DNA of 64,000 bases from Gelidibacter salicanalis (lineage in GTDB: Bacteria; Bacteroidota; Bacteroidia; Flavobacteriales; Flavobacteriaceae). The DNA lies in contig NZ_VORX01000002.1 in the NCBI RefSeq assembly GCF_007997285.1, positions 434,001-498,000 on the forward strand. Direction: 5' to 3'. The position numbers and the translations under genes are program-made. A model generated the notes under the pieces. The model was not told the DNA's origin, did not search any database, and saw nothing but the letters and a program-made list of their open reading frames with translations. Of the stretch, positions 1-64,000 are shown one piece after another. The first letter of the stretch is position 1; every line of letters begins with the position of its first letter.

Positions 1-186
1 TTCTTATTTCAAAGAATAATTGATAATATTGTATTTATTGCTTTTATCCCACTTATTTTTTTACAAGTTATTAAAGCAGAAACAGAGTTGGTTGTTGTTT
101 TAAACCATTTAATAAAATCTATAATTGTAGTTTTTTTATTTTTATGGTTTGTGAAGCGTAAATTAAACTGGAATTTTGACAGATGA
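1..186 (+). CDS. C-terminal part of an integral membrane protein (truncated by window edge)
   Basis: An open frame runs from the first base for 61 codons and stops at 184-186. The fragment has two hydrophobic stretches (about residues 9-22 and 42-55) and ends in a basic tail (KRKLNWNFDR). The stop overlaps the ATG of the next glycosyltransferase in an ATGA arrangement, which implies one transcript and translational coupling. Position at the head of glycosyltransferases suggests an O-antigen/capsule polymerase or flippase, but the visible part has no diagnostic motif, so this remains inference. Confidence 0.6.
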   Translation, partial: FLFQRIIDNIVFIAFIPLIFLQVIKAETELVVVLNHLIKSIIVVFLFLWFVKRKLNWNFDR

Positions 187-1184
187 ATGAAATAATCACT
201 TATATTTTTAGAAAACCAGACCCTAAATACAAAAGTATTGAAGGCTTGTTTAATGTTATCGCAATAAATTTAAAAGGTGATGTCGTTACGAAAAGAATAC
301 AAATGGCATTTTCTGGTGGAGGTTTAAAAACTATCTGTAATAATTTGACAAATTTTAAGAAGCAGGCAAACCAACTGTATCACATCACTGGTGATGTACA
401 TTATATGGCTTTAAAAACGGGAAGTAAAACCGTTTTAACTATTCACGATGTTCAGTCAATATTGAAGACTTCTTTTATCAAGGGATTATATTTAAAGCTG
501 TTTTGGTTTTGGCTACCTGCTTTTTGTGTTTCGCGAATTACCGTAATATCAGAGTTTACAAAAAAAGAATTATCGATAATAATTCCATTTGCCAAAAGAA
601 AAGTTAGAGTAGTACATAATCCAGTAAATCCGAAATTCCAACCTAATGCATATCAATTTAACAAAGTAAAGCCAACCCTCTTATTAATTGGTACCAAACC
701 AAATAAGAATTTGGAGCGCACAATTCAGGCCTTAGAAACTATAAACTGTAAAGTCATAATAATTGGTAAACTTTTGGATGCGCAAGTAAATTTATTGGAT
801 AAATTGAACATCAATTACGTTAATAAATTTGACTTATCCTTTGATGATCTATACGCCCAATACAGAACCTGCGACCTGGTTTGTTTTGCATCTACATATG
901 AAGGCTTCGGTATGCCAATTATTGAAGCGCAGGCGATAGGACGTCCGGTAATAAGTTCAAATTTGGGTGCAATGAAAGAGGTGGCTCAAGAATCTGCCTG
1001 TCTTGTTGATCCATATAAAGTACATGCAATTAGAGAAGGAATTCTGAAATTGATTAATAATGATCAATACCGTGAAGATTTAATTTCAAAAGGTTTTGTA
1101 AATATTGAACGCTTTCAAACTGCTAAAATTGCACATGAATATTTACAGGTCTATAAAGAAATTCTGAAAAATAATGGCAACTAA
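183..1184 (+). CDS. Glycosyltransferase family 4 protein
   Basis: A 333-residue GT-B type glycosyltransferase. The C-terminal half has the GT4 signature: a strand-loop TLLLIGTKPNKNLER near residue 160 and the donor-binding stretch EGFGMPIIEAQAIGRPVI near 240-257, whose Glu pair binds the nucleotide sugar. The N-terminal acceptor domain contains HDVQS, typical of RfaB/WbaZ-like mannosyl or rhamnosyl transferases. It overlaps the upstream membrane gene by 4 bp and the downstream GT4 gene by 11 bp, so it belongs to one polysaccharide operon. It probably acts at the cytoplasmic face on an undecaprenyl-linked repeat unit. Sugar specificity cannot be read from sequence. Confidence 0.9.
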   Translation: MNEIITYIFRKPDPKYKSIEGLFNVIAINLKGDVVTKRIQMAFSGGGLKTICNNLTNFKKQANQLYHITGDVHYMALKTGSKTVLTIHDVQSILKTSFIKGLYLKLFWFWLPAFCVSRITVISEFTKKELSIIIPFAKRKVRVVHNPVNPKFQPNAYQFNKVKPTLLLIGTKPNKNLERTIQALETINCKVIIIGKLLDAQVNLLDKLNINYVNKFDLSFDDLYAQYRTCDLVCFASTYEGFGMPIIEAQAIGRPVISSNLGAMKEVAQESACLVDPYKVHAIREGILKLINNDQYREDLISKGFVNIERFQTAKIAHEYLQVYKEILKNNGN

Positions 1185-2310
1185 GAAAATATTAATTACA
1201 ATTGATTGGTTTCTTCCTGGCACTAATTCAGGTGGTCCTGTGCGTTCGTACGCCAATTTAATAGCCCATCTCGACAAGGGCTTTGAGTTTTTAATTGTGA
1301 CACGTAATTCTGATTTTGGGTCAACAATACCTTATGATGGCATAACACCAAATACTTGGACTAATTTTAATGAGTATACCAAAGTCTTTTATTGTTCTCC
1401 GGACTATCTTTCTAGGGTTAATTTGAAACACTTATTCAATAACACGCAATTTGATGTTGCCTATATAAATGGCATTTATAGCTGGTACTTTTCGATATTG
1501 CCTGTAATTCTTATTAAAAATAAGCCGGTCATTGTTTCGGCCAGAGGGATGTTAAATCCTCAGGCATTCTCTGTAAAAAGTACTAAAAAGATTGCTTTTA
1601 TAAAGCTAGCCAATATTTATGGACTTTACAAAAAAGTTCGTTTTCATGCTACCAATAAAAACGAAGCACACCATATAGAAAGCTTAATTAATGCTCAAAA
1701 AGGAGTTTCTATAGCACCCAATCTGCCAAGGAAGATTGATTCTGCAAACAGAACTTTGGCAGTGAAACAACAACCTATACGTTTTGTGAATTTAGCTAGA
1801 ATTTCCGTAGAAAAGGGGACACTTAATATGCTTAAGGCCTTTTCTAATGTCACCCAGCCACTTATTCTGGATTTATATGGTCCTATTTATGACGCGGCGT
1901 ATTGGGAAAAATGCCAAAATGCAATTGCAACCTTACCTGACCATATTGAAGTCAACTACAAAGGAATTATTGATAGCGAGCAAGTACCAAATACGCTTGC
2001 TAAATATGATTTTTTTGTATTGCTCTCAGAAGGCGAAAATTTTGGACATGCTATTTTAGAAGCGCTTTCCGTTGGATTGCCAGTCCTAATTTCGGATCAA
2101 ACCCCTTGGCGAGAATTAACTCAAAAAAAGATAGGCTGGGATTTGAATTTAAAAAATGATAGTGATATTAAGCACACATTTCAAACAGCAGTACACATGA
2201 GTGATGCTGACTACAAAATTTGGTCTGAGGCAGCCTTTAATTATGCAGAACAATTTATTGAAAATCCAAAAGTTCTAGAACAAAATAAAGCACTATTTTT
2301 GCATGTTTAA
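1174..2310 (+). CDS. Glycosyltransferase family 4 protein (second)
   Basis: A 378-residue GT4 enzyme. The N-terminus shows the glycine-rich loop after the first strand (DWFLPGTNSGGPVRS, about residues 10-24). The second Rossmann domain has ARISVEKGTLNMLKAF near 207-222 and the donor site EGENFGHAILEALSVGLPVL near 285-304. It starts 11 bp inside the preceding gene. The family transfers an activated sugar onto a lipid-linked oligosaccharide during capsule or exopolysaccharide repeat assembly. Downstream, 110 bp without a gene separate it from the decarboxylase gene, including a small CCTGC/GCAGG palindrome at 2381-2392. Confidence 0.9.
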   Translation: MATKKILITIDWFLPGTNSGGPVRSYANLIAHLDKGFEFLIVTRNSDFGSTIPYDGITPNTWTNFNEYTKVFYCSPDYLSRVNLKHLFNNTQFDVAYINGIYSWYFSILPVILIKNKPVIVSARGMLNPQAFSVKSTKKIAFIKLANIYGLYKKVRFHATNKNEAHHIESLINAQKGVSIAPNLPRKIDSANRTLAVKQQPIRFVNLARISVEKGTLNMLKAFSNVTQPLILDLYGPIYDAAYWEKCQNAIATLPDHIEVNYKGIIDSEQVPNTLAKYDFFVLLSEGENFGHAILEALSVGLPVLISDQTPWRELTQKKIGWDLNLKNDSDIKHTFQTAVHMSDADYKIWSEAAFNYAEQFIENPKVLEQNKALFLHV

Positions 2311-2420
2311 AATCTAATTATACATCAAAGTTGCTAAAGTATTGCCATTAAAGAAATAAGCATTGCGAACGACAATTTCCTGCTGGCAGGTAGTTAATAA
2401 TTATAAAACTAAATAAAAAA

Positions 2421-3368
2421 ATGAAAAGAATATTAATCACTGGCGGTGCCGGATTTGTGGGCTCCCACTTATCTGAACGTCTATTACATGAAGGTAATGA
2501 AGTCATTTGTTTAGATAATTACTTTACCGGCTCAAAGAAAAATATTGAGCACCTCATGGATAATAAGTATTTTGAATTGGTGCGTCATGATGTGATCAAT
2601 CCGTATATGATTGAGGTGGATGAGATTTACAACATGGCTTGCCCTGCGTCTCCAGTGCATTACCAATTCAATCCGATTAAAACCATCAAAACCTCAGTAA
2701 TGGGTGCCATCAATATGTTGGGACTGGCTAAACGTGTGGGGGCTAAAATTTTACAAGCGTCTACCAGTGAGGTGTATGGCGACCCTGCAGTACATCCACA
2801 ACCGGAAACCTATTGGGGGAATGTCAACCCAATTGGCTTGCGCTCTTGCTACGATGAAGGCAAGCGTTGTGCAGAGACGTTATTTATGGATTATCATATT
2901 CAAAATGATGTCAAGATAAAGATTATCAGAATATTCAATACTTACGGCCCAAATATGAACCCGAATGACGGGCGTGTGGTTTCAAATTTTATTGTACAGG
3001 CATTAAAGGGGGAGAACATTACGATTTTTGGGGAAGGCACACAAACTAGAAGTTTCCAGTATGTTGATGATTTGGTAGAAGGCACCATAAGAATGATGAA
3101 CAGTAGAGACGGCTTTGTAGGCCCTGTGAATATCGGGAACCCAACAGAATTCACCATGTTGGAACTGGCGGAAAAAATCATTAAACTGACCAATTCCAAG
3201 TCAAAATTAATCCATATGCCTTTACCACAAGATGATCCTTTACAACGCAAACCAGTTATCGATTTAGCGAAAAAGGAATTGAATGGCTGGGAGCCGAAAG
3301 TGCAATTAGAGGAAGGGTTAATAAAAACAATTAGTTATTTTGATACCTTGTTACACGCCAACAATTAA
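2421..3368 (+). CDS. uxs: UDP-glucuronate decarboxylase (UDP-xylose synthase), SDR family
   Basis: A 315-residue extended short-chain dehydrogenase. The NAD-binding [11 protein letters not shown] sits at residues 7-17, and the catalytic YDEGK (Tyr144/Lys148) with preceding Ser residues matches the SDR YxxxK motif. [12 protein letters not shown] and RHDVINPYM are hallmarks of UDP-xylose synthases rather than of galactose epimerases. It converts UDP-glucuronate to UDP-xylose via a 4-keto intermediate and so supplies a pentose donor to the surrounding glycosyltransferases. Length is normal for the bacterial enzyme (about 310-330). Distinguishing it from a dTDP-glucose dehydratase relies on these motifs, and I am fairly sure of the assignment. 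Confidence 0.92.
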
Positions 3369-3383
3369 AATTATAGTTGTTTA

Positions 3384-3418
3384 GAGAAAAGAGAAAAGAG
3401 AAAAGAGAAGAGAGAAGC
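3384..3418. repeat. Heptamer tandem repeat GAGAAAA (5 units)
   Basis: Five consecutive 7-bp units directly after the UDP-xylose synthase gene: GAGAAAA three times, then GAGAAGA and GAGAAGC. It is intergenic, all-purine on the + strand, and has no open frame of note. Confidence 0.85.
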
Positions 3419-3471
3419 GCTTGTGAGAAGGAGATGAAGGTGTCGTGAGGTTAAGCTTTGTAAAGCGCATT

Positions 3472-3548
3472 CCCTCAACCCTCAACCCTCAACCCTGAAA
3501 CCTCAAACCTCAACCCTCAAACCTCAACCCTCAACCCTCAACCCTCAA
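3472..3548. repeat. Heptamer tandem repeat CCCTCAA (11 units)
   Basis: Eleven uninterrupted 7-bp units fill exactly 77 bp. CCCTCAA alternates with ACCTCAA and one CCCTGAA. It lies in the same 227-bp gap as the GAGAAAA array and ends 47 bp before the acetyltransferase start. No gene or promoter box is visible in the remainder of the gap. Confidence 0.9.
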
Positions 3549-3595
3549 ATAGAGATAGTAACATAAACCATCATACACTACTGATAACTATAGTT

Positions 3596-4144
3596 TTGAA
3601 AGTCAATTTGTCCTCATACGATAATAGCTGGTATCAACCAGGTTCAACAATAAAGCGCCTGTTATGGTATTTTGTTAATGCCTTGTTTTTGAAATCTCAT
3701 CTTAACCCTTCTTCTGCAATAAAGATTTTTTGGTTAAAATCATTTGGGGCTAAAATAGGAATAGGCGTTGTTATTAAGCCGGGTGTCAACATAAAGTATC
3801 CTTGGAACTTGAGTATAGGCGATCATTGTTGGATTGGTGAAGAGGTTTGGATTGATAATTTGGATCAGGTTACCCTAGAAGATCATGTATGTGTGTCTCA
3901 AGGCGCTTTATTACTTTGTGGCAATCACGATTTCAAAAAACAAAGTTTTGATTTAATGACGGCGCCTATTGTGCTTAGAGAGGGCAGTTGGGTAGGCGCT
4001 AAAAGTATTGTAGGACCGGGTGTAATTTTAGAAAGTCATGCGGTATTGGCTTTAGGTTCAGTGGCGAGCAGTAATTTGGAGGCTTATGGCATTTTTCGCG
4101 GGAACCCAGCAGTTAAGATTAAAGAACGAATAGTACAAGACTAA
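3596..4144 (+). CDS. WcaF-type polysaccharide O-acetyltransferase (left-handed beta-helix)
   Basis: A 182-residue hexapeptide-repeat acetyltransferase of the CysE/LacA/NodL superfamily. It begins LSSYDNSWYQPG, the usual N-terminus of WcaF-like colanic acid acetyltransferases. Hexapeptide turns (IGIGVVIKPGVNI, IGDHCWIGEEV, VGPGVILESHAVLALGSV) span about residues 55-165, and the catalytic His lies in CGNHDF near 106. The only start that keeps the family N-terminus is TTG at 3596; no ATG lies in a suitable place. It probably acetylates a sugar of the exported polysaccharide using acetyl-CoA. The stop touches the ATG of the next glycosyltransferase (TAAATG), which indicates coupling. Confidence 0.85.
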   Translation: MKVNLSSYDNSWYQPGSTIKRLLWYFVNALFLKSHLNPSSAIKIFWLKSFGAKIGIGVVIKPGVNIKYPWNLSIGDHCWIGEEVWIDNLDQVTLEDHVCVSQGALLLCGNHDFKKQSFDLMTAPIVLREGSWVGAKSIVGPGVILESHAVLALGSVASSNLEAYGIFRGNPAVKIKERIVQD

Positions 4145-4900
4145 ATGAAAATTTCCATCATTACAGCCACTTATAATAGTGCAAAAACTTTAGAAGTCTG
4201 TATGGACTCTGTTTTGCAACAAACCTATAAGAACATAGAATATATCATTGTTGATGGCGGTTCAACCGATGAAACGTTAAGCCTTATCAAATCAAAATCA
4301 GAAAGTCATCCAAATGTTTGCTTTAGTTCTGAACCAGATAAAGGGATTTATGATGCTTTAAACAAAGGGATTTCTAAAGCGACAGGAGACGTGATTGGTT
4401 TTGTCCATTCAGACGACTTTCTTTCTGATCCATCAATTATAGGAATTATAGCGAATGCCTTTAGGGCCGAGGCCATTGATGGGGTGTACGGAAATCTACA
4501 TTATGTTCAGTTTGACGATCCGGATAAAGTAGTGCGCAATTGGACTAGTCAGACGTTTACTAAAAAACTTTTGAATCGCGGATGGATGCCCGCACATCCG
4601 ACCTTATTCTTGAAAAAGAGCATTTATGACACCAATGGAAAATTTAATATGACCTACAAAATAGCCGCGGATTACGATTTTATCCTGCGCATATTTAAGC
4701 AACCTCAGTACACCTTTAAGTATTTGCCTTATACCATTATGAAGATGCGAGTTGGAGGGGCGAGTAACAGAAGTTTGCGAAATCTCATTCAAAAAACCAA
4801 AGAGGATTATGCTGCCGCGACCAGTAATGGGATGCACAGTCCGCTTAAGGTGGTGGTTCAGAAGAATTTATCAAAAATCCCACAATGGTTCTCCAAATAG
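4145..4900 (+). CDS. Glycosyltransferase family 2 protein (WcaE/WcaA-like)
   Basis: A 251-residue GT-A fold enzyme. ISIITATYNSAKTLE opens the nucleotide-binding domain, with the acidic DGGSTDET near 37-44 and the metal-binding DxD-like HSDDF near 88-92. EPDKGIYDALNKGI near 62-75 is typical of the WcaE/WcaA subgroup. DYDFILRIFKQ near 176-186 is the usual acceptor-side ED/DYD motif. The ATG follows directly on the acetyltransferase stop. A soluble inverting transferase adding one sugar to the repeat unit is the expected role; donor and acceptor are unknown. Confidence 0.9.
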   Translation: MKISIITATYNSAKTLEVCMDSVLQQTYKNIEYIIVDGGSTDETLSLIKSKSESHPNVCFSSEPDKGIYDALNKGISKATGDVIGFVHSDDFLSDPSIIGIIANAFRAEAIDGVYGNLHYVQFDDPDKVVRNWTSQTFTKKLLNRGWMPAHPTLFLKKSIYDTNGKFNMTYKIAADYDFILRIFKQPQYTFKYLPYTIMKMRVGGASNRSLRNLIQKTKEDYAAATSNGMHSPLKVVVQKNLSKIPQWFSK

Positions 4901-5040
4901 GGCTCATTTCGGGTGACTAATTAAGTGATTGAGTTAAGAAATTCTCTAATTTCACATTATTTTTGTACGAATTAAAAGGATGTACATACAATACAGTAGT
5001 TTTATTTTAAAATTTTCCTGAAAAAGAAACACTTAAAATG

Positions 5041-5048
5041 TATCTTTG
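5041..5048 (+). promoter_or_regulatory. Putative -7 box TATCTTTG upstream of the WecA/TagO-type gene
   Basis: Matches the Bacteroidota -7 consensus TAnnTTTG, 51 bp before the ATG at 5099. No clear -33 TTTG partner is visible at the usual spacing, so the call rests on the -7 box and its position. Confidence 0.5.
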
Positions 5049-5098
5049 CCGCTAATGTCAAATTAAGTTCGCCCAACCTTCGTTAAACCTACAGTGTT

Positions 5099-6223
5099 AT
5101 GATTCAAGACCTTCTCGAATATTTTAATCCTCTTGATTATTTGGCTCTATGGTTATTTTCGGCATTCGCAATTGCACTATTTGTCTCGTTTAATACCTTT
5201 CCAGCAATTTTTATGATTTCTGTGAAAAAACAACTTATGGATGTGCCTGGTTTACGCAGTGCACACTCTAAAAGAACTCCTACGTTGGGGGGAATTGCGA
5301 TTTTCATGAGCTTAGTTGTAGTCACCACCACTCTAGGTGGTCTGTTGGATACAAAGGTTTTATTGTTGCTTTTAGGAGGGATGACCATCTTGTTTTTTTT
5401 AGGTTTAAAAGATGATTTGTTGGTGCTCTCTCCAAGAAAGAAGTTTTTGGGACAACTTTTAGCTGCATTGATATTGATCATCTTTACAGATACGCGCATT
5501 ATAGGCTTCTCAGGGATTTTAGGGGTAACTACCTTGCCCTATTGGATTTCAGTTATTTTCACTTTATTTGTATATGTCCTTATTATTAATGCCTACAATT
5601 TGATTGATGGAATAGATGGTTTAGCGGGAGGTTTGGCGCTGTTTGCGTGTGGGGCTTTTGCCTATGTGTTTCTGACCATGGAAGATGTCACTTTAGCCAC
5701 GATAGCAGTGGCAGCAATAGGATCATTAATTCCCTTTTTAAGGCTGAATTTTGCCAAAAAGAGAAAAATATTTATGGGCGACACAGGCTCTATGATTATT
5801 GGGTTCTTAATCTCGTTTTTCGTCGTGCGATTTATTGGGGAAGCCCAGATGTATAAGGCTTCAAGCTTCTATAATTCAGCCCCAGTTTTAGCGCTCTCCA
5901 TTGTGTTTTTTCCGCTCTTGGATACGCTGCGAATTTTTTTCATCCGTGCTGCTATTCACAAAAAAAGTCCCTTTTCTGCCGATCAAAACCACTTGCACCA
6001 CAACTTGTTAAAATTGGGCTATTCTCATAAACAAATCACCGCCTGCGTGGTGATTATTAATGCGGTATTATTTGTGTTTACACTTCTGTTCAAAGATTTT
6101 GAAATTCATCTGCAATTTGTCATATTATTATGTTTAGGCACCCTCTTATATTCAGCTGTTTTTATCTACCATTGGCTCATGGATCAAAAGTCTAAAAGAA
6201 AAACAGCCGAACACCCGTCTTAA
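5099..6223 (+). CDS. Undecaprenyl-phosphate sugar-1-phosphate transferase (WecA/TagO/MraY family)
   Basis: A 374-residue polytopic membrane enzyme with about ten or eleven hydrophobic segments. Family motifs are all present: HSKRTPTLGGIAIF near 58, the Mg-binding aspartates GLKDDLLVL near 102-110, NLIDGIDGLAGG near 167-178, MGDTGSM near 226-232, and the cytoplasmic HLHH near 300. It transfers a sugar-1-phosphate from a UDP-sugar to undecaprenyl phosphate, the first membrane step of polysaccharide assembly. WecA/TagO is favoured over MraY because of the capsule context and the absence of peptidoglycan genes nearby. It has its own putative promoter, so it may be transcribed apart from the upstream glycosyltransferases. 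Confidence 0.9.
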   Translation: MIQDLLEYFNPLDYLALWLFSAFAIALFVSFNTFPAIFMISVKKQLMDVPGLRSAHSKRTPTLGGIAIFMSLVVVTTTLGGLLDTKVLLLLLGGMTILFFLGLKDDLLVLSPRKKFLGQLLAALILIIFTDTRIIGFSGILGVTTLPYWISVIFTLFVYVLIINAYNLIDGIDGLAGGLALFACGAFAYVFLTMEDVTLATIAVAAIGSLIPFLRLNFAKKRKIFMGDTGSMIIGFLISFFVVRFIGEAQMYKASSFYNSAPVLALSIVFFPLLDTLRIFFIRAAIHKKSPFSADQNHLHHNLLKLGYSHKQITACVVIINAVLFVFTLLFKDFEIHLQFVILLCLGTLLYSAVFIYHWLMDQKSKRKTAEHPS

Positions 6224-6253
6224 ATTTCATTATCACAACTAAAAAAAACGCCT

Positions 6254-6261
6254 TACTTTTG
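6254..6261 (+). promoter_or_regulatory. Putative -7 box TACTTTTG upstream of the Wza-like gene
   Basis: Fits TAnnTTTG and lies 23 bp before the first ATG at 6284. Transcription would start near 6268 and cover the exporter and kinase genes as a two-gene unit. Confidence 0.5.
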
Positions 6262-6283
6262 CATATCAAAAGTAAAATATGTT

Positions 6284-7072
6284 ATGTTTATACCACTCAA
6301 GATGACTTCAGTAAAATACTTTTTAGCACTCGTAGCTGCGTTGGTTTTATTCAATTCCTGCGCTACAAAAAAAGAAATTCTATATTTCCAGGATGCTTCT
6401 GAATATAATAACACGCCCATCAATTATGTGAAGCCCGTTTTGCAACCTAATGACATTTTAAAAATCACCGTTGGGGTGTTGGTGGAAGAGACAGCTAAGC
6501 CTTACAATAGAGTATCCTCAGGAAGTTCTGGAGGCGGAGATGTTGATTTAATGAAACTTGACGGGTATCTAATTTCTGAACAGCATGTCATAAATTTTCC
6601 TCAATTAGGAACCATCTCCACAAAAGACAAAACGACCAGCCAGTTACAAGAAGAAATTACTCAGCTTTTAGAGGACGGTGGACATCTTAAAGACCCCACA
6701 GTGAATGTCCGTTTGCTCAATGCTAAGGTTACTGTGTTAGGGGAGGTAAATGGTCCTGGTACTTATGATTTTTCTGAAGAAAGTGTCACGCTTTTGCAAG
6801 CTATAGGCATGGCCGGTGATTTGACCATCAATGGAAAACGAAAAGATATCTTAATAATTCGTGAAAAAGAAGGTGTTTACAAAACCACACATATTGATGT
6901 GACCTCTGCAGATCTTTTGAAAAGTCCCTATTATTTTATAAAACCTAATGATGTGATTATTGTAAACCCTAATGGCCCTAAAGTTAAAAGCGCTGGGTTT
7001 ATCACTAATTTAGGAACCTTATTGTCTGTATTTTCCATTGTGCTTAGTACAGTGCTAATTATAACAAGATAA
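6284..7072 (+). CDS. Polysaccharide export lipoprotein (Wza-like, SLBB domain)
   Basis: A 262-residue outer-membrane export protein with a lipoprotein signal peptide ending in FNSC (Cys26). An in-frame ATG at 6302 would give a 20-residue signal peptide and is an equally good start. The poly_export domain follows (VLQPNDILKITV near 50-61), then an SLBB repeat (TVLGEVNGPGTYDF near 148-161) and a C-terminal hydrophobic helix near 240-258 that may form the outer-membrane ring. Two bases separate it from the Wzc-like gene, the usual partner. Length suits the short flavobacterial Wza types rather than the 380-residue E. coli form. Confidence 0.9.
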   Translation: MFIPLKMTSVKYFLALVAALVLFNSCATKKEILYFQDASEYNNTPINYVKPVLQPNDILKITVGVLVEETAKPYNRVSSGSSGGGDVDLMKLDGYLISEQHVINFPQLGTISTKDKTTSQLQEEITQLLEDGGHLKDPTVNVRLLNAKVTVLGEVNGPGTYDFSEESVTLLQAIGMAGDLTINGKRKDILIIREKEGVYKTTHIDVTSADLLKSPYYFIKPNDVIIVNPNGPKVKSAGFITNLGTLLSVFSIVLSTVLIITR

Positions 7073-7074
7073 GC

Positions 7075-9414
7075 ATGAAACCACAACAAACAAATTATAA
7101 TGCTGGGAAACCTGATCAAGGGGAACTTATTAAGCATGAAGTTAAGAAATATTTAAGATATTGGATCTGGTTTTTATTGGGTGCTGTCATAGCGTTAGTA
7201 CTAGCCTTCTTAAAATTGAGATATTCTCCTAACATTTACAGCACATCAGCTAAAATTCAAGTTCTAGACGAGAAAAAGGGTCTAGAGATGCCCAATTTTG
7301 GATTTAATAACTCTAGCGTTAACTTAGAAAATGAAATAGAGGTTTTAAATTCTTTACGCATCAGTGAACGTGTGGCTCGAAATCTGGATTTGACCATGGT
7401 TTACTATGAAGAAGGCAATATCAGAACTACAGAAATTAATGGATTTCCTTTCAAATTACTAAAGACTATTCCTAACGATAGCATTTTTAGCAGTCAGACT
7501 TTTAAAATTCTGGTGAAAGCAAAGGGCTTTGAAGTATTTAAGAGGAATTCAGATAGTGCCATTCTATTTCCTAATTACAGTTCTTATGGCATAAGTCATG
7601 ACTTACCTTTTGAACTGGAAGCTGAAAGTTTAAAAACAATTAAAGAAAATATTGGGAGGACGTTTATATTTAGTTTAGTTCCAGTGACCTCAGCAGCCTG
7701 GGACATCAAGAGTCGCTTGGGGATATCTGTTTTGGGTAAAACCAGTGATCTGTTAGTGTTAAGCTATACTGGTGAAAATACGATCAAATCGGAACGCGTT
7801 TTAAATGAGGTGCTCTCCGTATTTAATATGGACGGTGTTATTGATAGGCAAGAAGTTTCAAAGCGGACCATCAATTTCATCGATGAGCGTTTTGGATCCA
7901 TAGCAGGAGAATTGGATTCAATAGAAGGGCAAAAGCGCGATTATAAACAAGATAACAATTTCTTTGATATTCAAGTAGATGCTCAAATTGGATTAGCACA
8001 GCAAACGACGGCTGAAAGTGAGGTTTTCGAAATTGAGAGTCAAATTTTACTGTCTAATATGTTGGCGGAATCGCTGAATGTGAGTAATAAGGACTCAGAA
8101 TTGCTTCCGGCCAATATTGGGATTTCCAGTGCTAATACCAATGAATTGATTAATTCTTATAATGCCCTCATTTTTGAACGTGATAATTTATTGACCAGTG
8201 GTGGCAGAAATAATCCGATGGTCCAAAAACTAAATGATAAATTGGAAGAATTACAAACGAATATTAATACATCTTTAAATACTTACAAAGCCCAGTTACA
8301 AGCCTCAAAAAACCAATTGGTGCAGAGAAATAATAAATTTTCATCCCAAGTATCCACCATCCCTGGAAAAGAAAAAATATTACGAGGTATTGAGCGTCAA
8401 CAAGGGATTAAGGAAACCTTATACCTTTATCTCCTTCAAAAACGTGAAGAAGCCGCCATTAACTTAGCCATTACTGAGCCGTCCATTAAGGTGGTGGAGT
8501 TCGCCTCATCGAGTGGGGTGCCCATATCCCCAAATAGAAAGAATACTTATCTTATGTACTTTGTTGCTGGATTACTTATTCCTTTTGGTGTTATTTATAC
8601 TAGAAATTTACTGGATACTAAAATTAAGGGTAAGAAAGATGTACAATTACGAGTGGATTCCGTTCCGATACTGGCAGAAATCCCTAAAGTTATTGGCGAG
8701 AATCAATTATTTTTAGATCCTTCAGCAAGAACGGTACAAGCGGAAGCCTTTCGCATCTTAAGTTCTAACGTAAACTATATTCTACCACCGGAGTCTAAAT
8801 CCAAAGGGAAGGTCGTTTATATAACCTCAACCATTAAAGGGGAGGGAAAAACACACGTTGCAATTAATTTATCGCTTGCCCTATCTAGTTTGAATAACAG
8901 AGTATTGCTTATTGGTGCCGATTTAAGAAACCCCCAACTGCATAATTATACCCAACCTGCGGCGAGTAAAGAGTTGGTAGGCTTATCTAATTATTTACAT
9001 GATGGTACAGTAGAGTGGCAGACAGCCCTCTTAAATGGGTTCCCCTTACACGTCAATCATGATATGTTGTTGGCAGGAAGCATCCCTCCAAATCCAGCGC
9101 ATTTATTGACCAATGGTCGCTTTAAACAATTGTTAAACGAGGCGAAGGAAACGTATGATTATATTATTGTAGATACGGCACCTACCATTTTGGTTACGGA
9201 TACCTTGTTAATTTCGGAATTTGCAGATGCGACCTTGTATGTTGTAAGAGCTGATGTTACGGAAAAAGCACTATTAGATTTTTCAAAAGATCTGAATGAT
9301 TCGGGCCGATTAAAGAATATGGCCTACATTGTTAATGGTGTAAGCGCCAGTAAATCTTATGGCTACAGTTATAATTATGGGTATGGATATGGCTATGGCA
9401 GTGATGAAAAGTAA
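7075..9414 (+). CDS. Wzc-like polysaccharide co-polymerase with BY-kinase domain
   Basis: A 779-residue inner-membrane protein. It has an N-terminal Wzz domain with TM1 near 29-48, a long periplasmic coiled-coil region near 250-470, TM2 near 490-508, and a cytoplasmic bacterial tyrosine kinase. The kinase shows Walker A (KGEGKTH, near 588), Walker A' (LLIGADLRNP, near 612) and Walker B (YIIVDTAPT, near 696). The final 20 residues are almost only Tyr, Gly, Ser and Asn (YGYGYGYGSDEK at the end), the cluster autophosphorylated in this family. With the Wza-like partner it forms the trans-envelope export channel and controls chain length. No separate phosphatase (Wzb) is visible in the window. Confidence 0.93.
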   Translation: MKPQQTNYNAGKPDQGELIKHEVKKYLRYWIWFLLGAVIALVLAFLKLRYSPNIYSTSAKIQVLDEKKGLEMPNFGFNNSSVNLENEIEVLNSLRISERVARNLDLTMVYYEEGNIRTTEINGFPFKLLKTIPNDSIFSSQTFKILVKAKGFEVFKRNSDSAILFPNYSSYGISHDLPFELEAESLKTIKENIGRTFIFSLVPVTSAAWDIKSRLGISVLGKTSDLLVLSYTGENTIKSERVLNEVLSVFNMDGVIDRQEVSKRTINFIDERFGSIAGELDSIEGQKRDYKQDNNFFDIQVDAQIGLAQQTTAESEVFEIESQILLSNMLAESLNVSNKDSELLPANIGISSANTNELINSYNALIFERDNLLTSGGRNNPMVQKLNDKLEELQTNINTSLNTYKAQLQASKNQLVQRNNKFSSQVSTIPGKEKILRGIERQQGIKETLYLYLLQKREEAAINLAITEPSIKVVEFASSSGVPISPNRKNTYLMYFVAGLLIPFGVIYTRNLLDTKIKGKKDVQLRVDSVPILAEIPKVIGENQLFLDPSARTVQAEAFRILSSNVNYILPPESKSKGKVVYITSTIKGEGKTHVAINLSLALSSLNNRVLLIGADLRNPQLHNYTQPAASKELVGLSNYLHDGTVEWQTALLNGFPLHVNHDMLLAGSIPPNPAHLLTNGRFKQLLNEAKETYDYIIVDTAPTILVTDTLLISEFADATLYVVRADVTEKALLDFSKDLNDSGRLKNMAYIVNGVSASKSYGYSYNYGYGYGYGSDEK

Positions 9415-9495
9415 GTGAGATTACTGCTGATAATTATCATAACTTAAACTGTGCGTTTAGTTTACTTTTATAGGTGAATTATAAAGTCAATAGTC

Positions 9496-9915
9496 ATGAA
9501 AAACATTCCAGCAGTCTCTACGATTATGTCTGTCAAAATTATTACCCTTACTAAGGCTGATAATTTAGAAAAGGCAGAACATCTGTTTAAAAAACATAAG
9601 ATTAGACATATTCCTGTGGTTGAAGGCCATGCTATCATTGGTATTTTAAGTTATACGGATCTGCTACGCATCAGTTTTGCGGATGCTGTTGATGAGACCG
9701 AAGATGAGATTGAAAGTTTGGTCTACGACATGTTTACCATAGAGCAAGTGATGGCAAAAAATGTGGAAACGGTTGCTTCAGATACCAACATTAAGGATGT
9801 CGCTAAAATCTTGGCAAAAAGAGAATTCCACGCATTGCCAATAGTTGATGATGGCCATTTAGTTGGCATTGTGACCACCACAGACTTAATCAATTACCTC
9901 CTGATGCAACTATAG
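9496..9915 (+). CDS. Tandem CBS-domain protein
   Basis: A 139-residue protein made of two CBS repeats: residues 1-60 (VSTIMSVKIITLTKADN through RHIPVVEGHAIIGILSYTDL) and 76-139 (VMAKNVETVASDTN through HALPIVDDGHLVGIVTTTDL). CBS pairs bind adenosyl ligands such as AMP or ATP and act as sensors. There is no catalytic domain, so it must work in trans, with unknown target. It stands alone after the polysaccharide operon, followed by a palindromic repeat region. Stand-alone proteins of this kind are often annotated as general stress or acetoin-utilisation-like proteins, which I regard as unproven. Confidence 0.88.
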   Translation: MKNIPAVSTIMSVKIITLTKADNLEKAEHLFKKHKIRHIPVVEGHAIIGILSYTDLLRISFADAVDETEDEIESLVYDMFTIEQVMAKNVETVASDTNIKDVAKILAKREFHALPIVDDGHLVGIVTTTDLINYLLMQL

Positions 9916-9917
9916 GC

Positions 9918-10090
9918 CATTGTTGGTGTTTTCCGCCATTGTTGGTGTTTTCCACCAACAATGAAACGCCCTTGTTTGTGTTTTCCACCAACAATGAAAG
10001 TGCAAAACTCCGCCATTGTTGGTGTTTTCCACCAACAATGCATCACAACCTTGTTTGTATTTTCCACCATCAAGAAAAGTGCAAAACTTT
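9918..10090. repeat. 77-bp tandem repeat containing perfect 27-bp palindromes
   Basis: Two 77-bp units start at 9937 and 10014, with a partial unit at 9918. Each begins with a perfect palindrome, arms CATTGTTGGTG and CACCAACAATG around TTTTC (9937-9963 and 10014-10040). Each continues with a second, imperfect half-copy (TTGTTTGT...TTTTCCACCA). The block starts 3 bp after the CBS stop. Transcripts would fold into strong hairpins. Confidence 0.85.
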
Positions 10091-10135
10091 TAAATCACTT
10101 TCGACTCCGACATATTTTCCTAGTTCATATTAAAA

Positions 10136-10166
10136 CAAAAAATCCCCGAAGCTTTGGGAATTTTTT
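10136..10166. terminator. Bidirectional terminator between CBS gene/repeats and rpe
   Basis: A-run, CCC, short loop containing the HindIII-type AAGCTT core, GGG, then T-run. It is symmetrical, so it can end transcripts from both convergent genes. Confidence 0.7.
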
Positions 10167-10206
10167 ATGAAGTGCTATTTAAATAGTAGCTACCACTAAT
10201 TCGGAT

Positions 10207-10869
10207 TTAAGCATTCGCCAATTCCTTCAACGTTTTGATGGTTCCCGTTGGATCATCACTTTTAAATACATGGCTACCAGCTACAAAAGCATCGGCACCT
10301 GCGGCAACTAATTTTTCTATATTTTGATCGGTCACACCGCCGTCAATCTCGATACGTGTATCCAATCCCTGATCATCAATCATTTGACGTAAATTTTTAA
10401 TCCGCTTATAAGTGATCTCCTCAAATTTCTGACCGCCAAAGCCTGGATTTATGGACATTAAAAGCACCATATAACATTCAGGTAATATATCTTCCAAAAC
10501 AACCAGAGGCGTCGTGATATTAAGGACTACACCAGCCTTACAGCCTGCATCTTTAATTTGTCGAAGTGTTCGATGTAAATGTACGGTCGATTCGTAGTGT
10601 ACGGTAATGATGTCCGCACCTACTTTAGCGAATTCTTCAATAAAACGTTCAGGCTTTTCTATCATTAAATGCACATCCAAGGGTTTGGTTGCATGTTTTT
10701 TAATGGCTGAAATGACGGGCATCCCGTAAGAGATATTGGGAACAAAATGACCATCCATGACGTCAATATGAAACCAATCCGCATCGCTATTGTTGACCAT
10801 TTCAACATCGCGTTGAAGGTTTCCAAAATCGGCGGCTAGCATTGAAGGGGCAATAAGTTTTGTAGACAT
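10207..10869 (-). CDS. rpe: Ribulose-phosphate 3-epimerase
   Basis: A 220-residue TIM-barrel enzyme interconverting ribulose-5-phosphate and xylulose-5-phosphate in the pentose phosphate pathway. Visible family motifs are APSMLAADFGNL (strand 1), WFHIDVMDGHFVPNIS (metal-binding His and catalytic Asp), LDVHLMIEKPE, the phosphate-binding region SINPGFGGQKF, and EIDGGV with the second catalytic Asp. The C-terminal AGSHVFKSDDP closes the phosphate site. Full family length. It is a monocistronic gene with a TATCTTTG box on the minus strand just upstream. Confidence 0.97.
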   Translation of the reverse strand: MSTKLIAPSMLAADFGNLQRDVEMVNNSDADWFHIDVMDGHFVPNISYGMPVISAIKKHATKPLDVHLMIEKPERFIEEFAKVGADIITVHYESTVHLHRTLRQIKDAGCKAGVVLNITTPLVVLEDILPECYMVLLMSINPGFGGQKFEEITYKRIKNLRQMIDDQGLDTRIEIDGGVTDQNIEKLVAAGADAFVAGSHVFKSDDPTGTIKTLKELANA

Positions 10870-10892
10870 GATGTGTTGTTGTAAAGTTTTGG

Positions 10893-10900
10893 CAAAGATA
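10893..10900 (-). promoter_or_regulatory. Putative -7 box TATCTTTG upstream of rpe
   Basis: Reads TATCTTTG on the minus strand (CAAAGATA on plus), 24 bp before the rpe ATG, matching TAnnTTTG. Confidence 0.5.
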
Positions 10901-10915
10901 AATAAAATTAGTTGG

Positions 10916-11070
10916 CAGTTTTCAGTTTACAGTAAGCAGTTTTTCTGCCTCCGCAAAATGCTGCGGACGGGCAAGCAGTAGGCAGTTTTCCTGCCTCCGC
11001 AAAATGCTGCGGACGGGCAAGCAGTTGGCAGTCTTCAGTCTTCAGTAGGCAGTCTTCAGTATTCAGTTTG
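10916..11070. repeat. CAGTNNN heptamer arrays interrupted by two hairpin blocks
   Basis: Heptamers beginning CAGT run at 10916-10943 (4 units), 10976-10989 (2) and 11022-11070 (7), all with exact 7-bp period. Between them sit two copies, 46 bp apart, of a block that folds as CCGCA-AAATGC-TGCGG inside CTGCCT...GGGCAAG. An apparent minus-strand frame at 10908-11177 is low-complexity translation of these repeats. Confidence 0.85.
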
Positions 11071-11158
11071 TATTCTTGGATAGATTGTTTCTGTTGTTTC
11101 TGGTTTCTGTTGTACTGACCTTGAATGTCGTTCCTTCGTTTACCAAATTTAACTTCAA

Positions 11159-11217
11159 CTTCAATTTCAACTTCCACTTCAATTTCATTTTGAATTTCAA
11201 ATTCAACTTCAACTTCA
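11159..11217. repeat. Hexamer-period repeat (AACTTC/AATTTC)
   Basis: About ten 6-bp units of the type AACTTC or AATTTC, with some degenerate units, in the same gap between rpoD and rpe. No gene is visible. Confidence 0.7.
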
Positions 11218-11250
11218 AAAAATGAACCCCCGGTAATCAGCCGAGGGTTC
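11216..11250 (-). terminator. Possible terminator downstream of rpoD
   Basis: GAACCC...GGGTTC stem (11224-11250) followed on the minus strand by a T-run (ATTTTTT). It lies 95 bp after the rpoD stop. A second hairpin, TCCCGC-GAAA-GCGGGA at 11281-11296, lies between it and the gene. Confidence 0.6.
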
Positions 11251-11278
11251 TTTCATCAATCAAAAAACGAACAGTAAA

Positions 11279-11298
11279 ATTCCCGCGAAAGCGGGAAT
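11279..11298. other. GAAA-tetraloop hairpin after rpoD
   Basis: Perfect 8-bp stem (ATTCCCGC/GCGGGAAT) closed by a GAAA tetraloop. It has no T-run on either strand, so it more likely stabilises the rpoD mRNA 3' end or is a small mobile palindrome than a terminator. Confidence 0.55.
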
Positions 11299-11344
11299 CT
11301 GTAACTGTTTGTTACCAAAATTCAGGAAGCATCACTGCTGACGA

Positions 11345-12208
11345 CTATCCTAAATAAGTCTTTAATATTTTACTTCTAGACGTATGTTTCAAGCGTCTAA
11401 TTGCTTTTTCTTTAATTTGACGGACACGTTCGCGAGTTAAATCGAATGTTTCTCCAATTTCTTCTAAAGTCATTGGGTGTTGATCTCCTAAACCAAAATA
11501 TAAACGGATCACGTCGGCTTCACGAGGAGTCAAGGTTTCTAACGCACGCTCAATCTCCGTACGCAGCGATTCATGTAATAAATCTTTGTCAGGATTTGGC
11601 GACTCTCCAGAACGTAACACATCGTATAAGTTAGAATCTTCACCTTCCACTAACGGTGCATCCATAGAGACGTGACGGCCAGAGTTTTTCATGGACTCCT
11701 TTACATCATTGATGGTCATATCCAATTCCTTGGCGATTTCTTCAGCACTTGGCGGACGCTCATGACTTTGCTCTAAAAAGGCAAACGTCTTGTTAATCTT
11801 ATTAATCGATCCAATTTTATTCAATGGCAAACGAACAATACGTGACTGTTCGGCCAAGGCTTGTAAAATGGATTGACGAATCCACCATACCGCATAGGAA
11901 ATAAATTTGAAACCACGAGTTTCATCAAAACGTTGTGCTGCTTTGATAAGTCCTAAATTACCTTCATTAATTAAATCGGGCAGGGTAAGACCTTGATTTT
12001 GATATTGTTTTGCTACTGAGACCACGAAACGTAAATTGGCTTTTGTCAATTTTTCTAAAGCAAGTTGATCTCCTGCCTTAATGCGTTGTGCCAATTCTAC
12101 TTCTTCATCTGCAGTAATTAAGTCAACTTTTCCAATTTCTTGGAGATACTTGTCTAGCGAAGCGGTTTCCCTGTTGGTTACTTGCTTCGTAATTTTGAGT
12201 TGTCTCAT
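11345..12208 (-). CDS. rpoD: Primary sigma factor (sigma-70 family, RpoD)
   Basis: A 287-residue group 1-type sigma factor of the Bacteroidota form, which lacks region 1.1. Region 1.2 starts at [10 protein letters not shown] (about 18-27). Region 2 contains [18 protein letters not shown] and the -10 recognition helix [10 protein letters not shown]. Region 3 is [12 protein letters not shown], and region 4 ends in [20 protein letters not shown], the -33 recognition helix-turn-helix. It directs RNA polymerase to TAnnTTTG promoters, several of which are found in this window. It is single-gene, with a hairpin pair downstream. I found no matching -7 box upstream. Confidence 0.97.
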
Positions 12209-12304
12209 TTAAATGTGTCTCTCTATTAATAATGGTGAATAATCCGTTCGTAAGTAGTTATACGTAAAGACCATTAAAAATGTTACAAGAAAGTGGAAAT
12301 TAAT

Positions 12305-12679
12305 TTAAATCTTGATTAATTTTTTATCTGTCAAGTTAATGTCTTCAAGCATTTCATTGGTAAACTTGTAATGCCCACGGGTGGTGATGATCTTAAATCG
12401 GGAAGAGGTCATGGTGCTCAAGGTGTTTAAGAACAACCATTTTGATTTTAAAAGACGCGGCTCTTCCGACTTTAAACTCAATTCAAAATAGTGTTTTCTG
12501 CCCTCTTTTTCCGCTACAATATCTGGAGTCACATCAATATCACTACCTTTTTTATGATACGATTTTGGGGTTTCGTAACCCTCTGCGTCTGCTTTGATAT
12601 TTTCAAAACCACTGTTTTCTAAATACGTCAACGACGTGCTTAAAATGTCTGAATATTTCTCTTTATCTGTATAAATCAT
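12305..12679 (-). CDS. Small conserved protein, possible PD-(D/E)xK nuclease-like fold
   Basis: A 124-residue soluble protein without signal peptide. The central segment DIDVTPDIVAEKEGRKHYFELSLK (about 47-70) resembles a restriction-endonuclease-like core: an acidic residue after a Pro (TPD), a short hairpin, then E-x-S/x-K (FELSLK). A second lysine-rich helix follows (LLKSKWLFLNTL). That would make it a PD-(D/E)xK-type nuclease or a degenerate relative, but the motif is short and its match to the fold is my inference. It lies alone between rpoD and the HTH regulator, 96 bp from rpoD. Function unknown. Confidence 0.6.
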   Translation of the reverse strand: MIYTDKEKYSDILSTSLTYLENSGFENIKADAEGYETPKSYHKKGSDIDVTPDIVAEKEGRKHYFELSLKSEEPRLLKSKWLFLNTLSTMTSSRFKIITTRGHYKFTNEMLEDINLTDKKLIKI

Positions 12680-12758
12680 AACCTATAATTTAAACAAATT
12701 TTTGAGAAAAGCAAATTTTCATGGGTGTTTAACTTGGTGTTGTGATAAAGTAACCTTT

Positions 12759-13757
12759 TTATAGAATACTATAAAATTCTGTTTTAAGTATATGTTCTCT
12801 GAGTTTATCGATTTTTTGGTGCATCCCGTTAAAAAATTGTGTCCGATCACGCTCTCCAGCATTTACTAAAAGTTTTGAATGAAATTTCTGTTTTTCAAAA
12901 AACTCATACATTAAATTACAGGTTGGCTGATGTTCAATTTTAAAATAACTCAATAAGGTAAATGGCGTAAAAAAGACTTTCTTATAGGGCGTGTTGACCA
13001 TGATCACATTATTCATAGAATGCAAATCTGTTTTGTAGAGGTTATAGACCGTTTTGTTTTGAGATCCTGTAATACTTTGCTGAATGGCTTGCTGTTCAAC
13101 ATCTCTCAACACCTGATCAGTATCATTGCATATCAGTAAAGCCATGTCTTTAGACAAAAGGCCAGATTCATAATAGTAAACAATTTGCTGGATGGTACTG
13201 TTAATGGTCATGTCATTCCAAAACTCGGTAATGTTGATGTCTTTATACACCTCAGACAAATTATTTGCGCTATCAATAAGGGATTGTGGGATGACTTTTA
13301 AGAATTCTTCAAAAGTAGTGTGACTCGCAGCCATGTCAATATCTACATCTTTGAGCCATACATACATTTTATATTTTGCGATGTATGAATCTTTGAGGGT
13401 GTGAAAAATGGGAAGTTCTTTAGCCGAATAAAGTATGGTAGCACTCTTAAGTTTGACCATAGGCAACAAATTGTTCTTAGAGATTATAAAATACTCTTCT
13501 AGAGCTTTGGCATTTGTCAGGTTGGGGGAGAGTTCTGCAAGAATACTATTTTGGCTGCCTACCTCAAAAAGACTGTTGAGCGAAATTTGATAAAATTTGG
13601 CGAGCCTCACAGCTTCTTCAAGTGTTAAATGGGTTTTTGAATTGATTCTTCTATATGCAGCATCATACCCAATATCTAGTACTGTGGCTATTTCATCTAC
13701 AAAGGAGGTCGTATTATTCGATTTCTCCCTTAGAAAACTGATAAAGGTGCGTTGCAT
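12759..13757 (-). CDS. HTH-type regulator with unknown C-terminal domain
   Basis: A 332-residue protein. Residues about 5-65 look like an XRE/BetR-type helix-turn-helix (FVDEIATVLDIGYDAAYRRI, then THLTLEEAVRLAKFYQISLN). The remaining 260 residues are mostly helical with no catalytic motif I recognise. Such proteins in Flavobacteriaceae are usually annotated only as helix-turn-helix proteins. It is divergent from the lipoprotein gene at 13925. The shared 167-bp gap holds an inverted repeat with 10-bp arms (13788-13835), a plausible operator. A sensory or effector-binding C-terminal domain is likely, but the ligand is unknown. Confidence 0.7.
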   Translation of the reverse strand: MQRTFISFLREKSNNTTSFVDEIATVLDIGYDAAYRRINSKTHLTLEEAVRLAKFYQISLNSLFEVGSQNSILAELSPNLTNAKALEEYFIISKNNLLPMVKLKSATILYSAKELPIFHTLKDSYIAKYKMYVWLKDVDIDMAASHTTFEEFLKVIPQSLIDSANNLSEVYKDINITEFWNDMTINSTIQQIVYYYESGLLSKDMALLICNDTDQVLRDVEQQAIQQSITGSQNKTVYNLYKTDLHSMNNVIMVNTPYKKVFFTPFTLLSYFKIEHQPTCNLMYEFFEKQKFHSKLLVNAGERDRTQFFNGMHQKIDKLREHILKTEFYSIL

Positions 13758-13787
13758 TTTTTGAAAGTTGGTTGCTCTAATTTACTG

Positions 13788-13835
13788 ATATTTTGCGAAT
13801 TATGAGAAAATATTTGTGATGATTCCGCAAAATAT
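13788..13835. promoter_or_regulatory. Inverted repeat, possible operator between divergent genes
   Basis: Perfect 10-bp arms ATATTTTGCG (13788-13797) and CGCAAAATAT (13826-13835) with a 28-bp spacer, 31 bp upstream of the HTH gene start. Arm centres are about 38 bp apart, near three or four helical turns, as expected for two dimers or a looped tetramer. Confidence 0.5.
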
Positions 13836-13841
13836 GAAATG

Positions 13842-13869
13842 TACATTTGGAATCTATAAACTACATTTG
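13842..13869 (+). promoter_or_regulatory. Two TACATTTG boxes upstream of the lipoprotein gene
   Basis: TACATTTG occurs at 13842-13849 and 13862-13869, a direct repeat spaced 20 bp. Both fit the TAnnTTTG -7 consensus on the plus strand, 83 and 63 bp before the ATG at 13925. They could be alternative promoters or an operator pair. Confidence 0.4.
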
Positions 13870-13924
13870 ATATACTCTCCATATTATTGATGATTAATAG
13901 CAATAGTTTTTAACAACCATTGTT

Positions 13925-14326
13925 ATGTATTCTTTTTTCAAATTCTTAAGAAGCACAAGCGCAATTTGGAATCTCTCCTTTTTAGTGCTTTTAGTGAGTT
14001 GTAAAACGACTAATACTAACGCATATTTTCATACTACCCTGTACAATGCTGCAGAAAAGGATAAACGCGTCATCATTACAACTGAAGATAATTACCGTAT
14101 TAAATTTAAAAATGTTGTTTTTGAAAACGATAGTTTTTTTGGTATGCAAAGAACCAATAAAGTGCTCACCAAAGTACCATTGGATCTAATGACTATGGAA
14201 TCGGTCCGCACAGAAAGTAAAGTGATGTTGGGCGTTGCAAAAGCTGTTGTAATAGGGATTGTTGGAGCGTTAATGATAGCGTATGTGATTGCTGATATTT
14301 TGTATGGTTCTGAGGACGATGAGTAA
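13925..14326 (+). CDS. Small lipoprotein with C-terminal membrane segment
   Basis: A 133-residue protein with a lipoprotein signal peptide ending LLVSC (Cys26). A short beta-rich domain follows (KRVIITTEDNYRIKFKNVVF, then KVPLDLMTMESV), then a hydrophobic helix (AVVIGIVGALMIAYVIADIL near 105-124) and an acidic tail. The same layout recurs at the N-terminus of the 563-residue protein encoded next (14656). The two are probably distant paralogues: compare ETWHLKNMVI...IPLADIVSISV there with DNYRIKFKNVVF...VPLDLMTMESV here. No enzymatic motif is visible. Function unknown; envelope location is likely. Confidence 0.7.
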   Translation: MYSFFKFLRSTSAIWNLSFLVLLVSCKTTNTNAYFHTTLYNAAEKDKRVIITTEDNYRIKFKNVVFENDSFFGMQRTNKVLTKVPLDLMTMESVRTESKVMLGVAKAVVIGIVGALMIAYVIADILYGSEDDE

Positions 14327-14341
14327 TTCTATATTAATTAA

Positions 14342-14596
14342 CATGAGTGTCCGGTAAAAATAAAAAACAAACAACAAACGCATTTAAAGCATGAGACATT
14401 ACGAGAGTTTCAAAATGACACCTTGCTTTTACAAACTATTTCTACTGAGAGTGTTTGGATGATTTTAATTTAAATGATCGTTGTTTGTCAGTTAGTTGCA
14501 AGTAAATCCCTGCCTGCTGGTGGTCAGGTTTGTTCTTTCCCGATAGCTATCGGGACTAGAAGCGCAGCGGTCTTGATTCTTTATCGAACAACAATG
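14342..14596 (+). mobile_element. MITE-like element, diverged single copy
   Basis: A 255-bp non-coding element bounded by CATGAGTGTCCGGTAAA (14342-14358) and TTTATCGAACAACAATG (14580-14596), imperfect terminal inverted repeats of the family also seen at 29208-29957 and 37095-37317. The interior shares CATTTAAAGCA, ATTTTAATTTAAATGATCG and TTGTTTGTCAGTTAGTTGCAA with those copies. It carries two extra palindromes near its right part (a CCTGCC...TCAGG block and TCCCGATAGCTATCGGGA at 14538-14555). No open frame inside. No exact target duplication remains. Confidence 0.8.
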
Positions 14597-14655
14597 ATAA
14601 ATTATGGAATACCAAAAACTAAGTTATACAAGTAACCCTTTAAAATTTAAGCATT

Positions 14656-16347
14656 ATGACAACACAACCGTCCAAACCAATCCAAGTTTACATCTCTATT
14701 ACATTAGGGAAAGTAAAAGCCAGAGTTATAGCTGTGTTCTTAGCATTAGCAGTGTTAAACGTGTCCATATCCTGCTCCTATTATTCAGTTAAAAACGTGC
14801 CCACCACAAAGGAAACGATGTCACAACAGGTAAAGACTTTTAATGACGCACAGAAATATGTGATGTTACACACCGCTTCGGAAACATGGCATTTAAAAAA
14901 TATGGTCATTAACGAAGATGACCAAACGCTTTCAGGAATTTTAGAAGATTTAAGTGACTTTCATACTTATACAAAACCGCGGGAGAGCAAACGTGTGCAT
15001 CGCTATGATAAGGACGAAACCATGCCGCTTACTGAAGTTCATTTCTATTTAAATAATTCACTTTTAAAAAGCAACAATGATCACGTGCAAATACCCCTAG
15101 CAGACATTGTGTCCATTTCAGTAAATGATAAAAATACAAATCGCACCATTGCAAATATTGCGTTGACTACTGTAGGTGTCGTGTTTGTTGTTTTTATCAT
15201 TATAATGGCCACAAAGAGTTCCTGCCCTTTTGTTTACATTAAAAATGGAGCGTATTATGATTTTGTAGGCGAATTATATCCTGGCACAATTACCGCAACG
15301 ATGCAGCGGGATGACTATTTGCCACTAGGACAATTAGCGCCAGAAGATGATGGCTATACTTTAAAAATTGCTAATCTGTTAAAAGAAATTCAATATACTG
15401 ATTTTCTGCAGTTGATTTTAGTGAATCATGATGAGGATGTTCAAGTATTAATGGACAGCAAAGGCGACCTACAAACATTTAAAAATATACTAGCACCATC
15501 AAAAGCCACACAAGATGACGGATTTAACATGATCAATCCGGCCTTAAAAAAGGATAATGAGTACTATGCCTTTAATACTTCAAAAGTTACAGAAACTGGT
15601 GTTAGAAGTATCGTGTTCGAATTTGATAAGCCTAAAAATGATCAGGATGCAAAACTGTATCTAACGGCAAAAAACTCGGTGTGGTTGGATTATATTTTTG
15701 GAAAGTTCAATGCGCAATTTGGCTCTTATTACAATACGTTTAAAAAGAAGCAACAAACTGTTGCTGCAAAAACAATTACTGATTGGTCCCAAGCCCAAAA
15801 TATTCCTTTATCAGTGTATATAAAAACGCGTACAGGTTGGCAGTTAGTTGAACGCATACAAACAGTGGGTCCAATGGCAATGCGGGATCTTGTTGTACCC
15901 TTAAAACTCAATCAAATTGAAGGTGATAAGCTCCAAATTAAATTAGAAACGGGTTTTATGTTTTGGGAAGTAGATTATGTAGGTGTGGATTTTTCTGAAA
16001 ACAATAATGTGGAGCTTAGTTATGTTAGCCCATCAAAAGCTTTGGACCAAAATGGAGAAGAGGTTACCCACCTTTTGGCAGCACCTGATGGCATCTATGT
16101 TGTCCAACCTAATATTGGTGATGAAGTGGTGGTTCATTTTAAAAGCAAACCTTATGGGGAAGGACAAACGCAATCCGTATTCCTCCAAAATAGAGGATAT
16201 TACAATTATATACGAGATTATAAGGGCACACCAGATGTTGCAAGACTTAAGGTGTTTAAAGAGGATAATATGTTTACCAAATTTTCAGAGAAGGCCTATT
16301 TTGAGTTTGTGAATTTTAATTTTAACGAATTTGCCAGTCATGACTAA
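14656..16347 (+). CDS. Large envelope protein of unknown function with N-terminal signal/lipobox
   Basis: A 563-residue protein. Residues about 20-40 form a signal-like hydrophobic stretch ending VSISC, a possible lipobox. A beta-rich module follows at 55-165 (HLKNMVI, VQIPLADIVSISV), then a strong transmembrane helix near 168-186 and the Cys/aromatic motif SSCPFVYIKNGAYYDFVGE near 188-206. The C-terminal 350 residues look beta-rich and extracytoplasmic. I recognise no family. The gene's last 8 bp overlap the radical SAM start (ATGACTAA), so the two are translationally coupled and probably act together. The ATG at 14656 sits 59 bp after the right end of a MITE-like element. Confidence 0.7.
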   Translation: MTTQPSKPIQVYISITLGKVKARVIAVFLALAVLNVSISCSYYSVKNVPTTKETMSQQVKTFNDAQKYVMLHTASETWHLKNMVINEDDQTLSGILEDLSDFHTYTKPRESKRVHRYDKDETMPLTEVHFYLNNSLLKSNNDHVQIPLADIVSISVNDKNTNRTIANIALTTVGVVFVVFIIIMATKSSCPFVYIKNGAYYDFVGELYPGTITATMQRDDYLPLGQLAPEDDGYTLKIANLLKEIQYTDFLQLILVNHDEDVQVLMDSKGDLQTFKNILAPSKATQDDGFNMINPALKKDNEYYAFNTSKVTETGVRSIVFEFDKPKNDQDAKLYLTAKNSVWLDYIFGKFNAQFGSYYNTFKKKQQTVAAKTITDWSQAQNIPLSVYIKTRTGWQLVERIQTVGPMAMRDLVVPLKLNQIEGDKLQIKLETGFMFWEVDYVGVDFSENNNVELSYVSPSKALDQNGEEVTHLLAAPDGIYVVQPNIGDEVVVHFKSKPYGEGQTQSVFLQNRGYYNYIRDYKGTPDVARLKVFKEDNMFTKFSEKAYFEFVNFNFNEFASHD

Positions 16348-17563
16348 TTTAAACACCATAGCAATAGGAAGGCAAGTGACAGCTTATTTTGTAAAAGATG
16401 GTGCAATCCATGTACCTTTAGAACATAACAAAATCATTCATGGAGGGGACATGCGTTGGCATCACTTCTGTATTCGATGCAGCCTTTTAAGAATTATAAT
16501 TACCAATTATCGGTATCCACTGCAATGGTTTAGAGCACTTAAATTTTTGATTCGTTTGAGAAAGCGATTTTTAGGACACCATGCGCTACAAAAAATGGTG
16601 TATGCCCATGGTAAATATTATATGGGTTTATATACCCCTGGTTGGAACGGTAGTGGTTACGACACTTTTATAGCTTCTCAATTGAACGACTTTAAAAAAA
16701 TAAACGCCAAAGTGAATAGATTCAATACTGTTTTTGTGGCGGTTACTAAAAAATGTGCACTCCAATGTGAGCATTGTTATGAATGGGATAACCTGAATAA
16801 AAAAGATACATTAACCACTGAAAAACTTATGCAAACAGTTGCAAAACTGCAGCATTATGGTGTGAGTCAAATTCAATTTTCAGGGGGAGAGCCCTTATTG
16901 AAAATTGAAAGTATTATAGAAGTTTTGCGCAATGCAAACAAAACTACCGAATTTTGGATTGCCACCTCAGGGTTTAAATTGACAAATCAGAACGCCTATA
17001 ATTTAAAAGAAGCGGGATTGACGGGTGTAATTATTAGTCTCGATCACTTTATTCCCGAAAAGCATAATGCATTTAGAGGTTTTAAAGATGCCTATTATTG
17101 GGTGGCAGAAGCTATTAAAAACGCCAATCAAAACAATCTTGTTGTGGCACTTTCTTTATGTGTTACGAAAGGTTTTATATCAGAAGAAAATCTAATGTCT
17201 TATATGCACATGGCCAAAAAAATGGGGGTTGGATTTGTTCAATTTTTGGAACCAAAAGCGGTTGGGCATTTTGCGAATCAAGATGTTCATCTGCAAAAAG
17301 AACACATTCAAATTCTGGAAAATTTCTTTCTGAAATTGAATTATAATAAGGCTTACAGAGCATTCCCTTTAATAACCTATCATGGCTATTATCAAAGACG
17401 AGAAGGCTGTTTTAGCGCTGGAATTAAAGGAATTTACTTAGATACGGATGGTGATATAAATGCGTGTCCATTTTGTCACAAAAAAACGGGAAATGTTTTG
17501 GACGCTAGTTTTGAGCAGCATTTAGCAACCTTAAAAAATGCTGGTTGCAGCAGTTATAATTAA
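16340..17563 (+). CDS. Radical SAM protein with truncated SPASM-like C-terminus
   Basis: A 407-residue enzyme starting at ATG 16340; a TTG at 16331 is in frame but unneeded. After about 130 residues of unusual N-terminal extension comes the radical SAM cluster motif KKCALQCEHC (CxxxCxxC, near 136-145), the SAM-binding SGGEP near 177, and IISLDHF near 231. The C-terminus carries YLDTDGDINACPFCHKKTGN (near 373-392), a SPASM-like auxiliary cluster region with few cysteines: CPFC plus Cys near 361 and 403. The chemistry is SAM-dependent radical modification. SPASM proteins often modify peptides, but no precursor peptide is visible nearby. Coupled to the upstream envelope gene, 12 bp before the hydroxylase gene. 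Confidence 0.88.
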   Translation: MTNLNTIAIGRQVTAYFVKDGAIHVPLEHNKIIHGGDMRWHHFCIRCSLLRIIITNYRYPLQWFRALKFLIRLRKRFLGHHALQKMVYAHGKYYMGLYTPGWNGSGYDTFIASQLNDFKKINAKVNRFNTVFVAVTKKCALQCEHCYEWDNLNKKDTLTTEKLMQTVAKLQHYGVSQIQFSGGEPLLKIESIIEVLRNANKTTEFWIATSGFKLTNQNAYNLKEAGLTGVIISLDHFIPEKHNAFRGFKDAYYWVAEAIKNANQNNLVVALSLCVTKGFISEENLMSYMHMAKKMGVGFVQFLEPKAVGHFANQDVHLQKEHIQILENFFLKLNYNKAYRAFPLITYHGYYQRREGCFSAGIKGIYLDTDGDINACPFCHKKTGNVLDASFEQHLATLKNAGCSSYN

Positions 17564-17575
17564 AAACTTAATCTA

Positions 17576-18316
17576 ATGGATTATCAATTGGATTTCTCGA
17601 ATTTTGAAATTTGGCTACTTGCGACCTTACTATTTTTAGTGAGGTATGCAGTGATTGCGGGACTGCTTTTTATCATTTTTTATGCATGGAAACGGAAAGA
17701 TTTTTTTAGACTCAAGCTGCAACAGAAATTTCCATCAAACATTGATATTAAGCGAGAACTATTCTATTCTGTGATGACTTTCATTATTTATGGTAGTAGT
17801 GTTTGTGTTTTTGTCTATTGGAGCAAAAATGAGATGACGAATGAATATAAGGATTTCAGTGCTTTTGGTGCATGGTATTTTGTGTTTAGTATCCTCTTAA
17901 TGATTGTAATGCACGACACTTACTTTTATTGGACGCACCGATTGATGCATCATCGTGCGTTTTTTAAATATGTGCACAAAACACATCATTCATTTCATAA
18001 CCCAACCCCTTGGGCGGCGTTTGCTTTTCACCCTTTAGAATCTATTATTTCTATGGGAATTATTCCAATCATTATTTTTTTAATCCCCTTTCATCAGTGG
18101 GCACTCATCGTTTTTGTAACACTACTGACTCTCAATAATGTTTTGATCCATCTTGGGTATCGCCTACCAAAATTTATGAAGGCTAGATTTCAAAATACGG
18201 CGGTAGAACATGATTTGCACCATAATGGTTTTCAAAAAAATTATGGATTGTATTTTACTTTATGGGACAAGTTAATGGGGACGTATTACCGCATGAATAC
18301 TAAGGAAGACTTCTAA
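17576..18316 (+). CDS. Sterol desaturase/fatty acid hydroxylase family membrane protein
   Basis: A 246-residue polytopic membrane di-iron enzyme. The histidine clusters are complete: HDTYFYWTHRLMHH (about 113-126), HKTHHSFHNP (134-143) and EHDLHH (211-216). Four or five transmembrane helices surround them. The family (PF04116) hydroxylates or desaturates lipid chains at the cytoplasmic side of the membrane using O2. Substrate is not predictable; hydroxylation of fatty acids, sphingoid-like bases or carotenoids are options. It directly follows the radical SAM gene (12-bp gap) and presumably belongs to the same operon. Confidence 0.9.
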   Translation: MDYQLDFSNFEIWLLATLLFLVRYAVIAGLLFIIFYAWKRKDFFRLKLQQKFPSNIDIKRELFYSVMTFIIYGSSVCVFVYWSKNEMTNEYKDFSAFGAWYFVFSILLMIVMHDTYFYWTHRLMHHRAFFKYVHKTHHSFHNPTPWAAFAFHPLESIISMGIIPIIIFLIPFHQWALIVFVTLLTLNNVLIHLGYRLPKFMKARFQNTAVEHDLHHNGFQKNYGLYFTLWDKLMGTYYRMNTKEDF

Positions 18317-18357
18317 AACACCGATAACATTATCTAATCCTTTAAATACGCAAAACA

Positions 18358-18825
18358 ATGAGACCATTATATAACAGTATTGAGATTGGCTTATTACTGT
18401 TTTTCTTAGTTAGCTCTTGCTCCAAAAGTACTCCGCCTGCCGATTTTTATGTTACGAATCTCACTTCAGGAAGTTGGATAATCACTCAACTTTTACTTGA
18501 AGGACCTGAAAATCATGCTGATATTTTTGACGGATATGTTTTTACGTTTTTAGAAAACAGAATGGTAAGAGCGACAAAAAATGGATCAACTAGTAAGGGA
18601 CAATGGCAACTATCACATGTAGATTTTTCAACCTATTTAATTTTGAAGTTTGAAGGATCAGGGGATATCGAAAAACTCAATAAAACTTGGACGTATTATG
18701 GTAATGGATTAGATCATATGTCATTACATAATGACAATTGGTCGGAAGTATTAGTGTTTTCAAAACAGGAATACCAAACAACCATTAGAAGCATAGAAAT
18801 AATGGGAATCATTGTACTAACGTAA
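18358..18825 (+). CDS. Lipocalin-like lipoprotein
   Basis: A 155-residue protein with signal peptide and lipobox VSSC (Cys22). The mature part has the pattern of small Bacteroidota lipocalin-like lipoproteins: SGSWIITQL, DIFDGYVFTF, NGSTSKGQWQL, LILKFEGSG, KTWTYYGNGLDHMSLH and EVLVFSK. These suggest an eight-stranded barrel that could hold a hydrophobic ligand. Neighbouring hydroxylase and desaturase genes make a lipid ligand attractive, but that is inference. The gap to the hydroxylase gene is 41 bp, so co-transcription is likely. Confidence 0.7.
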   Translation: MRPLYNSIEIGLLLFFLVSSCSKSTPPADFYVTNLTSGSWIITQLLLEGPENHADIFDGYVFTFLENRMVRATKNGSTSKGQWQLSHVDFSTYLILKFEGSGDIEKLNKTWTYYGNGLDHMSLHNDNWSEVLVFSKQEYQTTIRSIEIMGIIVLT

Positions 18826-18879
18826 AATTAATAGTAAACTACACGTTGCTTTAATGCAACACCTAGATATTTAGAAATC

Positions 18880-19479
18880 ATGAAAACATTTATGACACTC
18901 GTTACCGTTATCGGGATGATAATGGTAGCACAAGCACAACAAGATATCCAATTTGGGGTAAAAGGTGGGCTTAACATCGCAAGTATTTATGGTGCAGATG
19001 CAGGTGATGCGCAGGCCCGAACATCCTTTCATGGAGGAATTATGATTGAAATTCCAGTATTTGAAAAACTTTCATTTCAGCCAGAGCTTTTGTACACGTC
19101 ACTAGGTACTAAAGAAGATGATAATTCTGAACTACGTTTAGATTACTTAACCTTACCCATGATGGTTAAATATTATGTCGCTGATAATTTCAGTTTAGAA
19201 ATTGGGCCACAAATAGGGATTTTGTTATCTGCTGAAAGCAAAGTGGAAGGCGAAGGTGAAGGCGATGCTAAGGAGTTTTTTAAAGATTTTGATGCGGCAT
19301 TAAATCTTGGCATTGGATATAAATTCGATAATGGTTTAAATTTAGGAGCGCGCTATAATTTGGGTCTTATAAAGATAATTGATTTAAGCGATTTTTTTAG
19401 TGATGGGTTTTTTAGTGATGATGGAGATATTAAAGCTTATAACAGCGTAGTTCAAATTTCGGTAGGGTATTTCTTTTGA
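18880..19479 (+). CDS. Outer-membrane beta-barrel protein (PorT/OmpX-like, PF13568 type)
   Basis: A 199-residue protein with a cleavable signal peptide ending AQAQQ. The mature part begins FGVKGGLNIASIYG, a typical first strand of the outer-membrane beta-barrel family 2. Alternating strands follow (LSFQPELLYTSLGTK, DYLTLPMMVKYYVADNFSLEIGPQIGI, LNLGIGYKFDNGLNLGARYNLGL), ending in VVQISVGYFF with the C-terminal aromatic. An eight-stranded barrel is expected. Role in the cluster unknown; possibly export or anchoring of the modified product. It is not the T9SS PorT itself, which is encoded at 37408-38154. Confidence 0.85.
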   Translation: MKTFMTLVTVIGMIMVAQAQQDIQFGVKGGLNIASIYGADAGDAQARTSFHGGIMIEIPVFEKLSFQPELLYTSLGTKEDDNSELRLDYLTLPMMVKYYVADNFSLEIGPQIGILLSAESKVEGEGEGDAKEFFKDFDAALNLGIGYKFDNGLNLGARYNLGLIKIIDLSDFFSDGFFSDDGDIKAYNSVVQISVGYFF

Positions 19480-19516
19480 TTGCTTGGCATTAAAACGTTA
19501 AATAATTATTGATGAC

Positions 19517-19752
19517 CAATTAGTGTTGTCCTATTAAAATGCTATCCCCCTATTAAGATTATAGGCTGATAAAAACTTTGTCATATTTTGTTCGTTAATG
19601 TCTCCGTTTTTAAATTCTTTGTACATGTTAGCAAGTAATAAAAATCCTGATAATTATAAACCGTAATGCCCCTATTTAAGGACTTAACGGTTGAAATCTT
19701 GGTTCTTGGTGTTAACAGCGAAGCGGTCTTGATTCTTTATCGGATAACATTG
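19517..19752 (+). mobile_element. Possible variant of the MITE-like element (same ends, different interior)
   Basis: The right end (about 19713-19752, AACAGCGAAGCGGTCTTGAT...TTTATCGGATAACATTG) clearly matches the MITE family. The left boundary is less sure: TTAGTGTTGTCCTATTAAAAT at 19520-19540 resembles TTAGTGTCCGATAAAAAT with small insertions. The interior does not match the other copies. The right end lies 36 bp before the desaturase ATG. No coding frame. This explains most of the 309-bp gap. Confidence 0.5.
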
Positions 19753-19788
19753 ATTTAAAATTAGAATTACACATTCATAGTGTAAATT

Positions 19789-20883
19789 ATGGGAGCCATT
19801 ATATTATTTGATAAAAGCCAAACGGATAACCAGCACCTAAGAAATTTAAGGGCAGAGATAAAACATGCCTTATTGGGGTTGCCAAAGACGAGACTTTACG
19901 GTCAGAAGTTTTTGGTAGTTGTTTTGCCAATGTTGTATGTTTCGTTTTATCTCTTTGCTTTGATGTTTTCCAATGCTGTGATGATGTATTTGTTATTGTT
20001 CACAATAAATGGACTGGTGTCCGTCTTGATTTTTGTGAACTGTATCCATGAAGCTTCCCATCATAATATATTTTCAAGCAAGTGGGCTAACAATGCCTTA
20101 TTGACACTGTTCGATTTTATAGGTATTGACAGCTATATTTGGAAAAAAAGACATATCCTGCTGCATCATAATTTTCAGAACGTTAGTGGTTGGGATTCCG
20201 ATATAGAACAGTCTGGATTTATAAAAATTTACCCACATGATAAAAGTGAATGGTACCATAACTATCAGCACAAGTTTGTTTTTATGCTTTATCCTTTGTT
20301 TTTGTTCAACTGGATTTTTGTAAGGGACTTTAAGGATTTTTTTAGCAAAAAGCGCATCATAAAAAAAGTGCTCAAGCACATTCCTATCCTGCAATACATT
20401 AAACTGTTCTTTTTTAAGCTGTTCTTTATTTTCTATACCATTATACTACCAATATGGATAGGCTTTAGTTTAAAAACAGTCCTAACTGGGTTTTGCCTGA
20501 TGCTCGTAGCTGGTAGTGTTTTTTCCATGGGCATATTATTGACCTCACATGTCAATCAACACAACCAGTTCCCATTGCCAGATGCAAATGGAAATCTAAA
20601 TTTGAGTTGGTTAGAACATCAATTTGTTACCACTAACGATATTAATACCACCAATTGGTTTACGCGCAACGTCATGGGGAATTTTAATTTTCATCTGGTA
20701 CACCACTTGTTCCCAAACATCAATTCTGCCTATGTCCCTGAAATTACAAAAATTGTCCAAGACTATGCCCTTAAAAATGGCTTTAGTTATAGGTCATATA
20801 CGATGAGACAAGCATTTAAGCATCATTATCAACTCATTAAGTCTAATGCTCTTAATAGTGATGTATTTGAAGAGGATATGTAG
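19789..20883 (+). CDS. Membrane fatty acid desaturase
   Basis: A 364-residue integral membrane di-iron desaturase (PF00487). The three histidine boxes are CIHEASHHNIF (about 85-95), HILLHHNFQNVSGWDSD (121-137) and HLVHHLFPNINSAYVPEI (302-319). Four transmembrane helices lie around 45-80 and 200-260. It resembles the linoleoyl-CoA/delta-6 type desaturases rather than the acyl-CoA delta-9 type, judging by the WDSD after the second box and the QFVTTNDI region. It introduces a double bond in an acyl chain, with electrons from a ferredoxin or cytochrome b5-like partner not seen here. It is 15 bp before the M19-type gene, so the two form a pair. Confidence 0.92.
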   Translation: MGAIILFDKSQTDNQHLRNLRAEIKHALLGLPKTRLYGQKFLVVVLPMLYVSFYLFALMFSNAVMMYLLLFTINGLVSVLIFVNCIHEASHHNIFSSKWANNALLTLFDFIGIDSYIWKKRHILLHHNFQNVSGWDSDIEQSGFIKIYPHDKSEWYHNYQHKFVFMLYPLFLFNWIFVRDFKDFFSKKRIIKKVLKHIPILQYIKLFFFKLFFIFYTIILPIWIGFSLKTVLTGFCLMLVAGSVFSMGILLTSHVNQHNQFPLPDANGNLNLSWLEHQFVTTNDINTTNWFTRNVMGNFNFHLVHHLFPNINSAYVPEITKIVQDYALKNGFSYRSYTMRQAFKHHYQLIKSNALNSDVFEEDM

Positions 20884-20898
20884 TTAATATTAAAAATA

Positions 20899-22314
20899 AT
20901 GGTTGAATTTCAATTTGCCGATTTGCATTGTCACCCAAACTTAAAAACGTTTGGACAGTCGTTTGCGAAATCTAGTGATGTAAGGAAAAGAAAGGCGACC
21001 GTTTGGTATCGAAATCCTCCTAATAGGTTGACTAAGGTGATTCAGAAGCTGACCGGGATTACTAAATTTTCTCAGAGTGATTTTCAAACGATGATTGAGG
21101 GCAATGTCAAAATCGCTTTTGTATCTTTTTATCCGTTTGAAAAGGGATTTTTCACACACCCAAAACTGAATGATAAAATTAGTGCACGATTAGCCAGTTT
21201 TATCACCTCCATTGGATATAATCGCGTGCGTTGCATCCAAAAACATAATGATTACTTCGCAGACTTTATCAATGAATATAATTTCTTTACTAAAAATTCA
21301 AGAGAGTGCATCCTAAAAGGGAACACCTATGCTTTTGATCATGTCTCATCATTTGAAGACATTCAATTCAATTTTAATAAAGCTGCCTTTATTTCCATTA
21401 TACCAACAATTGAAGGCGCGCATATATTCAATACTGGTTTGGAAGGTTTTGGGAAGTCTATAAATGAGCGCGAAGTTCTTGATAATATCCTAAAAGTAAA
21501 ACAACTTAAACATCCACCATTGTTCATGACGTTTGCCCACAATTTTAATAATGATTTGTGTGGTCATGCTCCAAGTCTTGAAGCATTGGGTAAGTTGGTT
21601 GATCAGTCTGAAAATCTAAATGCAGGCTTTTCTTCTTTGGGTTTAAAGGTCCTTCATGCCCTTTTAAATGATACCAATGGCAAGCGTATCCTTATAGACG
21701 TCAAACACATGAGTTTGTGTGCGCGATTGTCATATTATAAACTGATAAAAGAGGAATACAATAATAGTATTGCAATAATTGCTAGTCATGCCGCAGTTAC
21801 TGGGACTTCTGTTTCGGGTATAATAGATAGCACACGCAGTTCAAATAATTTTGTCAATGACTCCATTAATTTTTACGACGAAGAGCTTGTGACTATTGCT
21901 GAATCAGGAGGCTTATTTGCGATTCAGTTGGATGCAAATCGTTTAGCCCCCAAACATGTGATCAAGAAATCACTCTTCAACACTAATGCTAAAATCAATT
22001 TGAAAATTTCTACTCAAATTATTTGGAACCAATTGCAACATGTTGCGGAAGTTTTAGATAAACATGGTCTTTTTGCTTGGGGCACCTGCAGTATTGGAAG
22101 CGATTTTGATGGTACTACAAATCCTTTAAATAATATATGGACAGCAGCCGATTTAAATGCCATGGCCAATGAATTGTTGATGATTGTTGAAGTCTTTTTG
22201 TCGCAACCCAATAGGTTAACATTAGAAAAAAATAAAAATATTACCGCATTGACGGTAGTACATAATTTCACGATTGGTAATAGCCTTACTTTTTTAAAAC
22301 ATCAACTGTTATGA
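20899..22314 (+). CDS. Peptidase M19 (membrane dipeptidase)-like metallohydrolase
   Basis: A 471-residue TIM-barrel metallohydrolase of the renal dipeptidase type, longer than usual. Metal-ligand motifs are DLHCHPN (residues 8-14), TIEGAHIF (about 173-180, bridging Glu), DVKHMS (about 267-272), IASHAAVTG (about 293-301) and GSDFDG (about 400-405). The first motif reads HxH, whereas M19 dipeptidases usually have HxD, so the first metal site differs. There is no signal peptide, so it is cytoplasmic. M19 enzymes cleave dipeptides or related amides. Paired with a desaturase, hydrolysis of an acyl-amide or lipoamino acid is conceivable but speculative. Confidence 0.82.
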   Translation: MVEFQFADLHCHPNLKTFGQSFAKSSDVRKRKATVWYRNPPNRLTKVIQKLTGITKFSQSDFQTMIEGNVKIAFVSFYPFEKGFFTHPKLNDKISARLASFITSIGYNRVRCIQKHNDYFADFINEYNFFTKNSRECILKGNTYAFDHVSSFEDIQFNFNKAAFISIIPTIEGAHIFNTGLEGFGKSINEREVLDNILKVKQLKHPPLFMTFAHNFNNDLCGHAPSLEALGKLVDQSENLNAGFSSLGLKVLHALLNDTNGKRILIDVKHMSLCARLSYYKLIKEEYNNSIAIIASHAAVTGTSVSGIIDSTRSSNNFVNDSINFYDEELVTIAESGGLFAIQLDANRLAPKHVIKKSLFNTNAKINLKISTQIIWNQLQHVAEVLDKHGLFAWGTCSIGSDFDGTTNPLNNIWTAADLNAMANELLMIVEVFLSQPNRLTLEKNKNITALTVVHNFTIGNSLTFLKHQLL

Positions 22315-22388
22315 AAGAATTATATAATTGATGGTGATGGTTGTAGCACTTAGTTAAGAAATAAGTAATTAACTCAAAATAAAAAATT

Positions 22389-22883
22389 ATGAAAACAAAA
22401 GTTATAGTGTCAATACTATTCTTGACACTGCAGTTTAACAATTCGAATTTCGCTCAAAATAATACAATGGCAACAGGTACGTTTATACGTGTTTACAATT
22501 TAGAAGGCGAAAAGTTTGACCAAGGCAAGATCATTTCGATATCAGATACCTTACTACTGTTAAAAAGTAACAACAGAATCACAAGTGTCAATCCAAATAC
22601 CGTTGGTTTGATTAAGACCAAACGATCTATAGCAAGAAATATGATTATCGGTGGCACTATTGGGGTGGCTGCTGGAGCTGTTGTTGGAGCGAATAATGCG
22701 CACCCAGATGATTGGCTTTTTCCAACTACGGCTAGTGAACAGGCAGTTTATGGAGCCATACTAGGAGGTGGTTTGGGTACCGGAATTGGAGCACTAACGC
22801 TCTTTTTAAAGAAACCCACAACATTTTTAATAAACGGAAATAGCGCAAAATGGAAAATATTTCAAGGAGCAATTTCAAATTAA
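22389..22883 (+). CDS. Small secreted protein with glycine-rich membrane hairpin
   Basis: A 164-residue protein with signal peptide (ending near FAQNN). A short beta-barrel-like module follows (GTFIRVYNLEGEKFDQGKII...TLLLLKSNNRITSV), then a glycine-rich hydrophobic hairpin (MIIGGTIGVAAGAVVGA near 85-101 and AILGGGLGTGIGALTLFL near 119-136). The layout, a small beta module followed by Gly-rich membrane segments, is like the 133-residue lipoprotein at 13925. No known function. It closes the accessory cluster, and a strong bidirectional terminator follows 25 bp later. Confidence 0.7.
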   Translation: MKTKVIVSILFLTLQFNNSNFAQNNTMATGTFIRVYNLEGEKFDQGKIISISDTLLLLKSNNRITSVNPNTVGLIKTKRSIARNMIIGGTIGVAAGAVVGANNAHPDDWLFPTTASEQAVYGAILGGGLGTGIGALTLFLKKPTTFLINGNSAKWKIFQGAISN

Positions 22884-22908
22884 GTTAAGTAAGAATGTAT
22901 TACAACGA

Positions 22909-22938
22909 GAACCCTAAAACGTATACGTTTTGGGGTTC
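22909..22938. terminator. Bidirectional terminator between 22389 gene and proA
   Basis: Arms GAACCC and GGGTTC enclose an AAAACGTATACGTTTT palindrome, giving a nearly uninterrupted stem between convergent genes. A short T-rich stretch follows on the plus strand. Confidence 0.75.
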
Positions 22939-23017
22939 TTGTTTTATAGGTTCACCTTAACATTATTTCACTATTTTTCCATAGTTGGGCATATTTGTAA
23001 TGTTAAAAACGTGCTGA

Positions 23018-24217
23018 TCAAACCCTCACATGCCCATCGCCAAACACATAATACTTATTGGTGACTAGTTGCTTCAAGCCTAAAGGACCTCTATGGTGTA
23101 ACTTATCTGTACTAATAGCCAACTCAGCACCAACGCCCATTTGTCCGCCGTCTGTAAAACGGGTAGAGGCATTGTGATAGACGGCTGCACTATCCACTTG
23201 TTCCATAAAAGTTTGGGCCAGAGCTTTGTCCTCAGTTAATATGGAGGCAGAGTGTCCACCAGAATAAGTGTTTATCGTCTCAATGGCAGCATCTAAATCG
23301 TCAGTTTCAGCAATCATAAGCTTCATGGCTAAAAATTCTTCGTACCAGGTCGCTTCGTTTTCAACTTGAGACTCTTCTGTTAAAATCTTACCAACTTTGT
23401 CATCCACCAAGAGTTCGACGTCTAAATTGTGTAAAATGGTTTGTAGTTCTTTAAGTTTCGATTCGTAATTCGGAATGTTTTTGTCGACTAAAACCTTATC
23501 CAAAGCATTACAACCTGAAATTTTATCCGTTTTCGCGTTGATAATTACCTTGACAGTTTTTTCCCAATCGGCATCTTTGGCAACATATAAGAAATTATTT
23601 CCTCTACCACTGATCAATATGGCGCAAGTGGCGTGATCCTTGACAAATTTTATCAAGCGTTCACCACCTCTTGGTACGATAAGGTCAATCTTTTCTGGTG
23701 GATTCTTTAAAAATTCCTGGGTTTCTTCGCGCTGTAAATGCAAGAGTCTAATCCAGTCTTTTTCAAGTCCGTTTTCTTCTAAGGCTTTGTGCCAGCATTT
23801 TTCGAGAATAAGATTACTGTTCAGAGCTTCTTTTCCCCCTTTTAAAAGGATTTTATTATTGGCTTTAAAGGCCAATACGGCGGCCTCAATGGTCACATCT
23901 GGACGGGATTCATAAATGATCATGATGGTCCCAAAAGGCGCGGTTTTATTAGTAATTTTTAGCCCACTGTCCAACACCAAATCCGAAATTTCCTGACCTA
24001 CCGGATCATCTTGCGCTTTTACTTGCTTAATGGCTGTGATCATCCCATCAATTTTGGACTCATCAACGACCAGACGATCGTAAAGCGCTTGATCATCTCT
24101 ATTAAAAGCATCCAAATCTTTTTGATTGGCGGCTAGTATTTGCGATCGTTCGCTGCCGAGAATGTCAATCATGGATTGTAATACCTTATTTTTTATATCT
24201 GTTTGAATGAGTTTCAT
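23018..24217 (-). CDS. proA: Glutamate-5-semialdehyde dehydrogenase (gamma-glutamyl phosphate reductase)
   Basis: A 399-residue NADPH-dependent enzyme of the aldehyde dehydrogenase superfamily. It reduces gamma-glutamyl phosphate to glutamate semialdehyde in proline synthesis. Visible motifs are GTIMIIYESRPDVTIEAA, LKGGKEALNSN, LIVPRGGERLI, the catalytic Cys in ISGCNALDKVLVDK, and the C-terminal YHNASTRFTDGGQMGVGAEL. Length is usual for the flavobacterial enzyme. It is the last gene of a proC-proB-proA unit on the minus strand, separated from proB by 207 bp with two hairpins, so it may be expressed at a different level. Confidence 0.96.
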   Translation of the reverse strand: MKLIQTDIKNKVLQSMIDILGSERSQILAANQKDLDAFNRDDQALYDRLVVDESKIDGMITAIKQVKAQDDPVGQEISDLVLDSGLKITNKTAPFGTIMIIYESRPDVTIEAAVLAFKANNKILLKGGKEALNSNLILEKCWHKALEENGLEKDWIRLLHLQREETQEFLKNPPEKIDLIVPRGGERLIKFVKDHATCAILISGRGNNFLYVAKDADWEKTVKVIINAKTDKISGCNALDKVLVDKNIPNYESKLKELQTILHNLDVELLVDDKVGKILTEESQVENEATWYEEFLAMKLMIAETDDLDAAIETINTYSGGHSASILTEDKALAQTFMEQVDSAAVYHNASTRFTDGGQMGVGAELAISTDKLHHRGPLGLKQLVTNKYYVFGDGHVRV

Positions 24218-24332
24218 AATATTTATTTTGAATTTATTTTATTTGGAAGGCTTGCGTTGCTTTTTATTCAGTGACTATTTAGACGATTTTTATAAGCTAA
24301 TTTGTCAAGTCTGAAGCTTGTAACCCTTCCGT

Positions 24333-24384
24333 CTTCAATTCCTTTTCTGGAATTGAAGCCACCTTCCCTTGAAAGAAGGGAAGG
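24333..24384. repeat. Pair of hairpins between proB and proA
   Basis: CTTCAATTCC (24333-24342) pairs with GGAATTGAAG (24349-24358), and CCTTCCCTT (24362-24370) pairs with AAGGGAAGG (24376-24384), followed by ATTTTTT on the plus strand. Such a double palindrome inside an operon may attenuate or process the proB-proA mRNA, or may be a mobile palindrome. Confidence 0.65.
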
Positions 24385-24424
24385 AATTTTTTATTCATGC
24401 TTTCCGCATCAATCGATCTTCAGT

Positions 24425-25195
24425 TTAAAGAATAAATTTTGTGCCGACTTCTTTATTGTCAATAATATCAACAATTACGTTCGCGCGTTTTCCGTTAGCG
24501 ATGTAAGTGGGAATATTTTTCTTCGCCGTTCCTTTGGCGATTTTTAACTTTGATGCCATACCGCCACGACCTTCGCCTTCTTTTTTGTTGGATGCCATCA
24601 CATATTGTTCTACAGCGGCATCACCTTTAACTTCTTTTAATTGTCGTGAATTGACGTCGTCGGGGTGGCCGGTATATAAACCGTCAGTATCCGAAAGAAT
24701 GATCAAGCGATCTACATCTAATAATTCAGATACCAAACTTGCCAACTCATCATTATCTGAGAACATGGACATGGTTAGAGACGTGGCATCATCTTCATTG
24801 GCAATAGGAGTAATCCGTTCTGAAAGCAAACCTTCGTAACAATTGATCATGTTATCGCGGTGTTTGCCCTTGTCAAAATCTCGTTTTGTGGCCAACACCT
24901 GACCGCAGCGCATGCCGTAGTCATGAAAAAGACTATAATAATGACGCATCATCCGCGGTTGACCGACAGACGAATACACCTGTCTTCTTATGGCCGGATC
25001 TTGAATGCTGGTCTCGCCAAGGATTTCCTTTCCGGCGATGGCTGAACCTGAGGACACGAGAATGACCTCGATATCCCGTTCGTTTAAAACAGATATTTGT
25101 CTTACCAATTCCCTTAATACGGGACCTAAAATTCTATTATCTCTATTAGTTAGTACGTTTGTGCCAACCTTTACTACTACTCTTTTAGTTTCCAT
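24425..25195 (-). CDS. proB: Glutamate 5-kinase (without PUA domain)
   Basis: A 256-residue amino-acid kinase family enzyme making gamma-glutamyl phosphate, the first step of proline synthesis. It starts KRVVVKVGTNVLTN and has VSSGSAIAGKEIL, the glutamate-binding NEDDATSLTMSMFSDND, ILSDTDGLYTGHPDD, and GRGGMASKLKIAKG near the C-terminus. It stops after the kinase domain; E. coli ProB (367 residues) has an extra PUA domain, absent here as in some other bacteria. Only 2 bp separate it from proC, so they are co-translated. Feedback inhibition by proline is expected from the family but not visible. Confidence 0.96.
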   Translation of the reverse strand: METKRVVVKVGTNVLTNRDNRILGPVLRELVRQISVLNERDIEVILVSSGSAIAGKEILGETSIQDPAIRRQVYSSVGQPRMMRHYYSLFHDYGMRCGQVLATKRDFDKGKHRDNMINCYEGLLSERITPIANEDDATSLTMSMFSDNDELASLVSELLDVDRLIILSDTDGLYTGHPDDVNSRQLKEVKGDAAVEQYVMASNKKEGEGRGGMASKLKIAKGTAKKNIPTYIANGKRANVIVDIIDNKEVGTKFIL

Positions 25196-25197
25196 TA

Positions 25198-26001
25198 CTA
25201 TTTTTTTCCTAATTCAACGGCCCTGTCAAATGCTGCATAGGCTGCGTCTTCAATAAGTTGTTTAACATTATTATCGTCCATAGAATCTATGGCTGCTTGT
25301 GTGGTTCCGCCTTTTGAGGCCACTTTTTCGATCCACGATTTTGGGGAAATATCATTTTGATTGAAGAGCTCGATGGCACCTTCAAAGGTATTGCTTACGA
25401 GTACTTTGGAATCGTAATCTGAAAAGCCCATTTTTAAAGCGGCTTCCAGCATGGATTGCATAAAGTAAAACACATACGCTGGGCCACTGCCAGAGATTCC
25501 TGTAGAAGCATCAATGAAATTCTCTGTGTCTACGTGGATGGAAGTCCCCGTTGTATCTAATAAATTCCTCACCATGAGCAATTCAATTTTCGATACGGCT
25601 TCACTTTCGGTATAGGAGGTTACCCCTTTGCCCACTTGAGCTGGCAGGTTGGGCATTGTTCTTACTACTTTTCTACGATCTAATTGCTCCTGTATCGTAT
25701 CTATGGTTACTCCCGCCATCAACGAAACAAAAATTTGTTCGTCGTTGAGCATCGGCTTCATTTTTTCAAATAAATCTTCACTATGAAACGGTTTTACCGC
25801 TATAAATACAATGTCGGCTTTGGGCAAGCAATCGTCCAAGTTGTCGTAGACATTAAATTGTGGTTGTTGCCGTAAGGTTTCTATCTTTTTTGGATCTGTG
25901 TCAAAAATCCGGAGTTTATGTTTACTGAGCAAAGGCGAACTCGCCATCCCTTCTGCATAGGTCAATCCCATATTTCCTGCTCCAATGACTAATACTTTCA
26001 T
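25198..26001 (-). CDS. proC: Pyrroline-5-carboxylate reductase
   Basis: A 267-residue NAD(P)H enzyme catalysing the last step to proline. The N-terminal Rossmann motif is VLVIGAGNMGLTYAEGM. Family motifs are FIAVKPFHSEDL, VSLMAGVTI, RTMPNLPAQVGKGVTSY, and the active-site region GISGSGPAYVFYFMQSM, followed by VASKGGTTQAAIDSM near the C-terminus. Full length. It is the first gene of the minus-strand proCBA operon. No TAnnTTTG box was found in the upstream 240 bp. Confidence 0.96.
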   Translation of the reverse strand: MKVLVIGAGNMGLTYAEGMASSPLLSKHKLRIFDTDPKKIETLRQQPQFNVYDNLDDCLPKADIVFIAVKPFHSEDLFEKMKPMLNDEQIFVSLMAGVTIDTIQEQLDRRKVVRTMPNLPAQVGKGVTSYTESEAVSKIELLMVRNLLDTTGTSIHVDTENFIDASTGISGSGPAYVFYFMQSMLEAALKMGFSDYDSKVLVSNTFEGAIELFNQNDISPKSWIEKVASKGGTTQAAIDSMDDNNVKQLIEDAAYAAFDRAVELGKK

Positions 26002-26240
26002 TTCTTAAATTATTGATTATCAATGTTATTTGCCTTATAGGGTGCAAGGACTGTACGGAAGACCGGTTTTTTGAAGTTAATTTTGAAGATTCACTAAATT
26101 GATAAATATAGGCGTGTTACATTGCGATTTTGTGAATTTGGATTCGCAATAGGTGTCAAATACTCAAATCCAAAAATAAAGGAGAGGTGACAGCTTGTCG
26201 GGAATGCGCAAATTTGTCGGGTTTAGGAGCGTAAAGCGCA
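26002..26240. other. Gap between proC and the pnp terminator, no gene seen
   Basis: About 240 bp without coding potential between the proC start and the pnp terminator. It should contain the proC promoter, but no box matching the consensus is recognised. Short TTGTCGGG repeats occur near 26198-26221. Confidence 0.5.
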
Positions 26241-26279
26241 CAAAAAAACCTCACAAATCTTAAAAGATCAGTGAGGTTT
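26241..26279 (-). terminator. Terminator downstream of pnp
   Basis: AAACCTCAC pairs with GTGAGGTTT (26246-26279), followed on the minus strand by a T-run (TTTTTTTG). It lies 27 bp after the pnp stop. Confidence 0.8.
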
Positions 26280-26306
26280 GGTATTTAAAAAATAAAATTA
26301 AGGAAC

Positions 26307-28580
26307 TTAATCTTCTTTTTTATCTTCTCTTGGTTTACGATCGTCACGTCTGTCATCACGACCTCTGTTGTCACGAGACCCGCGGTTATCACGACTGTCA
26401 CGTCCGCCACTTCTACTATCTCTACTATTATCTCTTGGCGGTCTTGCTACGTAACCTTCAGGTTTTTCTAACAAAGCCTTACGAGATACTTTTTCTTTAC
26501 GGGTTTTAGGATCAACGCCAAAGTATTTCACTTCAAACACATCGCCCATATTAACAACGTCCGACACATTTTCAGTGCGTTCCCATGCCAATTCACTTAC
26601 GTGTAATAAGGTTTCGTTTCCTGGTGCGTCTAAGTATTCAACCACAGCTCCAAAATCTAACATTTTGATCACCTTTACTTGGTATGAACCGCCAATTGTT
26701 GGTTTAAACAATAAGGAATCAATTTTTGTTAACACCGCATCAATACCTTCCTGATTGGTACCTAAAATTTCCACAATACCTTCTTCAGTAATAGGATCTT
26801 CATTGATAACAATCGTTGTTTTTGTGGCTTTTTGTAACTCTTGAATTACTTTTCCACCTGGTCCAATTAATGCACCAATAAATTCATTAGGAATGACACG
26901 AGTGATCATTTTTGGAGCGTGTGCTTTAACTTCTGCATTCGGTTCAGCAATAGTTTCAACCAATTTCTCAAGAATGTGTAAACGACCGTTACGTGCTTGC
27001 TTTAGCGCATTCACTAAAATTTCGTAAGACAATCCTTTTACTTTGATGTCCATTTGACACGCCGTAATACCATCTGCCGTACCTGTAACTTTAAAGTCCA
27101 TATCACCTAAATGATCTTCATCACCTAAAATATCAGACAATACAGCGTACTTTCCAGAAGCACCATCAGAAATTAATCCCATAGCAATCCCAGAAACAGG
27201 TTTCTTTAACTTCACCCCAGCATCCATAAGCGCCATTGTACCGGCACAAACTGTAGCCATTGAAGAAGAACCGTTAGATTCTAATACTTCAGATACGACT
27301 CTTACAGTGTAAGGACACTCATCAGGAACCATTCCTTTTAGTGCGCGTTGTGCCAAGTTACCATGACCTACTTCTCTACGAGAGGTACCACGGATTGGTC
27401 TTGCTTCACCTGTTGAAAAAGGAGGGAAGTTATAATGTAAATAGAAACGCTCTTCACCTTCAAAAGATGGCATGTCTATTTGGTTAGCTTCTCTAGAAGT
27501 ACCTAAAGTTACTGTTGCTAACGCTTGAGTTTCGCCACGAGTAAAGATTGCAGAACCGTGTGTAGACGGTAAATAATCTACCTCACACCAAATTGGTCTG
27601 ATTTCGTCAGTTTGACGACCATCCAAACGCAACCCTTCATTCAAGGTTAAATCGCGAATGGCAGCTTTTTCTGCTTTATAATAATATTTAGAGACCATTC
27701 CACCAAAATCAGCTAATTCTTCTTCGCTGAAAGAGGCTTTGATATCTTCTTTAATGGTGTCAAATGCAGCAGTACGCTCATGTTTTGCTGAACCAGCTTT
27801 CGCAATAGCATACACTTTATCGTATGCTAAGTCATGAATTTTCTTCGCCAAATCGTCATCTTCTCTTTCTGCAGCGTATTCACGAACCTCTTTCTTACCG
27901 AAAGCTTCAGCCAATCTCACTTGCGCAGCACATTGTACTTTAATCGCTTCATGAGCAAATTTAATTGCTTCAGCCATTTCTTCTTCAGAAATTTCATCCA
28001 TCTCACCTTCAACCATCATTACTGAATCAGCAGAAGCACCAATCATCATGTCAATATCTGACTCTAATAATTGTGCACGGGTTGGGTTGATTACAAATTC
28101 GCCATTAATACGACCAACTCTTGCTTCAGAGATTGGGCATTCAAAAGGGAAATCTGACAACTGAATGGCAGCAGAAGCCGCTAATCCAGCCATAGCATCA
28201 GGCATCACATCTTCATCATGAGACATCAACTGAATCATCACTTGAGTTTCCGCGTGATAATCTTTAGGGAATAATGGGCGTAACACTCTATCAACTAAAC
28301 GCATGGTCAAAACTTCGCCATCACTTGGTCTTGCTTCTCTTTTGAAGAACCCTCCTGGATAACGTCCTGACGCAGCAAATTTTTCTCTGTAATCTACAGT
28401 CAAGGGTAGAAAATCAACGTCACTTTGTTTGTAATTTGAAACTACTGTACATAATAACATACAGTTTCCAGATTGCACAACAACCGAACCATGGGCTTGT
28501 TTAGCCAATTTTCCGGTTTCGATGGAGATTGTACGTCCATCACCAAGGTCAATGACCTCTTTAAAAACTTTTGGAATCAT
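26307..28580 (-). CDS. pnp: Polyribonucleotide nucleotidyltransferase (PNPase)
   Basis: A 757-residue phosphorolytic 3'-5' exoribonuclease. The start is placed at ATG 28580 (MIPKVFKEV), as in relatives; the open frame extends 38 codons further upstream without family similarity. Two RNase PH domains are evident ([21 protein letters not shown] and [20 protein letters not shown]), followed by KH ([16 protein letters not shown]) and S1 ([17 protein letters not shown]) domains. The last 40 residues are an Arg/Asp/Gly-rich tail ([14 protein letters not shown] type) that probably adds RNA affinity. It lies downstream of rpsO, the classical rpsO-pnp arrangement for mRNA decay and S15 control. Confidence 0.96.
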
Positions 28581-28684
28581 AATTTTTTTAATTCTAATTA
28601 AACAATGGTCTCCGCCTTCATATAAGTCGGACAGGGTTGTGTTGTTGTGTAGTGTTGTGTGTTGACCAATGAAAAACCATTTTG

Positions 28685-28703
28685 TCCCGAACATGCTTCG
28701 GGA
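28685..28703. repeat. Short perfect palindrome upstream of pnp
   Basis: TCCCGAA and TTCGGGA (7-bp arms, 5-nt loop) between rpsO and pnp. It lies next to the larger inverted repeat at 28720 and may be part of the same mosaic. Confidence 0.6.
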
Positions 28704-28719
28704 TCTCGCTTCTTTTAAT

Positions 28720-28801
28720 TGTCATTGCGAATCTCACTATTTAATGAGATGTGGCAATCTGTTAAAAAGATCACCACGTCGTTACAATTCTCGGAATGAC
28801 A
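28720..28801. repeat. REP-like inverted repeat (TGTCATTGCGA ... TCGGAATGACA)
   Basis: An 82-bp element between rpsO and pnp with ends TGTCATTGCGA and TCGGAATGACA and an inner GTGGCAATCTGTTA core, the look of extragenic palindromes common in Bacteroidota. Degenerate relatives of its GTCATTCC end occur at 63021-63190. Confidence 0.7.
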
Positions 28802-28817
28802 TGTAACTAAAAATAAA

Positions 28818-28844
28818 ACAAAAAACCACGCTGAAAGGCGTGGT
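28818..28844 (-). terminator. Terminator downstream of rpsO
   Basis: ACCACGC/GCGTGGT stem (28825-28844) with 6-nt loop and a minus-strand T-run (TTTTTTGTTTTATTTTT). It is 12 bp after the rpsO stop, implying that pnp is partly separated from rpsO. Confidence 0.85.
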
Positions 28845-28855
28845 CTTTATTGTGA

Positions 28856-29125
28856 TTATTTTCTTAATCCTAATTCCTTAACAATAGCACGATATCTTAA
28901 GACATCTTTCTTAGTTAAATAGTCGAGCAAAGAACGACGCTTTCCTACTAATTTTACTAAAGAACGCTCTGTGTTATAGTCTTTACGATTCTTTTTTAAG
29001 TGTCCTGTTAAATGATTGATTCTGTAAGTAAACAGAGCGATTTGCCCTTCTGCAGAACCTGTGTCTTTTGCACCTTTACCGTGTTTGGTAAAGATTTCTT
29101 CTTTTTCTTTTTGATCTAAATACAT
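28856..29125 (-). CDS. rpsO: 30S ribosomal protein S15
   Basis: An 89-residue protein of exactly the usual length when started at ATG 29125 (MYLDQKEKEEIF); an upstream in-frame extension to 29182 would run across the promoter box. Motifs are KHGKGAKDTGSAEGQIALFTYRI, HLKKNRKDYNTER, LVGKRRSLLDYL and the C-terminal RYRAIVKELGLRK. It binds the central domain of 16S rRNA, nucleating the platform of the small subunit. It has its own promoter and terminator, with pnp downstream. Confidence 0.97.
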   Translation of the reverse strand: MYLDQKEKEEIFTKHGKGAKDTGSAEGQIALFTYRINHLTGHLKKNRKDYNTERSLVKLVGKRRSLLDYLTKKDVLRYRAIVKELGLRK

Positions 29126-29179
29126 GCTAATATTATTGTAAATGATTGTTATGTACGATTCGGTTTTCGAATCAAGCTG

Positions 29180-29187
29180 CAAATATA
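29180..29187 (-). promoter_or_regulatory. Putative -7 box TATATTTG of rpsO
   Basis: Reads TATATTTG on the minus strand, 55 bp before the rpsO ATG. The -33 region would fall on the border of the tandem MITE array that begins at 29208. Confidence 0.55.
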
Positions 29188-29207
29188 GTAATTATTATAT
29201 TATGAAT

Positions 29208-29451
29208 CATTGTTGTGCGATAAAGAATCAAGACCCTGCCTCATCGGCAGGCAGGCGCTGTGCTGTTAGAATAAAGAATTAAGACTTGTTTGCAACTAAC
29301 TGACAAACAACGATTATTTAAACTAAAATCGCACATTCCCTCTCGGTAGAAACAGTTTCTAAAATGCAAGGTCTCATCTCGGAAATCTTCTAATATCCCT
29401 TGCTTTAAATGAGTTTGTTAATTTATTATTTATTTTTATCGGACACTAATG
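29208..29451 (-). mobile_element. MITE-like element, array copy 1
   Basis: A 244-bp non-coding unit. Ends are CATTGTTGTGCGATAAA (29208-29224) and TTTATCGGACACTAATG (29435-29451), near-perfect inverted repeats. It is flanked on the left by ATTATGAAT (29199-29207) and on the right by the identical 9-mer (29452-29460). It contains a 21-bp CCTGCC...GGCAGG-type palindrome absent from the copy at 37095. No frame longer than a few dozen codons. Confidence 0.88.
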
Positions 29452-29460
29452 ATTATGAAT

Positions 29461-29704
29461 TATTGTTGTGTGATAAAGAATCAAGACCCTGCCTCATCGG
29501 CAGGCAGGCGCTGCGCTGTTAGAATAAAGAATTAAGACTTGTTTGCAACTAACTGACAAACATCGATCATTTAAATTAAAATCGCACATACGCTCGCGGT
29601 AGAAACAGTTTCTAAAATGCAAGGTCTCATTTCGGAAATCTTCTAATATCCCTTGCTTTAAATGAGTTTGTTAATGTATTATTTATTTTTATCGGACACT
29701 AATG
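29461..29704 (-). mobile_element. MITE-like element, array copy 2
   Basis: Second 244-bp unit, exactly 253 bp after the first. The first base of its repeat is T instead of C (TATTGTTGTGTGATAAA). It is followed by the same 9-mer ATTATGAAT (29705-29713). Only scattered substitutions separate it from copies 1 and 3. Confidence 0.88.
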
Positions 29705-29713
29705 ATTATGAAT

Positions 29714-29957
29714 CATTGTTGTGCGATAAAGAATCAAGACCCTGCCTCATCGGCAGGCAGGCGCTGCGCTGTTAGAATAAAGAATTAAGACTTGTTTGCA
29801 ACTAACTGACAAACAACGATCATTTAAATTAAAATCGCACATGCGCTCGCGGTAAAAACAGTTTCTAAAATGCAAGGTCTCATTTCGGAAATCTTTTAAT
29901 GCACCTTGCTTTAAATGAGTTTGTTAATGTACTATTTATTTTTATCGGACACTAATG
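29714..29957 (-). mobile_element. MITE-like element, array copy 3
   Basis: Third 244-bp unit, again at 253-bp spacing, ending TTTATCGGACACTAATG. The right flank is ATTATGTAT (29958-29966), one mismatch from the 9-mer separating the other copies, so it looks like the outer target duplication. The remaining 117 bp before the histidine kinase gene show no recognisable signal. Confidence 0.88.
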
Positions 29958-30083
29958 ATTATGTATAATGGTCGATCCCTAATTTTGAGTGCTATTGAAT
30001 TAGTTTATTGGATACAATTTGTCGCCATTGCGTTAACTATTAAAGGCATAGTTGTCTATTTTTGGGGCTGATCCCTCACTCTC

Positions 30084-31235
30084 ATGCCCTCACATTTAGT
30101 AGCTATTAAGCATACCCTTTTTGAAAACATTTTTAACCATGCCCCTAATGGTATAGCTGTAATGGGGTTGGATTTTAGATGGATTAGAGTCAATCAGAGT
30201 TTGATGGATCTTTTGGGATATTCTGAAGATGAGTTTTATGCCATGACGTTTCCTGATATCACGCATAAGGATGACATTTATAGTGATAAGGAACAGCTGG
30301 GACAATTGTTAAACGGTACTATTCAGAGGTATCAAATAGAGAAACGTTATTTCCATAAAACAGGTAAATTAATTTGGGTCATCTTATCAGTCTCCTTGGA
30401 GATTTCCGAAAATGGGGTGCCACTTTATTTCGTAATTCAAACAAATGATGTGACACGGCAAAGGGAAATGCTGATTCAGATGACTGCTTTTACCACGATT
30501 GCCAATATTCAAAATGAACGGTTGAAAGATTTTGCACACATTGCTACTCATGACCTCAGAACCCATCTTGGCAATTTAGGAGTGATCACTGATTTTATGC
30601 AAGAGGATTTACCTGGGATAGCGCAAAATGATAATTTTATGATGCTTAGGGAAGCTTTGTCGCAATTGGAAAGCACTATCACGGATCTTAATGAGGTCAG
30701 AAATTCTGATTTTGGGGCGCAAGAACAAACGCTCAATCTAAATTTAAGGGAATTTGTAGACAATTCCATTTATAATATAAACGCCATTGCCTTACATCAA
30801 AAATGCCACATTATTAACCAGGTCAGTGACTCTTTTAATGTGTTGGGGATTCCGGTATATTTAAATAGTATCATTTTAAACTTGTTAACCAACGCTATAA
30901 AATACAGTTCTAAAGAGCGTTCCTCATACGTACAGTTGTCCAGTAAGATTGTGGACGATTTTGTTGTTCTGGAGGTTAGTGATAATGGTTTGGGGATTAA
31001 CATGGAGGCGCATCGGCATGAGCTGTTCCAGTTTCAGAAAACTTTCCATCAAAGTGCAGATTCGAGGGGCATAGGCTTATTTATCACCAAAAATCACGTG
31101 GAGAGTATGGGAGGGCAGATAACGGTTGAAAGTCGGGTAAATGTGGGCACTACTTTTAGAGTGTTTTTCAGAAAAGCTCCTCCAAAAGGTAGAGGTTTAC
31201 ATAAAAAAAAGCCACACGCTCTAGAACATGAATAA
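30084..31235 (+). CDS. PAS-domain sensor histidine kinase (orphan)
   Basis: A 383-residue soluble kinase with no transmembrane segments. A PAS domain spans about residues 10-130 (NGIAVMGLDFRWIRVNQSL, RYFHKTGKLIWVILSVSLE). The dimerisation/phosphoacceptor domain has the H-box THDLRTHLGN near 153-162. The ATPase domain has the N-box LLTNAIKYS near 271, the G1 box VSDNGLGI near 304 and GIGLFITKNHVESMGG near 335. The H-box has Thr-His in place of the usual Asn/Arg-Pro. No response regulator lies adjacent. It is convergent with accD, and its 3' end overlaps the accD terminator stem. Signal and partner unknown. Confidence 0.9.
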   Translation: MPSHLVAIKHTLFENIFNHAPNGIAVMGLDFRWIRVNQSLMDLLGYSEDEFYAMTFPDITHKDDIYSDKEQLGQLLNGTIQRYQIEKRYFHKTGKLIWVILSVSLEISENGVPLYFVIQTNDVTRQREMLIQMTAFTTIANIQNERLKDFAHIATHDLRTHLGNLGVITDFMQEDLPGIAQNDNFMMLREALSQLESTITDLNEVRNSDFGAQEQTLNLNLREFVDNSIYNINAIALHQKCHIINQVSDSFNVLGIPVYLNSIILNLLTNAIKYSSKERSSYVQLSSKIVDDFVVLEVSDNGLGINMEAHRHELFQFQKTFHQSADSRGIGLFITKNHVESMGGQITVESRVNVGTTFRVFFRKAPPKGRGLHKKKPHALEHE

Positions 31236-31254
31236 GAATTCTAGAGGGTATGGC
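31206..31254 (-). terminator. Terminator of accD overlapping the histidine kinase 3' end
   Basis: Inner arms CTCTAGAA (31219-31226) and TTCTAGAG (31239-31246), extended by GCC/GGC. On the minus strand it is followed by a run of eight T. The stem includes the last codons and stop of the convergent histidine kinase gene. Confidence 0.7.
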
Positions 31255-31279
31255 TGAAACTATAGTCTTGAACTTTTAA

Positions 31280-32137
31280 TTAAGCTCTTAACGGTTGATT
31301 GGTAATTAAATCAATGTATTGATTGATTTTATGCTTTAAATCTTTACGTTCTGTAATAAAATCCAAAAAGCCGTGTTCCAATAAAAACTCTGCGGTTTGG
31401 AAATCTTCCGGTAATTCCTGTCCCGTAGTATCTCTTACCACGCGCGGCCCAGCAAATCCAATCAGCGCTCCAGGTTCACTAATGTTGATATCACCTAACA
31501 TGGCAAAAGAAGCTGTTGTTCCACCTGTAGTGGGATCGGTACATAGGGAAATGTATGGGATTCCTGCATCAGTCAATTGGGCCAATTTAGCCGATGTTTT
31601 GGCTAACTGCATCAAGGATAAAGCGGCTTCTTGCATTCGCGCTCCGCCAGATTTTGAAATGATAATGTAAGGCAGTTTCTTCTTTAAGGCATACTCTCCT
31701 GCACGGGCTATCTTTTCTCCCACAACGCTTCCCATAGACCCACCAATAAAGGCAAAATCCATACAGGCTACAACGATATTTTTTCCTTTCGATTTTCCGA
31801 CAGCACAACGCACGGCATCTTTAAGGCCAGTCTTTTCTTCCGCCGCTCTTAAACGGTCTGGATATTTTTTGGTGTCCTCAAACTTTAAAGGGTCTTTGGA
31901 CGCTAAATTTGCATCCAATTCGATGAAGATGTTATCATCAAATAATATTTGAAAATATTCTTTACTCCCAATCCTAACATGGTAGCCATCTTCAGGACTC
32001 ACAAAGAAATTTTTCTCTAATTCTTCAGTATCTATAATTTTACCCGTTGGAGATTTGTACCACAAGCCTTTTGGCGTGTCTTTTTTCTCCTCAGTAGTGG
32101 TGGTGATTCCTTTAGTTTTTCTTTTAAACCAAGACAT
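31280..32137 (-). CDS. accD: Acetyl-CoA carboxylase, carboxyltransferase beta subunit
   Basis: A 285-residue subunit of acetyl-CoA carboxylase, which makes malonyl-CoA for fatty acid synthesis together with AccA. Crotonase-fold motifs are clear: [72 protein letters not shown]. The N-terminal zinc-ribbon region is present in outline ([28 protein letters not shown]), but all four zinc-binding Cys are replaced (SPTG at 29-32, SPED at 47-50). The rest looks fully functional. It is followed by a terminator; upstream is fbaA on the same strand, 116 bp away. Confidence 0.96.
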
Positions 32138-32253
32138 ATTGATGTATGATTTTATAGTTTTACAAACGCAAAACTTTTATGATTACAACTCTAATTACTG
32201 CAGCTTCTTTAACGTGATAAGTTCAAAAAATGAGCTAAAACGACAGCGCAAAG

Positions 32254-33321
32254 TTATAAAGTATTTACGTTATTTAAATCTTCAAATGCCTTTTTTAATC
32301 GATCGACAAAAGTTTCTTCACCTTTTCTTAGCCAAACACGTGGGTCATAGTACTTTTTGTTTGGAGAATCTTCTCCATCCGGACTTCCAATTTGAGCTTT
32401 AAGGTAGGCTTCTTTATCTGAAAAATAATCGCGAATACCACTCATAAATGCATATTGCATATCGGTATCAATATTCATTTTTATCACTCCGTAACCAATA
32501 GCTTCTCTTATCTCTTCAACACTAGATCCAGATCCACCGTGGAATACAAAATCGATGTGGTTGTGAGGTAAGCCATGTTTTTTAGATAAAAATTCTTGAG
32601 AATTTTTAAGAATTTTAGGAGTCAGTTTTACGTTTCCAGGTTTGTAAACACCGTGTACATTTCCAAACGCTGCAGCAATCGTGAATTGGTCACTGATTTT
32701 ACTAAGCTCTTCGTAAGCGTAAGCAACTTCTTCTGGCTGGGTGTATAATTTAGAATCATCAACATCAGTATTGTCTACACCATCTTCTTCACCTCCGGTA
32801 ATTCCTAGTTCAATTTCTAAAGTCATCCCCATTTTGCTCATGCGCTTAAGGTATTCCTTACAAATTTCAATGTTCTCTTCAATGGGTTCTTCAGAGAGAT
32901 CAATCATATGTGAACTGTATAACGGCTTACCAGTTTCTTCAAAATGTTTTTCGCTGGCATCTAAAAGTCCGTCAATCCAAGGCAATAATTTTTTCGCACA
33001 ATGGTCCGTATGTAAAATTACAGGTACGCCATAAGCTTCTGCCATTAAGTGTACATGTTTTGCGCCGGCCACGGCACCTGCAATAGCTGCTTTTTGCCCG
33101 TCATTGCTCAAACTTTTTCCTGCGTTAAATACTGCACCCCCGTTGGAGAATTGAATGATTACTGGCGCATTTAACGCTGCTGCCGTTTCTAAAACACCAT
33201 TGATGGTGTTGGATCCGATAACATTGACTGCTGGTAAAGCAAAACTTTTTTCTTTTGCCAGTTTAAAAATAGCCTGTACCTCTTTGCCTGTAGCAACTCC
33301 TGGTTTTATGTTGTGACTCAT
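32254..33321 (-). CDS. fbaA: Class II fructose-bisphosphate aldolase
   Basis: A 355-residue zinc-dependent aldolase splitting fructose-1,6-bisphosphate into DHAP and glyceraldehyde-3-phosphate. The E. coli FbaA-type length and motifs are present: VIIQFSNGGA, the zinc His pair in VILHTDHCAKKLLPW, EIELGITGGEEDGVDN, AAFGNVHGVYKPGNV, and the phosphate-binding FVFHGGSGSSVEEI, with NIDTDMQYAFMSG. It acts in glycolysis and gluconeogenesis. A TATTTTTG box lies just upstream on the minus strand. Confidence 0.97.
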   Translation of the reverse strand: MSHNIKPGVATGKEVQAIFKLAKEKSFALPAVNVIGSNTINGVLETAAALNAPVIIQFSNGGAVFNAGKSLSNDGQKAAIAGAVAGAKHVHLMAEAYGVPVILHTDHCAKKLLPWIDGLLDASEKHFEETGKPLYSSHMIDLSEEPIEENIEICKEYLKRMSKMGMTLEIELGITGGEEDGVDNTDVDDSKLYTQPEEVAYAYEELSKISDQFTIAAAFGNVHGVYKPGNVKLTPKILKNSQEFLSKKHGLPHNHIDFVFHGGSGSSVEEIREAIGYGVIKMNIDTDMQYAFMSGIRDYFSDKEAYLKAQIGSPDGEDSPNKKYYDPRVWLRKGEETFVDRLKKAFEDLNNVNTL

Positions 33322-33346
33322 AATGTTTTAGTTGTTTAATTAGTTT

Positions 33347-33354
33347 CAAAAATA
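33347..33354 (-). promoter_or_regulatory. Putative -7 box TATTTTTG of fbaA
   Basis: Reads TATTTTTG on the minus strand, 26 bp before the fbaA start codon, matching TAnnTTTG. Confidence 0.5.
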
Positions 33355-33575
33355 ATGAAATTAAAGCTAAATAAGGGCTTCGAGACGGGTGTTTTTTGTA
33401 AAGATGCCACATTTACCCTGCCGAAATCCTTGTAGTAAAAAGCAGAGGCTGCAACGGTATCACAAATGGCTTGGATACAAGTTAAATGTCTACTTTCATA
33501 CGATAGATAACCAAAAACGGCAATCGATGTATTGCAATAAAATAACCTCTATAAAACAGTTATACTAAGAATTTT

Positions 33576-36110
33576 TTAGAAAGGATAGTTGATACCGATA
33601 TTGTACACGGCATTGTTGAAGTTGTAATCTTTAAACCAGCGGTCGCCCACATTGTAGGAGGGGTCATAAGTTTTAAAACCGATATCGCCCCGCAACACAA
33701 AAAAGCTGAAATCATAGCGCAAGCCAAACCCTGAACCTACTGCTATATCTTTTAAGGAAGATAAACCATCAAAGGTTTGGGCCTCATCCGTCACGTTGTC
33801 AAATACGTTCCAGATGTTTCCCGCGTCCACAAAAAAGGCACCAAATAAAGATCCGAACAAGTTAAACCGTTGCTCCACGCTGAAATGTAGCTTTAAGTTA
33901 GCTTCGTTAAACTCGTTGGTCGATTTTAAACTTCCTGGGCCCAAGTTGTAGGCGGTCCATGCGCGGTTGTCATTGGGTCCTCCTGCAAAGAAGCTTTTAG
34001 AAAATGGAATGTTTTCTGAATTGCCATAAGGCACGGCAATCCCAAAATAACTTCGCACCGCAAAAACGCTTCTTTTGCCCAAATCCCAATATTTGACATA
34101 ATCAAACTCAGTCTTGGTGTATTGTGAAAACGCCACGCCAAAAATATCGTAACGGTCATTGTCATTTTTAGGAGCGCCCGTAAGATTGCCAATTGTGGCT
34201 AAAATATTTCCGGCAAATTCCACTCTAAATCTGATGATGGAGAAGTCATTATCGAAAATATTTACTCTTTTATTTTTGATATAATTGAAACTGGAAGAAA
34301 TGATAAGGTTGTTTTCTGTCAATCTTGTTTTGCGCTGGTCAATATTACTGATGGTTTTATAATCTTCATCAATTGGCGATAGCGCTGTGCCCTGACTCAG
34401 CACATCTCTAATAAATTGATTGGCACCATTGGGAATGCTTAAATCTTGCGTTCGATCAATATATTGAATGTCCTTAGCAATAGTATTCAGACTGCTAAAG
34501 GAATTTTGATACACTCCAAAATAGTTGTCTACGTTTAGGTTTTTTACAAACTGCGCACTAATAAGATCGAGCGTATTGGTAACCCGCTGATTAGGATACC
34601 AATTGTAGCTTAAATTTCCGGTAAAGGTTTGCTTGTCCAACCCGATGTTGCGCTGACTGGTGGCAGAGGTAAGAATTCTGGTGCTTGGCGACATGTACTT
34701 AGGGATGACTTTGTCTGTATTAACAGGGAAAAATAACCGCGGAATTGTGAGCTTTACCGTCGCCCCAATTTCCGTAATGTCAAAAAAGGCATCTTTTGAA
34801 TTTTTAGCGTCCTTGGATGCGCCAATAGAGCTTAGTCCCGAAACCTCCAAGGTTTCTGCGCCTCTAAAAACATTTCGCATCAAAAGGCCGCCACTAAAAG
34901 CAAAACCTATGGTTTGGATATTACTTTGTGAGACTTCCGCATTAAAATTGAGTCCGAATTTTTTCTTCGGTATGAGATAAATGTTTGTAGTTAACGTGGT
35001 GTCTTTATCGTTTTCTATATATTCAATATTAGGATATTTAAATGTGCGCAATTCACTTAAATGTCGGTAGGTACGGGTACGGTTAATATCTTTAAAAATT
35101 CCGCCTTTTGTTATAAAAACAGCATCTGTTAAAGCTTTAGCTCGGTATTTTGATTTCCCGTAACTGTAAATATGAAAGCCTTTGTAATTGATGGTATCTG
35201 TGGGCGCCACATCTTTATTTTGATAGGTGTCATCTGTAAAGATGTTCACATCTTTAATTTTGTAGATTTTAAAGGGCGTGACTTCTATGGAATCGTCGTA
35301 GCGGATGGTTCTATTTTGCACGATGATATCCGTATTGACTTTTTTATTGGTGCCTATGGTATCAATCTCAAACGTGATATAATCCTGCGCAAAGTGGAAC
35401 AAACCTGAGTTACGCAATTCAGTGGTCATCCGATCGCGTTCATTGGTCAAGTTACTTTCCTTAAATTGTTCTCCTTTTACAAGTAAAGAATTCTTTTTAA
35501 TGCTTTTATAAAGTGTATCGATGACCGGCGAATAAATTTTGGTTCTGATCGAATCTAAATAATACGGATCACCCGTGTTGACGTAATAATTTATTTCACC
35601 TTTTTGGGTGTCTGTAGTGTCCACTTTATAAGACGCATCAGCATTAAACCATCCATTTTTGTAATAATAGGTTTTTAAATTTGTGGTCGATTTCTCCGCT
35701 CGGGTAGGTTTGATAATAACTGGTGGCTCGCCGGTAGTTTTAAGCCAACTATTAAATGTGCTCTTGGAGTTGATTAGCGCCTCGTATTGTTTTAAGGATA
35801 AAAAGTTTTTCAGACCAGTTTTAGGATCATTAGAATTTCGATATTTGGCATCCAGTATCGAATCTATATTTGGTCTGGCTAGGTTGTAAATGTGCAATCG
35901 GATAGGCGTTCCTAACAGCGGAAACCTCCCGTTTGGTTTCTGATAGAGCAAATTATTGAGTGCATCCGTATTGTTTTTTTTATCGTTGACGTAAACGGTG
36001 TTGTCCATCAGCAATAATTCGTCACTGCTAAGGCGTTTTACGGCATTGCAGGAGGACAACATTAGGATTAGTGTTGTAATAAATGATATTTTTGCTACCT
36101 TAAGTTTCAA
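33576..36110 (-). CDS. BamA/TamA-family outer-membrane protein (lipoprotein signal)
   Basis: An 844-residue Omp85 superfamily protein. The start is placed at TTG 36110, giving a clean lipoprotein signal peptide (KISFITTLILMLSSC). The open frame continues to 36245, but that would cross a TAnnTTTG promoter box and overlap the divergent trmH gene. Residues about 60-370 hold POTRA-like repeats; the C-terminal half (from about 400) is a beta-barrel with many aromatic-ended strands, closing YNIGINYPF. These flavobacterial proteins are TamA-like and are thought to help insert outer-membrane proteins; substrate unknown. It sits 254 bp upstream of fbaA in conserved flavobacterial order. Confidence 0.88.
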   Translation of the reverse strand: MKLKVAKISFITTLILMLSSCNAVKRLSSDELLLMDNTVYVNDKKNNTDALNNLLYQKPNGRFPLLGTPIRLHIYNLARPNIDSILDAKYRNSNDPKTGLKNFLSLKQYEALINSKSTFNSWLKTTGEPPVIIKPTRAEKSTTNLKTYYYKNGWFNADASYKVDTTDTQKGEINYYVNTGDPYYLDSIRTKIYSPVIDTLYKSIKKNSLLVKGEQFKESNLTNERDRMTTELRNSGLFHFAQDYITFEIDTIGTNKKVNTDIIVQNRTIRYDDSIEVTPFKIYKIKDVNIFTDDTYQNKDVAPTDTINYKGFHIYSYGKSKYRAKALTDAVFITKGGIFKDINRTRTYRHLSELRTFKYPNIEYIENDKDTTLTTNIYLIPKKKFGLNFNAEVSQSNIQTIGFAFSGGLLMRNVFRGAETLEVSGLSSIGASKDAKNSKDAFFDITEIGATVKLTIPRLFFPVNTDKVIPKYMSPSTRILTSATSQRNIGLDKQTFTGNLSYNWYPNQRVTNTLDLISAQFVKNLNVDNYFGVYQNSFSSLNTIAKDIQYIDRTQDLSIPNGANQFIRDVLSQGTALSPIDEDYKTISNIDQRKTRLTENNLIISSSFNYIKNKRVNIFDNDFSIIRFRVEFAGNILATIGNLTGAPKNDNDRYDIFGVAFSQYTKTEFDYVKYWDLGKRSVFAVRSYFGIAVPYGNSENIPFSKSFFAGGPNDNRAWTAYNLGPGSLKSTNEFNEANLKLHFSVEQRFNLFGSLFGAFFVDAGNIWNVFDNVTDEAQTFDGLSSLKDIAVGSGFGLRYDFSFFVLRGDIGFKTYDPSYNVGDRWFKDYNFNNAVYNIGINYPF

Positions 36111-36208
36111 AGAGAAATTGACATAAGTGTTGATGAGTCCAAATTTACTGTTTTTATGGATGGTAAAACAAACATTGCATAAATCCTTGACACGATTTAA
36201 TAACGTCA

Positions 36209-36216
36209 CAAAAGTA
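36209..36216 (-). promoter_or_regulatory. Putative promoter of the TamA-like gene
   Basis: TACTTTTG on the minus strand, with a TTG 19 bp further upstream, the best -33/-7 pair I found in the window. It lies 99 bp before the TTG start at 36110 and 12 bp from the start of the divergent trmH gene. Confidence 0.6.
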
Positions 36217-36227
36217 AATAGATTTTG

Positions 36228-36953
36228 ATGTTGACCAAGAATCAAATAAAATTAATTACGAGCCTCGCACAGAAAAAACAACGCTCAAAACATCAGTTAT
36301 TTACTGTGGAAGGTGTAAAAGCTGTAGAGGAATTTTTAAAATCCTCCTATATCTTAGAGCATCTGTATGCGACGACCGACAATTTTGAGGTGAACCCTGA
36401 ACGTTTTAGCCTGATCACAGCCGCTGAACTGAAAAAAATTAGCGGATTGACCACCGCTCAAGAAGTGCTGGCCGTTTTCAAAATTCCAAACCCCAAAAGC
36501 GTGTCTACAGAGCGATTGATTGTCGCTTTAGATGCCGTACGCGACCCTGGGAATTTAGGCACTATCATTAGACTTTGCGATTGGTTTGGTGTGGAACATA
36601 TCGTCTGTAGTGATACGACGGTAGATTGCTTTAATCCTAAGGTGGTGCAAGCCACTATGGGCTCATTAACCCGAGTACATGTGCATTATCTGGATTTGCC
36701 AGCGTTTTTAGAAAATACTAAGGTTCCAAAGTTTGGAGCATTTATGGATGGTGCGAACGTTTACGACATAAAATTGCCAAAAAATGGGATCCTGATTATG
36801 GGGAATGAAGGCAGTGGCATATCTCCTGAAATTGAAGAATTGATATCAGAGCGCTTGAGTATCCCCAGTTACAGCGTACACCAATCGACTGAAAGTTTGA
36901 ACGTGGCCACAGCGACGGCAATTTTGTTAAGTGAGTTTAGGAGGAGGGGTTAG
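36228..36953 (+). CDS. TrmH-family (SPOUT) RNA 2'-O-methyltransferase
   Basis: A 241-residue SpoU-class enzyme. An N-terminal substrate-binding domain (residues about 1-75; QLFTVEGVKAVEEFL) is followed by the knotted SPOUT domain. Motif 1 is ALDAVRDPGNLGTIIR, motif 2 is LIMGNEGSGIS, and motif 3 is SIPSYSVHQSTESLNVATA. It methylates a ribose 2'-OH of rRNA or tRNA using SAM; the exact site cannot be read from the sequence. ATG 36228 is preferred to the TTG at 36225. The gene ends directly at a heptamer array whose first unit contains the stop codon. Confidence 0.93.
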   Translation: MLTKNQIKLITSLAQKKQRSKHQLFTVEGVKAVEEFLKSSYILEHLYATTDNFEVNPERFSLITAAELKKISGLTTAQEVLAVFKIPNPKSVSTERLIVALDAVRDPGNLGTIIRLCDWFGVEHIVCSDTTVDCFNPKVVQATMGSLTRVHVHYLDLPAFLENTKVPKFGAFMDGANVYDIKLPKNGILIMGNEGSGISPEIEELISERLSIPSYSVHQSTESLNVATATAILLSEFRRRG

Positions 36954-37013
36954 GAGTGGGGAGTTAGGAGTGAGGAGTGAGGAGTTGGGAGTGAGGAGTG
37001 AGGAGTGAGGAGT
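36951..37013. repeat. Heptamer tandem repeat GAGGAGT (9 units) at the trmH stop
   Basis: Nine 7-bp units (TAGGAGT, GGGGAGT, TAGGAGT, GAGGAGT and variants), 63 bp in total. The first T-A-G is the trmH stop codon, so the array begins inside the gene end. Confidence 0.9.
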
Positions 37014-37085
37014 GAGGTTTGCTTATAATGATTTAGTCTTATTGGCGCTTTTTTATAGAAAATTACGTCAAATTTTGGCTGAATG

Positions 37086-37326
37086 TTTTAGAATCATTAG
37101 TGTCCGATAAAAATAAATAATAAATTAACAAACTCATTTAAAGCAAGGGACATTAGAAGATTTCCGAAATGAGTCTTTGCATTTTAGAAACTATTTCTAC
37201 CGAAAGCGCATGTGCGATTTTAATTTAAATGATCGTTGTTTGTCAGTTAGTTGCAAACAAGTCTTAATTCTTTATTCTAACAGCGCAGCGGTCTTGATTC
37301 TTTATCGGACAACAATGTTTTAGAAT
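37086..37326. repeat. 9-bp target site duplication flanking a MITE-like element
   Basis: TTTTAGAAT occurs at 37086-37094 and 37318-37326, immediately outside the element at 37095-37317. With four more bases (AATG) the match extends to 13 bp if the element end is taken slightly shorter. Confidence 0.8.
37095..37317 (+). mobile_element. MITE-like element, single copy with target duplication
   Basis: A 223-bp element with ends CATTAGTGTCCGATAAA (37095-37111) and TTTATCGGACAACAATG (37301-37317). The ends are inverted repeats matching at 15 of 17 positions. The interior matches the array copies at 29208-29957 closely, except that it lacks exactly the 21-bp palindrome after GCGCAGCG. Flanked by a direct 9-bp duplication, which shows it arrived by transposition. 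No coding capacity. Confidence 0.88.
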
Positions 37327-37407
37327 AAATTATTTTACAACAATCAACAATCCACAATCAACAATCCTCCCGTAACGAACAGGCACGTTCAGCCTGGTCA
37401 CCAATCC

Positions 37408-38154
37408 CTATTGGAAGGTGAAGTTTATAAATACCCCACGGGTTTGCATTTTATCAATACTGCCTGTCCAAGGACTATTTGGATCCTTATCTTTCACCAA
37501 TTCATCGTTAATGGCGAATACACCTCTGATAGAAGGTGTAAACTTAAACCACTCCAAGTAAAAGTCAATCCCGAAGCCTAATTCGTAAAAAAGCATCCCC
37601 TTTTTAGTGCGGAATTCTCCAACAGTATTGTCTTCAGGGTTGTCTTCATTACTCGACAAGTTTAAAGCGGTAGAAAATCCACCAACCAAAAAGGGCTTAA
37701 AGTTGTTCAGACGTTTTGTAGATACTTTTAATAATAAAGGAAAGTGGAGATAGGTCGATTTCACTTCACGGAATGCATCGCCTGGTTTAAACGTATTTGT
37801 AATAAAATAGTTATGCTGCGTAAAAATATTGTTTTCATTGCTGTATTCCAGATTTCTACGGGTAATGTAAAGTCCAGGTTCAAATCGCAAGTTTAAATAC
37901 TCATTGATCCGCATATCACCAACCAGACCCACATTAAAGCCAATGGTGGTTTCGACTGCAATATCTGGCCTTTTTGCCTGAGCCGCGTCATATTGAAATT
38001 TAAAATCGTAACTATTGAATCCTAAATAATACCCCCAAGTCAGAAAATCTTTGTCAAAATTCTCTTGATTGGCAACCTTTTCTTTGGTGAATAATTGTGC
38101 TGACGCTGAGGTATATATCAAGGTCAACATGATAATGAGGACTGTTTTTTTCAT
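37408..38154 (-). CDS. porT: PorT-like type IX secretion barrel protein
   Basis: A 248-residue outer-membrane protein. The start is at ATG 38154, where a signal peptide begins (KKTVLIIMLTLIYTSASAQ). Mature strands include WGYYLGFNSYDFKFQYD, TIGFNVGLVGDMRINEYLNLRFEPGLYI, STYLHFPLLLKVSTKRLNNFKPFLVGG, and terminal GVFINFTFQ. The open frame continues upstream into ubiE without similarity. Location next to ubiE and the length match PorT (SprT in gliding flavobacteria), a protein needed for the type IX secretion system that exports adhesins and enzymes. Identification relies on context as well as barrel features. Confidence 0.85.
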   Translation of the reverse strand: MKKTVLIIMLTLIYTSASAQLFTKEKVANQENFDKDFLTWGYYLGFNSYDFKFQYDAAQAKRPDIAVETTIGFNVGLVGDMRINEYLNLRFEPGLYITRRNLEYSNENNIFTQHNYFITNTFKPGDAFREVKSTYLHFPLLLKVSTKRLNNFKPFLVGGFSTALNLSSNEDNPEDNTVGEFRTKKGMLFYELGFGIDFYLEWFKFTPSIRGVFAINDELVKDKDPNSPWTGSIDKMQTRGVFINFTFQ

Positions 38155-38182
38155 GGTAATGAGTTCCGAATTCAAATGGAGG

Positions 38183-38914
38183 TTATAACTTTGTAGCCTT
38201 GTAAATAGTGGCAACGCCTAAGGTTTGAGGTAAATCCTCAACATTACTAAACCCAATTTGTCTTAAAATATTGTTTAAAGCTTGACCATAAGGAAAAACA
38301 GATGCAGACTCGCTGAGATAGGAATAGGCAGAACGGTCTTTTGAAAAGACTTTTCCAATAGTTGGCAAAATGTATTTTGAATACAATTTATACCCTTGTT
38401 TGAATGGCGATTTTGTAGGGACCGACGTTTCTAAAATCACAAATGTGCCATGAGGCTTTAAAACTCGTAAAATTTCCGAAAGTCCTTTTTCTAAGTTTTC
38501 AAAATTCCGAACGCCGAAAGCCACGGTTATCGCATCAAAACTATCATCATCAAACGGGAGGTTTTCAGAATCGCCCAGGGTCATTTTAATCTTGTCACTT
38601 AAATGTTTAGCGGCAATTTTTTTCCTGCCAACTTCAAGCATGCCATCACTGATGTCCAATCCAATAATTTCTTCGGCCTCTGTTTCGGCTAAATTTATGG
38701 CCAAATCTCCTGTGCCGGTAGCAATATCCAAGATCCGTTTGGCTTTGGATTGCGCCACGATGTCAACCACTTTTTTACGCCACTTCACATCAATTCCAAA
38801 AGAAATGACCCGGTTTAATCCGTCGTATTCTTTAGAAATATTGTCGAACATTTGGGCGACTTGTTCCTTCTTATTCAACTGACTGTCCTTGTACGGCTTT
38901 ACTTTTTCTGACAT
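38183..38914 (-). CDS. ubiE: Demethylmenaquinone methyltransferase (UbiE/MenG)
   Basis: A 243-residue class I SAM methyltransferase carrying out the last step of menaquinone synthesis, the likely quinone here, used by the Nqr pump encoded downstream. Motifs: [20 protein letters not shown] at the N-terminus, the SAM-binding [15 protein letters not shown] (about 80-95), [33 protein letters not shown], and [15 protein letters not shown]. Full family length. It lies 28 bp upstream of porT and probably shares its transcript. A TAATTTTG box precedes it. Confidence 0.95.
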
Positions 38915-38928
38915 ACCACTATTTTTGG

Positions 38929-38936
38929 CAAAATTA
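38929..38936 (-). promoter_or_regulatory. Putative -7 box TAATTTTG of ubiE-porT
   Basis: Reads TAATTTTG on the minus strand, 15 bp before the ubiE ATG. The implied leader is only a few nucleotides long. Confidence 0.45.
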
Positions 38937-39087
38937 CATATTTTTTCATTGCTAAGCGCTCATCCATTTGCGAAAAATAGGTCTAATGTGCATTGAAAAG
39001 CGCAGGGAATTAACGATTGGAATTGATTGGACGCCTACGATTCCTATTATATCCACTTGAAATTGAAATGCACATGTTTTAAAGTCT

Positions 39088-39095
39088 TATATTTG
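39088..39095 (+). promoter_or_regulatory. Putative -7 box TATATTTG of trkA-trkH
   Basis: TATATTTG on the plus strand, 26 bp before the trkA ATG, with a TTG about 22 bp upstream. Plausible promoter for the trkA-trkH pair. Confidence 0.5.
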
Positions 39096-39120
39096 TACGT
39101 TTTTTTGAATACATCTACTA

Positions 39121-40470
39121 ATGAAAATAATTATTGCAGGCGCTGGTGAAGTGGGGTTTCATTTGGCCAAATTATTATCGTACGAATCACAAGAAATCAC
39201 CCTATTAGACACGAAAAAGGAAAATTTGGTCTACGCGATTGATCACTTAGATATACGGGTGATTAAAGGTGACGCGACCTCTATAGCAACTTTGAAAGAT
39301 GCCAGAATTGCCAATTCTGATTTATTTATTGCGGTAACCTCTTCAGAAACCACCAATATAACGGCATGTGTTTTAGCCAAACAACTTGGCGCTAAAAGAA
39401 CCATTGCTAGAATTTCGAATGCCGAATTTATTGACCAGAAAGATGAGGTTGGCTTTTCCAAATTTGGAATTGACGAGCTTATTTCTCCAGAGTCTTTAGC
39501 GGCGGGTGAGATTGAATTGCTCCTCAACCAATACGGTTTTGACGACGGGTACGAATTTGAAGAAGGCGCATTGACCATGTTGAGCTTACGGCTCTCAGAA
39601 AGTGCCAGTTTTGTGAATAAGACAGTGCAAGAGGCGGCCGAGGTATTTCCGCAACTCCACTTTGTTCCCATTGCTATTCAGCGTTTTGGAACACAATACA
39701 CCATCATCCCTCGCGGGGACACTGAATTTAAAGAAGGCGATAAGGTCATTTTCGTAACCTCAAAAGGGGGCAGTGAAGATTTGTTTAAATTGTCTGGTAA
39801 AATGCGATTGGATGTCAAGAACGTAATGATTCTTGGAGGTAGCAAAATTGGCCATAAAACCGCCAAGGATCTGTGTGCTGCCAATTTCAGGATTAAATTG
39901 ATTGAAAGCAATAAAGATGTGGCTTTTGAAATGGCGGACGATTTACCAAACGCCTTGGTAATCCACGGCGATGGGCGTGATGTAGAATTATTGGAAGAAG
40001 AAAATATTAGTGGTATGGACGCGTTTGTAGCGGTTACCGGCAATTCTGAAACCAATATCATGTCGTGTTTAGTAGCGAAATCCAAAGGGGTAAAAAAAAC
40101 AATTGCCTTAGTTGAAAACATGGATTATTATCAAATCTCTGAATCTATTGGGATTGATACCTTAATTAATAAAAAACTTTTGGCGGCCAATAATATTTTT
40201 AGATATATCCGTAAAGGTGAAGTCGTGGCCATGACCAAATTGAATAATATGAATGCCGAATTATTGGAGTTTGTGGTTAAGAAGCGTTCCAAAATCACCG
40301 ACAAGAACGTCAAAGATCTAGATTTTCCACGATCGGCCATCATTGGTGGGGTGATCAGAAACGGTACCGGAATTATTCCTTTAGGCGATTTTAAAGTGCA
40401 GGCAGGAGATCGAGTGGTGGTGTGCTGTTTGCCGAGAGCCATTACCCAGGTGGAGAAATTCTTTTTCTAA
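39121..40470 (+). CDS. trkA: Trk potassium uptake regulatory subunit TrkA
   Basis: A 449-residue cytoplasmic NAD(H)-binding regulator of TrkH. It consists of two RCK units. The first Rossmann domain begins KIIIAGAGEVGFHLAKLL with RVIKGDATSIATL, and its TrkA-C part spans about 140-220. The second begins VMILGGSKIGHKTAKDL (about 237), with VIHGDGRDVELLEEE and the last TrkA-C domain to the end (AGDRVVVCCLP). It controls K+ flux in response to nucleotide binding. trkH follows 84 bp downstream on the same strand, so the pair is probably an operon. Confidence 0.95.
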   Translation: MKIIIAGAGEVGFHLAKLLSYESQEITLLDTKKENLVYAIDHLDIRVIKGDATSIATLKDARIANSDLFIAVTSSETTNITACVLAKQLGAKRTIARISNAEFIDQKDEVGFSKFGIDELISPESLAAGEIELLLNQYGFDDGYEFEEGALTMLSLRLSESASFVNKTVQEAAEVFPQLHFVPIAIQRFGTQYTIIPRGDTEFKEGDKVIFVTSKGGSEDLFKLSGKMRLDVKNVMILGGSKIGHKTAKDLCAANFRIKLIESNKDVAFEMADDLPNALVIHGDGRDVELLEEENISGMDAFVAVTGNSETNIMSCLVAKSKGVKKTIALVENMDYYQISESIGIDTLINKKLLAANNIFRYIRKGEVVAMTKLNNMNAELLEFVVKKRSKITDKNVKDLDFPRSAIIGGVIRNGTGIIPLGDFKVQAGDRVVVCCLPRAITQVEKFFF

Positions 40471-40554
40471 CCTAATTTTTAAATCCTAATTCTTTAGGGC
40501 TTGACCCGAAATAAAAACTGAATATCACGTCCTTTTCGTTTTGAAAGACACACT

Positions 40555-42048
40555 ATGAGCATTAATTATAAAATCATTTTTCACTTTTTTGGGCTGTTAC
40601 TGTTGTTTAATGGTGGATTTATGCTCTTGTCTACATTAATCAGTTTGATCTATGATGATGGGGTAACCTTAAAATTGTTCATGTCAGGAATGGCGGTATT
40701 GTTGATGGGCGCGTTCTTGATGTTGATCACAAAAGACCATCGTAAGGAAATGAACAAACGGGAAGGCTACATGGTGGTTACTTTTGGATGGATTGTGATG
40801 GCTATTTCTGGGGCGTTGCCCTATATGGTCACAGGAGTGATTCCGAGTTTTACCAGTGCAATTTTTGAAACCATGTCCGGCTATACCACTACCGGTGCCA
40901 CCATCATAAATGATATTGAAGTGGTACCAAAAGGGGTGTTGTTTTGGCGAAGTACTACTCACTGGATTGGGGGCATGGGAATTATTGTTCTGGCCATTGC
41001 TATTTTACCTTTGCTCGGCATTGGTGGGATGCAGTTATTTGCAGCTGAAGCCCCGGGACCTAGTGCGGACAAGTTACACCCGCGGATTACCGACACGGCT
41101 AAGCGTTTGTGGCTTATTTATTTTGGATACACTGCAGCGGAAACAGTATTGTTAAAGGTGGCAGGTATGTCTTTTTTCGACGCGATCAACCATGCGATGA
41201 GCACGATTTCTACAGGTGGTTTTTCTACTAAAAACACTAGTATTGCCCATTGGAATGACCAACCTATCATTCAATATATCATCATCCTATTTATGTTTTT
41301 GGCAGGGACCAATTTTGTTTTGAGCTATTATGCCTTTAAAGGAAATGTCCAAAAAGCCCTAAAGGATGAGGAACTGCGTTGGTACTTTAAATTTATCGCT
41401 TCCTTTACCCTGATTGCTGCCTTGACAATTTATTTTAAGGCTGATTTAAGCTTGTCATCCATTGATCATCCAATGGTGTGGGGAAGAGCAGAGAGCTCGG
41501 TACGGCATGCTTTGTTTCAAGTGCTATCCGTAATTACCACCACAGGATTTATTACTGCTGATTACACTTTATGGACGCCCTTGCTGATCGTGTTTTTCTT
41601 TGGGATGATGTTTTTGGGCGGATCCGCCGGAAGTACTTCAGGTGGGGTGAAAGTGGTACGACATTTAATCCTGATAAAAAATGGGTTTTTAGAATTTAAA
41701 CGGGCCTTGCATCCCAATGCCGTATTGCCCGTGCGGTATAATACGAAAGCTATTCCTGGGGTGGTGGTGTATAATATTCTGGGATTTTTCATTTTGTATA
41801 TGCTCTCCTTTATTGTGGGAGCCCTAGGATTCTCTTTTTTTGATATCGATTTCAAATCCTCTGTAGGCTTAGCGGCGTCCAGTTTAGGGAATATCGGTCC
41901 TGCATTGGGCGCATTCGGTCCGGTTAACAATTATGCCGCTTTGCCGCCCTTAGCGCAATGGTGGGCTTCTTTCTTAATGTTGTTAGGGCGCTTGGAATTG
42001 TTTACAGTATTGATTCTATTGACGCCGTTCTTTTGGAGAAATAGATAA
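40555..42048 (+). CDS. trkH: TrkH-family potassium uptake channel
   Basis: A 497-residue integral membrane protein with about 10-12 helices and four pore-loop repeats. Selectivity-filter-like segments are seen at ETMSGYTTTGATII, AMSTISTGGFSTKN, VLSVITTTGFITADYT and ASSLGNIGPALGAF, each carrying the conserved Gly. WRSTTHWIGGMGIIVLAIAI and FLGGSAGSTSGGVKVVR are further family hallmarks. With TrkA it imports K+ for turgor and pH control. The neighbouring Nqr pump (12 kb away) would provide sodium motive force, but no direct link is shown. Confidence 0.95.
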   Translation: MSINYKIIFHFFGLLLLFNGGFMLLSTLISLIYDDGVTLKLFMSGMAVLLMGAFLMLITKDHRKEMNKREGYMVVTFGWIVMAISGALPYMVTGVIPSFTSAIFETMSGYTTTGATIINDIEVVPKGVLFWRSTTHWIGGMGIIVLAIAILPLLGIGGMQLFAAEAPGPSADKLHPRITDTAKRLWLIYFGYTAAETVLLKVAGMSFFDAINHAMSTISTGGFSTKNTSIAHWNDQPIIQYIIILFMFLAGTNFVLSYYAFKGNVQKALKDEELRWYFKFIASFTLIAALTIYFKADLSLSSIDHPMVWGRAESSVRHALFQVLSVITTTGFITADYTLWTPLLIVFFFGMMFLGGSAGSTSGGVKVVRHLILIKNGFLEFKRALHPNAVLPVRYNTKAIPGVVVYNILGFFILYMLSFIVGALGFSFFDIDFKSSVGLAASSLGNIGPALGAFGPVNNYAALPPLAQWWASFLMLLGRLELFTVLILLTPFFWRNR

Positions 42049-42290
42049 GGTTCTCATCTTATAGTTGAGTGTGTTTAATTATTTAGTGTTGATGTCTTGT
42101 AGATCATTAGAAACTCTAATAGTAAAGCTCTTTCAAATTTTTAAAGGCCTGATTAATTAAATTAAAGGCCTTCATATATGTTTTTTTTTCTCACCCTAAA
42201 TACTCAGTAAACCTTTTTGGCTGGAACAGCATTTATGATAATACGGGCTTCTGTGTTTTATACACTCAATCTTAACATCACTTTATAAAA
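42049..42290. other. Gap between trkH and the susD terminator, no gene seen
   Basis: About 240 bp of AT-rich sequence after trkH with no frame, RNA gene or clear promoter box. No independent trkH terminator is recognisable before 42292, so the shared hairpin there may serve both genes. Confidence 0.5.
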
Positions 42291-42291
42291 C

Positions 42292-42325
42292 AAAAAAACC
42301 GTTTCGAATTTCGAAACGGTTTTCT
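42292..42325. terminator. Bidirectional terminator between trkH and susD
   Basis: AAAACCGTTTCGAA paired with TTCGAAACGGTTTT, an almost perfect palindrome with A-run on one side and T-run on the other, between convergent genes. Confidence 0.85.
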
Positions 42326-42380
42326 TTTAAGCTGCACTTCTTAATTTTACAGCTCGTATTTATAGACTAACATAAATTCA

Positions 42381-43937
42381 CTAATTCCAGCCTGGGTTTT
42401 GTTCTGCTGCTAAAGTTGGATTGGCATCAATTTCTATTTGTGGTATTGGCCACAAGAATCTAGAATCTGAACCAGGAATAGCGGCTACTCCAAAAGGACC
42501 TGCGTATGGTGTTCCTAATTCATAAGCAGATGCAGGAGGGTTTCCATTATCAACTTTTGCAGGAATACCATCTATTGGTTGAAGATCATCACCTTGTAAT
42601 CTGTGAATATCTGACCAACGTCTGCCTTCCATAACGAACTCAATTCTACGTTCCTTTAAAATTGCACCTACCATTGCTGCAGGAGTGGTGAAAGACGCAG
42701 CTGTATAAGCTTGAGCTGCAGGATTTGCTAAAGCGCGATTTCTCACCTTGTTCAACAATTCTAACGCTGCGGTCAAGTCTGCTGGCGACTTTCGAGCTTC
42801 AGCTTCGGCCATATTTAATAACACTTCAGCGTATCTAATCACTGGTGCAGCATCCGTATAATTGACACCGTCTCTATATTTGGCAGTGTATTTTCTTCCG
42901 CCGACAGTAAATACCATTCCGTCTGGATCTTCGCCTTCATACGTTTCAGAACGACGTTTATCATCTACCAACCAGCTTGGATCTCTCCAAATAATTGGGC
43001 TAATAGCGACCAATCGTCTTCTGTTGTACTGAGAAGCCAATGCTGCGTTAACACCTGGGTTGTTGGTTGCTGATTGTAAAGTTGAGAAGATAGATTCTGT
43101 GTTGCCATAGTTATCATCAAAAACACCATCAGGCTCAGCGGTTAAGGTATAGGCACCCATTAGTTTGTTGCCTTCTTCTATCACCTTGTTCCAATTTCTC
43201 ATATGAAGATATACGCGTGTTTTAAACGCAATAGCTGCATTTTTAGATGCTTTGGTCAATTGAGTGTTGGTAATGGTGTTTTCAGCAGCATCCAAATCAG
43301 CTAACACTTTTTCGTAAGTTTCAGCAACAGTATTTCTGCCCTTTAAAATTTCTGAATCAATTTCACTTTGAGTGTCAATACCTACTTCACGGTAAGGCAC
43401 ACCTGGGTGAGATGCTCCTGGGGTAAAGTTGTAAGGTCTTGCAAAGTACATCAACAATTCAAAATGGGTGATTGCTCTTAAAAATTTGGCTTGACCAATA
43501 TAATCCGCGCCCACTTCAGGGGTTATGATCCCACCTTCAATGGCTTTGGTTACACCTTCAATAACAAGATTGGTTCTGTTAATCAATCTGTAGCCATCTA
43601 CCCAATAGTACACGTTATTGGCGGTTGTACCGTCATAAGTAGCCGTATAGGTCAGTTGGTAAAACGTAGCCGTATTTACTACATCTTCACCTCTGTTATC
43701 ACCTTGTTGTACAAAGGCTGCACCCCAAACATACCCACGTCCTGTTCCGTTATACTCACCAATTGCCGCTGCGTTATACATACCGTTAAGCGAACTTTCA
43801 ATTAGCGAAGGAGAAGAGAAGGCATCATCAATAGAAATGTTATTGATTGGGCTCAAGTCTAGAATAGCCTCTTCTGAGCATGAAACCATTCCGATTCCAA
43901 TAACAGACATTGCTAAAAATTTGAATATATTTTTCAT
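42381..43937 (-). CDS. SusD/RagB-family surface nutrient-binding lipoprotein
   Basis: A 518-residue outer-membrane lipoprotein. The start at ATG 43937 gives the signal peptide ending GMVSC (Cys20). SusD features are the helical TPR framework (YVLWG-type region AYIGQAKFLRAITHFELLMYFAR), PGVPYREVGIDTQSEID, VIRYAEVLLNMAEAEA, LLNKVRNRA and the C-terminal ERRIEFVMEGRRWSDIHRL. It binds substrate above the SusC channel. The pair lies alone: no glycoside hydrolase, peptidase or sigma/anti-sigma regulator is adjacent, so substrate is unknown. It is 10 bp downstream of susC. Confidence 0.95.
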   Translation of the reverse strand: MKNIFKFLAMSVIGIGMVSCSEEAILDLSPINNISIDDAFSSPSLIESSLNGMYNAAAIGEYNGTGRGYVWGAAFVQQGDNRGEDVVNTATFYQLTYTATYDGTTANNVYYWVDGYRLINRTNLVIEGVTKAIEGGIITPEVGADYIGQAKFLRAITHFELLMYFARPYNFTPGASHPGVPYREVGIDTQSEIDSEILKGRNTVAETYEKVLADLDAAENTITNTQLTKASKNAAIAFKTRVYLHMRNWNKVIEEGNKLMGAYTLTAEPDGVFDDNYGNTESIFSTLQSATNNPGVNAALASQYNRRRLVAISPIIWRDPSWLVDDKRRSETYEGEDPDGMVFTVGGRKYTAKYRDGVNYTDAAPVIRYAEVLLNMAEAEARKSPADLTAALELLNKVRNRALANPAAQAYTAASFTTPAAMVGAILKERRIEFVMEGRRWSDIHRLQGDDLQPIDGIPAKVDNGNPPASAYELGTPYAGPFGVAAIPGSDSRFLWPIPQIEIDANPTLAAEQNPGWN

Positions 43938-43947
43938 TTTATTACTA

Positions 43948-46900
43948 TTATAAATTAACATTTAATCCTACAGATACAATTTTAGCTCTAGGAGTTCCGT
44001 TTAAATCTACTCCACCAGTTTCCATCTCAGGGTTTAAACCTTTGTAATCAGAAATGGTTAACAAGTTTTGTCCTTGAACAAATAATCTAATGTTGTCTAC
44101 TCTGATTTTCTCAGTTAACGATTTAGGCATTTGGTAGCCTAAAGTAACGTTGTCTAAGCTGATAAAATCACCATCCTCTAAGAACCGTGTAGTGGCACTT
44201 CCTGTTAAGTTGGTAAACGTATTGCTACTTGCCCATAATCTTGGGGTAACACCGTCTCCTGGGTTTTCAGGACTTTGCCATCTGCCTAAGATTTCAGTAC
44301 TATTATTGTTTAAGTTTTGGGTCACTAAATCTCTTCTTGTGGAGTTGAAGATTTTGTTGCCACCACTAAAACGGAACATAAAACTTAAATCAAAATCACC
44401 ATAGGTTAAACGGTTGATAAGGGCGCCATAATATTTAGGAAGTGTGTTCCCTAAAATCACGCGGTCTGAACTGGCACTTAATGATGAAGCTTGTGAAACG
44501 TCGTCTGGGTTGCTAGGATCATACACGGCATATCTAGCAGTGCTAATGTTACCTTGTACTAAAGAGCCGTCAGCTTTGTAGTAGACTGGGTTTCCGTTTG
44601 CTTTGTTAACACCCCAATATTTAAATCCGTAGATAGAGTTGATTGGCTCACCTTCTCTAATGATTAAGTTTTGAGCAATGTTGGCATCAGAAAAGGTGCC
44701 TCCCAAAATATCTTGACCATTAGGGATGCTTAACACTTCGTTTTGATCTAGCGTTAAGTTAGCAGTAACATTCCAAGTGAATTTATCAGTTGTTACAGCT
44801 CTATATTCCACGCCAAATTCGTAGCCTTTGTTGCTCATCGCACCAATGTTTTTCTTGATTCTACTACCAGGAACACCTAAAGATGCCGGTAATGGAACGT
44901 CTAGAATCAACCCATCAATATCATTGTTGTAGTAATCAAAGGTCACTCTCAACTTGTTGTTAAACATGGCCATGTCAACACCAAAGTCCGTCTTTTTACT
45001 AGTTTCCCAAAGTAATTGGTCGTTACCAAATTGGCTAAATGTAATCCCGTTTAAAGTACCGTATTTAGAAGCAGACGTTAAACCTAAGTAAGGGTAGCTA
45101 CCAATTTCAGTATTTCCTACTTCAGAGTAGGATCCTCTTAATTTAAATTCATTGATCGTGTTTTTAAGATCACCCCAAAAGCCTTCATTCGCGATGTTCC
45201 AACCAGCAGAATAGCCCGTAAAGTTGTTCCAACGGTTAGCTTCGCTTAATTTTGAAATGCCATCACGTCTGATGGACCCTTGTAGGAAATACCGTTGCTT
45301 GTAGTTGTAGCTTAAACGACCCACGTAAGAAATGATGCCATTTTCAGTTACACCACCACCTGAAGTTTGTGTGCCGTAAGCGTTGGTAACTAAGTTTTGG
45401 CTGTAAAATTCATCCAATAAATCTGTACCAGTTCCAAAAAACGATTGGTTTTTTTCCTTTTGGTATTCGTTAACTAAAGTCAAGCCAAAATTGTGGGCAT
45501 CATTAAATGATTTGTTATAGCTTAAAATGTTTTGAATGTTCCATCTTAACAAATCGTTGTTGCTGTTTTGAAGTCTACCGTTAGAGCCTCTTCCGTCCCC
45601 GTGAACTGGATTCCAGTATAAGAAACCTGAAGTTAATGGATTGTCAGCACTTGCTTGAAATCTGTAGTTTAAACCTTCAAATAAATCTATAGAAGCAAAT
45701 GTGTTTACGATAGTTCTATTCACTTTAGATTTGTACTTGTTTTTAGCCAAGACATACGCAATGTTTGAAATGTTGTCTCCAACTGGATCTGTATTATCCC
45801 ATTGTCCTACGACACTGCTGTCCGGAGATAAGTTAAAGCCTGACGGATGATCAGTATTATAAATAGGAGTGTTTGGTAATTGTCTGGTAGCATTAAAGAT
45901 GTTTCCAGAAAGTGAATTCATTCCAGTATTTAATCCTTCATATTCCGTTCTTGTAATAGCGATGCTACCACCAATGGTAAGCCATTTATTAAGATTGTGC
46001 TCTAAGCTTGCTCTTAAGTTGTAACGCGCTAAACTGTTAGCTTTTGCAACACCTTCTTGGTTTGCATAACCCATAGAGAAGAAATATTTAGTGGTTTCAG
46101 AACCTCCATTAAAAGAAAGGTTATGATCAGTTTGAAGCGCACTAGATTTTAATACAGCATCTTGCCAATCTGTGTTAAATTGATTGCCGATAGCCCACGG
46201 TTCTTGACCTCTGTTGGTACGTTTCTCGTTTGAGATTGTTAAAAAGTCAGGTGTTTCTAACAAATCAAAGGTTTTAATTGCAGATGCAAATCCAGTAACA
46301 GCACTATAGCTTACTTTCATTGTACCTCTTTTTCCTTTTTTGGTAGTAATTAAGATGACACCATTGGCAGCTCTTGAACCGTAGATTGCAGTAGCCGCAC
46401 CATCTTTTAAAATCTCATAAGATTCAATGTCATTTGGGTTAATGTCTCCTAATCCATTTGATGAAGCATAACCTCCAATGTCTCCTGAATAAATAGGCAT
46501 TCCGTCCACAACAACCAGCGGCGAAGTACCTGAACCAATAGAAGCGATACCTCTAATTCTGATTCTTGGAGCTTCTCCAATAATTCCGTTGTTTGAAGTT
46601 ACTTGAACTCCAGCTGCTCTACCAGCAAGTTGCGATTCAAAACTTGGAGTGACCAAGCCTTGAAGATCAGATCCAGAGATGCTTGAAATTGCCCCGGTAA
46701 CCTCTGATTTCTTTTGTACACCATAACCCACAACTACAATTTCATCCAAGACTGCAGCATCTTCTGCCATAGTTACGTTGATTGTGTTTGATGCGGCAAC
46801 TGTAACTTCTTTGGCTTGTAATCCCACATAAGAGAATGATAATACATCCCCTGTTTTAGCACTGATGGAGTACTTACCGTCAAAATCGGTTTGAGTTCCT

Positions 46901-47052
46901 GAAGTTGTTCCTTTGACCAAAATATTTACCCCAGCCAATGGAAGTCCAGAATCGTCAGAAACAGTTCCCGAAATTGATTTTTGTTGCCCAAATGTTATTT
47001 GAGCAACCAACACTAGACATAGTGTTAAAATTAGACTAAATTTTGTTTTCAT
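43948..47052 (-). CDS. SusC/RagA-family TonB-dependent outer-membrane transporter
   Basis: A 1034-residue transporter starting at ATG 47052, with signal peptide ending ITFGQ. It has an N-terminal carboxypeptidase-regulatory-like domain (SISGTVSDDSGLPLAGVNIL, about 26-105), a TonB box region (LDEIVVVGYGVQKK), a plug with RAAGVQVTSNNG and the PLVVVDGMPI motif, then a 22-strand barrel ending KIVSVGLNVNL. With its SusD partner it imports oligosaccharides or peptides across the outer membrane by TonB energy. The 471-bp gap upstream has no regulator gene. Substrate cannot be inferred. Confidence 0.95.
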   Translation of the reverse strand: MKTKFSLILTLCLVLVAQITFGQQKSISGTVSDDSGLPLAGVNILVKGTTSGTQTDFDGKYSISAKTGDVLSFSYVGLQAKEVTVAASNTINVTMAEDAAVLDEIVVVGYGVQKKSEVTGAISSISGSDLQGLVTPSFESQLAGRAAGVQVTSNNGIIGEAPRIRIRGIASIGSGTSPLVVVDGMPIYSGDIGGYASSNGLGDINPNDIESYEILKDGAATAIYGSRAANGVILITTKKGKRGTMKVSYSAVTGFASAIKTFDLLETPDFLTISNEKRTNRGQEPWAIGNQFNTDWQDAVLKSSALQTDHNLSFNGGSETTKYFFSMGYANQEGVAKANSLARYNLRASLEHNLNKWLTIGGSIAITRTEYEGLNTGMNSLSGNIFNATRQLPNTPIYNTDHPSGFNLSPDSSVVGQWDNTDPVGDNISNIAYVLAKNKYKSKVNRTIVNTFASIDLFEGLNYRFQASADNPLTSGFLYWNPVHGDGRGSNGRLQNSNNDLLRWNIQNILSYNKSFNDAHNFGLTLVNEYQKEKNQSFFGTGTDLLDEFYSQNLVTNAYGTQTSGGGVTENGIISYVGRLSYNYKQRYFLQGSIRRDGISKLSEANRWNNFTGYSAGWNIANEGFWGDLKNTINEFKLRGSYSEVGNTEIGSYPYLGLTSASKYGTLNGITFSQFGNDQLLWETSKKTDFGVDMAMFNNKLRVTFDYYNNDIDGLILDVPLPASLGVPGSRIKKNIGAMSNKGYEFGVEYRAVTTDKFTWNVTANLTLDQNEVLSIPNGQDILGGTFSDANIAQNLIIREGEPINSIYGFKYWGVNKANGNPVYYKADGSLVQGNISTARYAVYDPSNPDDVSQASSLSASSDRVILGNTLPKYYGALINRLTYGDFDLSFMFRFSGGNKIFNSTRRDLVTQNLNNNSTEILGRWQSPENPGDGVTPRLWASSNTFTNLTGSATTRFLEDGDFISLDNVTLGYQMPKSLTEKIRVDNIRLFVQGQNLLTISDYKGLNPEMETGGVDLNGTPRAKIVSVGLNVNL

Positions 47053-47470
47053 TATAAAATGGTTAGAATTATGGAAGCAAATAAAACGATAAAATGTATA
47101 CAAAACAATGTGCAATGTTAAATAGTCTAAATATTAACAGAAAAAACGTTAAATCGATGCATATATTTTAATGAATACACTTGAGTTTATTTGTGTAACA
47201 CGCTGTGAATAAGATAGTTGTAATATTTTTGTTTTAAAAAAGACACTTGGGATTTAGAGTTAGAATTATTGAAATCTAACCGAAGTAAGAAATTGGTTTC
47301 TAGTGCGTTGGGAAAGCTGTAATCATGCAAATTTCCCAGCATTTACAATACTTTCAAAGAAATTTATTCTGATTTTTGTGATATTGTTGACTGTTGGTAA
47401 AAAAGGCTAGTAAATCGGTAAAACGACAAAAAAGTGATACTATATCGATTGCGTAGACAACTAATCGTAT
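47053..47470. other. Upstream region of susC, no gene seen
   Basis: About 420 bp without coding potential between susC and the aminotransferase terminator. It should hold the susC promoter and long leader, but I find no box matching TAnnTTTG at suitable distance and no recognisable riboswitch. Confidence 0.5.
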
Positions 47471-47495
47471 AAAAAAGCCACTTTAAAAGTGGCTT
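47471..47495 (-). terminator. Terminator downstream of the aminotransferase gene
   Basis: AAGCCACTTT and AAAGTGGCTT arms with minimal loop, followed on the minus strand by a T-run. It lies 29 bp after the aminotransferase stop. Confidence 0.75.
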
Positions 47496-47523
47496 GCGTA
47501 ATAGTATTAAAAACAGTTAAAGT

Positions 47524-48708
47524 CTAGCTTAGCGCTGCCTTTATACGTTTAATAGCTTCTATAATTTGCTCTTGAGATGCTGCATAAGAAATTCTAATAC
47601 ATTCTGGATTTCCAAAAGCGCCACCATCTACTGTGGCTACTAATGCTTCTTCCAATAAGTACAAGGAGAAATCTGAAGCATTGTTGATAGTTGTGCCTCT
47701 TAAGGTCTTTCCGAAATAGTAAGATACATTAGGGAAGACATAAAATGCGCCTTCAGGGATATTGGTTTTAAAGCCTTCAATGTCCTTCAATAAATCGAGT
47801 ACCAAATCACGACGGATTTTAAATTCGTCAATCATAAATTGAACTTTTGATGGCGATTCGTTCAAGGCGGTAATGACAGCACGTTGCGCGATGCAATTGG
47901 CACCACTGGTGATTTGTCCTTGCATTTTGTTACAGGCACGGGCAATTTTTTCTGGACCACCAATATAGCCTATGCGCCAACCAGTCATTGCAAATGCCTT
48001 GGAAACGCCATTAACAGTCACGGTTCTATCGTACATGTCTTCAAACTGGGCCATGCTAGCATGTTCACCAGAAAAATTAATATGTTCGTAAATTTCATCA
48101 GAAACCACGATAATATTTGGATGCTTTACCAAGACATCAGCCAAGGCGCGCAACTCCTCTTTGCTATACACAGAGCCACTTGGGTTACAAGGGGAGCTGT
48201 ACCATAACATTTTGGTTTTAGGAGTAATGGCGGCATCCAATTGTTCAGGGGTCATCTTAAAATCAGTCGCAATAGTCGTCGGAACTTCAACGGGTACGCC
48301 GTCATTCAGTTTAACTAAGTCTGCGTAGCTTACCCAATAGGGGCATGGTAAAATAACTTCATCACCTTGGTTTAATAACACGGCCGCAAGATTGGCCAAG
48401 GATTGCTTTGCACCTGTAGATACTACAATTTGGCTGTGAACGTAGTCCAGATCATTATCGCGTTTAAATTTTGTAATGATCGCATCTTTGAGTTCTACAT
48501 AGCCGTCCACTGGTGTGTAGGCACTGTAATTATCGTTGATAGCCTGAATGGCGGCATCCTTAATGTAATCTGGAGTGTTGAAATCAGGTTCGCCGAGGCT
48601 TAAACCGATAATATCTTTTCCTTCTGCCTTTAATTCTCTTGCCTTAGCAGCCATTGCTAAAGTGGCAGATGTAGACATGTTTAAAATTCTGTCTGAAAGT
48701 AAATTCAT
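47524..48708 (-). CDS. Class I/II PLP-dependent aminotransferase (aspartate aminotransferase type)
   Basis: A 394-residue fold type I aminotransferase. The N-terminus carries IIGLSLGEPDFNTPDYI; the cofactor site has GAKQSLANLAAVLL, WYSSPCNPSGSVYS with the PLP-ring Asn, and VVSDEIYEHI. The Schiff-base Lys is in NGVSKAFAMTGWRIGY (near 240), and the substrate Arg is in PECIRISYAAS. The pattern matches the Igamma aspartate (or aspartate/prephenate) aminotransferases of Bacteroidota. It transfers the amino group between aspartate or glutamate and 2-oxo acids. The desaturase gene lies 14 bp upstream, so they may be co-transcribed. Confidence 0.92.
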   Translation of the reverse strand: MNLLSDRILNMSTSATLAMAAKARELKAEGKDIIGLSLGEPDFNTPDYIKDAAIQAINDNYSAYTPVDGYVELKDAIITKFKRDNDLDYVHSQIVVSTGAKQSLANLAAVLLNQGDEVILPCPYWVSYADLVKLNDGVPVEVPTTIATDFKMTPEQLDAAITPKTKMLWYSSPCNPSGSVYSKEELRALADVLVKHPNIIVVSDEIYEHINFSGEHASMAQFEDMYDRTVTVNGVSKAFAMTGWRIGYIGGPEKIARACNKMQGQITSGANCIAQRAVITALNESPSKVQFMIDEFKIRRDLVLDLLKDIEGFKTNIPEGAFYVFPNVSYYFGKTLRGTTINNASDFSLYLLEEALVATVDGGAFGNPECIRISYAASQEQIIEAIKRIKAALS

Positions 48709-48722
48709 GTATAATGTAATGA

Positions 48723-49823
48723 TTAAGCTTGTAGTGCTGGGTTAATTCCCATTTCTTTTAAATATCTGAAATGTGCAACAATAGCCATTCGCGTAGTTTT
48801 ATATTCTTTGTATGGAAGGTTAAATTCCAAAGCAGTTTCTTTAACTATTTTTGAAATTTTAGTATAATGTACATGACTGATATGCGGGAAAATATGGTGT
48901 TCTACTTGATGGTTTAAACCGCCAGTAAACCAGTTGACAATTTTGCTTTTCGTTCCGAAATTGATGGTGTTCTCCAACTGATGAATGGCCCATGAATTTT
49001 TCATGGTGCCGTTCTCTTCTGGCAACGGCATTTCAGCATCTTCCATAACGTGTGCCAATTGGAATACGACACTTAAAATAAGTCCAGCTACATAATGCAT
49101 AATAAAGAATCCTAACAATACTTGCCACCAAGGAATGTCCGTAAGTACCAATGGTAAGACAATCCAAATAGAGACATAGATGATTTTAGAAATAACCAAT
49201 TTGCTCCATTCTGTACGAGGGTTTGGGAATTTTCCATAAGACAATTTACGTTTTAAATAGCGTTTCATTTGTAGATAATCGGTAGTAATTGCCCAGTTGA
49301 TGGTCAATAAACCATATAATAATACAGAATAATAATGTTGGAATTTATGATGTTTATGCCACTCCGCGTGTTTTGAAAATCTTAAAATCCTTCCAGCTTC
49401 CAAATCTTCATCATGGCCGTGAATGTTGGTATAGGTATGGTGAAGTACATTATGCTGTACTTTCCAATTGTAAACATTTCCGGCTAAAATATAAATACTG
49501 CTTCCCATTAAACGGTTGACCCATTCTTTATTTGAAAATGCGCCATGATTCCCATCGTGCATCACATTCATGCCAACTCCAGCCATTCCAATTCCCATGA
49601 CAATGGTCAATAATAACATTGCCCAAGATGGAAGATTGAGGGTGAGAATTAAAAAATAAGGTGTAAGGAACATGGAAAACATCACTACGGTTTTAACCCA
49701 TAATTGCCAATTTCCGGTTCTTTTAATATTATTGTCCTTAAAATAATCGTTAACGCGTTTATTTAATGTCCTGAAGAATTTCGCTGAGTCATTTCTGGAG
49801 AAGGAGAGGGTTTGCTGTGTCAT
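48723..49823 (-). CDS. Membrane fatty acid desaturase (second)
   Basis: A 366-residue di-iron membrane desaturase (PF00487). Histidine boxes are HDGNHGAFS (about 90), HNVLHHTYTNIHGHDED (about 124-140) and NHQVEHHIFPHISHVHYTKI (about 300-319). Four transmembrane helices lie around 47-85 and 205-250. The QVEHH form is that of front-end or delta-5/6-type desaturases. It adjusts membrane lipid unsaturation. It is distinct in sequence from the desaturase at 19789. A TATCTTTG promoter box precedes it, back-to-back with that of rsmG. Confidence 0.93.
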   Translation of the reverse strand: MTQQTLSFSRNDSAKFFRTLNKRVNDYFKDNNIKRTGNWQLWVKTVVMFSMFLTPYFLILTLNLPSWAMLLLTIVMGIGMAGVGMNVMHDGNHGAFSNKEWVNRLMGSSIYILAGNVYNWKVQHNVLHHTYTNIHGHDEDLEAGRILRFSKHAEWHKHHKFQHYYSVLLYGLLTINWAITTDYLQMKRYLKRKLSYGKFPNPRTEWSKLVISKIIYVSIWIVLPLVLTDIPWWQVLLGFFIMHYVAGLILSVVFQLAHVMEDAEMPLPEENGTMKNSWAIHQLENTINFGTKSKIVNWFTGGLNHQVEHHIFPHISHVHYTKISKIVKETALEFNLPYKEYKTTRMAIVAHFRYLKEMGINPALQA

Positions 49824-49877
49824 TTTATGTATTTACTGTGATAACTTCAAATATCAAGCCACCATATAGTGAAAACG

Positions 49878-49885
49878 CAAAGATA
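49878..49885 (-). promoter_or_regulatory. Putative -7 box TATCTTTG of the desaturase
   Basis: TATCTTTG on the minus strand, 55 bp before the desaturase ATG, in the divergent gap with rsmG. Confidence 0.5.
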
Positions 49886-49943
49886 ATCATTTATTGTCCC
49901 GGTGGTGATATGAATATGCTAAAAATATCCGTATAAAATTACC

Positions 49944-49951
49944 TATTTTTG
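49944..49951 (+). promoter_or_regulatory. Putative -7 box TATTTTTG of rsmG
   Basis: TATTTTTG on the plus strand, 18 bp before the rsmG ATG, divergent from the desaturase promoter. Confidence 0.5.
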
Positions 49952-49968
49952 CTGAAAATTTAAGCAGA

Positions 49969-50598
49969 ATGCAACTTATTAAACATTATTTTCCTGAATT
50001 GGCTGAAGAGCAAGTAGTGCAATTTGAACAATTGGAAGAACTCTACAAAGATTGGAATCTTAAAATTAATGTGGTTTCCCGCAAGGATATTGACGAACTT
50101 TATCTAAGGCATGTGCTTCATTCTTTGGCTATCGCTAAACTGATTGCTTTTAAACCAGGCACAAAAATAATAGATGTTGGAACGGGAGGAGGTTTCCCTG
50201 GTATTCCCTTAGCCATAATGTTTCCGGAAACAACTTTTCATTTGGTAGACAGTATTGCCAAAAAGTTAAAAGTTGTAGATGAGGTGGTTGCAGGTTTAGG
50301 ACTGCTAAATGTCAAAACCTCCCATTGCCGGGTCGAAGAAATTAAAGACACTTATGATTTTGTAGTGAGTAGGGCAGTGGCGGCAATGCCCACTTTTGTA
50401 CATTGGGTAAAAGATAGAGTGGCTAAAAAGCAACGTCATGACCTTAAAAATGGCATTATTTATTTAAAGGGGGGTGATTTGGCTGAAGAGTTGGTCGATT
50501 TCCCTAAAGCGACGGTATATAACCTCTCCGATTATTATAAGGAAGAATTTTTTGAAACCAAGAAACTGGTGCATTTGCCCATTAAATACAAAGGCTAA
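49969..50598 (+). CDS. rsmG: 16S rRNA (guanine527-N7)-methyltransferase
   Basis: A 209-residue SAM methyltransferase of the GidB family. It has LYKDWNLKINVVSRKDIDELYLRHVLHSLA at the N-terminus (RNA-contacting segment), the SAM-binding IIDVGTGGGFPGIPLAIMFP (about 65-84), LVDSIAKKLKVV, and VVSRAVAAMPTFVHWV. It methylates G527 in the 530 loop of 16S rRNA; its loss gives low-level streptomycin resistance in other bacteria. Normal length. It is monocistronic, ending at a shared terminator with pruA. Confidence 0.96.
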   Translation: MQLIKHYFPELAEEQVVQFEQLEELYKDWNLKINVVSRKDIDELYLRHVLHSLAIAKLIAFKPGTKIIDVGTGGGFPGIPLAIMFPETTFHLVDSIAKKLKVVDEVVAGLGLLNVKTSHCRVEEIKDTYDFVVSRAVAAMPTFVHWVKDRVAKKQRHDLKNGIIYLKGGDLAEELVDFPKATVYNLSDYYKEEFFETKKLVHLPIKYKG

Positions 50599-50662
50599 TT
50601 AGCAGTGTGTCTTAAACTAGGACAACGCAACTGAAGTCTATCTTTTAGAAAAGGTTTATAAA

Positions 50663-50694
50663 TAAAAAATCCCCAACAGCTGCTGGGGATTTTC
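50663..50694. terminator. Bidirectional terminator between rsmG and pruA
   Basis: AAAATCCCCA and TGGGGATTTT arms around CAGCTG, flanked by A-run and T-run, between convergent genes. Confidence 0.85.
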
Positions 50695-50712
50695 TTATAG
50701 TTGATACCAATA

Positions 50713-52338
50713 TTATCCTAAAAATGGGTAACGGTAATCCGTAGGTGTTACAAACGTTTCCTTGATCATTCGCGGAGAAATCCAACGCAACAAGTTTTGC
50801 GCACTTCCTGCTTTGTCATTTGTTCCGGATGCACGTGCGCCACCAAATGGTTGCTGACCAACAACAGCGCCCGTAGGCTTATCATTAATGTAGAAGTTTC
50901 CAGCGGCATTCTGAAGCACTTTGGTCGCTTCATCAATCACGTAACGGTCAGTGGCGATAATCGCACCTGTTAAAGCGTATTCACTTGTTCCATCAACCAA
51001 TTGAAGTGTTTTACTGAAATCTTTATCTTCATAAACATATACAGTCATTACAGGGCCGAAAAGTTCAGTACACATAGTGCTGTATTTTGGATCAGTAGTT
51101 TCGATAACGGTAGGCTCAATAAAGTAACCTTTGCTCTTGTCGTAATTTCCACCAGCAATGATGGTGGCATTCTTATCTTTTTTAGCGCTGTCAATATAAC
51201 TTGCTAATTTATCAAAGGAAGCTTCGTGAATTACGGCAGTCATAAAATTACTCATGTCTTCAGGAGATCCGAGAGTGATCGTTTTTAAATCTTCAATCAC
51301 ATACTTCTTAACGTCTGCCCAAATGCTTTTAGATATATAAGCTCTAGAGGCCGCACTACATTTTTGACCTTGAAACTCAAAAGCACCTCTTACAATAGCG
51401 GTCGCTACTTGTTTTGCATCAGCTGTTTTGTGCGCTACGATAAAATCTTTTCCACCAGTTTCTCCAACAATTCTTGGGTAGGTTTTGTAGTTGGTAATGT
51501 TGTTGCCAATTTGCTTCCATAAGCTTTGGAACACACTTGTAGATCCGGTATAATGTAAGCCTGAAAAATCAGGACTCGCCATCACGCTTTCGGTAATCAT
51601 GGCTGCATCTCCAAATACCACATTGATAACTCCTGCCGGAACGCCTGCTTCTTCAAAAACGTCCATAATTACTTTGGCCGAATAAATTTGATGGTTACTT
51701 GGTTTCCAAAGTACCACGTTGCCCATTAAGGCCATACATGACGGTAAATTCCCAGCGATAGCGGTAAAGTTGAATGGTGTTACCGCATAGGTAAACCCTT
51801 CTAAAGGTCGGTATTCAATTCTGTTCCAAGCATCGCTGGTGCTCGCAGGTTGGTCGTTAAAAATTTCAGTCATAAACTGAACGTTGAATCTTAAGAAATC
51901 GATTAACTCACAGGCAGAATCAATTTCAGCTTGATGGATAGTTTTCGATTGTGCAATCATGGTGGCTGCGTTTATTTTCGCACGATAAGGTCCCGCAATT
52001 AATTCAGCCGCTTTAAGGAAAATTCCAGCACGGTGTTCCCATGGTAAATCTGCCCAAGCTTGTCTAGCCTCTAAAGCGGTTGCAATAGCGTCTTCAACGT
52101 GTTTTTTCTCTGCCAAATGGTAGGTTCCAACGACATGTTTGTGGTCATGTGGTGGAGACATGGTTCTGGTGTTGTCTGTTTTAACATATTTACCATTAAT
52201 ATATAAGGGTACATCAACAGTGCTTTTGTACATTTTTGCGTATTCGGCTAGAACAGCTTCACGTTCTGGCGATCCTGGAGCGTATGTCTTTACAGGCTCA
52301 TTTACTGCTACTGGTACCTTGAAAAATCCTTTTCCCAT
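50713..52338 (-). CDS. pruA: 1-pyrroline-5-carboxylate dehydrogenase (L-glutamate gamma-semialdehyde dehydrogenase)
   Basis: A 541-residue aldehyde dehydrogenase oxidising glutamate semialdehyde to glutamate in proline breakdown. The start is set at ATG 52338 (MGKGFFKVPVAVNEPVK), which gives the usual length of the group 1 PruA; the upstream extension of 13 codons has no support. Motifs are VTPFNFTAIAGNLP, NVVLWKPSNHQIYSA, VGETGGKDFIVAH with the general-base Glu, and the nucleophile in FQGQKCSAASRAYI, then FGPVMTVYVYED. No proline dehydrogenase gene is adjacent. It is opposite in metabolic direction to the proCBA operon at 23-26 kb. Confidence 0.96.
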   Translation of the reverse strand: MGKGFFKVPVAVNEPVKTYAPGSPEREAVLAEYAKMYKSTVDVPLYINGKYVKTDNTRTMSPPHDHKHVVGTYHLAEKKHVEDAIATALEARQAWADLPWEHRAGIFLKAAELIAGPYRAKINAATMIAQSKTIHQAEIDSACELIDFLRFNVQFMTEIFNDQPASTSDAWNRIEYRPLEGFTYAVTPFNFTAIAGNLPSCMALMGNVVLWKPSNHQIYSAKVIMDVFEEAGVPAGVINVVFGDAAMITESVMASPDFSGLHYTGSTSVFQSLWKQIGNNITNYKTYPRIVGETGGKDFIVAHKTADAKQVATAIVRGAFEFQGQKCSAASRAYISKSIWADVKKYVIEDLKTITLGSPEDMSNFMTAVIHEASFDKLASYIDSAKKDKNATIIAGGNYDKSKGYFIEPTVIETTDPKYSTMCTELFGPVMTVYVYEDKDFSKTLQLVDGTSEYALTGAIIATDRYVIDEATKVLQNAAGNFYINDKPTGAVVGQQPFGGARASGTNDKAGSAQNLLRWISPRMIKETFVTPTDYRYPFLG

Positions 52339-52654
52339 GAGTATTTTAGTTTGAAAGTTTAAAAATTTAAGTCCCAAAGGTACAAAAATTTGAAAGTTTA
52401 ATTGTTCAATTCCTTACTAAAAGGACGTTAAAATGACCATCCAAATTGGTGTGATTTAAGTTACGCTCAATGCGTTAGTTGTATTCCAAGATTTATCTAT
52501 GACAGAGCGAGAAAATTTCAGATCTGTACTTGCAAAAATTGGAGCATCAACGAAACATCCGAAAATGAGGAAAGTTTCTAATTGAGGTGAACTTTGTAAG
52601 GGTTGAAGGTCCGAAAGTATTTGGGAGTATAATTAAGATTAAATAATCGCATCT
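52339..52654. other. Gap between apaG and pruA, no gene seen
   Basis: 316 bp of AT-rich sequence without a convincing open frame, hairpin or promoter match on either strand. It should contain the pruA promoter. Confidence 0.5.
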
Positions 52655-53041
52655 TTAGTTTAAAGCGAAGGGTGCACTTAGCTTAAAGGTGGGAATATAG
52701 ACCTTAAATTCATTGGAGGTGGTAAAGTTAACCATATTGTAATGCCCTTGCATGGCACCAAATGGAGATGCTAACAAGCAACCTGATCTATAGGTGTGAA
52801 GTTCACCAGGTTTAATTACGGGTTTTTTGCCGATGACACCTTCGCCTTCAATAATTTCCATATTGTTTAAGGCGTCCAAAATACGCCAATGGCGAGAATT
52901 CAATTGCACGGCATCTTTACTTTGGTTTTCGATGGTCACTTTATAGCCAAAGGCATAATGAACTTTATAATTTTTATAAAAAGTGCCTTCAAAAACAGTT
53001 TCTACACTTATTTTAATTCCACTTGTAACTTGCTGGACCAT
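52655..53041 (-). CDS. apaG: ApaG domain protein
   Basis: A 128-residue protein with the fibronectin-III-like ApaG fold: SGIKISVETVFEG at the start, HYAFGYKVTIENQSKDAVQL, SRHWRILDA, the conserved EGEGVIGKKPVIKPGE, and YRSGCLLASPFGAMQGHY. In enterobacteria ApaG is tied to Co2+/Mg2+ efflux phenotypes, but its molecular action is unsettled. It has a TATTTTTG promoter box and stands next to the T9SS plug gene, an order common in flavobacteria. Confidence 0.95.
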   Translation of the reverse strand: MVQQVTSGIKISVETVFEGTFYKNYKVHYAFGYKVTIENQSKDAVQLNSRHWRILDALNNMEIIEGEGVIGKKPVIKPGELHTYRSGCLLASPFGAMQGHYNMVNFTTSNEFKVYIPTFKLSAPFALN

Positions 53042-53065
53042 AATGCATCAAAGTTTAGCTATTTG

Positions 53066-53073
53066 CAAAAATA
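53066..53073 (-). promoter_or_regulatory. Putative -7 box TATTTTTG of apaG
   Basis: TATTTTTG on the minus strand, 25 bp before the apaG start codon. Confidence 0.5.
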
Positions 53074-53209
53074 GCATAATTTAAAAGAATGTATTGCTTT
53101 ATATCAATCAAGATGTGCCTTTAAGGCAATTATGATAGTTTATCATCAATAGTCGATTTTCAATCCAAATCATTACAATATCAGGAGGAGCTTAGTGTAT
53201 GTATTTTCT

Positions 53210-54460
53210 TTAATTGGAAATATCAACGGAGGAAGCTTCGCCAAGTCCAATCAAACGGTCGTAACGGGCTCCTAAATCTCTATAGTACACCAATACTTTA
53301 TAATTGTTTTCGGTTTGATAATAGTTACCACTGATGGCGCCTTCATTAAGGACACCATTTTTGTCTACCACGACATATTTGTAATTATAAAATCCTTGTT
53401 TTAATCGGAATGCAGTTTCGTAGAGTCTGGTTTCAGCATTATAAAGTAATTGGTTGTCAGGCTCTAAGGCGTAATTATTATAGTTGCCATACACGTAAAT
53501 AGATTCACCATTGGTCAGTTCCGGATGCTCTAAAGCAAAGTGAATCATGGTGTAATCTGCTTCAATGGATACATCCTCAGAATCGACCGCTGTAATCACA
53601 AAGTTTCCGTTGATGTCTGGATTATAGGTGTAAATTTGGTTGGCTCTTGGAGTATTGATAAATAGATAATTATGATAAATGTCTTTTAAATCTATAAATT
53701 GAACTCCAACATTGGCAGCTCTCACATCTTTGTTTTCAAAGTAGAGGTATTCATTACCGCCCCAAAAACTAGTTTCTGTGGTGTATTTATAGACCAATTG
53801 GTTGCCCAGCGTGTATTGCGGTTTCACATTGGAAATGGCCGTGTTGAGATTGTTGTTTTGAACAATTAAACTCTTTACATTTTCCAGCGGATTGTTAAAA
53901 TTGAAATTAGAGTTGTTAATTACAATATCTACCGATTGTTTTTGATCAATGGATTTAACATCCCTCGACCGTTTTACGGACACACCAACACTAACCCGAT
54001 CCTCATAAATCATAAATTTTCTTGAAAATACCAATTGATCATCATCGTTAAAAATGCTGATCAGATAATTACCCGTCACCAATAATCCTCGGGTTTGCTG
54101 ATTTGGTATCTGGAGTATGTAATGAGAATAGATTTGATACGTGTTGAAGGAGTTTTTATAATCCTGAATACGTTGGTTATCAAATCCGCTTAAATATTCT
54201 GATTTCACCAAATTGGAAGGCGTCCAATCGTAATTGTAATGTTCTATAACGTAATAGAAGTCGGGTTCATTTCCCAAAAGCGCATCAAACTCTAAGAGTA
54301 GGGGTTCTCCTAGTTTTAATATTGGCAACTGACTTTCAGTAGTGCTGCCTTTAAAAGAAATGGTTTTTATATAGTTGGGCGGATTAATTTCTTCAACTTG
54401 AGCATTTCCTAAAAAAGAAATGAAAACAAGAACTATAAAATACTTAAATTGTGAGGTCAT
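53210..54460 (-). CDS. Type IX secretion system plug protein (DUF5103)
   Basis: A 416-residue exported protein with a signal peptide ending LGNAQ. It shows the DUF5103 pattern: PPNYIKTISFKG, PLLLEFDALLGNEPDFYYVIEHYNYDW, LSGFDNQRIQDYKNSFNTYQIYSHY and RGLLVTGNYLISIFNDDDQLVFSRKFMIYE, followed by Ig-like strands. In Flavobacterium johnsoniae the DUF5103 Plug protein seals the periplasmic side of the SprA translocon of the type IX system. The ortholog assignment is by family. The gene is single, divergent from nqrA. Together with porT it shows a working T9SS. Confidence 0.9.
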   Translation of the reverse strand: MTSQFKYFIVLVFISFLGNAQVEEINPPNYIKTISFKGSTTESQLPILKLGEPLLLEFDALLGNEPDFYYVIEHYNYDWTPSNLVKSEYLSGFDNQRIQDYKNSFNTYQIYSHYILQIPNQQTRGLLVTGNYLISIFNDDDQLVFSRKFMIYEDRVSVGVSVKRSRDVKSIDQKQSVDIVINNSNFNFNNPLENVKSLIVQNNNLNTAISNVKPQYTLGNQLVYKYTTETSFWGGNEYLYFENKDVRAANVGVQFIDLKDIYHNYLFINTPRANQIYTYNPDINGNFVITAVDSEDVSIEADYTMIHFALEHPELTNGESIYVYGNYNNYALEPDNQLLYNAETRLYETAFRLKQGFYNYKYVVVDKNGVLNEGAISGNYYQTENNYKVLVYYRDLGARYDRLIGLGEASSVDISN

Positions 54461-54570
54461 TAAGTTGTAATTTGAAAAGTAAAGATAACAAAAATTACGC
54501 CCTAAAGGTTACGCAATCGTTGCCGCATAAATTTTATAACTTTAATTGTGAAATCTGCATTAAAAATTTG

Positions 54571-54578
54571 TAAATTTG
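54571..54578 (+). promoter_or_regulatory. Putative promoter of the nqr operon
   Basis: TAAATTTG on the plus strand with a TTG 22 bp upstream (54546-54548), 62 bp before the nqrA ATG. Confidence 0.5.
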
Positions 54579-54639
54579 CACCGATTTTTACTGTTATAAA
54601 ATCACATTTACTATAACTATTAACAAATAGACTTATAAC

Positions 54640-55995
54640 ATGTCAAACGACATTAATATTAAAAAAGGTCTCGATATCAAACTTAAGGGAGAAGCTGAAA
54701 AAACTACTGAAAAGGCCGTTTTGAGCAACTTTTATACCTTAAAACCTGAAGACTTCCACGGTGTTATTCCAAAATTAATTTTAAAAGAAGGAGCAAAGGT
54801 GAAAGCTGGAGAGCCTGTATTTTATGACAAATCTAATGAGGCAGTGAAATTCGTTTCGCCAGTGTCAGGAGAAATTGTGGAAATTCAGCGTGCAGAAAAA
54901 AGGCATATCGTAGGCATCAAAATCCAAGCAGATAAAGAGCAATCTTATCAGGATTACGGAAAATTTAATGTGGATGCAGTAGATGCACAAACCGTTAAGG
55001 CACATTTATTGGCAACAGGGTGTTGGGCGTTTATCAAGCAACGACCGTATGACATTATCGCCAAGCCTGAACCGGCACCTAAAGCAATTTTTATTTCAGG
55101 ATATAATAGTGCACCTCTAGCCGCAGATCTTGATTATGTGCTTCAAGGTAAAGAAGCGGAGTTGCAAGCTGCGGTAACTGCCTTAGCAAAAATGACTGAG
55201 GGCAAGGTTCATGTGAGTGTTGGTAGTAAATCAAACTCCCCATTGGCCGGACTTTCGGGTATTACTCTTCATAAAGTATCAGGACCACATCCTGTTGGGA
55301 ATGTGGGAACTCAAATTAATAAAATTAATCCGGTAAATAAGGGCGAAGTTGTTTGGACTGTTGCAGCGCAAGACTTAGTCATTATTGGGGAATTACTGTT
55401 AACAGGACGCTTCAATGCTGAACGTATTGTGGCACTTGTAGGATCTTCAGTAAAGAAGCCTCGTTACTTTGTAACAAAAATAGCCAGTGAGGTTTCTACT
55501 ATGGTATATGACCATGGTGTGGAGCAAAATGGTAATGACCGCATCATTTCCGGGAACGTTTTAACTGGTAAACATATAAAGCCTGATGGCTATTTAGATT
55601 TTTATAGTAATACAATCACGATTATACCAGAAGGTGATGATTACGAATTCTTCGGTTGGAACAAACCAGTTTTTGATAAAATTTCTAGCACTAGAGCGTT
55701 GACGTTCTCTTGGTTGACTCCAAATAAAGTCTATGATTTGGATACCAATACCAACGGGGAGCACCGTAATTTTGTATTGACCGGCAACTATGAGGAAGTG
55801 TTTCCTTTAGATATCTATCCAATGCAAATTTTAAAATCTTGTATGTACGAAGATTTAGATGAAATGGAAGCTTTAGGAATGTACGAAGTTGCGCCTGAAG
55901 ATTTTGCATTGACTGAATTTGTGTGTGTGTCTAAACAACCGCACCAACAAATTATCAGAAAAGGTTTGGATGTAATGATTAAAGAAATTGGTTAA
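54640..55995 (+). CDS. nqrA: Na+-translocating NADH:quinone reductase subunit A
   Basis: A 451-residue peripheral subunit on the cytoplasmic side of the sodium pump, linked to quinone binding. Family features are KKGLDIKLKGEAEKT at the N-terminus, biotinyl-lipoyl-like VKAGEPVFYDK and VSPVSGEIVEI, the Rnf-C-like SGPHPVGNVGTQINKINPV, and IVALVGSSVKKPRYF. It is the first of six genes in canonical order with gaps of 1-3 bp, except between nqrD and nqrE. It is preceded by its own promoter box. Confidence 0.96.
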   Translation: MSNDINIKKGLDIKLKGEAEKTTEKAVLSNFYTLKPEDFHGVIPKLILKEGAKVKAGEPVFYDKSNEAVKFVSPVSGEIVEIQRAEKRHIVGIKIQADKEQSYQDYGKFNVDAVDAQTVKAHLLATGCWAFIKQRPYDIIAKPEPAPKAIFISGYNSAPLAADLDYVLQGKEAELQAAVTALAKMTEGKVHVSVGSKSNSPLAGLSGITLHKVSGPHPVGNVGTQINKINPVNKGEVVWTVAAQDLVIIGELLLTGRFNAERIVALVGSSVKKPRYFVTKIASEVSTMVYDHGVEQNGNDRIISGNVLTGKHIKPDGYLDFYSNTITIIPEGDDYEFFGWNKPVFDKISSTRALTFSWLTPNKVYDLDTNTNGEHRNFVLTGNYEEVFPLDIYPMQILKSCMYEDLDEMEALGMYEVAPEDFALTEFVCVSKQPHQQIIRKGLDVMIKEIG

Positions 55996-55997
55996 AC

Positions 55998-57221
55998 ATG
56001 AGCTTGAAAAGTAATTTACATAGTTTAAAAGAAAAATATAGAGGCACTAAAATGGCGCCTGCCTTTAATGCGTTGCATACCTTTTTGTATGCTCCAAATG
56101 AAACAACGCAAAGTGGGTCTCATATTAGAGTAGTGGACGATTTAAAACGAACGATGAACACGGTCATTTTGGCTTTGGTTCCTTGTTTGATTTTTGGAAT
56201 GTTCAATGCGGGTTACCAACACCATTTAGCTTTAGGAGATATCGGTCGTGCTGACGGATTTTTCAGTGCTATTTTTTGGTCATGGGATAACTTGGTTATC
56301 GGTCTTTGGAAGGTATTGCCATTAGTCATCGTGTCCTACGGTGTCGGTTTGGCCATTGAATTCCTTTTCGCAGTCATTAAAGGACATGAGGTTGAAGAAG
56401 GGTATTTGGTAACAGGAATGTTAGTGCCTTTAATCGTACCAATTGACACCCCACTTTGGATGCTTGCTGTAGCAGTAGCATTTGGTGTGGTCATTGGTAA
56501 AGAGGTTTTTGGTGGTACAGGAATGAACATCTTAAATCCCGCCTTAACCATTCGTGCGTTTTTATTCTTCGCTTATCCAACTTGGATGTCCGGAGATAAA
56601 GTATGGGTTCACGGTGCAGTGGCAAGAGATAAAGCGATTGCTGCCGGTCAAAATGTAGATGCGATTTCTGGAGAAACCGTTTTGGGGAGTTTGGCTCAAA
56701 ATCATGAACCTGCCTATTCTGTAGCGGACATGTTCTTCGGAATGATTCCCGGTTCAGTAGGTGAAACCTCTACCATGTTAATTTTATTAGGAGCCCTATT
56801 CTTAATTTTTACGAAAATTGGAAGTTGGAGAATTATTGTATCTACAGTTTTAGGAGCATTAACTATGGGCTTAATCTTTAACTTAGTAGTATCGCAGGGG
56901 TGGATTACCGAAAGTAGTAAATTCTTCGGATTGATGAGTACCACTTGGTGGCATCATTTACTAATCGGTGGTTTTGCTTTTGGAGCAGTATATATGGCTA
57001 CGGATCCTGTAACCGGTTCTCAAACCAATATAGGTAAATGGTATTACGGATTCTTTATCGGATTTATTTCCATCTTAATTCGTGTGTTTAACCCTGCATA
57101 CCCAGAAGGGGTGATGTTGGCGATATTATTAATGAATGTATTTGCACCTACCATTGATCATTATGTAGTGCAAGGTAATGTGAAGAAAAGAATGAAACGT
57201 TTAAAAGTTAAAACGGCTTAA
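55998..57221 (+). CDS. nqrB: Na+-translocating NADH:quinone reductase subunit B
   Basis: A 407-residue membrane subunit with about ten helices. It binds riboflavin and a covalently attached FMN; the attachment Thr is seen in IPGSVGETSTML (about 250-261), equivalent to the modified Thr236 region of Vibrio NqrB. TGMLVPLIVPIDTPLW and GGTGMNILNPALTIRAFLFF are further family hallmarks. The nqrA stop is 2 bp upstream. The FMN is attached by ApbE, whose gene lies 5 kb downstream. Confidence 0.96.
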   Translation: MSLKSNLHSLKEKYRGTKMAPAFNALHTFLYAPNETTQSGSHIRVVDDLKRTMNTVILALVPCLIFGMFNAGYQHHLALGDIGRADGFFSAIFWSWDNLVIGLWKVLPLVIVSYGVGLAIEFLFAVIKGHEVEEGYLVTGMLVPLIVPIDTPLWMLAVAVAFGVVIGKEVFGGTGMNILNPALTIRAFLFFAYPTWMSGDKVWVHGAVARDKAIAAGQNVDAISGETVLGSLAQNHEPAYSVADMFFGMIPGSVGETSTMLILLGALFLIFTKIGSWRIIVSTVLGALTMGLIFNLVVSQGWITESSKFFGLMSTTWWHHLLIGGFAFGAVYMATDPVTGSQTNIGKWYYGFFIGFISILIRVFNPAYPEGVMLAILLMNVFAPTIDHYVVQGNVKKRMKRLKVKTA

Positions 57222-57223
57222 GA

Positions 57224-58015
57224 ATGGAAAAGAGAACAGATAAAAATTCATATACAATACTATTCGCCGTAGTTATGGTGGTGGTAGTTGGGTCATTACT
57301 GGCTTTTACGGCGTCGTCCTTAAAACCTAGTATTACTGAAAATCAGCGATTGGAAAAACAACAGAATATCCTTTATGCTATGGGCATTAATGATAATGAC
57401 GAGTCCAATGCGGTATTCATTTCTACGGATAAAGCGCCTGATGCCTTTAATAATTATATCAAAGAACAATTGGTCATCACAATTGATGGAAGCGGTAAAA
57501 TTATTAAAACGCAAACGCGTGATGAATACATGGCGGAAACGAAGCAAGAGCCGTATTTGATTGAGGTGAATAAACAACAAGACAACGCCAAAAAAGGAGA
57601 GCCAAGAAAACTACCTTTGTTTGTTGGTGAAAAGGATGGAAAAACATACTATGTAGCTCCTATTTACGGTAAAGGTTTATGGGATGCCATTTGGGGTTAT
57701 GTTTCTGTTGATAAGGATATGGTTGTGCAAGGGGCTTACTTTGATCATAAAGGTGAAACACCAGGATTAGGGGCAAACATTAAGCAACGTTATTTTATGG
57801 ACGACTTTATTGGCGAACACTTATTATCTGAAGATGGCGTCTTTAAAGGAATCACTGTAGCTAAAGGAAATGCTGACCCTAAAAATAATGACAAGACTGA
57901 TAATGCAGTTGATGCTATTGCAGGTGCAACCATCACGGGAGACGGTGTAACCAATATGATCAAAAGCGATTTAAAGCTTTACAAACCTTATTTTGACACT
58001 TTAAAAAATAATTAA
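57224..58015 (+). CDS. nqrC: Na+-translocating NADH:quinone reductase subunit C
   Basis: A 263-residue subunit with one N-terminal transmembrane helix (about 10-28) and a periplasmic FMN domain. The flavinylation motif is DAIAGATITGDGV (about 230-242), Ala replacing the Ser of the common SGAT-T form. GETPGLGANI near 176 is also characteristic. It relays electrons between the Nqr flavins and needs ApbE for FMN attachment. Two bp follow nqrB and 3 bp precede nqrD. Confidence 0.96.
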   Translation: MEKRTDKNSYTILFAVVMVVVVGSLLAFTASSLKPSITENQRLEKQQNILYAMGINDNDESNAVFISTDKAPDAFNNYIKEQLVITIDGSGKIIKTQTRDEYMAETKQEPYLIEVNKQQDNAKKGEPRKLPLFVGEKDGKTYYVAPIYGKGLWDAIWGYVSVDKDMVVQGAYFDHKGETPGLGANIKQRYFMDDFIGEHLLSEDGVFKGITVAKGNADPKNNDKTDNAVDAIAGATITGDGVTNMIKSDLKLYKPYFDTLKNN

Positions 58016-58018
58016 TCT

Positions 58019-58669
58019 ATGGCACTTTTATCAAAAAAAGATACAAAATTAATTACTGATCCTTTCGCAGATAATAATCCGATTACCATTCAGGTACTCG
58101 GAATTTGTTCAGCATTGGCTATTACCGCAGAGTTGAAAGCTTCCATAGTTATGGCTGTTTCTGTATTGTTTGTACTAGGCGTTGGAAACGTGGTAATATC
58201 CTTAATGCGTAATATCATTCCATCTAAAATTAGAATTATCGTACAATTGGTAGTAGTTGCTGCTTTGGTAATTATTGTAGATCAGGTGTTAAAAGCATTT
58301 GCTTACGAATTGAGTAAAACGCTTTCAGTATTCGTAGGATTGATCATTACCAACTGTATTATTATGGGACGTTTTGAAGCGTTCGCTTTAGGAAACGGAC
58401 CATGGCGTGCGTTCTTAGACGGCATTGGTAATGCTGCAGGTTACGGAATCATTTTAATTATTGTAGGATTCTTCAGAGAATTATTAGGATCTGGAACCTT
58501 ATTGGGATTCCCTGTGTTAGGAAACCCAATCCCAGGTGAACTTACAGGATTATATGCCTTAGGATACGAGAATAACGGATTCATGTTATTATCACCAATG
58601 GCCTTGATCGTTATTGGAATCATCATCTGGATCCAACGTAGTAGAAACAAAGATTTAATAGAAGACTAA
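58019..58669 (+). CDS. nqrD: Na+-translocating NADH:quinone reductase subunit D
   Basis: A 216-residue polytopic subunit with about six helices, part of the sodium channel half with NqrE. Features include QVLGICSALAITAELKASIV near the N-terminus, IITNCIIMGRFEAFALGNGPW with the Cys that binds the membrane 2Fe-2S centre together with NqrE, and GFFRELLGSGTLLGFPVLG. After its stop there is an unusual 84-bp gap filled with heptamer repeats before nqrE. Confidence 0.96.
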   Translation: MALLSKKDTKLITDPFADNNPITIQVLGICSALAITAELKASIVMAVSVLFVLGVGNVVISLMRNIIPSKIRIIVQLVVVAALVIIVDQVLKAFAYELSKTLSVFVGLIITNCIIMGRFEAFALGNGPWRAFLDGIGNAAGYGIILIIVGFFRELLGSGTLLGFPVLGNPIPGELTGLYALGYENNGFMLLSPMALIVIGIIIWIQRSRNKDLIED

Positions 58670-58682
58670 TTTAATTAGTTGG

Positions 58683-58751
58683 CAGTTGACAGTCGCCAGT
58701 AAGCATTTAAACGCTTCTGAAAACTGTAAACTGAGGACTGAAGACTATAAA
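58683..58751. repeat. Inverted heptamer arrays inside the nqr operon
   Basis: Units CAGTTGA, CAGTCGC, CAGTAAG, CATTTAA (58683-58710), then CTGAAAA, CTGTAAA, CTGAGGA, CTGAAGA, CTATAAA (58717-58751). The second group is the complement of the first type, so a transcript could fold into a hairpin between nqrD and nqrE. It ends 2 bp before the nqrE ATG. Confidence 0.8.
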
Positions 58752-58753
58752 AA

Positions 58754-59488
58754 ATGGAACACATAGAATTATTTTTTAAATCGATATTTATAGATAACAT
58801 GGTATTTGCAACCTTCCTTGGGATGTGTTCTTACCTTGCGGTATCTAAAAAAGTAGCTACAGCAGTGGGTCTTGGTGCTGCGGTCATTTTCGTATTGGCC
58901 ATCACCGTGCCTTTAAACTGGTTGTTGGATCAGTATATATTAAAAGAAGGTGCCCTAGTCTGGTTAGGTGAAGAATATGCAAGTTACGACTTGAGTTTCC
59001 TTTCCTTTATCATGTTTATCGCCACCATTGCAACCATGGTACAATTGGTAGAGATCGTTGTAGAGAAATTCTCACCATCTTTATATAACTCATTAGGTAT
59101 TTTCTTACCTTTAATTGCGGTGAACTGTGCCATCTTAGGGGGATCGTTATTTATGCAATCTAGAGATATTGCAACCTTAGGCTTAGCATTTAATTACGGT
59201 GTATCTTCTGGTATTGGATGGTTTTTAGCAATTTTAACCATTGCAGCCATTCGTGAAAAAATTAGATATTCAAATGTTCCGCCAGCTTTAAGAGGATTAG
59301 GAATTACATTTATCATTACCGGATTAATGGCTATTGGTTTTATGAGCTTTGGCGGAATGCTTACTGGTGGAGATGAGCCAGAAGTGACCAAAGGAACTGT
59401 TGTCCAAGAAGGAGACAAGGAAGTGTCTCAAGTTGAACAATCAGTAGAAGATAAACAAACGTTGAACATCACTAAAGTAAACGAATAA
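58754..59488 (+). CDS. nqrE: Na+-translocating NADH:quinone reductase subunit E
   Basis: A 244-residue polytopic subunit, homologous to NqrD and forming the inverted repeat around the membrane iron-sulfur site; the conserved Cys lies in [16 protein letters not shown]. The first 205 residues match the family ([41 protein letters not shown]). The last 35-40 residues form an extra charged, hydrophilic tail ([16 protein letters not shown] onwards) that the Vibrio protein of about 198 residues does not have. It begins right after the heptamer repeat. Confidence 0.95.
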
Positions 59489-59489
59489 G

Positions 59490-60800
59490 ATGATTTTATT
59501 AGCAGCAGGAACCCTAGGTACCATTTTAGCAACAGTAGCAGCGTTTTTAATAATTACGCTATTATTGGTAACATTATTGCTATTTGTAAAACAGAAGTTG
59601 TCACCATCTGGTCCGGTAAAGATCATGATCAATGGTGAGCGCGAAATAGAAGTTTCTTCCGGAAACAGTTTACTACAAACGCTAAGCGCAGAAAAGATTT
59701 TCTTGCCATCAGCATGTGGTGGAGGTGGTACATGTATTCAATGTGAATGCCACGTTCTGTCTGGAGGTGGTGAAGCACTTCCTACGGAAACGCCTCATTT
59801 TACAAGAAAAGAATTGGCACATGGTGTCCGTTTATCATGTCAGGTAAAAGTAAAACAGGATATGGAAATCACCATTCCTGAAGAAGTTTTTGGGATTAAA
59901 AAATGGGAAGCAACCGTTGTTAGAAATTATAATGTCGCTTCTTTTATTAAAGAGTTTGTTGTTGAAATTCCTGAAGACATGGGCTATAAGGCTGGTGGGT
60001 ATATTCAAATTGAAATTCCACCATGTACTATAAAGTTCGAAGATATGGACATTACAGCACATCCTGAAGAACACGAGACTCCAGATAAATTTCAAGCAGA
60101 ATGGGACAAATTTAAGTTGTGGCCATTAGTTATGAAAAATGATGAAACTGTAGAGCGTGCGTATTCTATGGCTTCCTATCCTGCTGAAGGACGTGAAGTG
60201 ATGTTAAATGTGCGTATTGCTACACCACCTTTTGACCGTGCTAAAAATGGTTGGATGGACGTCAATCCTGGTATCGCTTCGTCTTATATCTTCAATCAGA
60301 AAAAAGGAGATAAAGTTACTATTTCAGGTCCTTATGGGGAGTTCTTCATCAACGAGTCTGATTCAGAAATGTTGTATGTTGGTGGAGGTGCTGGTATGGC
60401 GCCAATGCGTTCACACTTATACCACCTTTTCAAAACTTTAAAAACAGGTCGTAAAGTAACCTATTGGTATGGTGGCCGTTCTAAGCGCGAGTTGTTCTAC
60501 TTAGAGCATTTCCGCGAATTGGAAAGAGAGTTCCCAAACTTTAAATTTTACTTGGCATTGTCTGAACCAATGGAAGAAGACAATTGGAAAGTAAAAGAAA
60601 ACATTGATGCCCCTGGAGATGGTTTCGTAGGATTTATTCACAATTGTGTGATAGATAATTACCTGAACCACCATGAGGCACCAGAAGATATCGAATTGTA
60701 TTTCTGTGGGCCTCCTTTAATGAACCAAGCGGTTCAGAAAATGGGTGAAGACTTCGGAATTCCGGATGAGAACATCAGATTTGATGACTTTGGAGGCTAG
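59490..60800 (+). CDS. nqrF: Na+-translocating NADH:quinone reductase subunit F
   Basis: A 436-residue electron-entry subunit. It has an N-terminal transmembrane helix (about 5-28), then a 2Fe-2S ferredoxin domain with ACGGGGTCIQCECHV and LSCQV (four Cys), an FAD-binding domain (ERAYSMASYP), and an NADH domain (VGGGAGMAPMRSH, YWYGGRSKREL, YFCGPPLMNQAV), ending DDFGG. It oxidises NADH and passes electrons to the other subunits. Starts 1 bp after nqrE. A strong terminator lies about 100 bp downstream. Confidence 0.97.
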   Translation: MILLAAGTLGTILATVAAFLIITLLLVTLLLFVKQKLSPSGPVKIMINGEREIEVSSGNSLLQTLSAEKIFLPSACGGGGTCIQCECHVLSGGGEALPTETPHFTRKELAHGVRLSCQVKVKQDMEITIPEEVFGIKKWEATVVRNYNVASFIKEFVVEIPEDMGYKAGGYIQIEIPPCTIKFEDMDITAHPEEHETPDKFQAEWDKFKLWPLVMKNDETVERAYSMASYPAEGREVMLNVRIATPPFDRAKNGWMDVNPGIASSYIFNQKKGDKVTISGPYGEFFINESDSEMLYVGGGAGMAPMRSHLYHLFKTLKTGRKVTYWYGGRSKRELFYLEHFRELEREFPNFKFYLALSEPMEEDNWKVKENIDAPGDGFVGFIHNCVIDNYLNHHEAPEDIELYFCGPPLMNQAVQKMGEDFGIPDENIRFDDFGG

Positions 60801-60896
60801 TCGATGACTAGAACATTTCACAGCGTCTTTGACGTTGCCAATTTAAAATTGAATCTTAAATTAGTGTTATAAATTTCTGCTAAACCAGAAGTTATA

Positions 60897-60926
60897 AAAC
60901 CCGATACAAATGTGTCGGGTTTTTTT
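60897..60926. terminator. Terminator of the nqr operon (bidirectional)
   Basis: AAACCCGATAC paired with GTGTCGGGTTT around AAAT, followed by seven T. It overlaps the stop of the convergent gene at 60925 by 2 bp. Confidence 0.9.
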
Positions 60927-61386
60927 ATGCGAGGATCTCATCCAGCTGATGGCACGGTTGACCATTTTTACGTTCAAATAGTTTTGAATAATCCATGACA
61001 TTTTCAACACCATCCAAGGCGCATAAATAAGAAATTGTAGCACTTAAACCTTCAAAAAGAAGGTGCTTGTCTTGTGGTTTTTTTGGCTTCTTTCCATGCT
61101 TTTGCAAGGGTAACGAATATCCACAGGCTCTAAGGAAGGTCGCTTCTATGTTTAAAAGTTCTAGAGGAGAGTACCCATTGAATTTCCTCCCGAGGTTTTG
61201 ATGTACAATACCTACATAATTTAACCGGCTAGAGCCATGCTGGTCGGAAAGATGTTTCCATGCATCAGTGTTATCCAAAATATTTCCTACCGCACATTGT
61301 TGACAGCATTCGGGATGTAGGGTGTTAGCATGAAAAGCAGTGTACAGCTTTTTAATCGCTTGTTCTAATCGGTATGAAGTGTTCAT
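60925..61386 (-). CDS. Small conserved Cys-containing protein near nqr
   Basis: A 153-residue soluble protein without signal peptide. Conserved-looking pieces are NTLHPECCQQCAVGNILDN (cysteine cluster near 26-31), WKHLSDQHGSSRLNYVGIVHQNLGR, FNGYSPLELLNIEATFLRACGY and DGVENVMDYSKLFE. Its relatives in Flavobacteriaceae are often labelled Nqr subunit F, but it shares no domain with NqrF, so that name is probably inherited from the neighbourhood. The Cys cluster could bind metal. Convergent to nqrF, with shared terminator. Function unknown; a role in Nqr maturation is only a guess. Confidence 0.75.
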   Translation of the reverse strand: MNTSYRLEQAIKKLYTAFHANTLHPECCQQCAVGNILDNTDAWKHLSDQHGSSRLNYVGIVHQNLGRKFNGYSPLELLNIEATFLRACGYSLPLQKHGKKPKKPQDKHLLFEGLSATISYLCALDGVENVMDYSKLFERKNGQPCHQLDEILA

Positions 61387-61587
61387 AACAAGAGGTTTAA
61401 AAGTATTAAGATACTAAAAATCAGATCTCAAATGAAATCATCGCTAATTTTTAACACAATTCTCAGAGTTTCCACCGCTGCAAATCATGATCTCGCTTTT
61501 AAGATTTCAAGGTGAACCATTAGAAAACACTTATCTCACGATCATTAATTTCTATTTCTGAACCGTGTTCTTATCTTAGCAAAAGCG

Positions 61588-61595
61588 TATTTTTG
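61588..61595 (+). promoter_or_regulatory. TATTTTTG box 4 bp before the small gene at 61600
   Basis: Matches TAnnTTTG but sits only 4 bp upstream of the ATG. If used, transcription would start at or near the start codon, giving a leaderless mRNA, or translation would start at a later Met (codon 15). Confidence 0.4.
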
Positions 61596-61599
61596 TAGG

Positions 61600-61977
61600 A
61601 TGAGCAAAGCACTTACACTACAGGAATTACATAACCTCGCCATGAACCATGTTGGAAAGGATTTAGAACAGCGAGGCTTTGAATTTATAGCCATCAACAG
61701 CAAACTGAAAAAGCACCCCCAATTTGTTTGCATTGATAAGAATAAGCAATATTATTTTGTGATTGTCAGGGCAGTCATACTCCCTGAAAATCCAAATAAT
61801 TTCGATATGATTTGGATGGAAACCTTTAAAAAGCATGCGCGTGAGAATGATGCAAAAGTGCTTTACGCCGGTGTTGGTCTTGGCAATCCTGACGGAGAGG
61901 AACTGCCTGTATATCTCGACGAAGAATATCTTATTGAGTACAATGGGATCCAAGTGGTTGAAACCAATTTGAATTAA
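61600..61977 (+). CDS. Small conserved protein upstream of apbE
   Basis: A 125-residue soluble protein with a mixed alpha/beta pattern: LQELHNLAMNHVGKDLEQRGFEFIAINS, KHPQFVCIDKNKQYYFVIVRAV, FDMIWMETFKKHARENDAKVLYAGVGLG, YLDEEYLIEYNGIQ. The strand/helix order with Asp, Glu and Lys (FVCID...YYFVIVRA) vaguely recalls a nuclease-like or anticodon-like fold, but I see no firm motif. It lies 6 bp before apbE and is probably co-transcribed with it. Function unknown; it may support Nqr maturation. Confidence 0.75.
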   Translation: MSKALTLQELHNLAMNHVGKDLEQRGFEFIAINSKLKKHPQFVCIDKNKQYYFVIVRAVILPENPNNFDMIWMETFKKHARENDAKVLYAGVGLGNPDGEELPVYLDEEYLIEYNGIQVVETNLN

Positions 61978-61983
61978 AAGACC

Positions 61984-63009
61984 ATGCGAGCGACAAGATA
62001 TCTTTTAAAATATTTCTCTAATGCACAGCGAGGTTATCTTGGTCTGCTGTTCATTGTTCTATTCACGTCATGTCAACAAGAACCAAAGAACACAGTTATT
62101 AGCGGAGAGGTTTTTGGAACATCATATGGTGTGCAATATTATTCAGAAAGTTCTACAAGTTTTGACAAGCAGATTGATAGTCTGTTTCAAGTGATCAATA
62201 AGTCAATGTCTACTTATCAAGCCGATTCTTACATTTCAAACATTAACCATAATCAAGCCTTTACGGTTGATACGCATTTTAAAACTGTGTTTAATGCTTC
62301 AAAACGGATTTTCAAGGAGACTGAAGGGGTTTTTGACCCTACCATAGGGGTTTTGGTAAACGCGTGGGATTTTGGTCCTGAAGGATCTATCGTGGCCTTA
62401 GATAGTCTTAAAATAGACAGTTTGATGCTTTCAGTAGGGTTGGACAAAGTGCAGCTTAACAACAATGCTATCAATAAGGAAAATCCGGAGACCTTTATTG
62501 ATTTTAATGCGATTGCCAAAGGCTATGGTGTTGATGTGATTGCGGAGTTTCTTGAATCGCAAAACATCTCTAACTATATTGTAGATATTGGTGGCGAAAT
62601 CAGATGTAAAGGACAAAATTTTGAAAAGCAAAAACCTTGGCGAGTGGGGGTGGAATTGCCTCACTTTGATGGGGAGCAGTCCATTTTAAAAGCCATTTCC
62701 TTGTATGATGAGGCGATGGCAACCTCAGGAACCTATAGAAAATTTAAAACAGATAGTTTGGGTAATCGGTATTCGCACATCATCGATGCCAAGACGGGTT
62801 ACCCTAGTAAAACCAATTTGCTAAGTATTTCAGTTATAGCAAATGATTGTATGTCCGCTGATGCGTATGCCACCGCGTTTAAAGCCATGGGAATTGAAAA
62901 AGTAAAGGCTTTCACTACTCAACACCCCGAAATAAAAGTGTTTTTGATTTTTGAAAATGATCAAAAAGAATTAGAAACCTTATCATTAAATAATTTCCCA
63001 GAAGATTAA
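61984..63009 (+). CDS. apbE: FAD:protein FMN transferase (ApbE lipoprotein)
   Basis: A 341-residue exported flavin transferase. The signal peptide ends in a lipobox (VLFTSC, Cys30), so it is anchored on the periplasmic side. Family motifs are GTSYGVQYYS, the Mg/FAD-binding NKSMSTYQADSYIS, GVFDPTIGVLVNAWDFG, DFNAIAKGYGVDVIAEFL, YIVDIGGEIRCKG, and YSHIIDAKTGYPSKTN with SADAYATAFKAMG. It moves FMN from FAD to Thr/Ser residues of NqrB and NqrC, which explains its place beside the nqr operon. Length is normal. Confidence 0.96.
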   Translation: MRATRYLLKYFSNAQRGYLGLLFIVLFTSCQQEPKNTVISGEVFGTSYGVQYYSESSTSFDKQIDSLFQVINKSMSTYQADSYISNINHNQAFTVDTHFKTVFNASKRIFKETEGVFDPTIGVLVNAWDFGPEGSIVALDSLKIDSLMLSVGLDKVQLNNNAINKENPETFIDFNAIAKGYGVDVIAEFLESQNISNYIVDIGGEIRCKGQNFEKQKPWRVGVELPHFDGEQSILKAISLYDEAMATSGTYRKFKTDSLGNRYSHIIDAKTGYPSKTNLLSISVIANDCMSADAYATAFKAMGIEKVKAFTTQHPEIKVFLIFENDQKELETLSLNNFPED

Positions 63010-63020
63010 CCCAGTCCTTT

Positions 63021-63190
63021 GTTTGTTATTTCCACTAAGAAGGAATCAACTTACCGCTGACATCATTAAGTCAATTAGTTTTGTAATTCCGTCGAAGGAA
63101 GAACCACATACCCGAGCTTTAAAAAATTCCTCTAATTAAACGACAACTCTAAAGCCAATTGTTTTGTCATTCCAACGAAGAGGAATCCCA
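63021..63190. repeat. Three degenerate GTTTTGTCATTCC-type repeats
   Basis: Similar stretches of about 30 bp begin near 63021, 63078 and 63161, of the form GTTTTGTnATTCCnnCGAAG followed by AGGAATC-like sequence. They resemble half-sites of the inverted repeat at 28720-28801. The 218-bp gap has no gene. Confidence 0.6.
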
Positions 63191-63227
63191 TAACCCAGAA
63201 TACCAATTTGGCTTACAACCCAACCAT

Positions 63228-63992
63228 TTACTTCCGAACCACCGGTATAATCTCTCCTTCCGCCAAACAAAATTGCGTCACCTCAGATTCAGATAACGTT
63301 GATGTATAATCAACTTCCTCCACTGTAAAACCAATAGAACGCAGTTTGTCAAAATAATCCCTTCCATAAATCCGTACATGATCATACTGACCAAAAATAG
63401 TAGCACGTTCTTTCTGATCCGTGATCGTATCATCTTCAAAGGTCTCAGCTCTACTCAAATCTTGAGGAATTTGAAACACACCGTAGCCGCCAGGTTTCAT
63501 AACACGATACAACTCTTGCATTGCTTTAGTATCATCCGGAATATGTTCCAATACATGGTTGCATAAAATAACATCAAATTCATTGTCCTTAAACGGAAGA
63601 TTGCAGATATCTGCCTTAACATCTGCCAACGGCGAATTTAAATCGGTCGTCACATAATCTAAATGTTTCATTGCTCTAAAACGCTTGTAGAATGCTTGTT
63701 CAGGAGCAAAATGCAGCACTTTTTTAGGAGCGCTAAAGAAATCAGTGTCACTTTTAAGATACAACCATAACAAACGGTGACGTTCCAGACTTAATGTTGA
63801 CGGAGACAGTACATTGTTGCGTTGGGTGCCATAACCATAAGGTAAAAAAGTTTTAAAGCTCTTGCCATCTATAGGATCCGTGTACTGGTCACCTTTAAGA
63901 AAGAATGCTAAAACAGGACGTGCCACGTAGCTCAACCGGATCAGGATGGGCCTTGGGATGGTGTTGAGGATTAATTTAAAGAGTGTCTTCAA
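63228..63992 (-). CDS. Class I SAM-dependent methyltransferase
   Basis: A 254-residue methyltransferase of the type 11 family. The SAM fold is unusual in opening: VLHFAPEQAFYKRF replaces the classical glycine-rich loop, followed by DYVTTDLNSPLADVKADICNLPF, the acidic residues NEFDVILCNHVLEHIPDD and LYRVMKPGGYGVFQIP. The N-terminal 80 residues are basic and partly hydrophobic (LIRLSYVARPVLAFFL), perhaps a membrane contact. Substrate unknown; such proteins often modify sugars or lipids. The ATG at 63992 lies 9 bp inside the window edge, so it seems complete. Confidence 0.88.
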   Translation of the reverse strand: MKTLFKLILNTIPRPILIRLSYVARPVLAFFLKGDQYTDPIDGKSFKTFLPYGYGTQRNNVLSPSTLSLERHRLLWLYLKSDTDFFSAPKKVLHFAPEQAFYKRFRAMKHLDYVTTDLNSPLADVKADICNLPFKDNEFDVILCNHVLEHIPDDTKAMQELYRVMKPGGYGVFQIPQDLSRAETFEDDTITDQKERATIFGQYDHVRIYGRDYFDKLRSIGFTVEEVDYTSTLSESEVTQFCLAEGEIIPVVRK

Positions 63993-64000
63993 AATAGGTC

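Follow-up and report, generated by a model that had tools for sequence, protein, structure and literature searches.

Three copies of a 244-bp MITE lie head to tail, in one orientation and with a period of 253 bp, between rpsO and a divergent sensor histidine kinase gene of Gelidibacter salicanalis. We attribute this array, with a probability of roughly 0.6, to one insertion of the MITE followed by local tandem duplication, and favour this reading over stepwise re-insertion of further elements. The array is found at positions 29208-29957 of the window, i.e., the whole stretch of 64,000 nucleotides that was analysed. Copy 1 (29208..29451, plus strand) has the left end CATTGTTGTGCGATAAA and the right end TTTATCGGACACTAATG; copy 2 (29461..29704) and copy 3 (29714..29957) are also on the plus strand and also 244 bp long. 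The 9-mer ATTATGAAT precedes copy 1 (29199..29207), separates the copies (29452..29460 and 29705..29713) and returns downstream of copy 3 as ATTATGTAT, with one base changed (29958..29966). Tandem Repeats Finder reported the repeat at 29199-29963 with a period of 253, 3.0 copies, 95% matches and a score of 1404, the top score among its 15 rows in the window. The copies differ from each other by substitutions only, without change of length: 11 per 244 between copies 1 and 2, 14 between copies 1 and 3, and 10 between copies 2 and 3. None of the listed open reading frames of at least 60 aa lies within the array. The original prediction of three noncoding 244-bp elements with a period of 253 bp and 9-mer spacers was thus confirmed by the coordinates and by Tandem Repeats Finder, and the predicted one-base deviation of the right flank was found as well. 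Inverted ends, which had also been claimed, are present in each copy, but the left end of copy 2, TATTGTTGTGTGATAAA, deviates, so that the left ends are not identical across the array.

The unit belongs to a dispersed family. When the array was compared by BLAST with the genome that carries it, a draft of 3.78 Mb in 24 contigs, scoring of 40 of the 95 candidates gave at least 39 other places, end fragments not counted, and 39 single copies were retrieved with their flanking sequence for comparison. With the array counted in, the genome has at least 48 copies. The ends of the family are 17-bp imperfect inverted repeats, forms of CATTGTTGTCCGATAAA on one side and of CATTAGTGTCCGATAAA on the other. 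A genome-wide search for them with up to two mismatches, as had been proposed, returned 112 occurrences (55 forward and 57 reverse) as opposed to 2 for a reversed control pattern; the ends of the array are therefore not a product of chance. The 9-bp target duplication is perfect in 28 of the 39 single copies, and in 34 of the 39 eight or nine of the nine bases agree. As the family makes 9-bp duplications, the interpretation of the 9-mer as a target-site duplication holds. The identification of the elements as MITEs is likewise upheld by their size of 244 bp, the absence of listed open reading frames of at least 60 aa, the 17-bp inverted ends and the dispersed copies with target duplications. 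In the 34 duplications the target is A+T-rich and near-palindromic with ATTTTAAAT as the most frequent bases; positions 1, 2, 8, and 9 are A in 25, T in 26, A in 29 and T in 27 of them, respectively.

The single copies are mostly shorter than the array copies: 28 of the 39 are 223 bp long and 4 are 244 bp long. The shorter copies are without a 21-bp hairpin segment, which the array copies have in common with L009, L010, L011, and the diverged copy L046. A search for this segment found eight places, namely the three array copies, these four copies and the 53-bp end fragment L050. Six more diverged copies are 72-82% identical to copy 1 (L053, L054, L056, L057, L062, and window 14342-14596); the last of these, 255 bp long, shows no clear duplication. 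Another copy in the window (37095-37317, 223 bp) is flanked by a perfect 9-bp duplication, TTTTAGAAT. In one of the 39 single copies, L038 (246-468; G000:C8:88945-89167), the interior is inverted relative to the distinguishable tips, as if it had been flipped by recombination or conversion between the inverted ends. Inversion has been reported for Correia elements in a review (PMC10969869).

Related sequences were found in all eight congeneric genomes, the longer matches showing 69-78% identity. In one congener (G008:C1:640055-640265) four short matches of 30-37 bases to one MITE segment are clustered on one strand; part of a related element may be repeated there. There is no Rfam family for the MITE itself; of seven Rfam matches only the S15 leader described below reached its gathering score. 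Folding of the MITE RNA gave z values of -2.6 for the plus strand and -1.6 for the minus strand, as expected from the inverted ends. Among 80 PNPase loci scanned for MITE ends, a single end was seen in one.

The MITE is a putative derivative of an IS4-family (IS4Sa-like) insertion sequence, as judged from its ends, the length of its target and a 1385-bp element of a congener. The subgroup IS4Sa is described in PMC2266710 (with its Table 1) by the ends CA------T, duplications of 8-10 bp and a length of 1150-1750 bp. The ends of the MITE, CATTGTTGT... and CATTAGTGT..., start with CA and have T at position 9, and its duplication is 9 bp long. The assignment to this subgroup was made by features (ends, duplication, element length and Y-R-E-K spacing) and not by a tree. 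Elements of 1380-1385 bp in related genomes have the ends of the MITE, which itself, unlike IS4Sa, is without a transposase gene; a search of its genome gave no such transposase either. Three of these elements, L168 (1380 bp), L169, and L170, have similar ends and 9-bp duplications that are perfect in the first two and agree at 8 of 9 bases in the third. The transposase of L168 matched the NCBIfam model transpos_IS4_1 with an E value of 3.5e-61, and the Y-R-E-K spacing could be read in it by eye. The congener G001 gave five matches to apparently one element, and both copies compared, L194 and L199, are 1385 bp long. Compared with the consensus ends of the MITE, L199 agrees at 17 of 17 positions on one side and at 16 of 17 on the other; L194 differs at the last base, and the transposase of this element is 50% identical to the L168 protein. 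Beyond the ends, only short matches connect the MITE and the 1380-1385 bp elements. In L194 and L199 the two flanks of each copy do not match, and the left 9-mer of one is the right 9-mer of the other (GTTCTAAAT), suggesting recombination between the copies or mis-assembly.

The search for the DUF4372 domain found it in 13 of 149 genomes of the bacterial family and gave no match in the genome of the array, and the L168 transposase protein had no match there either. The sole match to PF01609 (DDE_Tnp_1) in this genome, C19:410996-411565, lies about 350 bp from a MITE copy (L020) and was rejected as parent: it is a 241-aa remnant that resembles IS1182-type transposases and looks unrelated, and the only matching ends nearby are those of the MITE. 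No other transposase was recognised by eye in the lists of open reading frames of 15 regions, which comprised the PF01609 match and the single or unpaired ends among the matches listed. The MITE family thus appears orphaned in its own genome; a gap of the draft could hide a parent. We infer that the MITE was mobilised in trans by an IS4-type transposase.

On the minus strand next to the array the gene rpsO for ribosomal protein S15 is encoded (28856..29125; TIGR00952, E 1.2e-30). It is preceded by an intact S15-Flavobacteria ribosomal leader, RF03161 (29123..29187, minus strand), which scored 73.5 bits against a gathering score of 46.5. In a paper on ribosomal leaders S15 is given as the most likely ligand of this leader and rpsO as its only gene, with a question mark in the last column (PMC7247131). 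The presumed rpsO promoter has the -7 box TATATTTG (29180..29187, minus strand), situated 62 bp before the start codon. It has the form TAnnTTTG, the flavobacterial -7 consensus according to PMC9723704, and occurs as TAT[AC]TTTG in all eight congeners. On the other side of the array a divergent gene for a PAS-domain sensor histidine kinase (30084..31235, plus strand) is located, which adjoins rpsO in 8 of 8 congeners. The start codons of the two genes are 187-338 bp apart in these congeners as opposed to 958 bp here, and we therefore conclude that the array is absent from this site in all eight. The comparison of copy number at the locus in close genomes, which the original prediction had proposed, accordingly gave zero copies in each of the eight congeners.

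The same comparison points to where the element entered. The half-site ATTCAT is found 20 bp upstream of the -7 box, with the same spacing, in six of the eight congeners (L185-L190; not L184 and L191). In the genome of the array the 20 bp upstream of the -7 box begin with the left 9-mer in complementary form, ATTCATAAT, and the MITE starts exactly there. Since ATTCAT is kept at the same spacing in the congeners, the left 9-mer looks ancestral and the right one mutated. As the half-site lies 20 bp upstream of the -7 box in the congeners, the array also splits the presumed rpsO promoter just upstream of the S15 leader RNA, adding 759 bases 20 bp upstream of the -7 box. A TTG at -33 was recognised by eye neither in the congener form nor in the array form of this region. 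As everything beyond the first 20 bp upstream of the -7 box has been replaced, an effect on rpsO transcription is plausible.

To trace the descent of the three copies we compared them with the single copies. The analyses of private states, distances and the tree were run without L038 because of its inverted interior, and the mean pairwise distance, but no other measure, without L045-L047; neither the private-state test nor the tree included the six diverged copies or the fragment L050. The alignment of the array copies, which had been suggested together with a measure of divergence, shows 10-14 differences per 244 positions (about 4-6%). The mean pairwise difference of 35 single copies is 3.6% (SD 1.5%), and that of the array copies is 4.1-5.7%. 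Judged from their 10-14 differences per 244 positions, the array is not fresh. The claim that such an array may expand and contract found no backing, as the divergence of 4-6% somewhat exceeds the single-copy mean of 3.6% and gives no sign of recent turnover.

By raw distance the array copies are not mutually closer than they are to copies elsewhere. Copy 1 shows 7 differences to seven single copies (over at most 223 bp) as opposed to 11 to copy 2 and 14 to copy 3, and copy 2 shows 8 to L014 as opposed to 10 to copy 3 and 11 to copy 1. Copy 3, which is nearest to copy 2 (10 differences), is the only array copy whose nearest relative is an array neighbour. A greater similarity to elements elsewhere had been named as an outcome that would speak against a single insertion; taken literally, this is what was found for copies 1 and 2, and it is the shared derived states described next that rescue common descent.

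As distances among star-like copies say little about descent, we counted shared private substitutions. A G at position 10 of the left end is found in 3 of 3 array copies and in 0 of 39 single copies, and is thus a shared derived change that is absent from the other copies. In the control a private substitution common to all three members occurs in only 8 of the 8436 triples that 38 single copies can form, and six of the eight include the old, diverged copies L045-L047. The neighbouring copies 2 and 3 have two further private substitutions in common; among single copies 2 of 703 pairs share at least two, both among L045-L047. In a maximum-likelihood tree with 41 rows the three array copies are placed on one branch with a support of 64/76 (found in 63% of 200 bootstrap trees); the support for grouping copies 2 and 3 is 94/91. 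Two observations qualify this picture. First, alignment column 203 has A in copies 1 and 2 and in one single copy but not in copy 3, which conflicts with the grouping of copies 2 and 3 unless copy 3 reverted or was converted. Second, C has also become G at position 10 of the other end of the diverged copy at C15:67090 (L053), so that the change can recur. Taken together, the substitutions argue with moderate, not strong, weight for one founder that was duplicated twice, the last duplication giving rise to copies 2 and 3. The predicted single insertion is hence backed by the empty site in 8 of 8 congeners and by the shared private substitutions, whereas the modest support in the tree (64/76) weakens it.

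We propose the following course of events. A 244-bp MITE, moved in trans, would have inserted once in the rpsO promoter region and duplicated its 9-bp target ATTATGAAT; the insertion itself is shown by the 9-bp duplications of the family together with the unoccupied site in the congeners. The unit of MITE plus 9-mer would then have been duplicated twice in place. Slippage during replication, or an illegitimate exchange involving the two 9-mers, may account for the first duplication, and unequal crossing-over between the 253-bp repeats for the later one. Such a process would leave n elements in one orientation with n+1 nine-mers, and the duplications would be old enough for 4-6% divergence. As the -7 box and the S15 leader are intact, rpsO probably keeps its own transcription start, with a MITE end in place of the former upstream sequence. 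Equal orientation, equal register and sister copies as neighbours, which are predicted by slippage and crossing-over, are all seen. For tandem arrays of full-length MITEs in corals, replication slippage is the explanation given by the authors (PMC2872659). Outside this array no junction of the type end-N9-end was found in 397 genomes of the bacterial family with up to three mismatches (four of them of this genus, the own genome included); this absence is weak evidence. Against a single founder it has to be said that the common descent of all three copies hangs on one substitution.

The anatomy of the array could also have been reached by stepwise re-insertion, an unlikely course that nevertheless deserves to be weighed. 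Further MITEs, probably daughters of the first by local hopping between sister chromosomes, would have entered the duplicated 9-mer, each adding a 9-mer. Because ATTATGAAT fits the near-palindromic target of the family, the duplication recreates a favoured target. The geometry would not differ either: if a daughter of copy 1 re-inserted into the 9-mer, the anatomy would be that of a tandem duplication. However, the same register would have been required twice, as would the same orientation (one in four if orientation is random), and no other end-N9-end junction was found in this genome, with its at least 48 copies, or in 396 other genomes of the bacterial family. The left-end G10, moreover, lies within the presumed transposase-binding repeat and is there in none of the 39 single copies. 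A more far-reaching version appears improbable to us, namely a 'self-targeted stacking' of the element in register on its own 9-bp duplication, by which the stack would have replaced the -33 region and the strength of the rpsO promoter would depend on the MITE end and the copy number.

We consider it very improbable that selection maintains the array for a tuning effect of its copy number, or of a MITE end, on rpsO or on the divergent kinase gene. The site of insertion would suit such a role, as it falls in sequence that six of eight congeners conserve and lies 20 bp from the rpsO -7 box, on its upstream side; rpsO also has its own leader RNA. Each copy also carries one terminator-like hairpin on the strand towards rpsO (3 as opposed to 0.4 expected in shuffles), its T run being weak. 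That no -33 TTG was recognised by eye in either version speaks against this idea. The array has eight sigma-70-type matches as opposed to 4.2 expected, but the consensus behind them is unsuited to this phylum, and the scan was judged uninformative. Nor is there a hint that the array copies are constrained: they carry 6, 9, and 10 changes from the family consensus, whereas 28 of the 38 single copies carry at most five.

Still less credit is due to three independent insertions of different family members at one favoured site: the raw distances would fit, seven single copies being nearer to copy 1, and one nearer to copy 2, than the respective array neighbours are, but the private G10 in all three copies, the two more private states in copies 2 and 3, and the same orientation and register argue against it. 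Hardly credible, finally, is an assembly artefact: the assembly is a draft of 24 contigs, but a false duplication is unlikely with 10-14 substitutions between the copies; a larger array of near-identical units may be collapsed.

The arrangement preferred here, one insertion and subsequent tandem duplication, was compared with repeats described elsewhere. The coral CMITE arrays of piggyBac-type MITEs (PMC2872659) share with the present array full-length MITEs standing head to tail with similar inter-element sequence. They differ in their eukaryotic host, TTAA target and unrelated transposase type, whereas the present array is found in a bacterium and has a 9-bp target duplication, IS4-type ends and a location in the promoter region of a ribosomal gene. 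BOX of Streptococcus pneumoniae (PMC3049150) and BrickBuilt of Porphyromonas gingivalis (PMC4596501) are likewise small bacterial repeats with tandem-repeat content. In BOX, however, the internal boxB module and in BrickBuilt a 23-nt unit is repeated inside one element, whereas the repeated unit of the present array is the complete element, both ends included, with the target duplication in between. In the tandem insertion of ISPsy19 and MITEPsy1 in Pseudomonas syringae (PMC3189936) a bacterial MITE stands in tandem with another element; these are two different elements side by side and not repeated copies of one MITE. A full-text literature search of partial coverage found no case in bacteria of complete MITEs arranged in tandem with their own target duplication as spacer, and a word search of a 2024 review of prokaryotic MITEs (PMC10969869) found neither 'tandem' nor 'head-to-tail'. 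The parts of the array, an IS4-type MITE family, a 9-bp duplication and a tandem duplication, are ordinary; their arrangement is uncommon. The array would represent a natural case of a single insertion turning into a tandem repeat, and of a ribosomal gene that tolerates 759 added bases starting 20 bp upstream of the -7 box. These statements refer to one locus in one genome, and any function is putative.

Other tandem repeats in the window are of a different make. At 9916-10088 nested tandem repeats with periods of 19, 33, and 79 are built of CCATTGTTGGTGTTTTCCACCAACAATG-like inverted units. Two heptamer arrays were also seen: CCCTCAA is repeated 11 times at 3472-3548, and AGGAGTG is repeated 11.4 times at 36939-37017, directly beside a 223-bp MITE copy.
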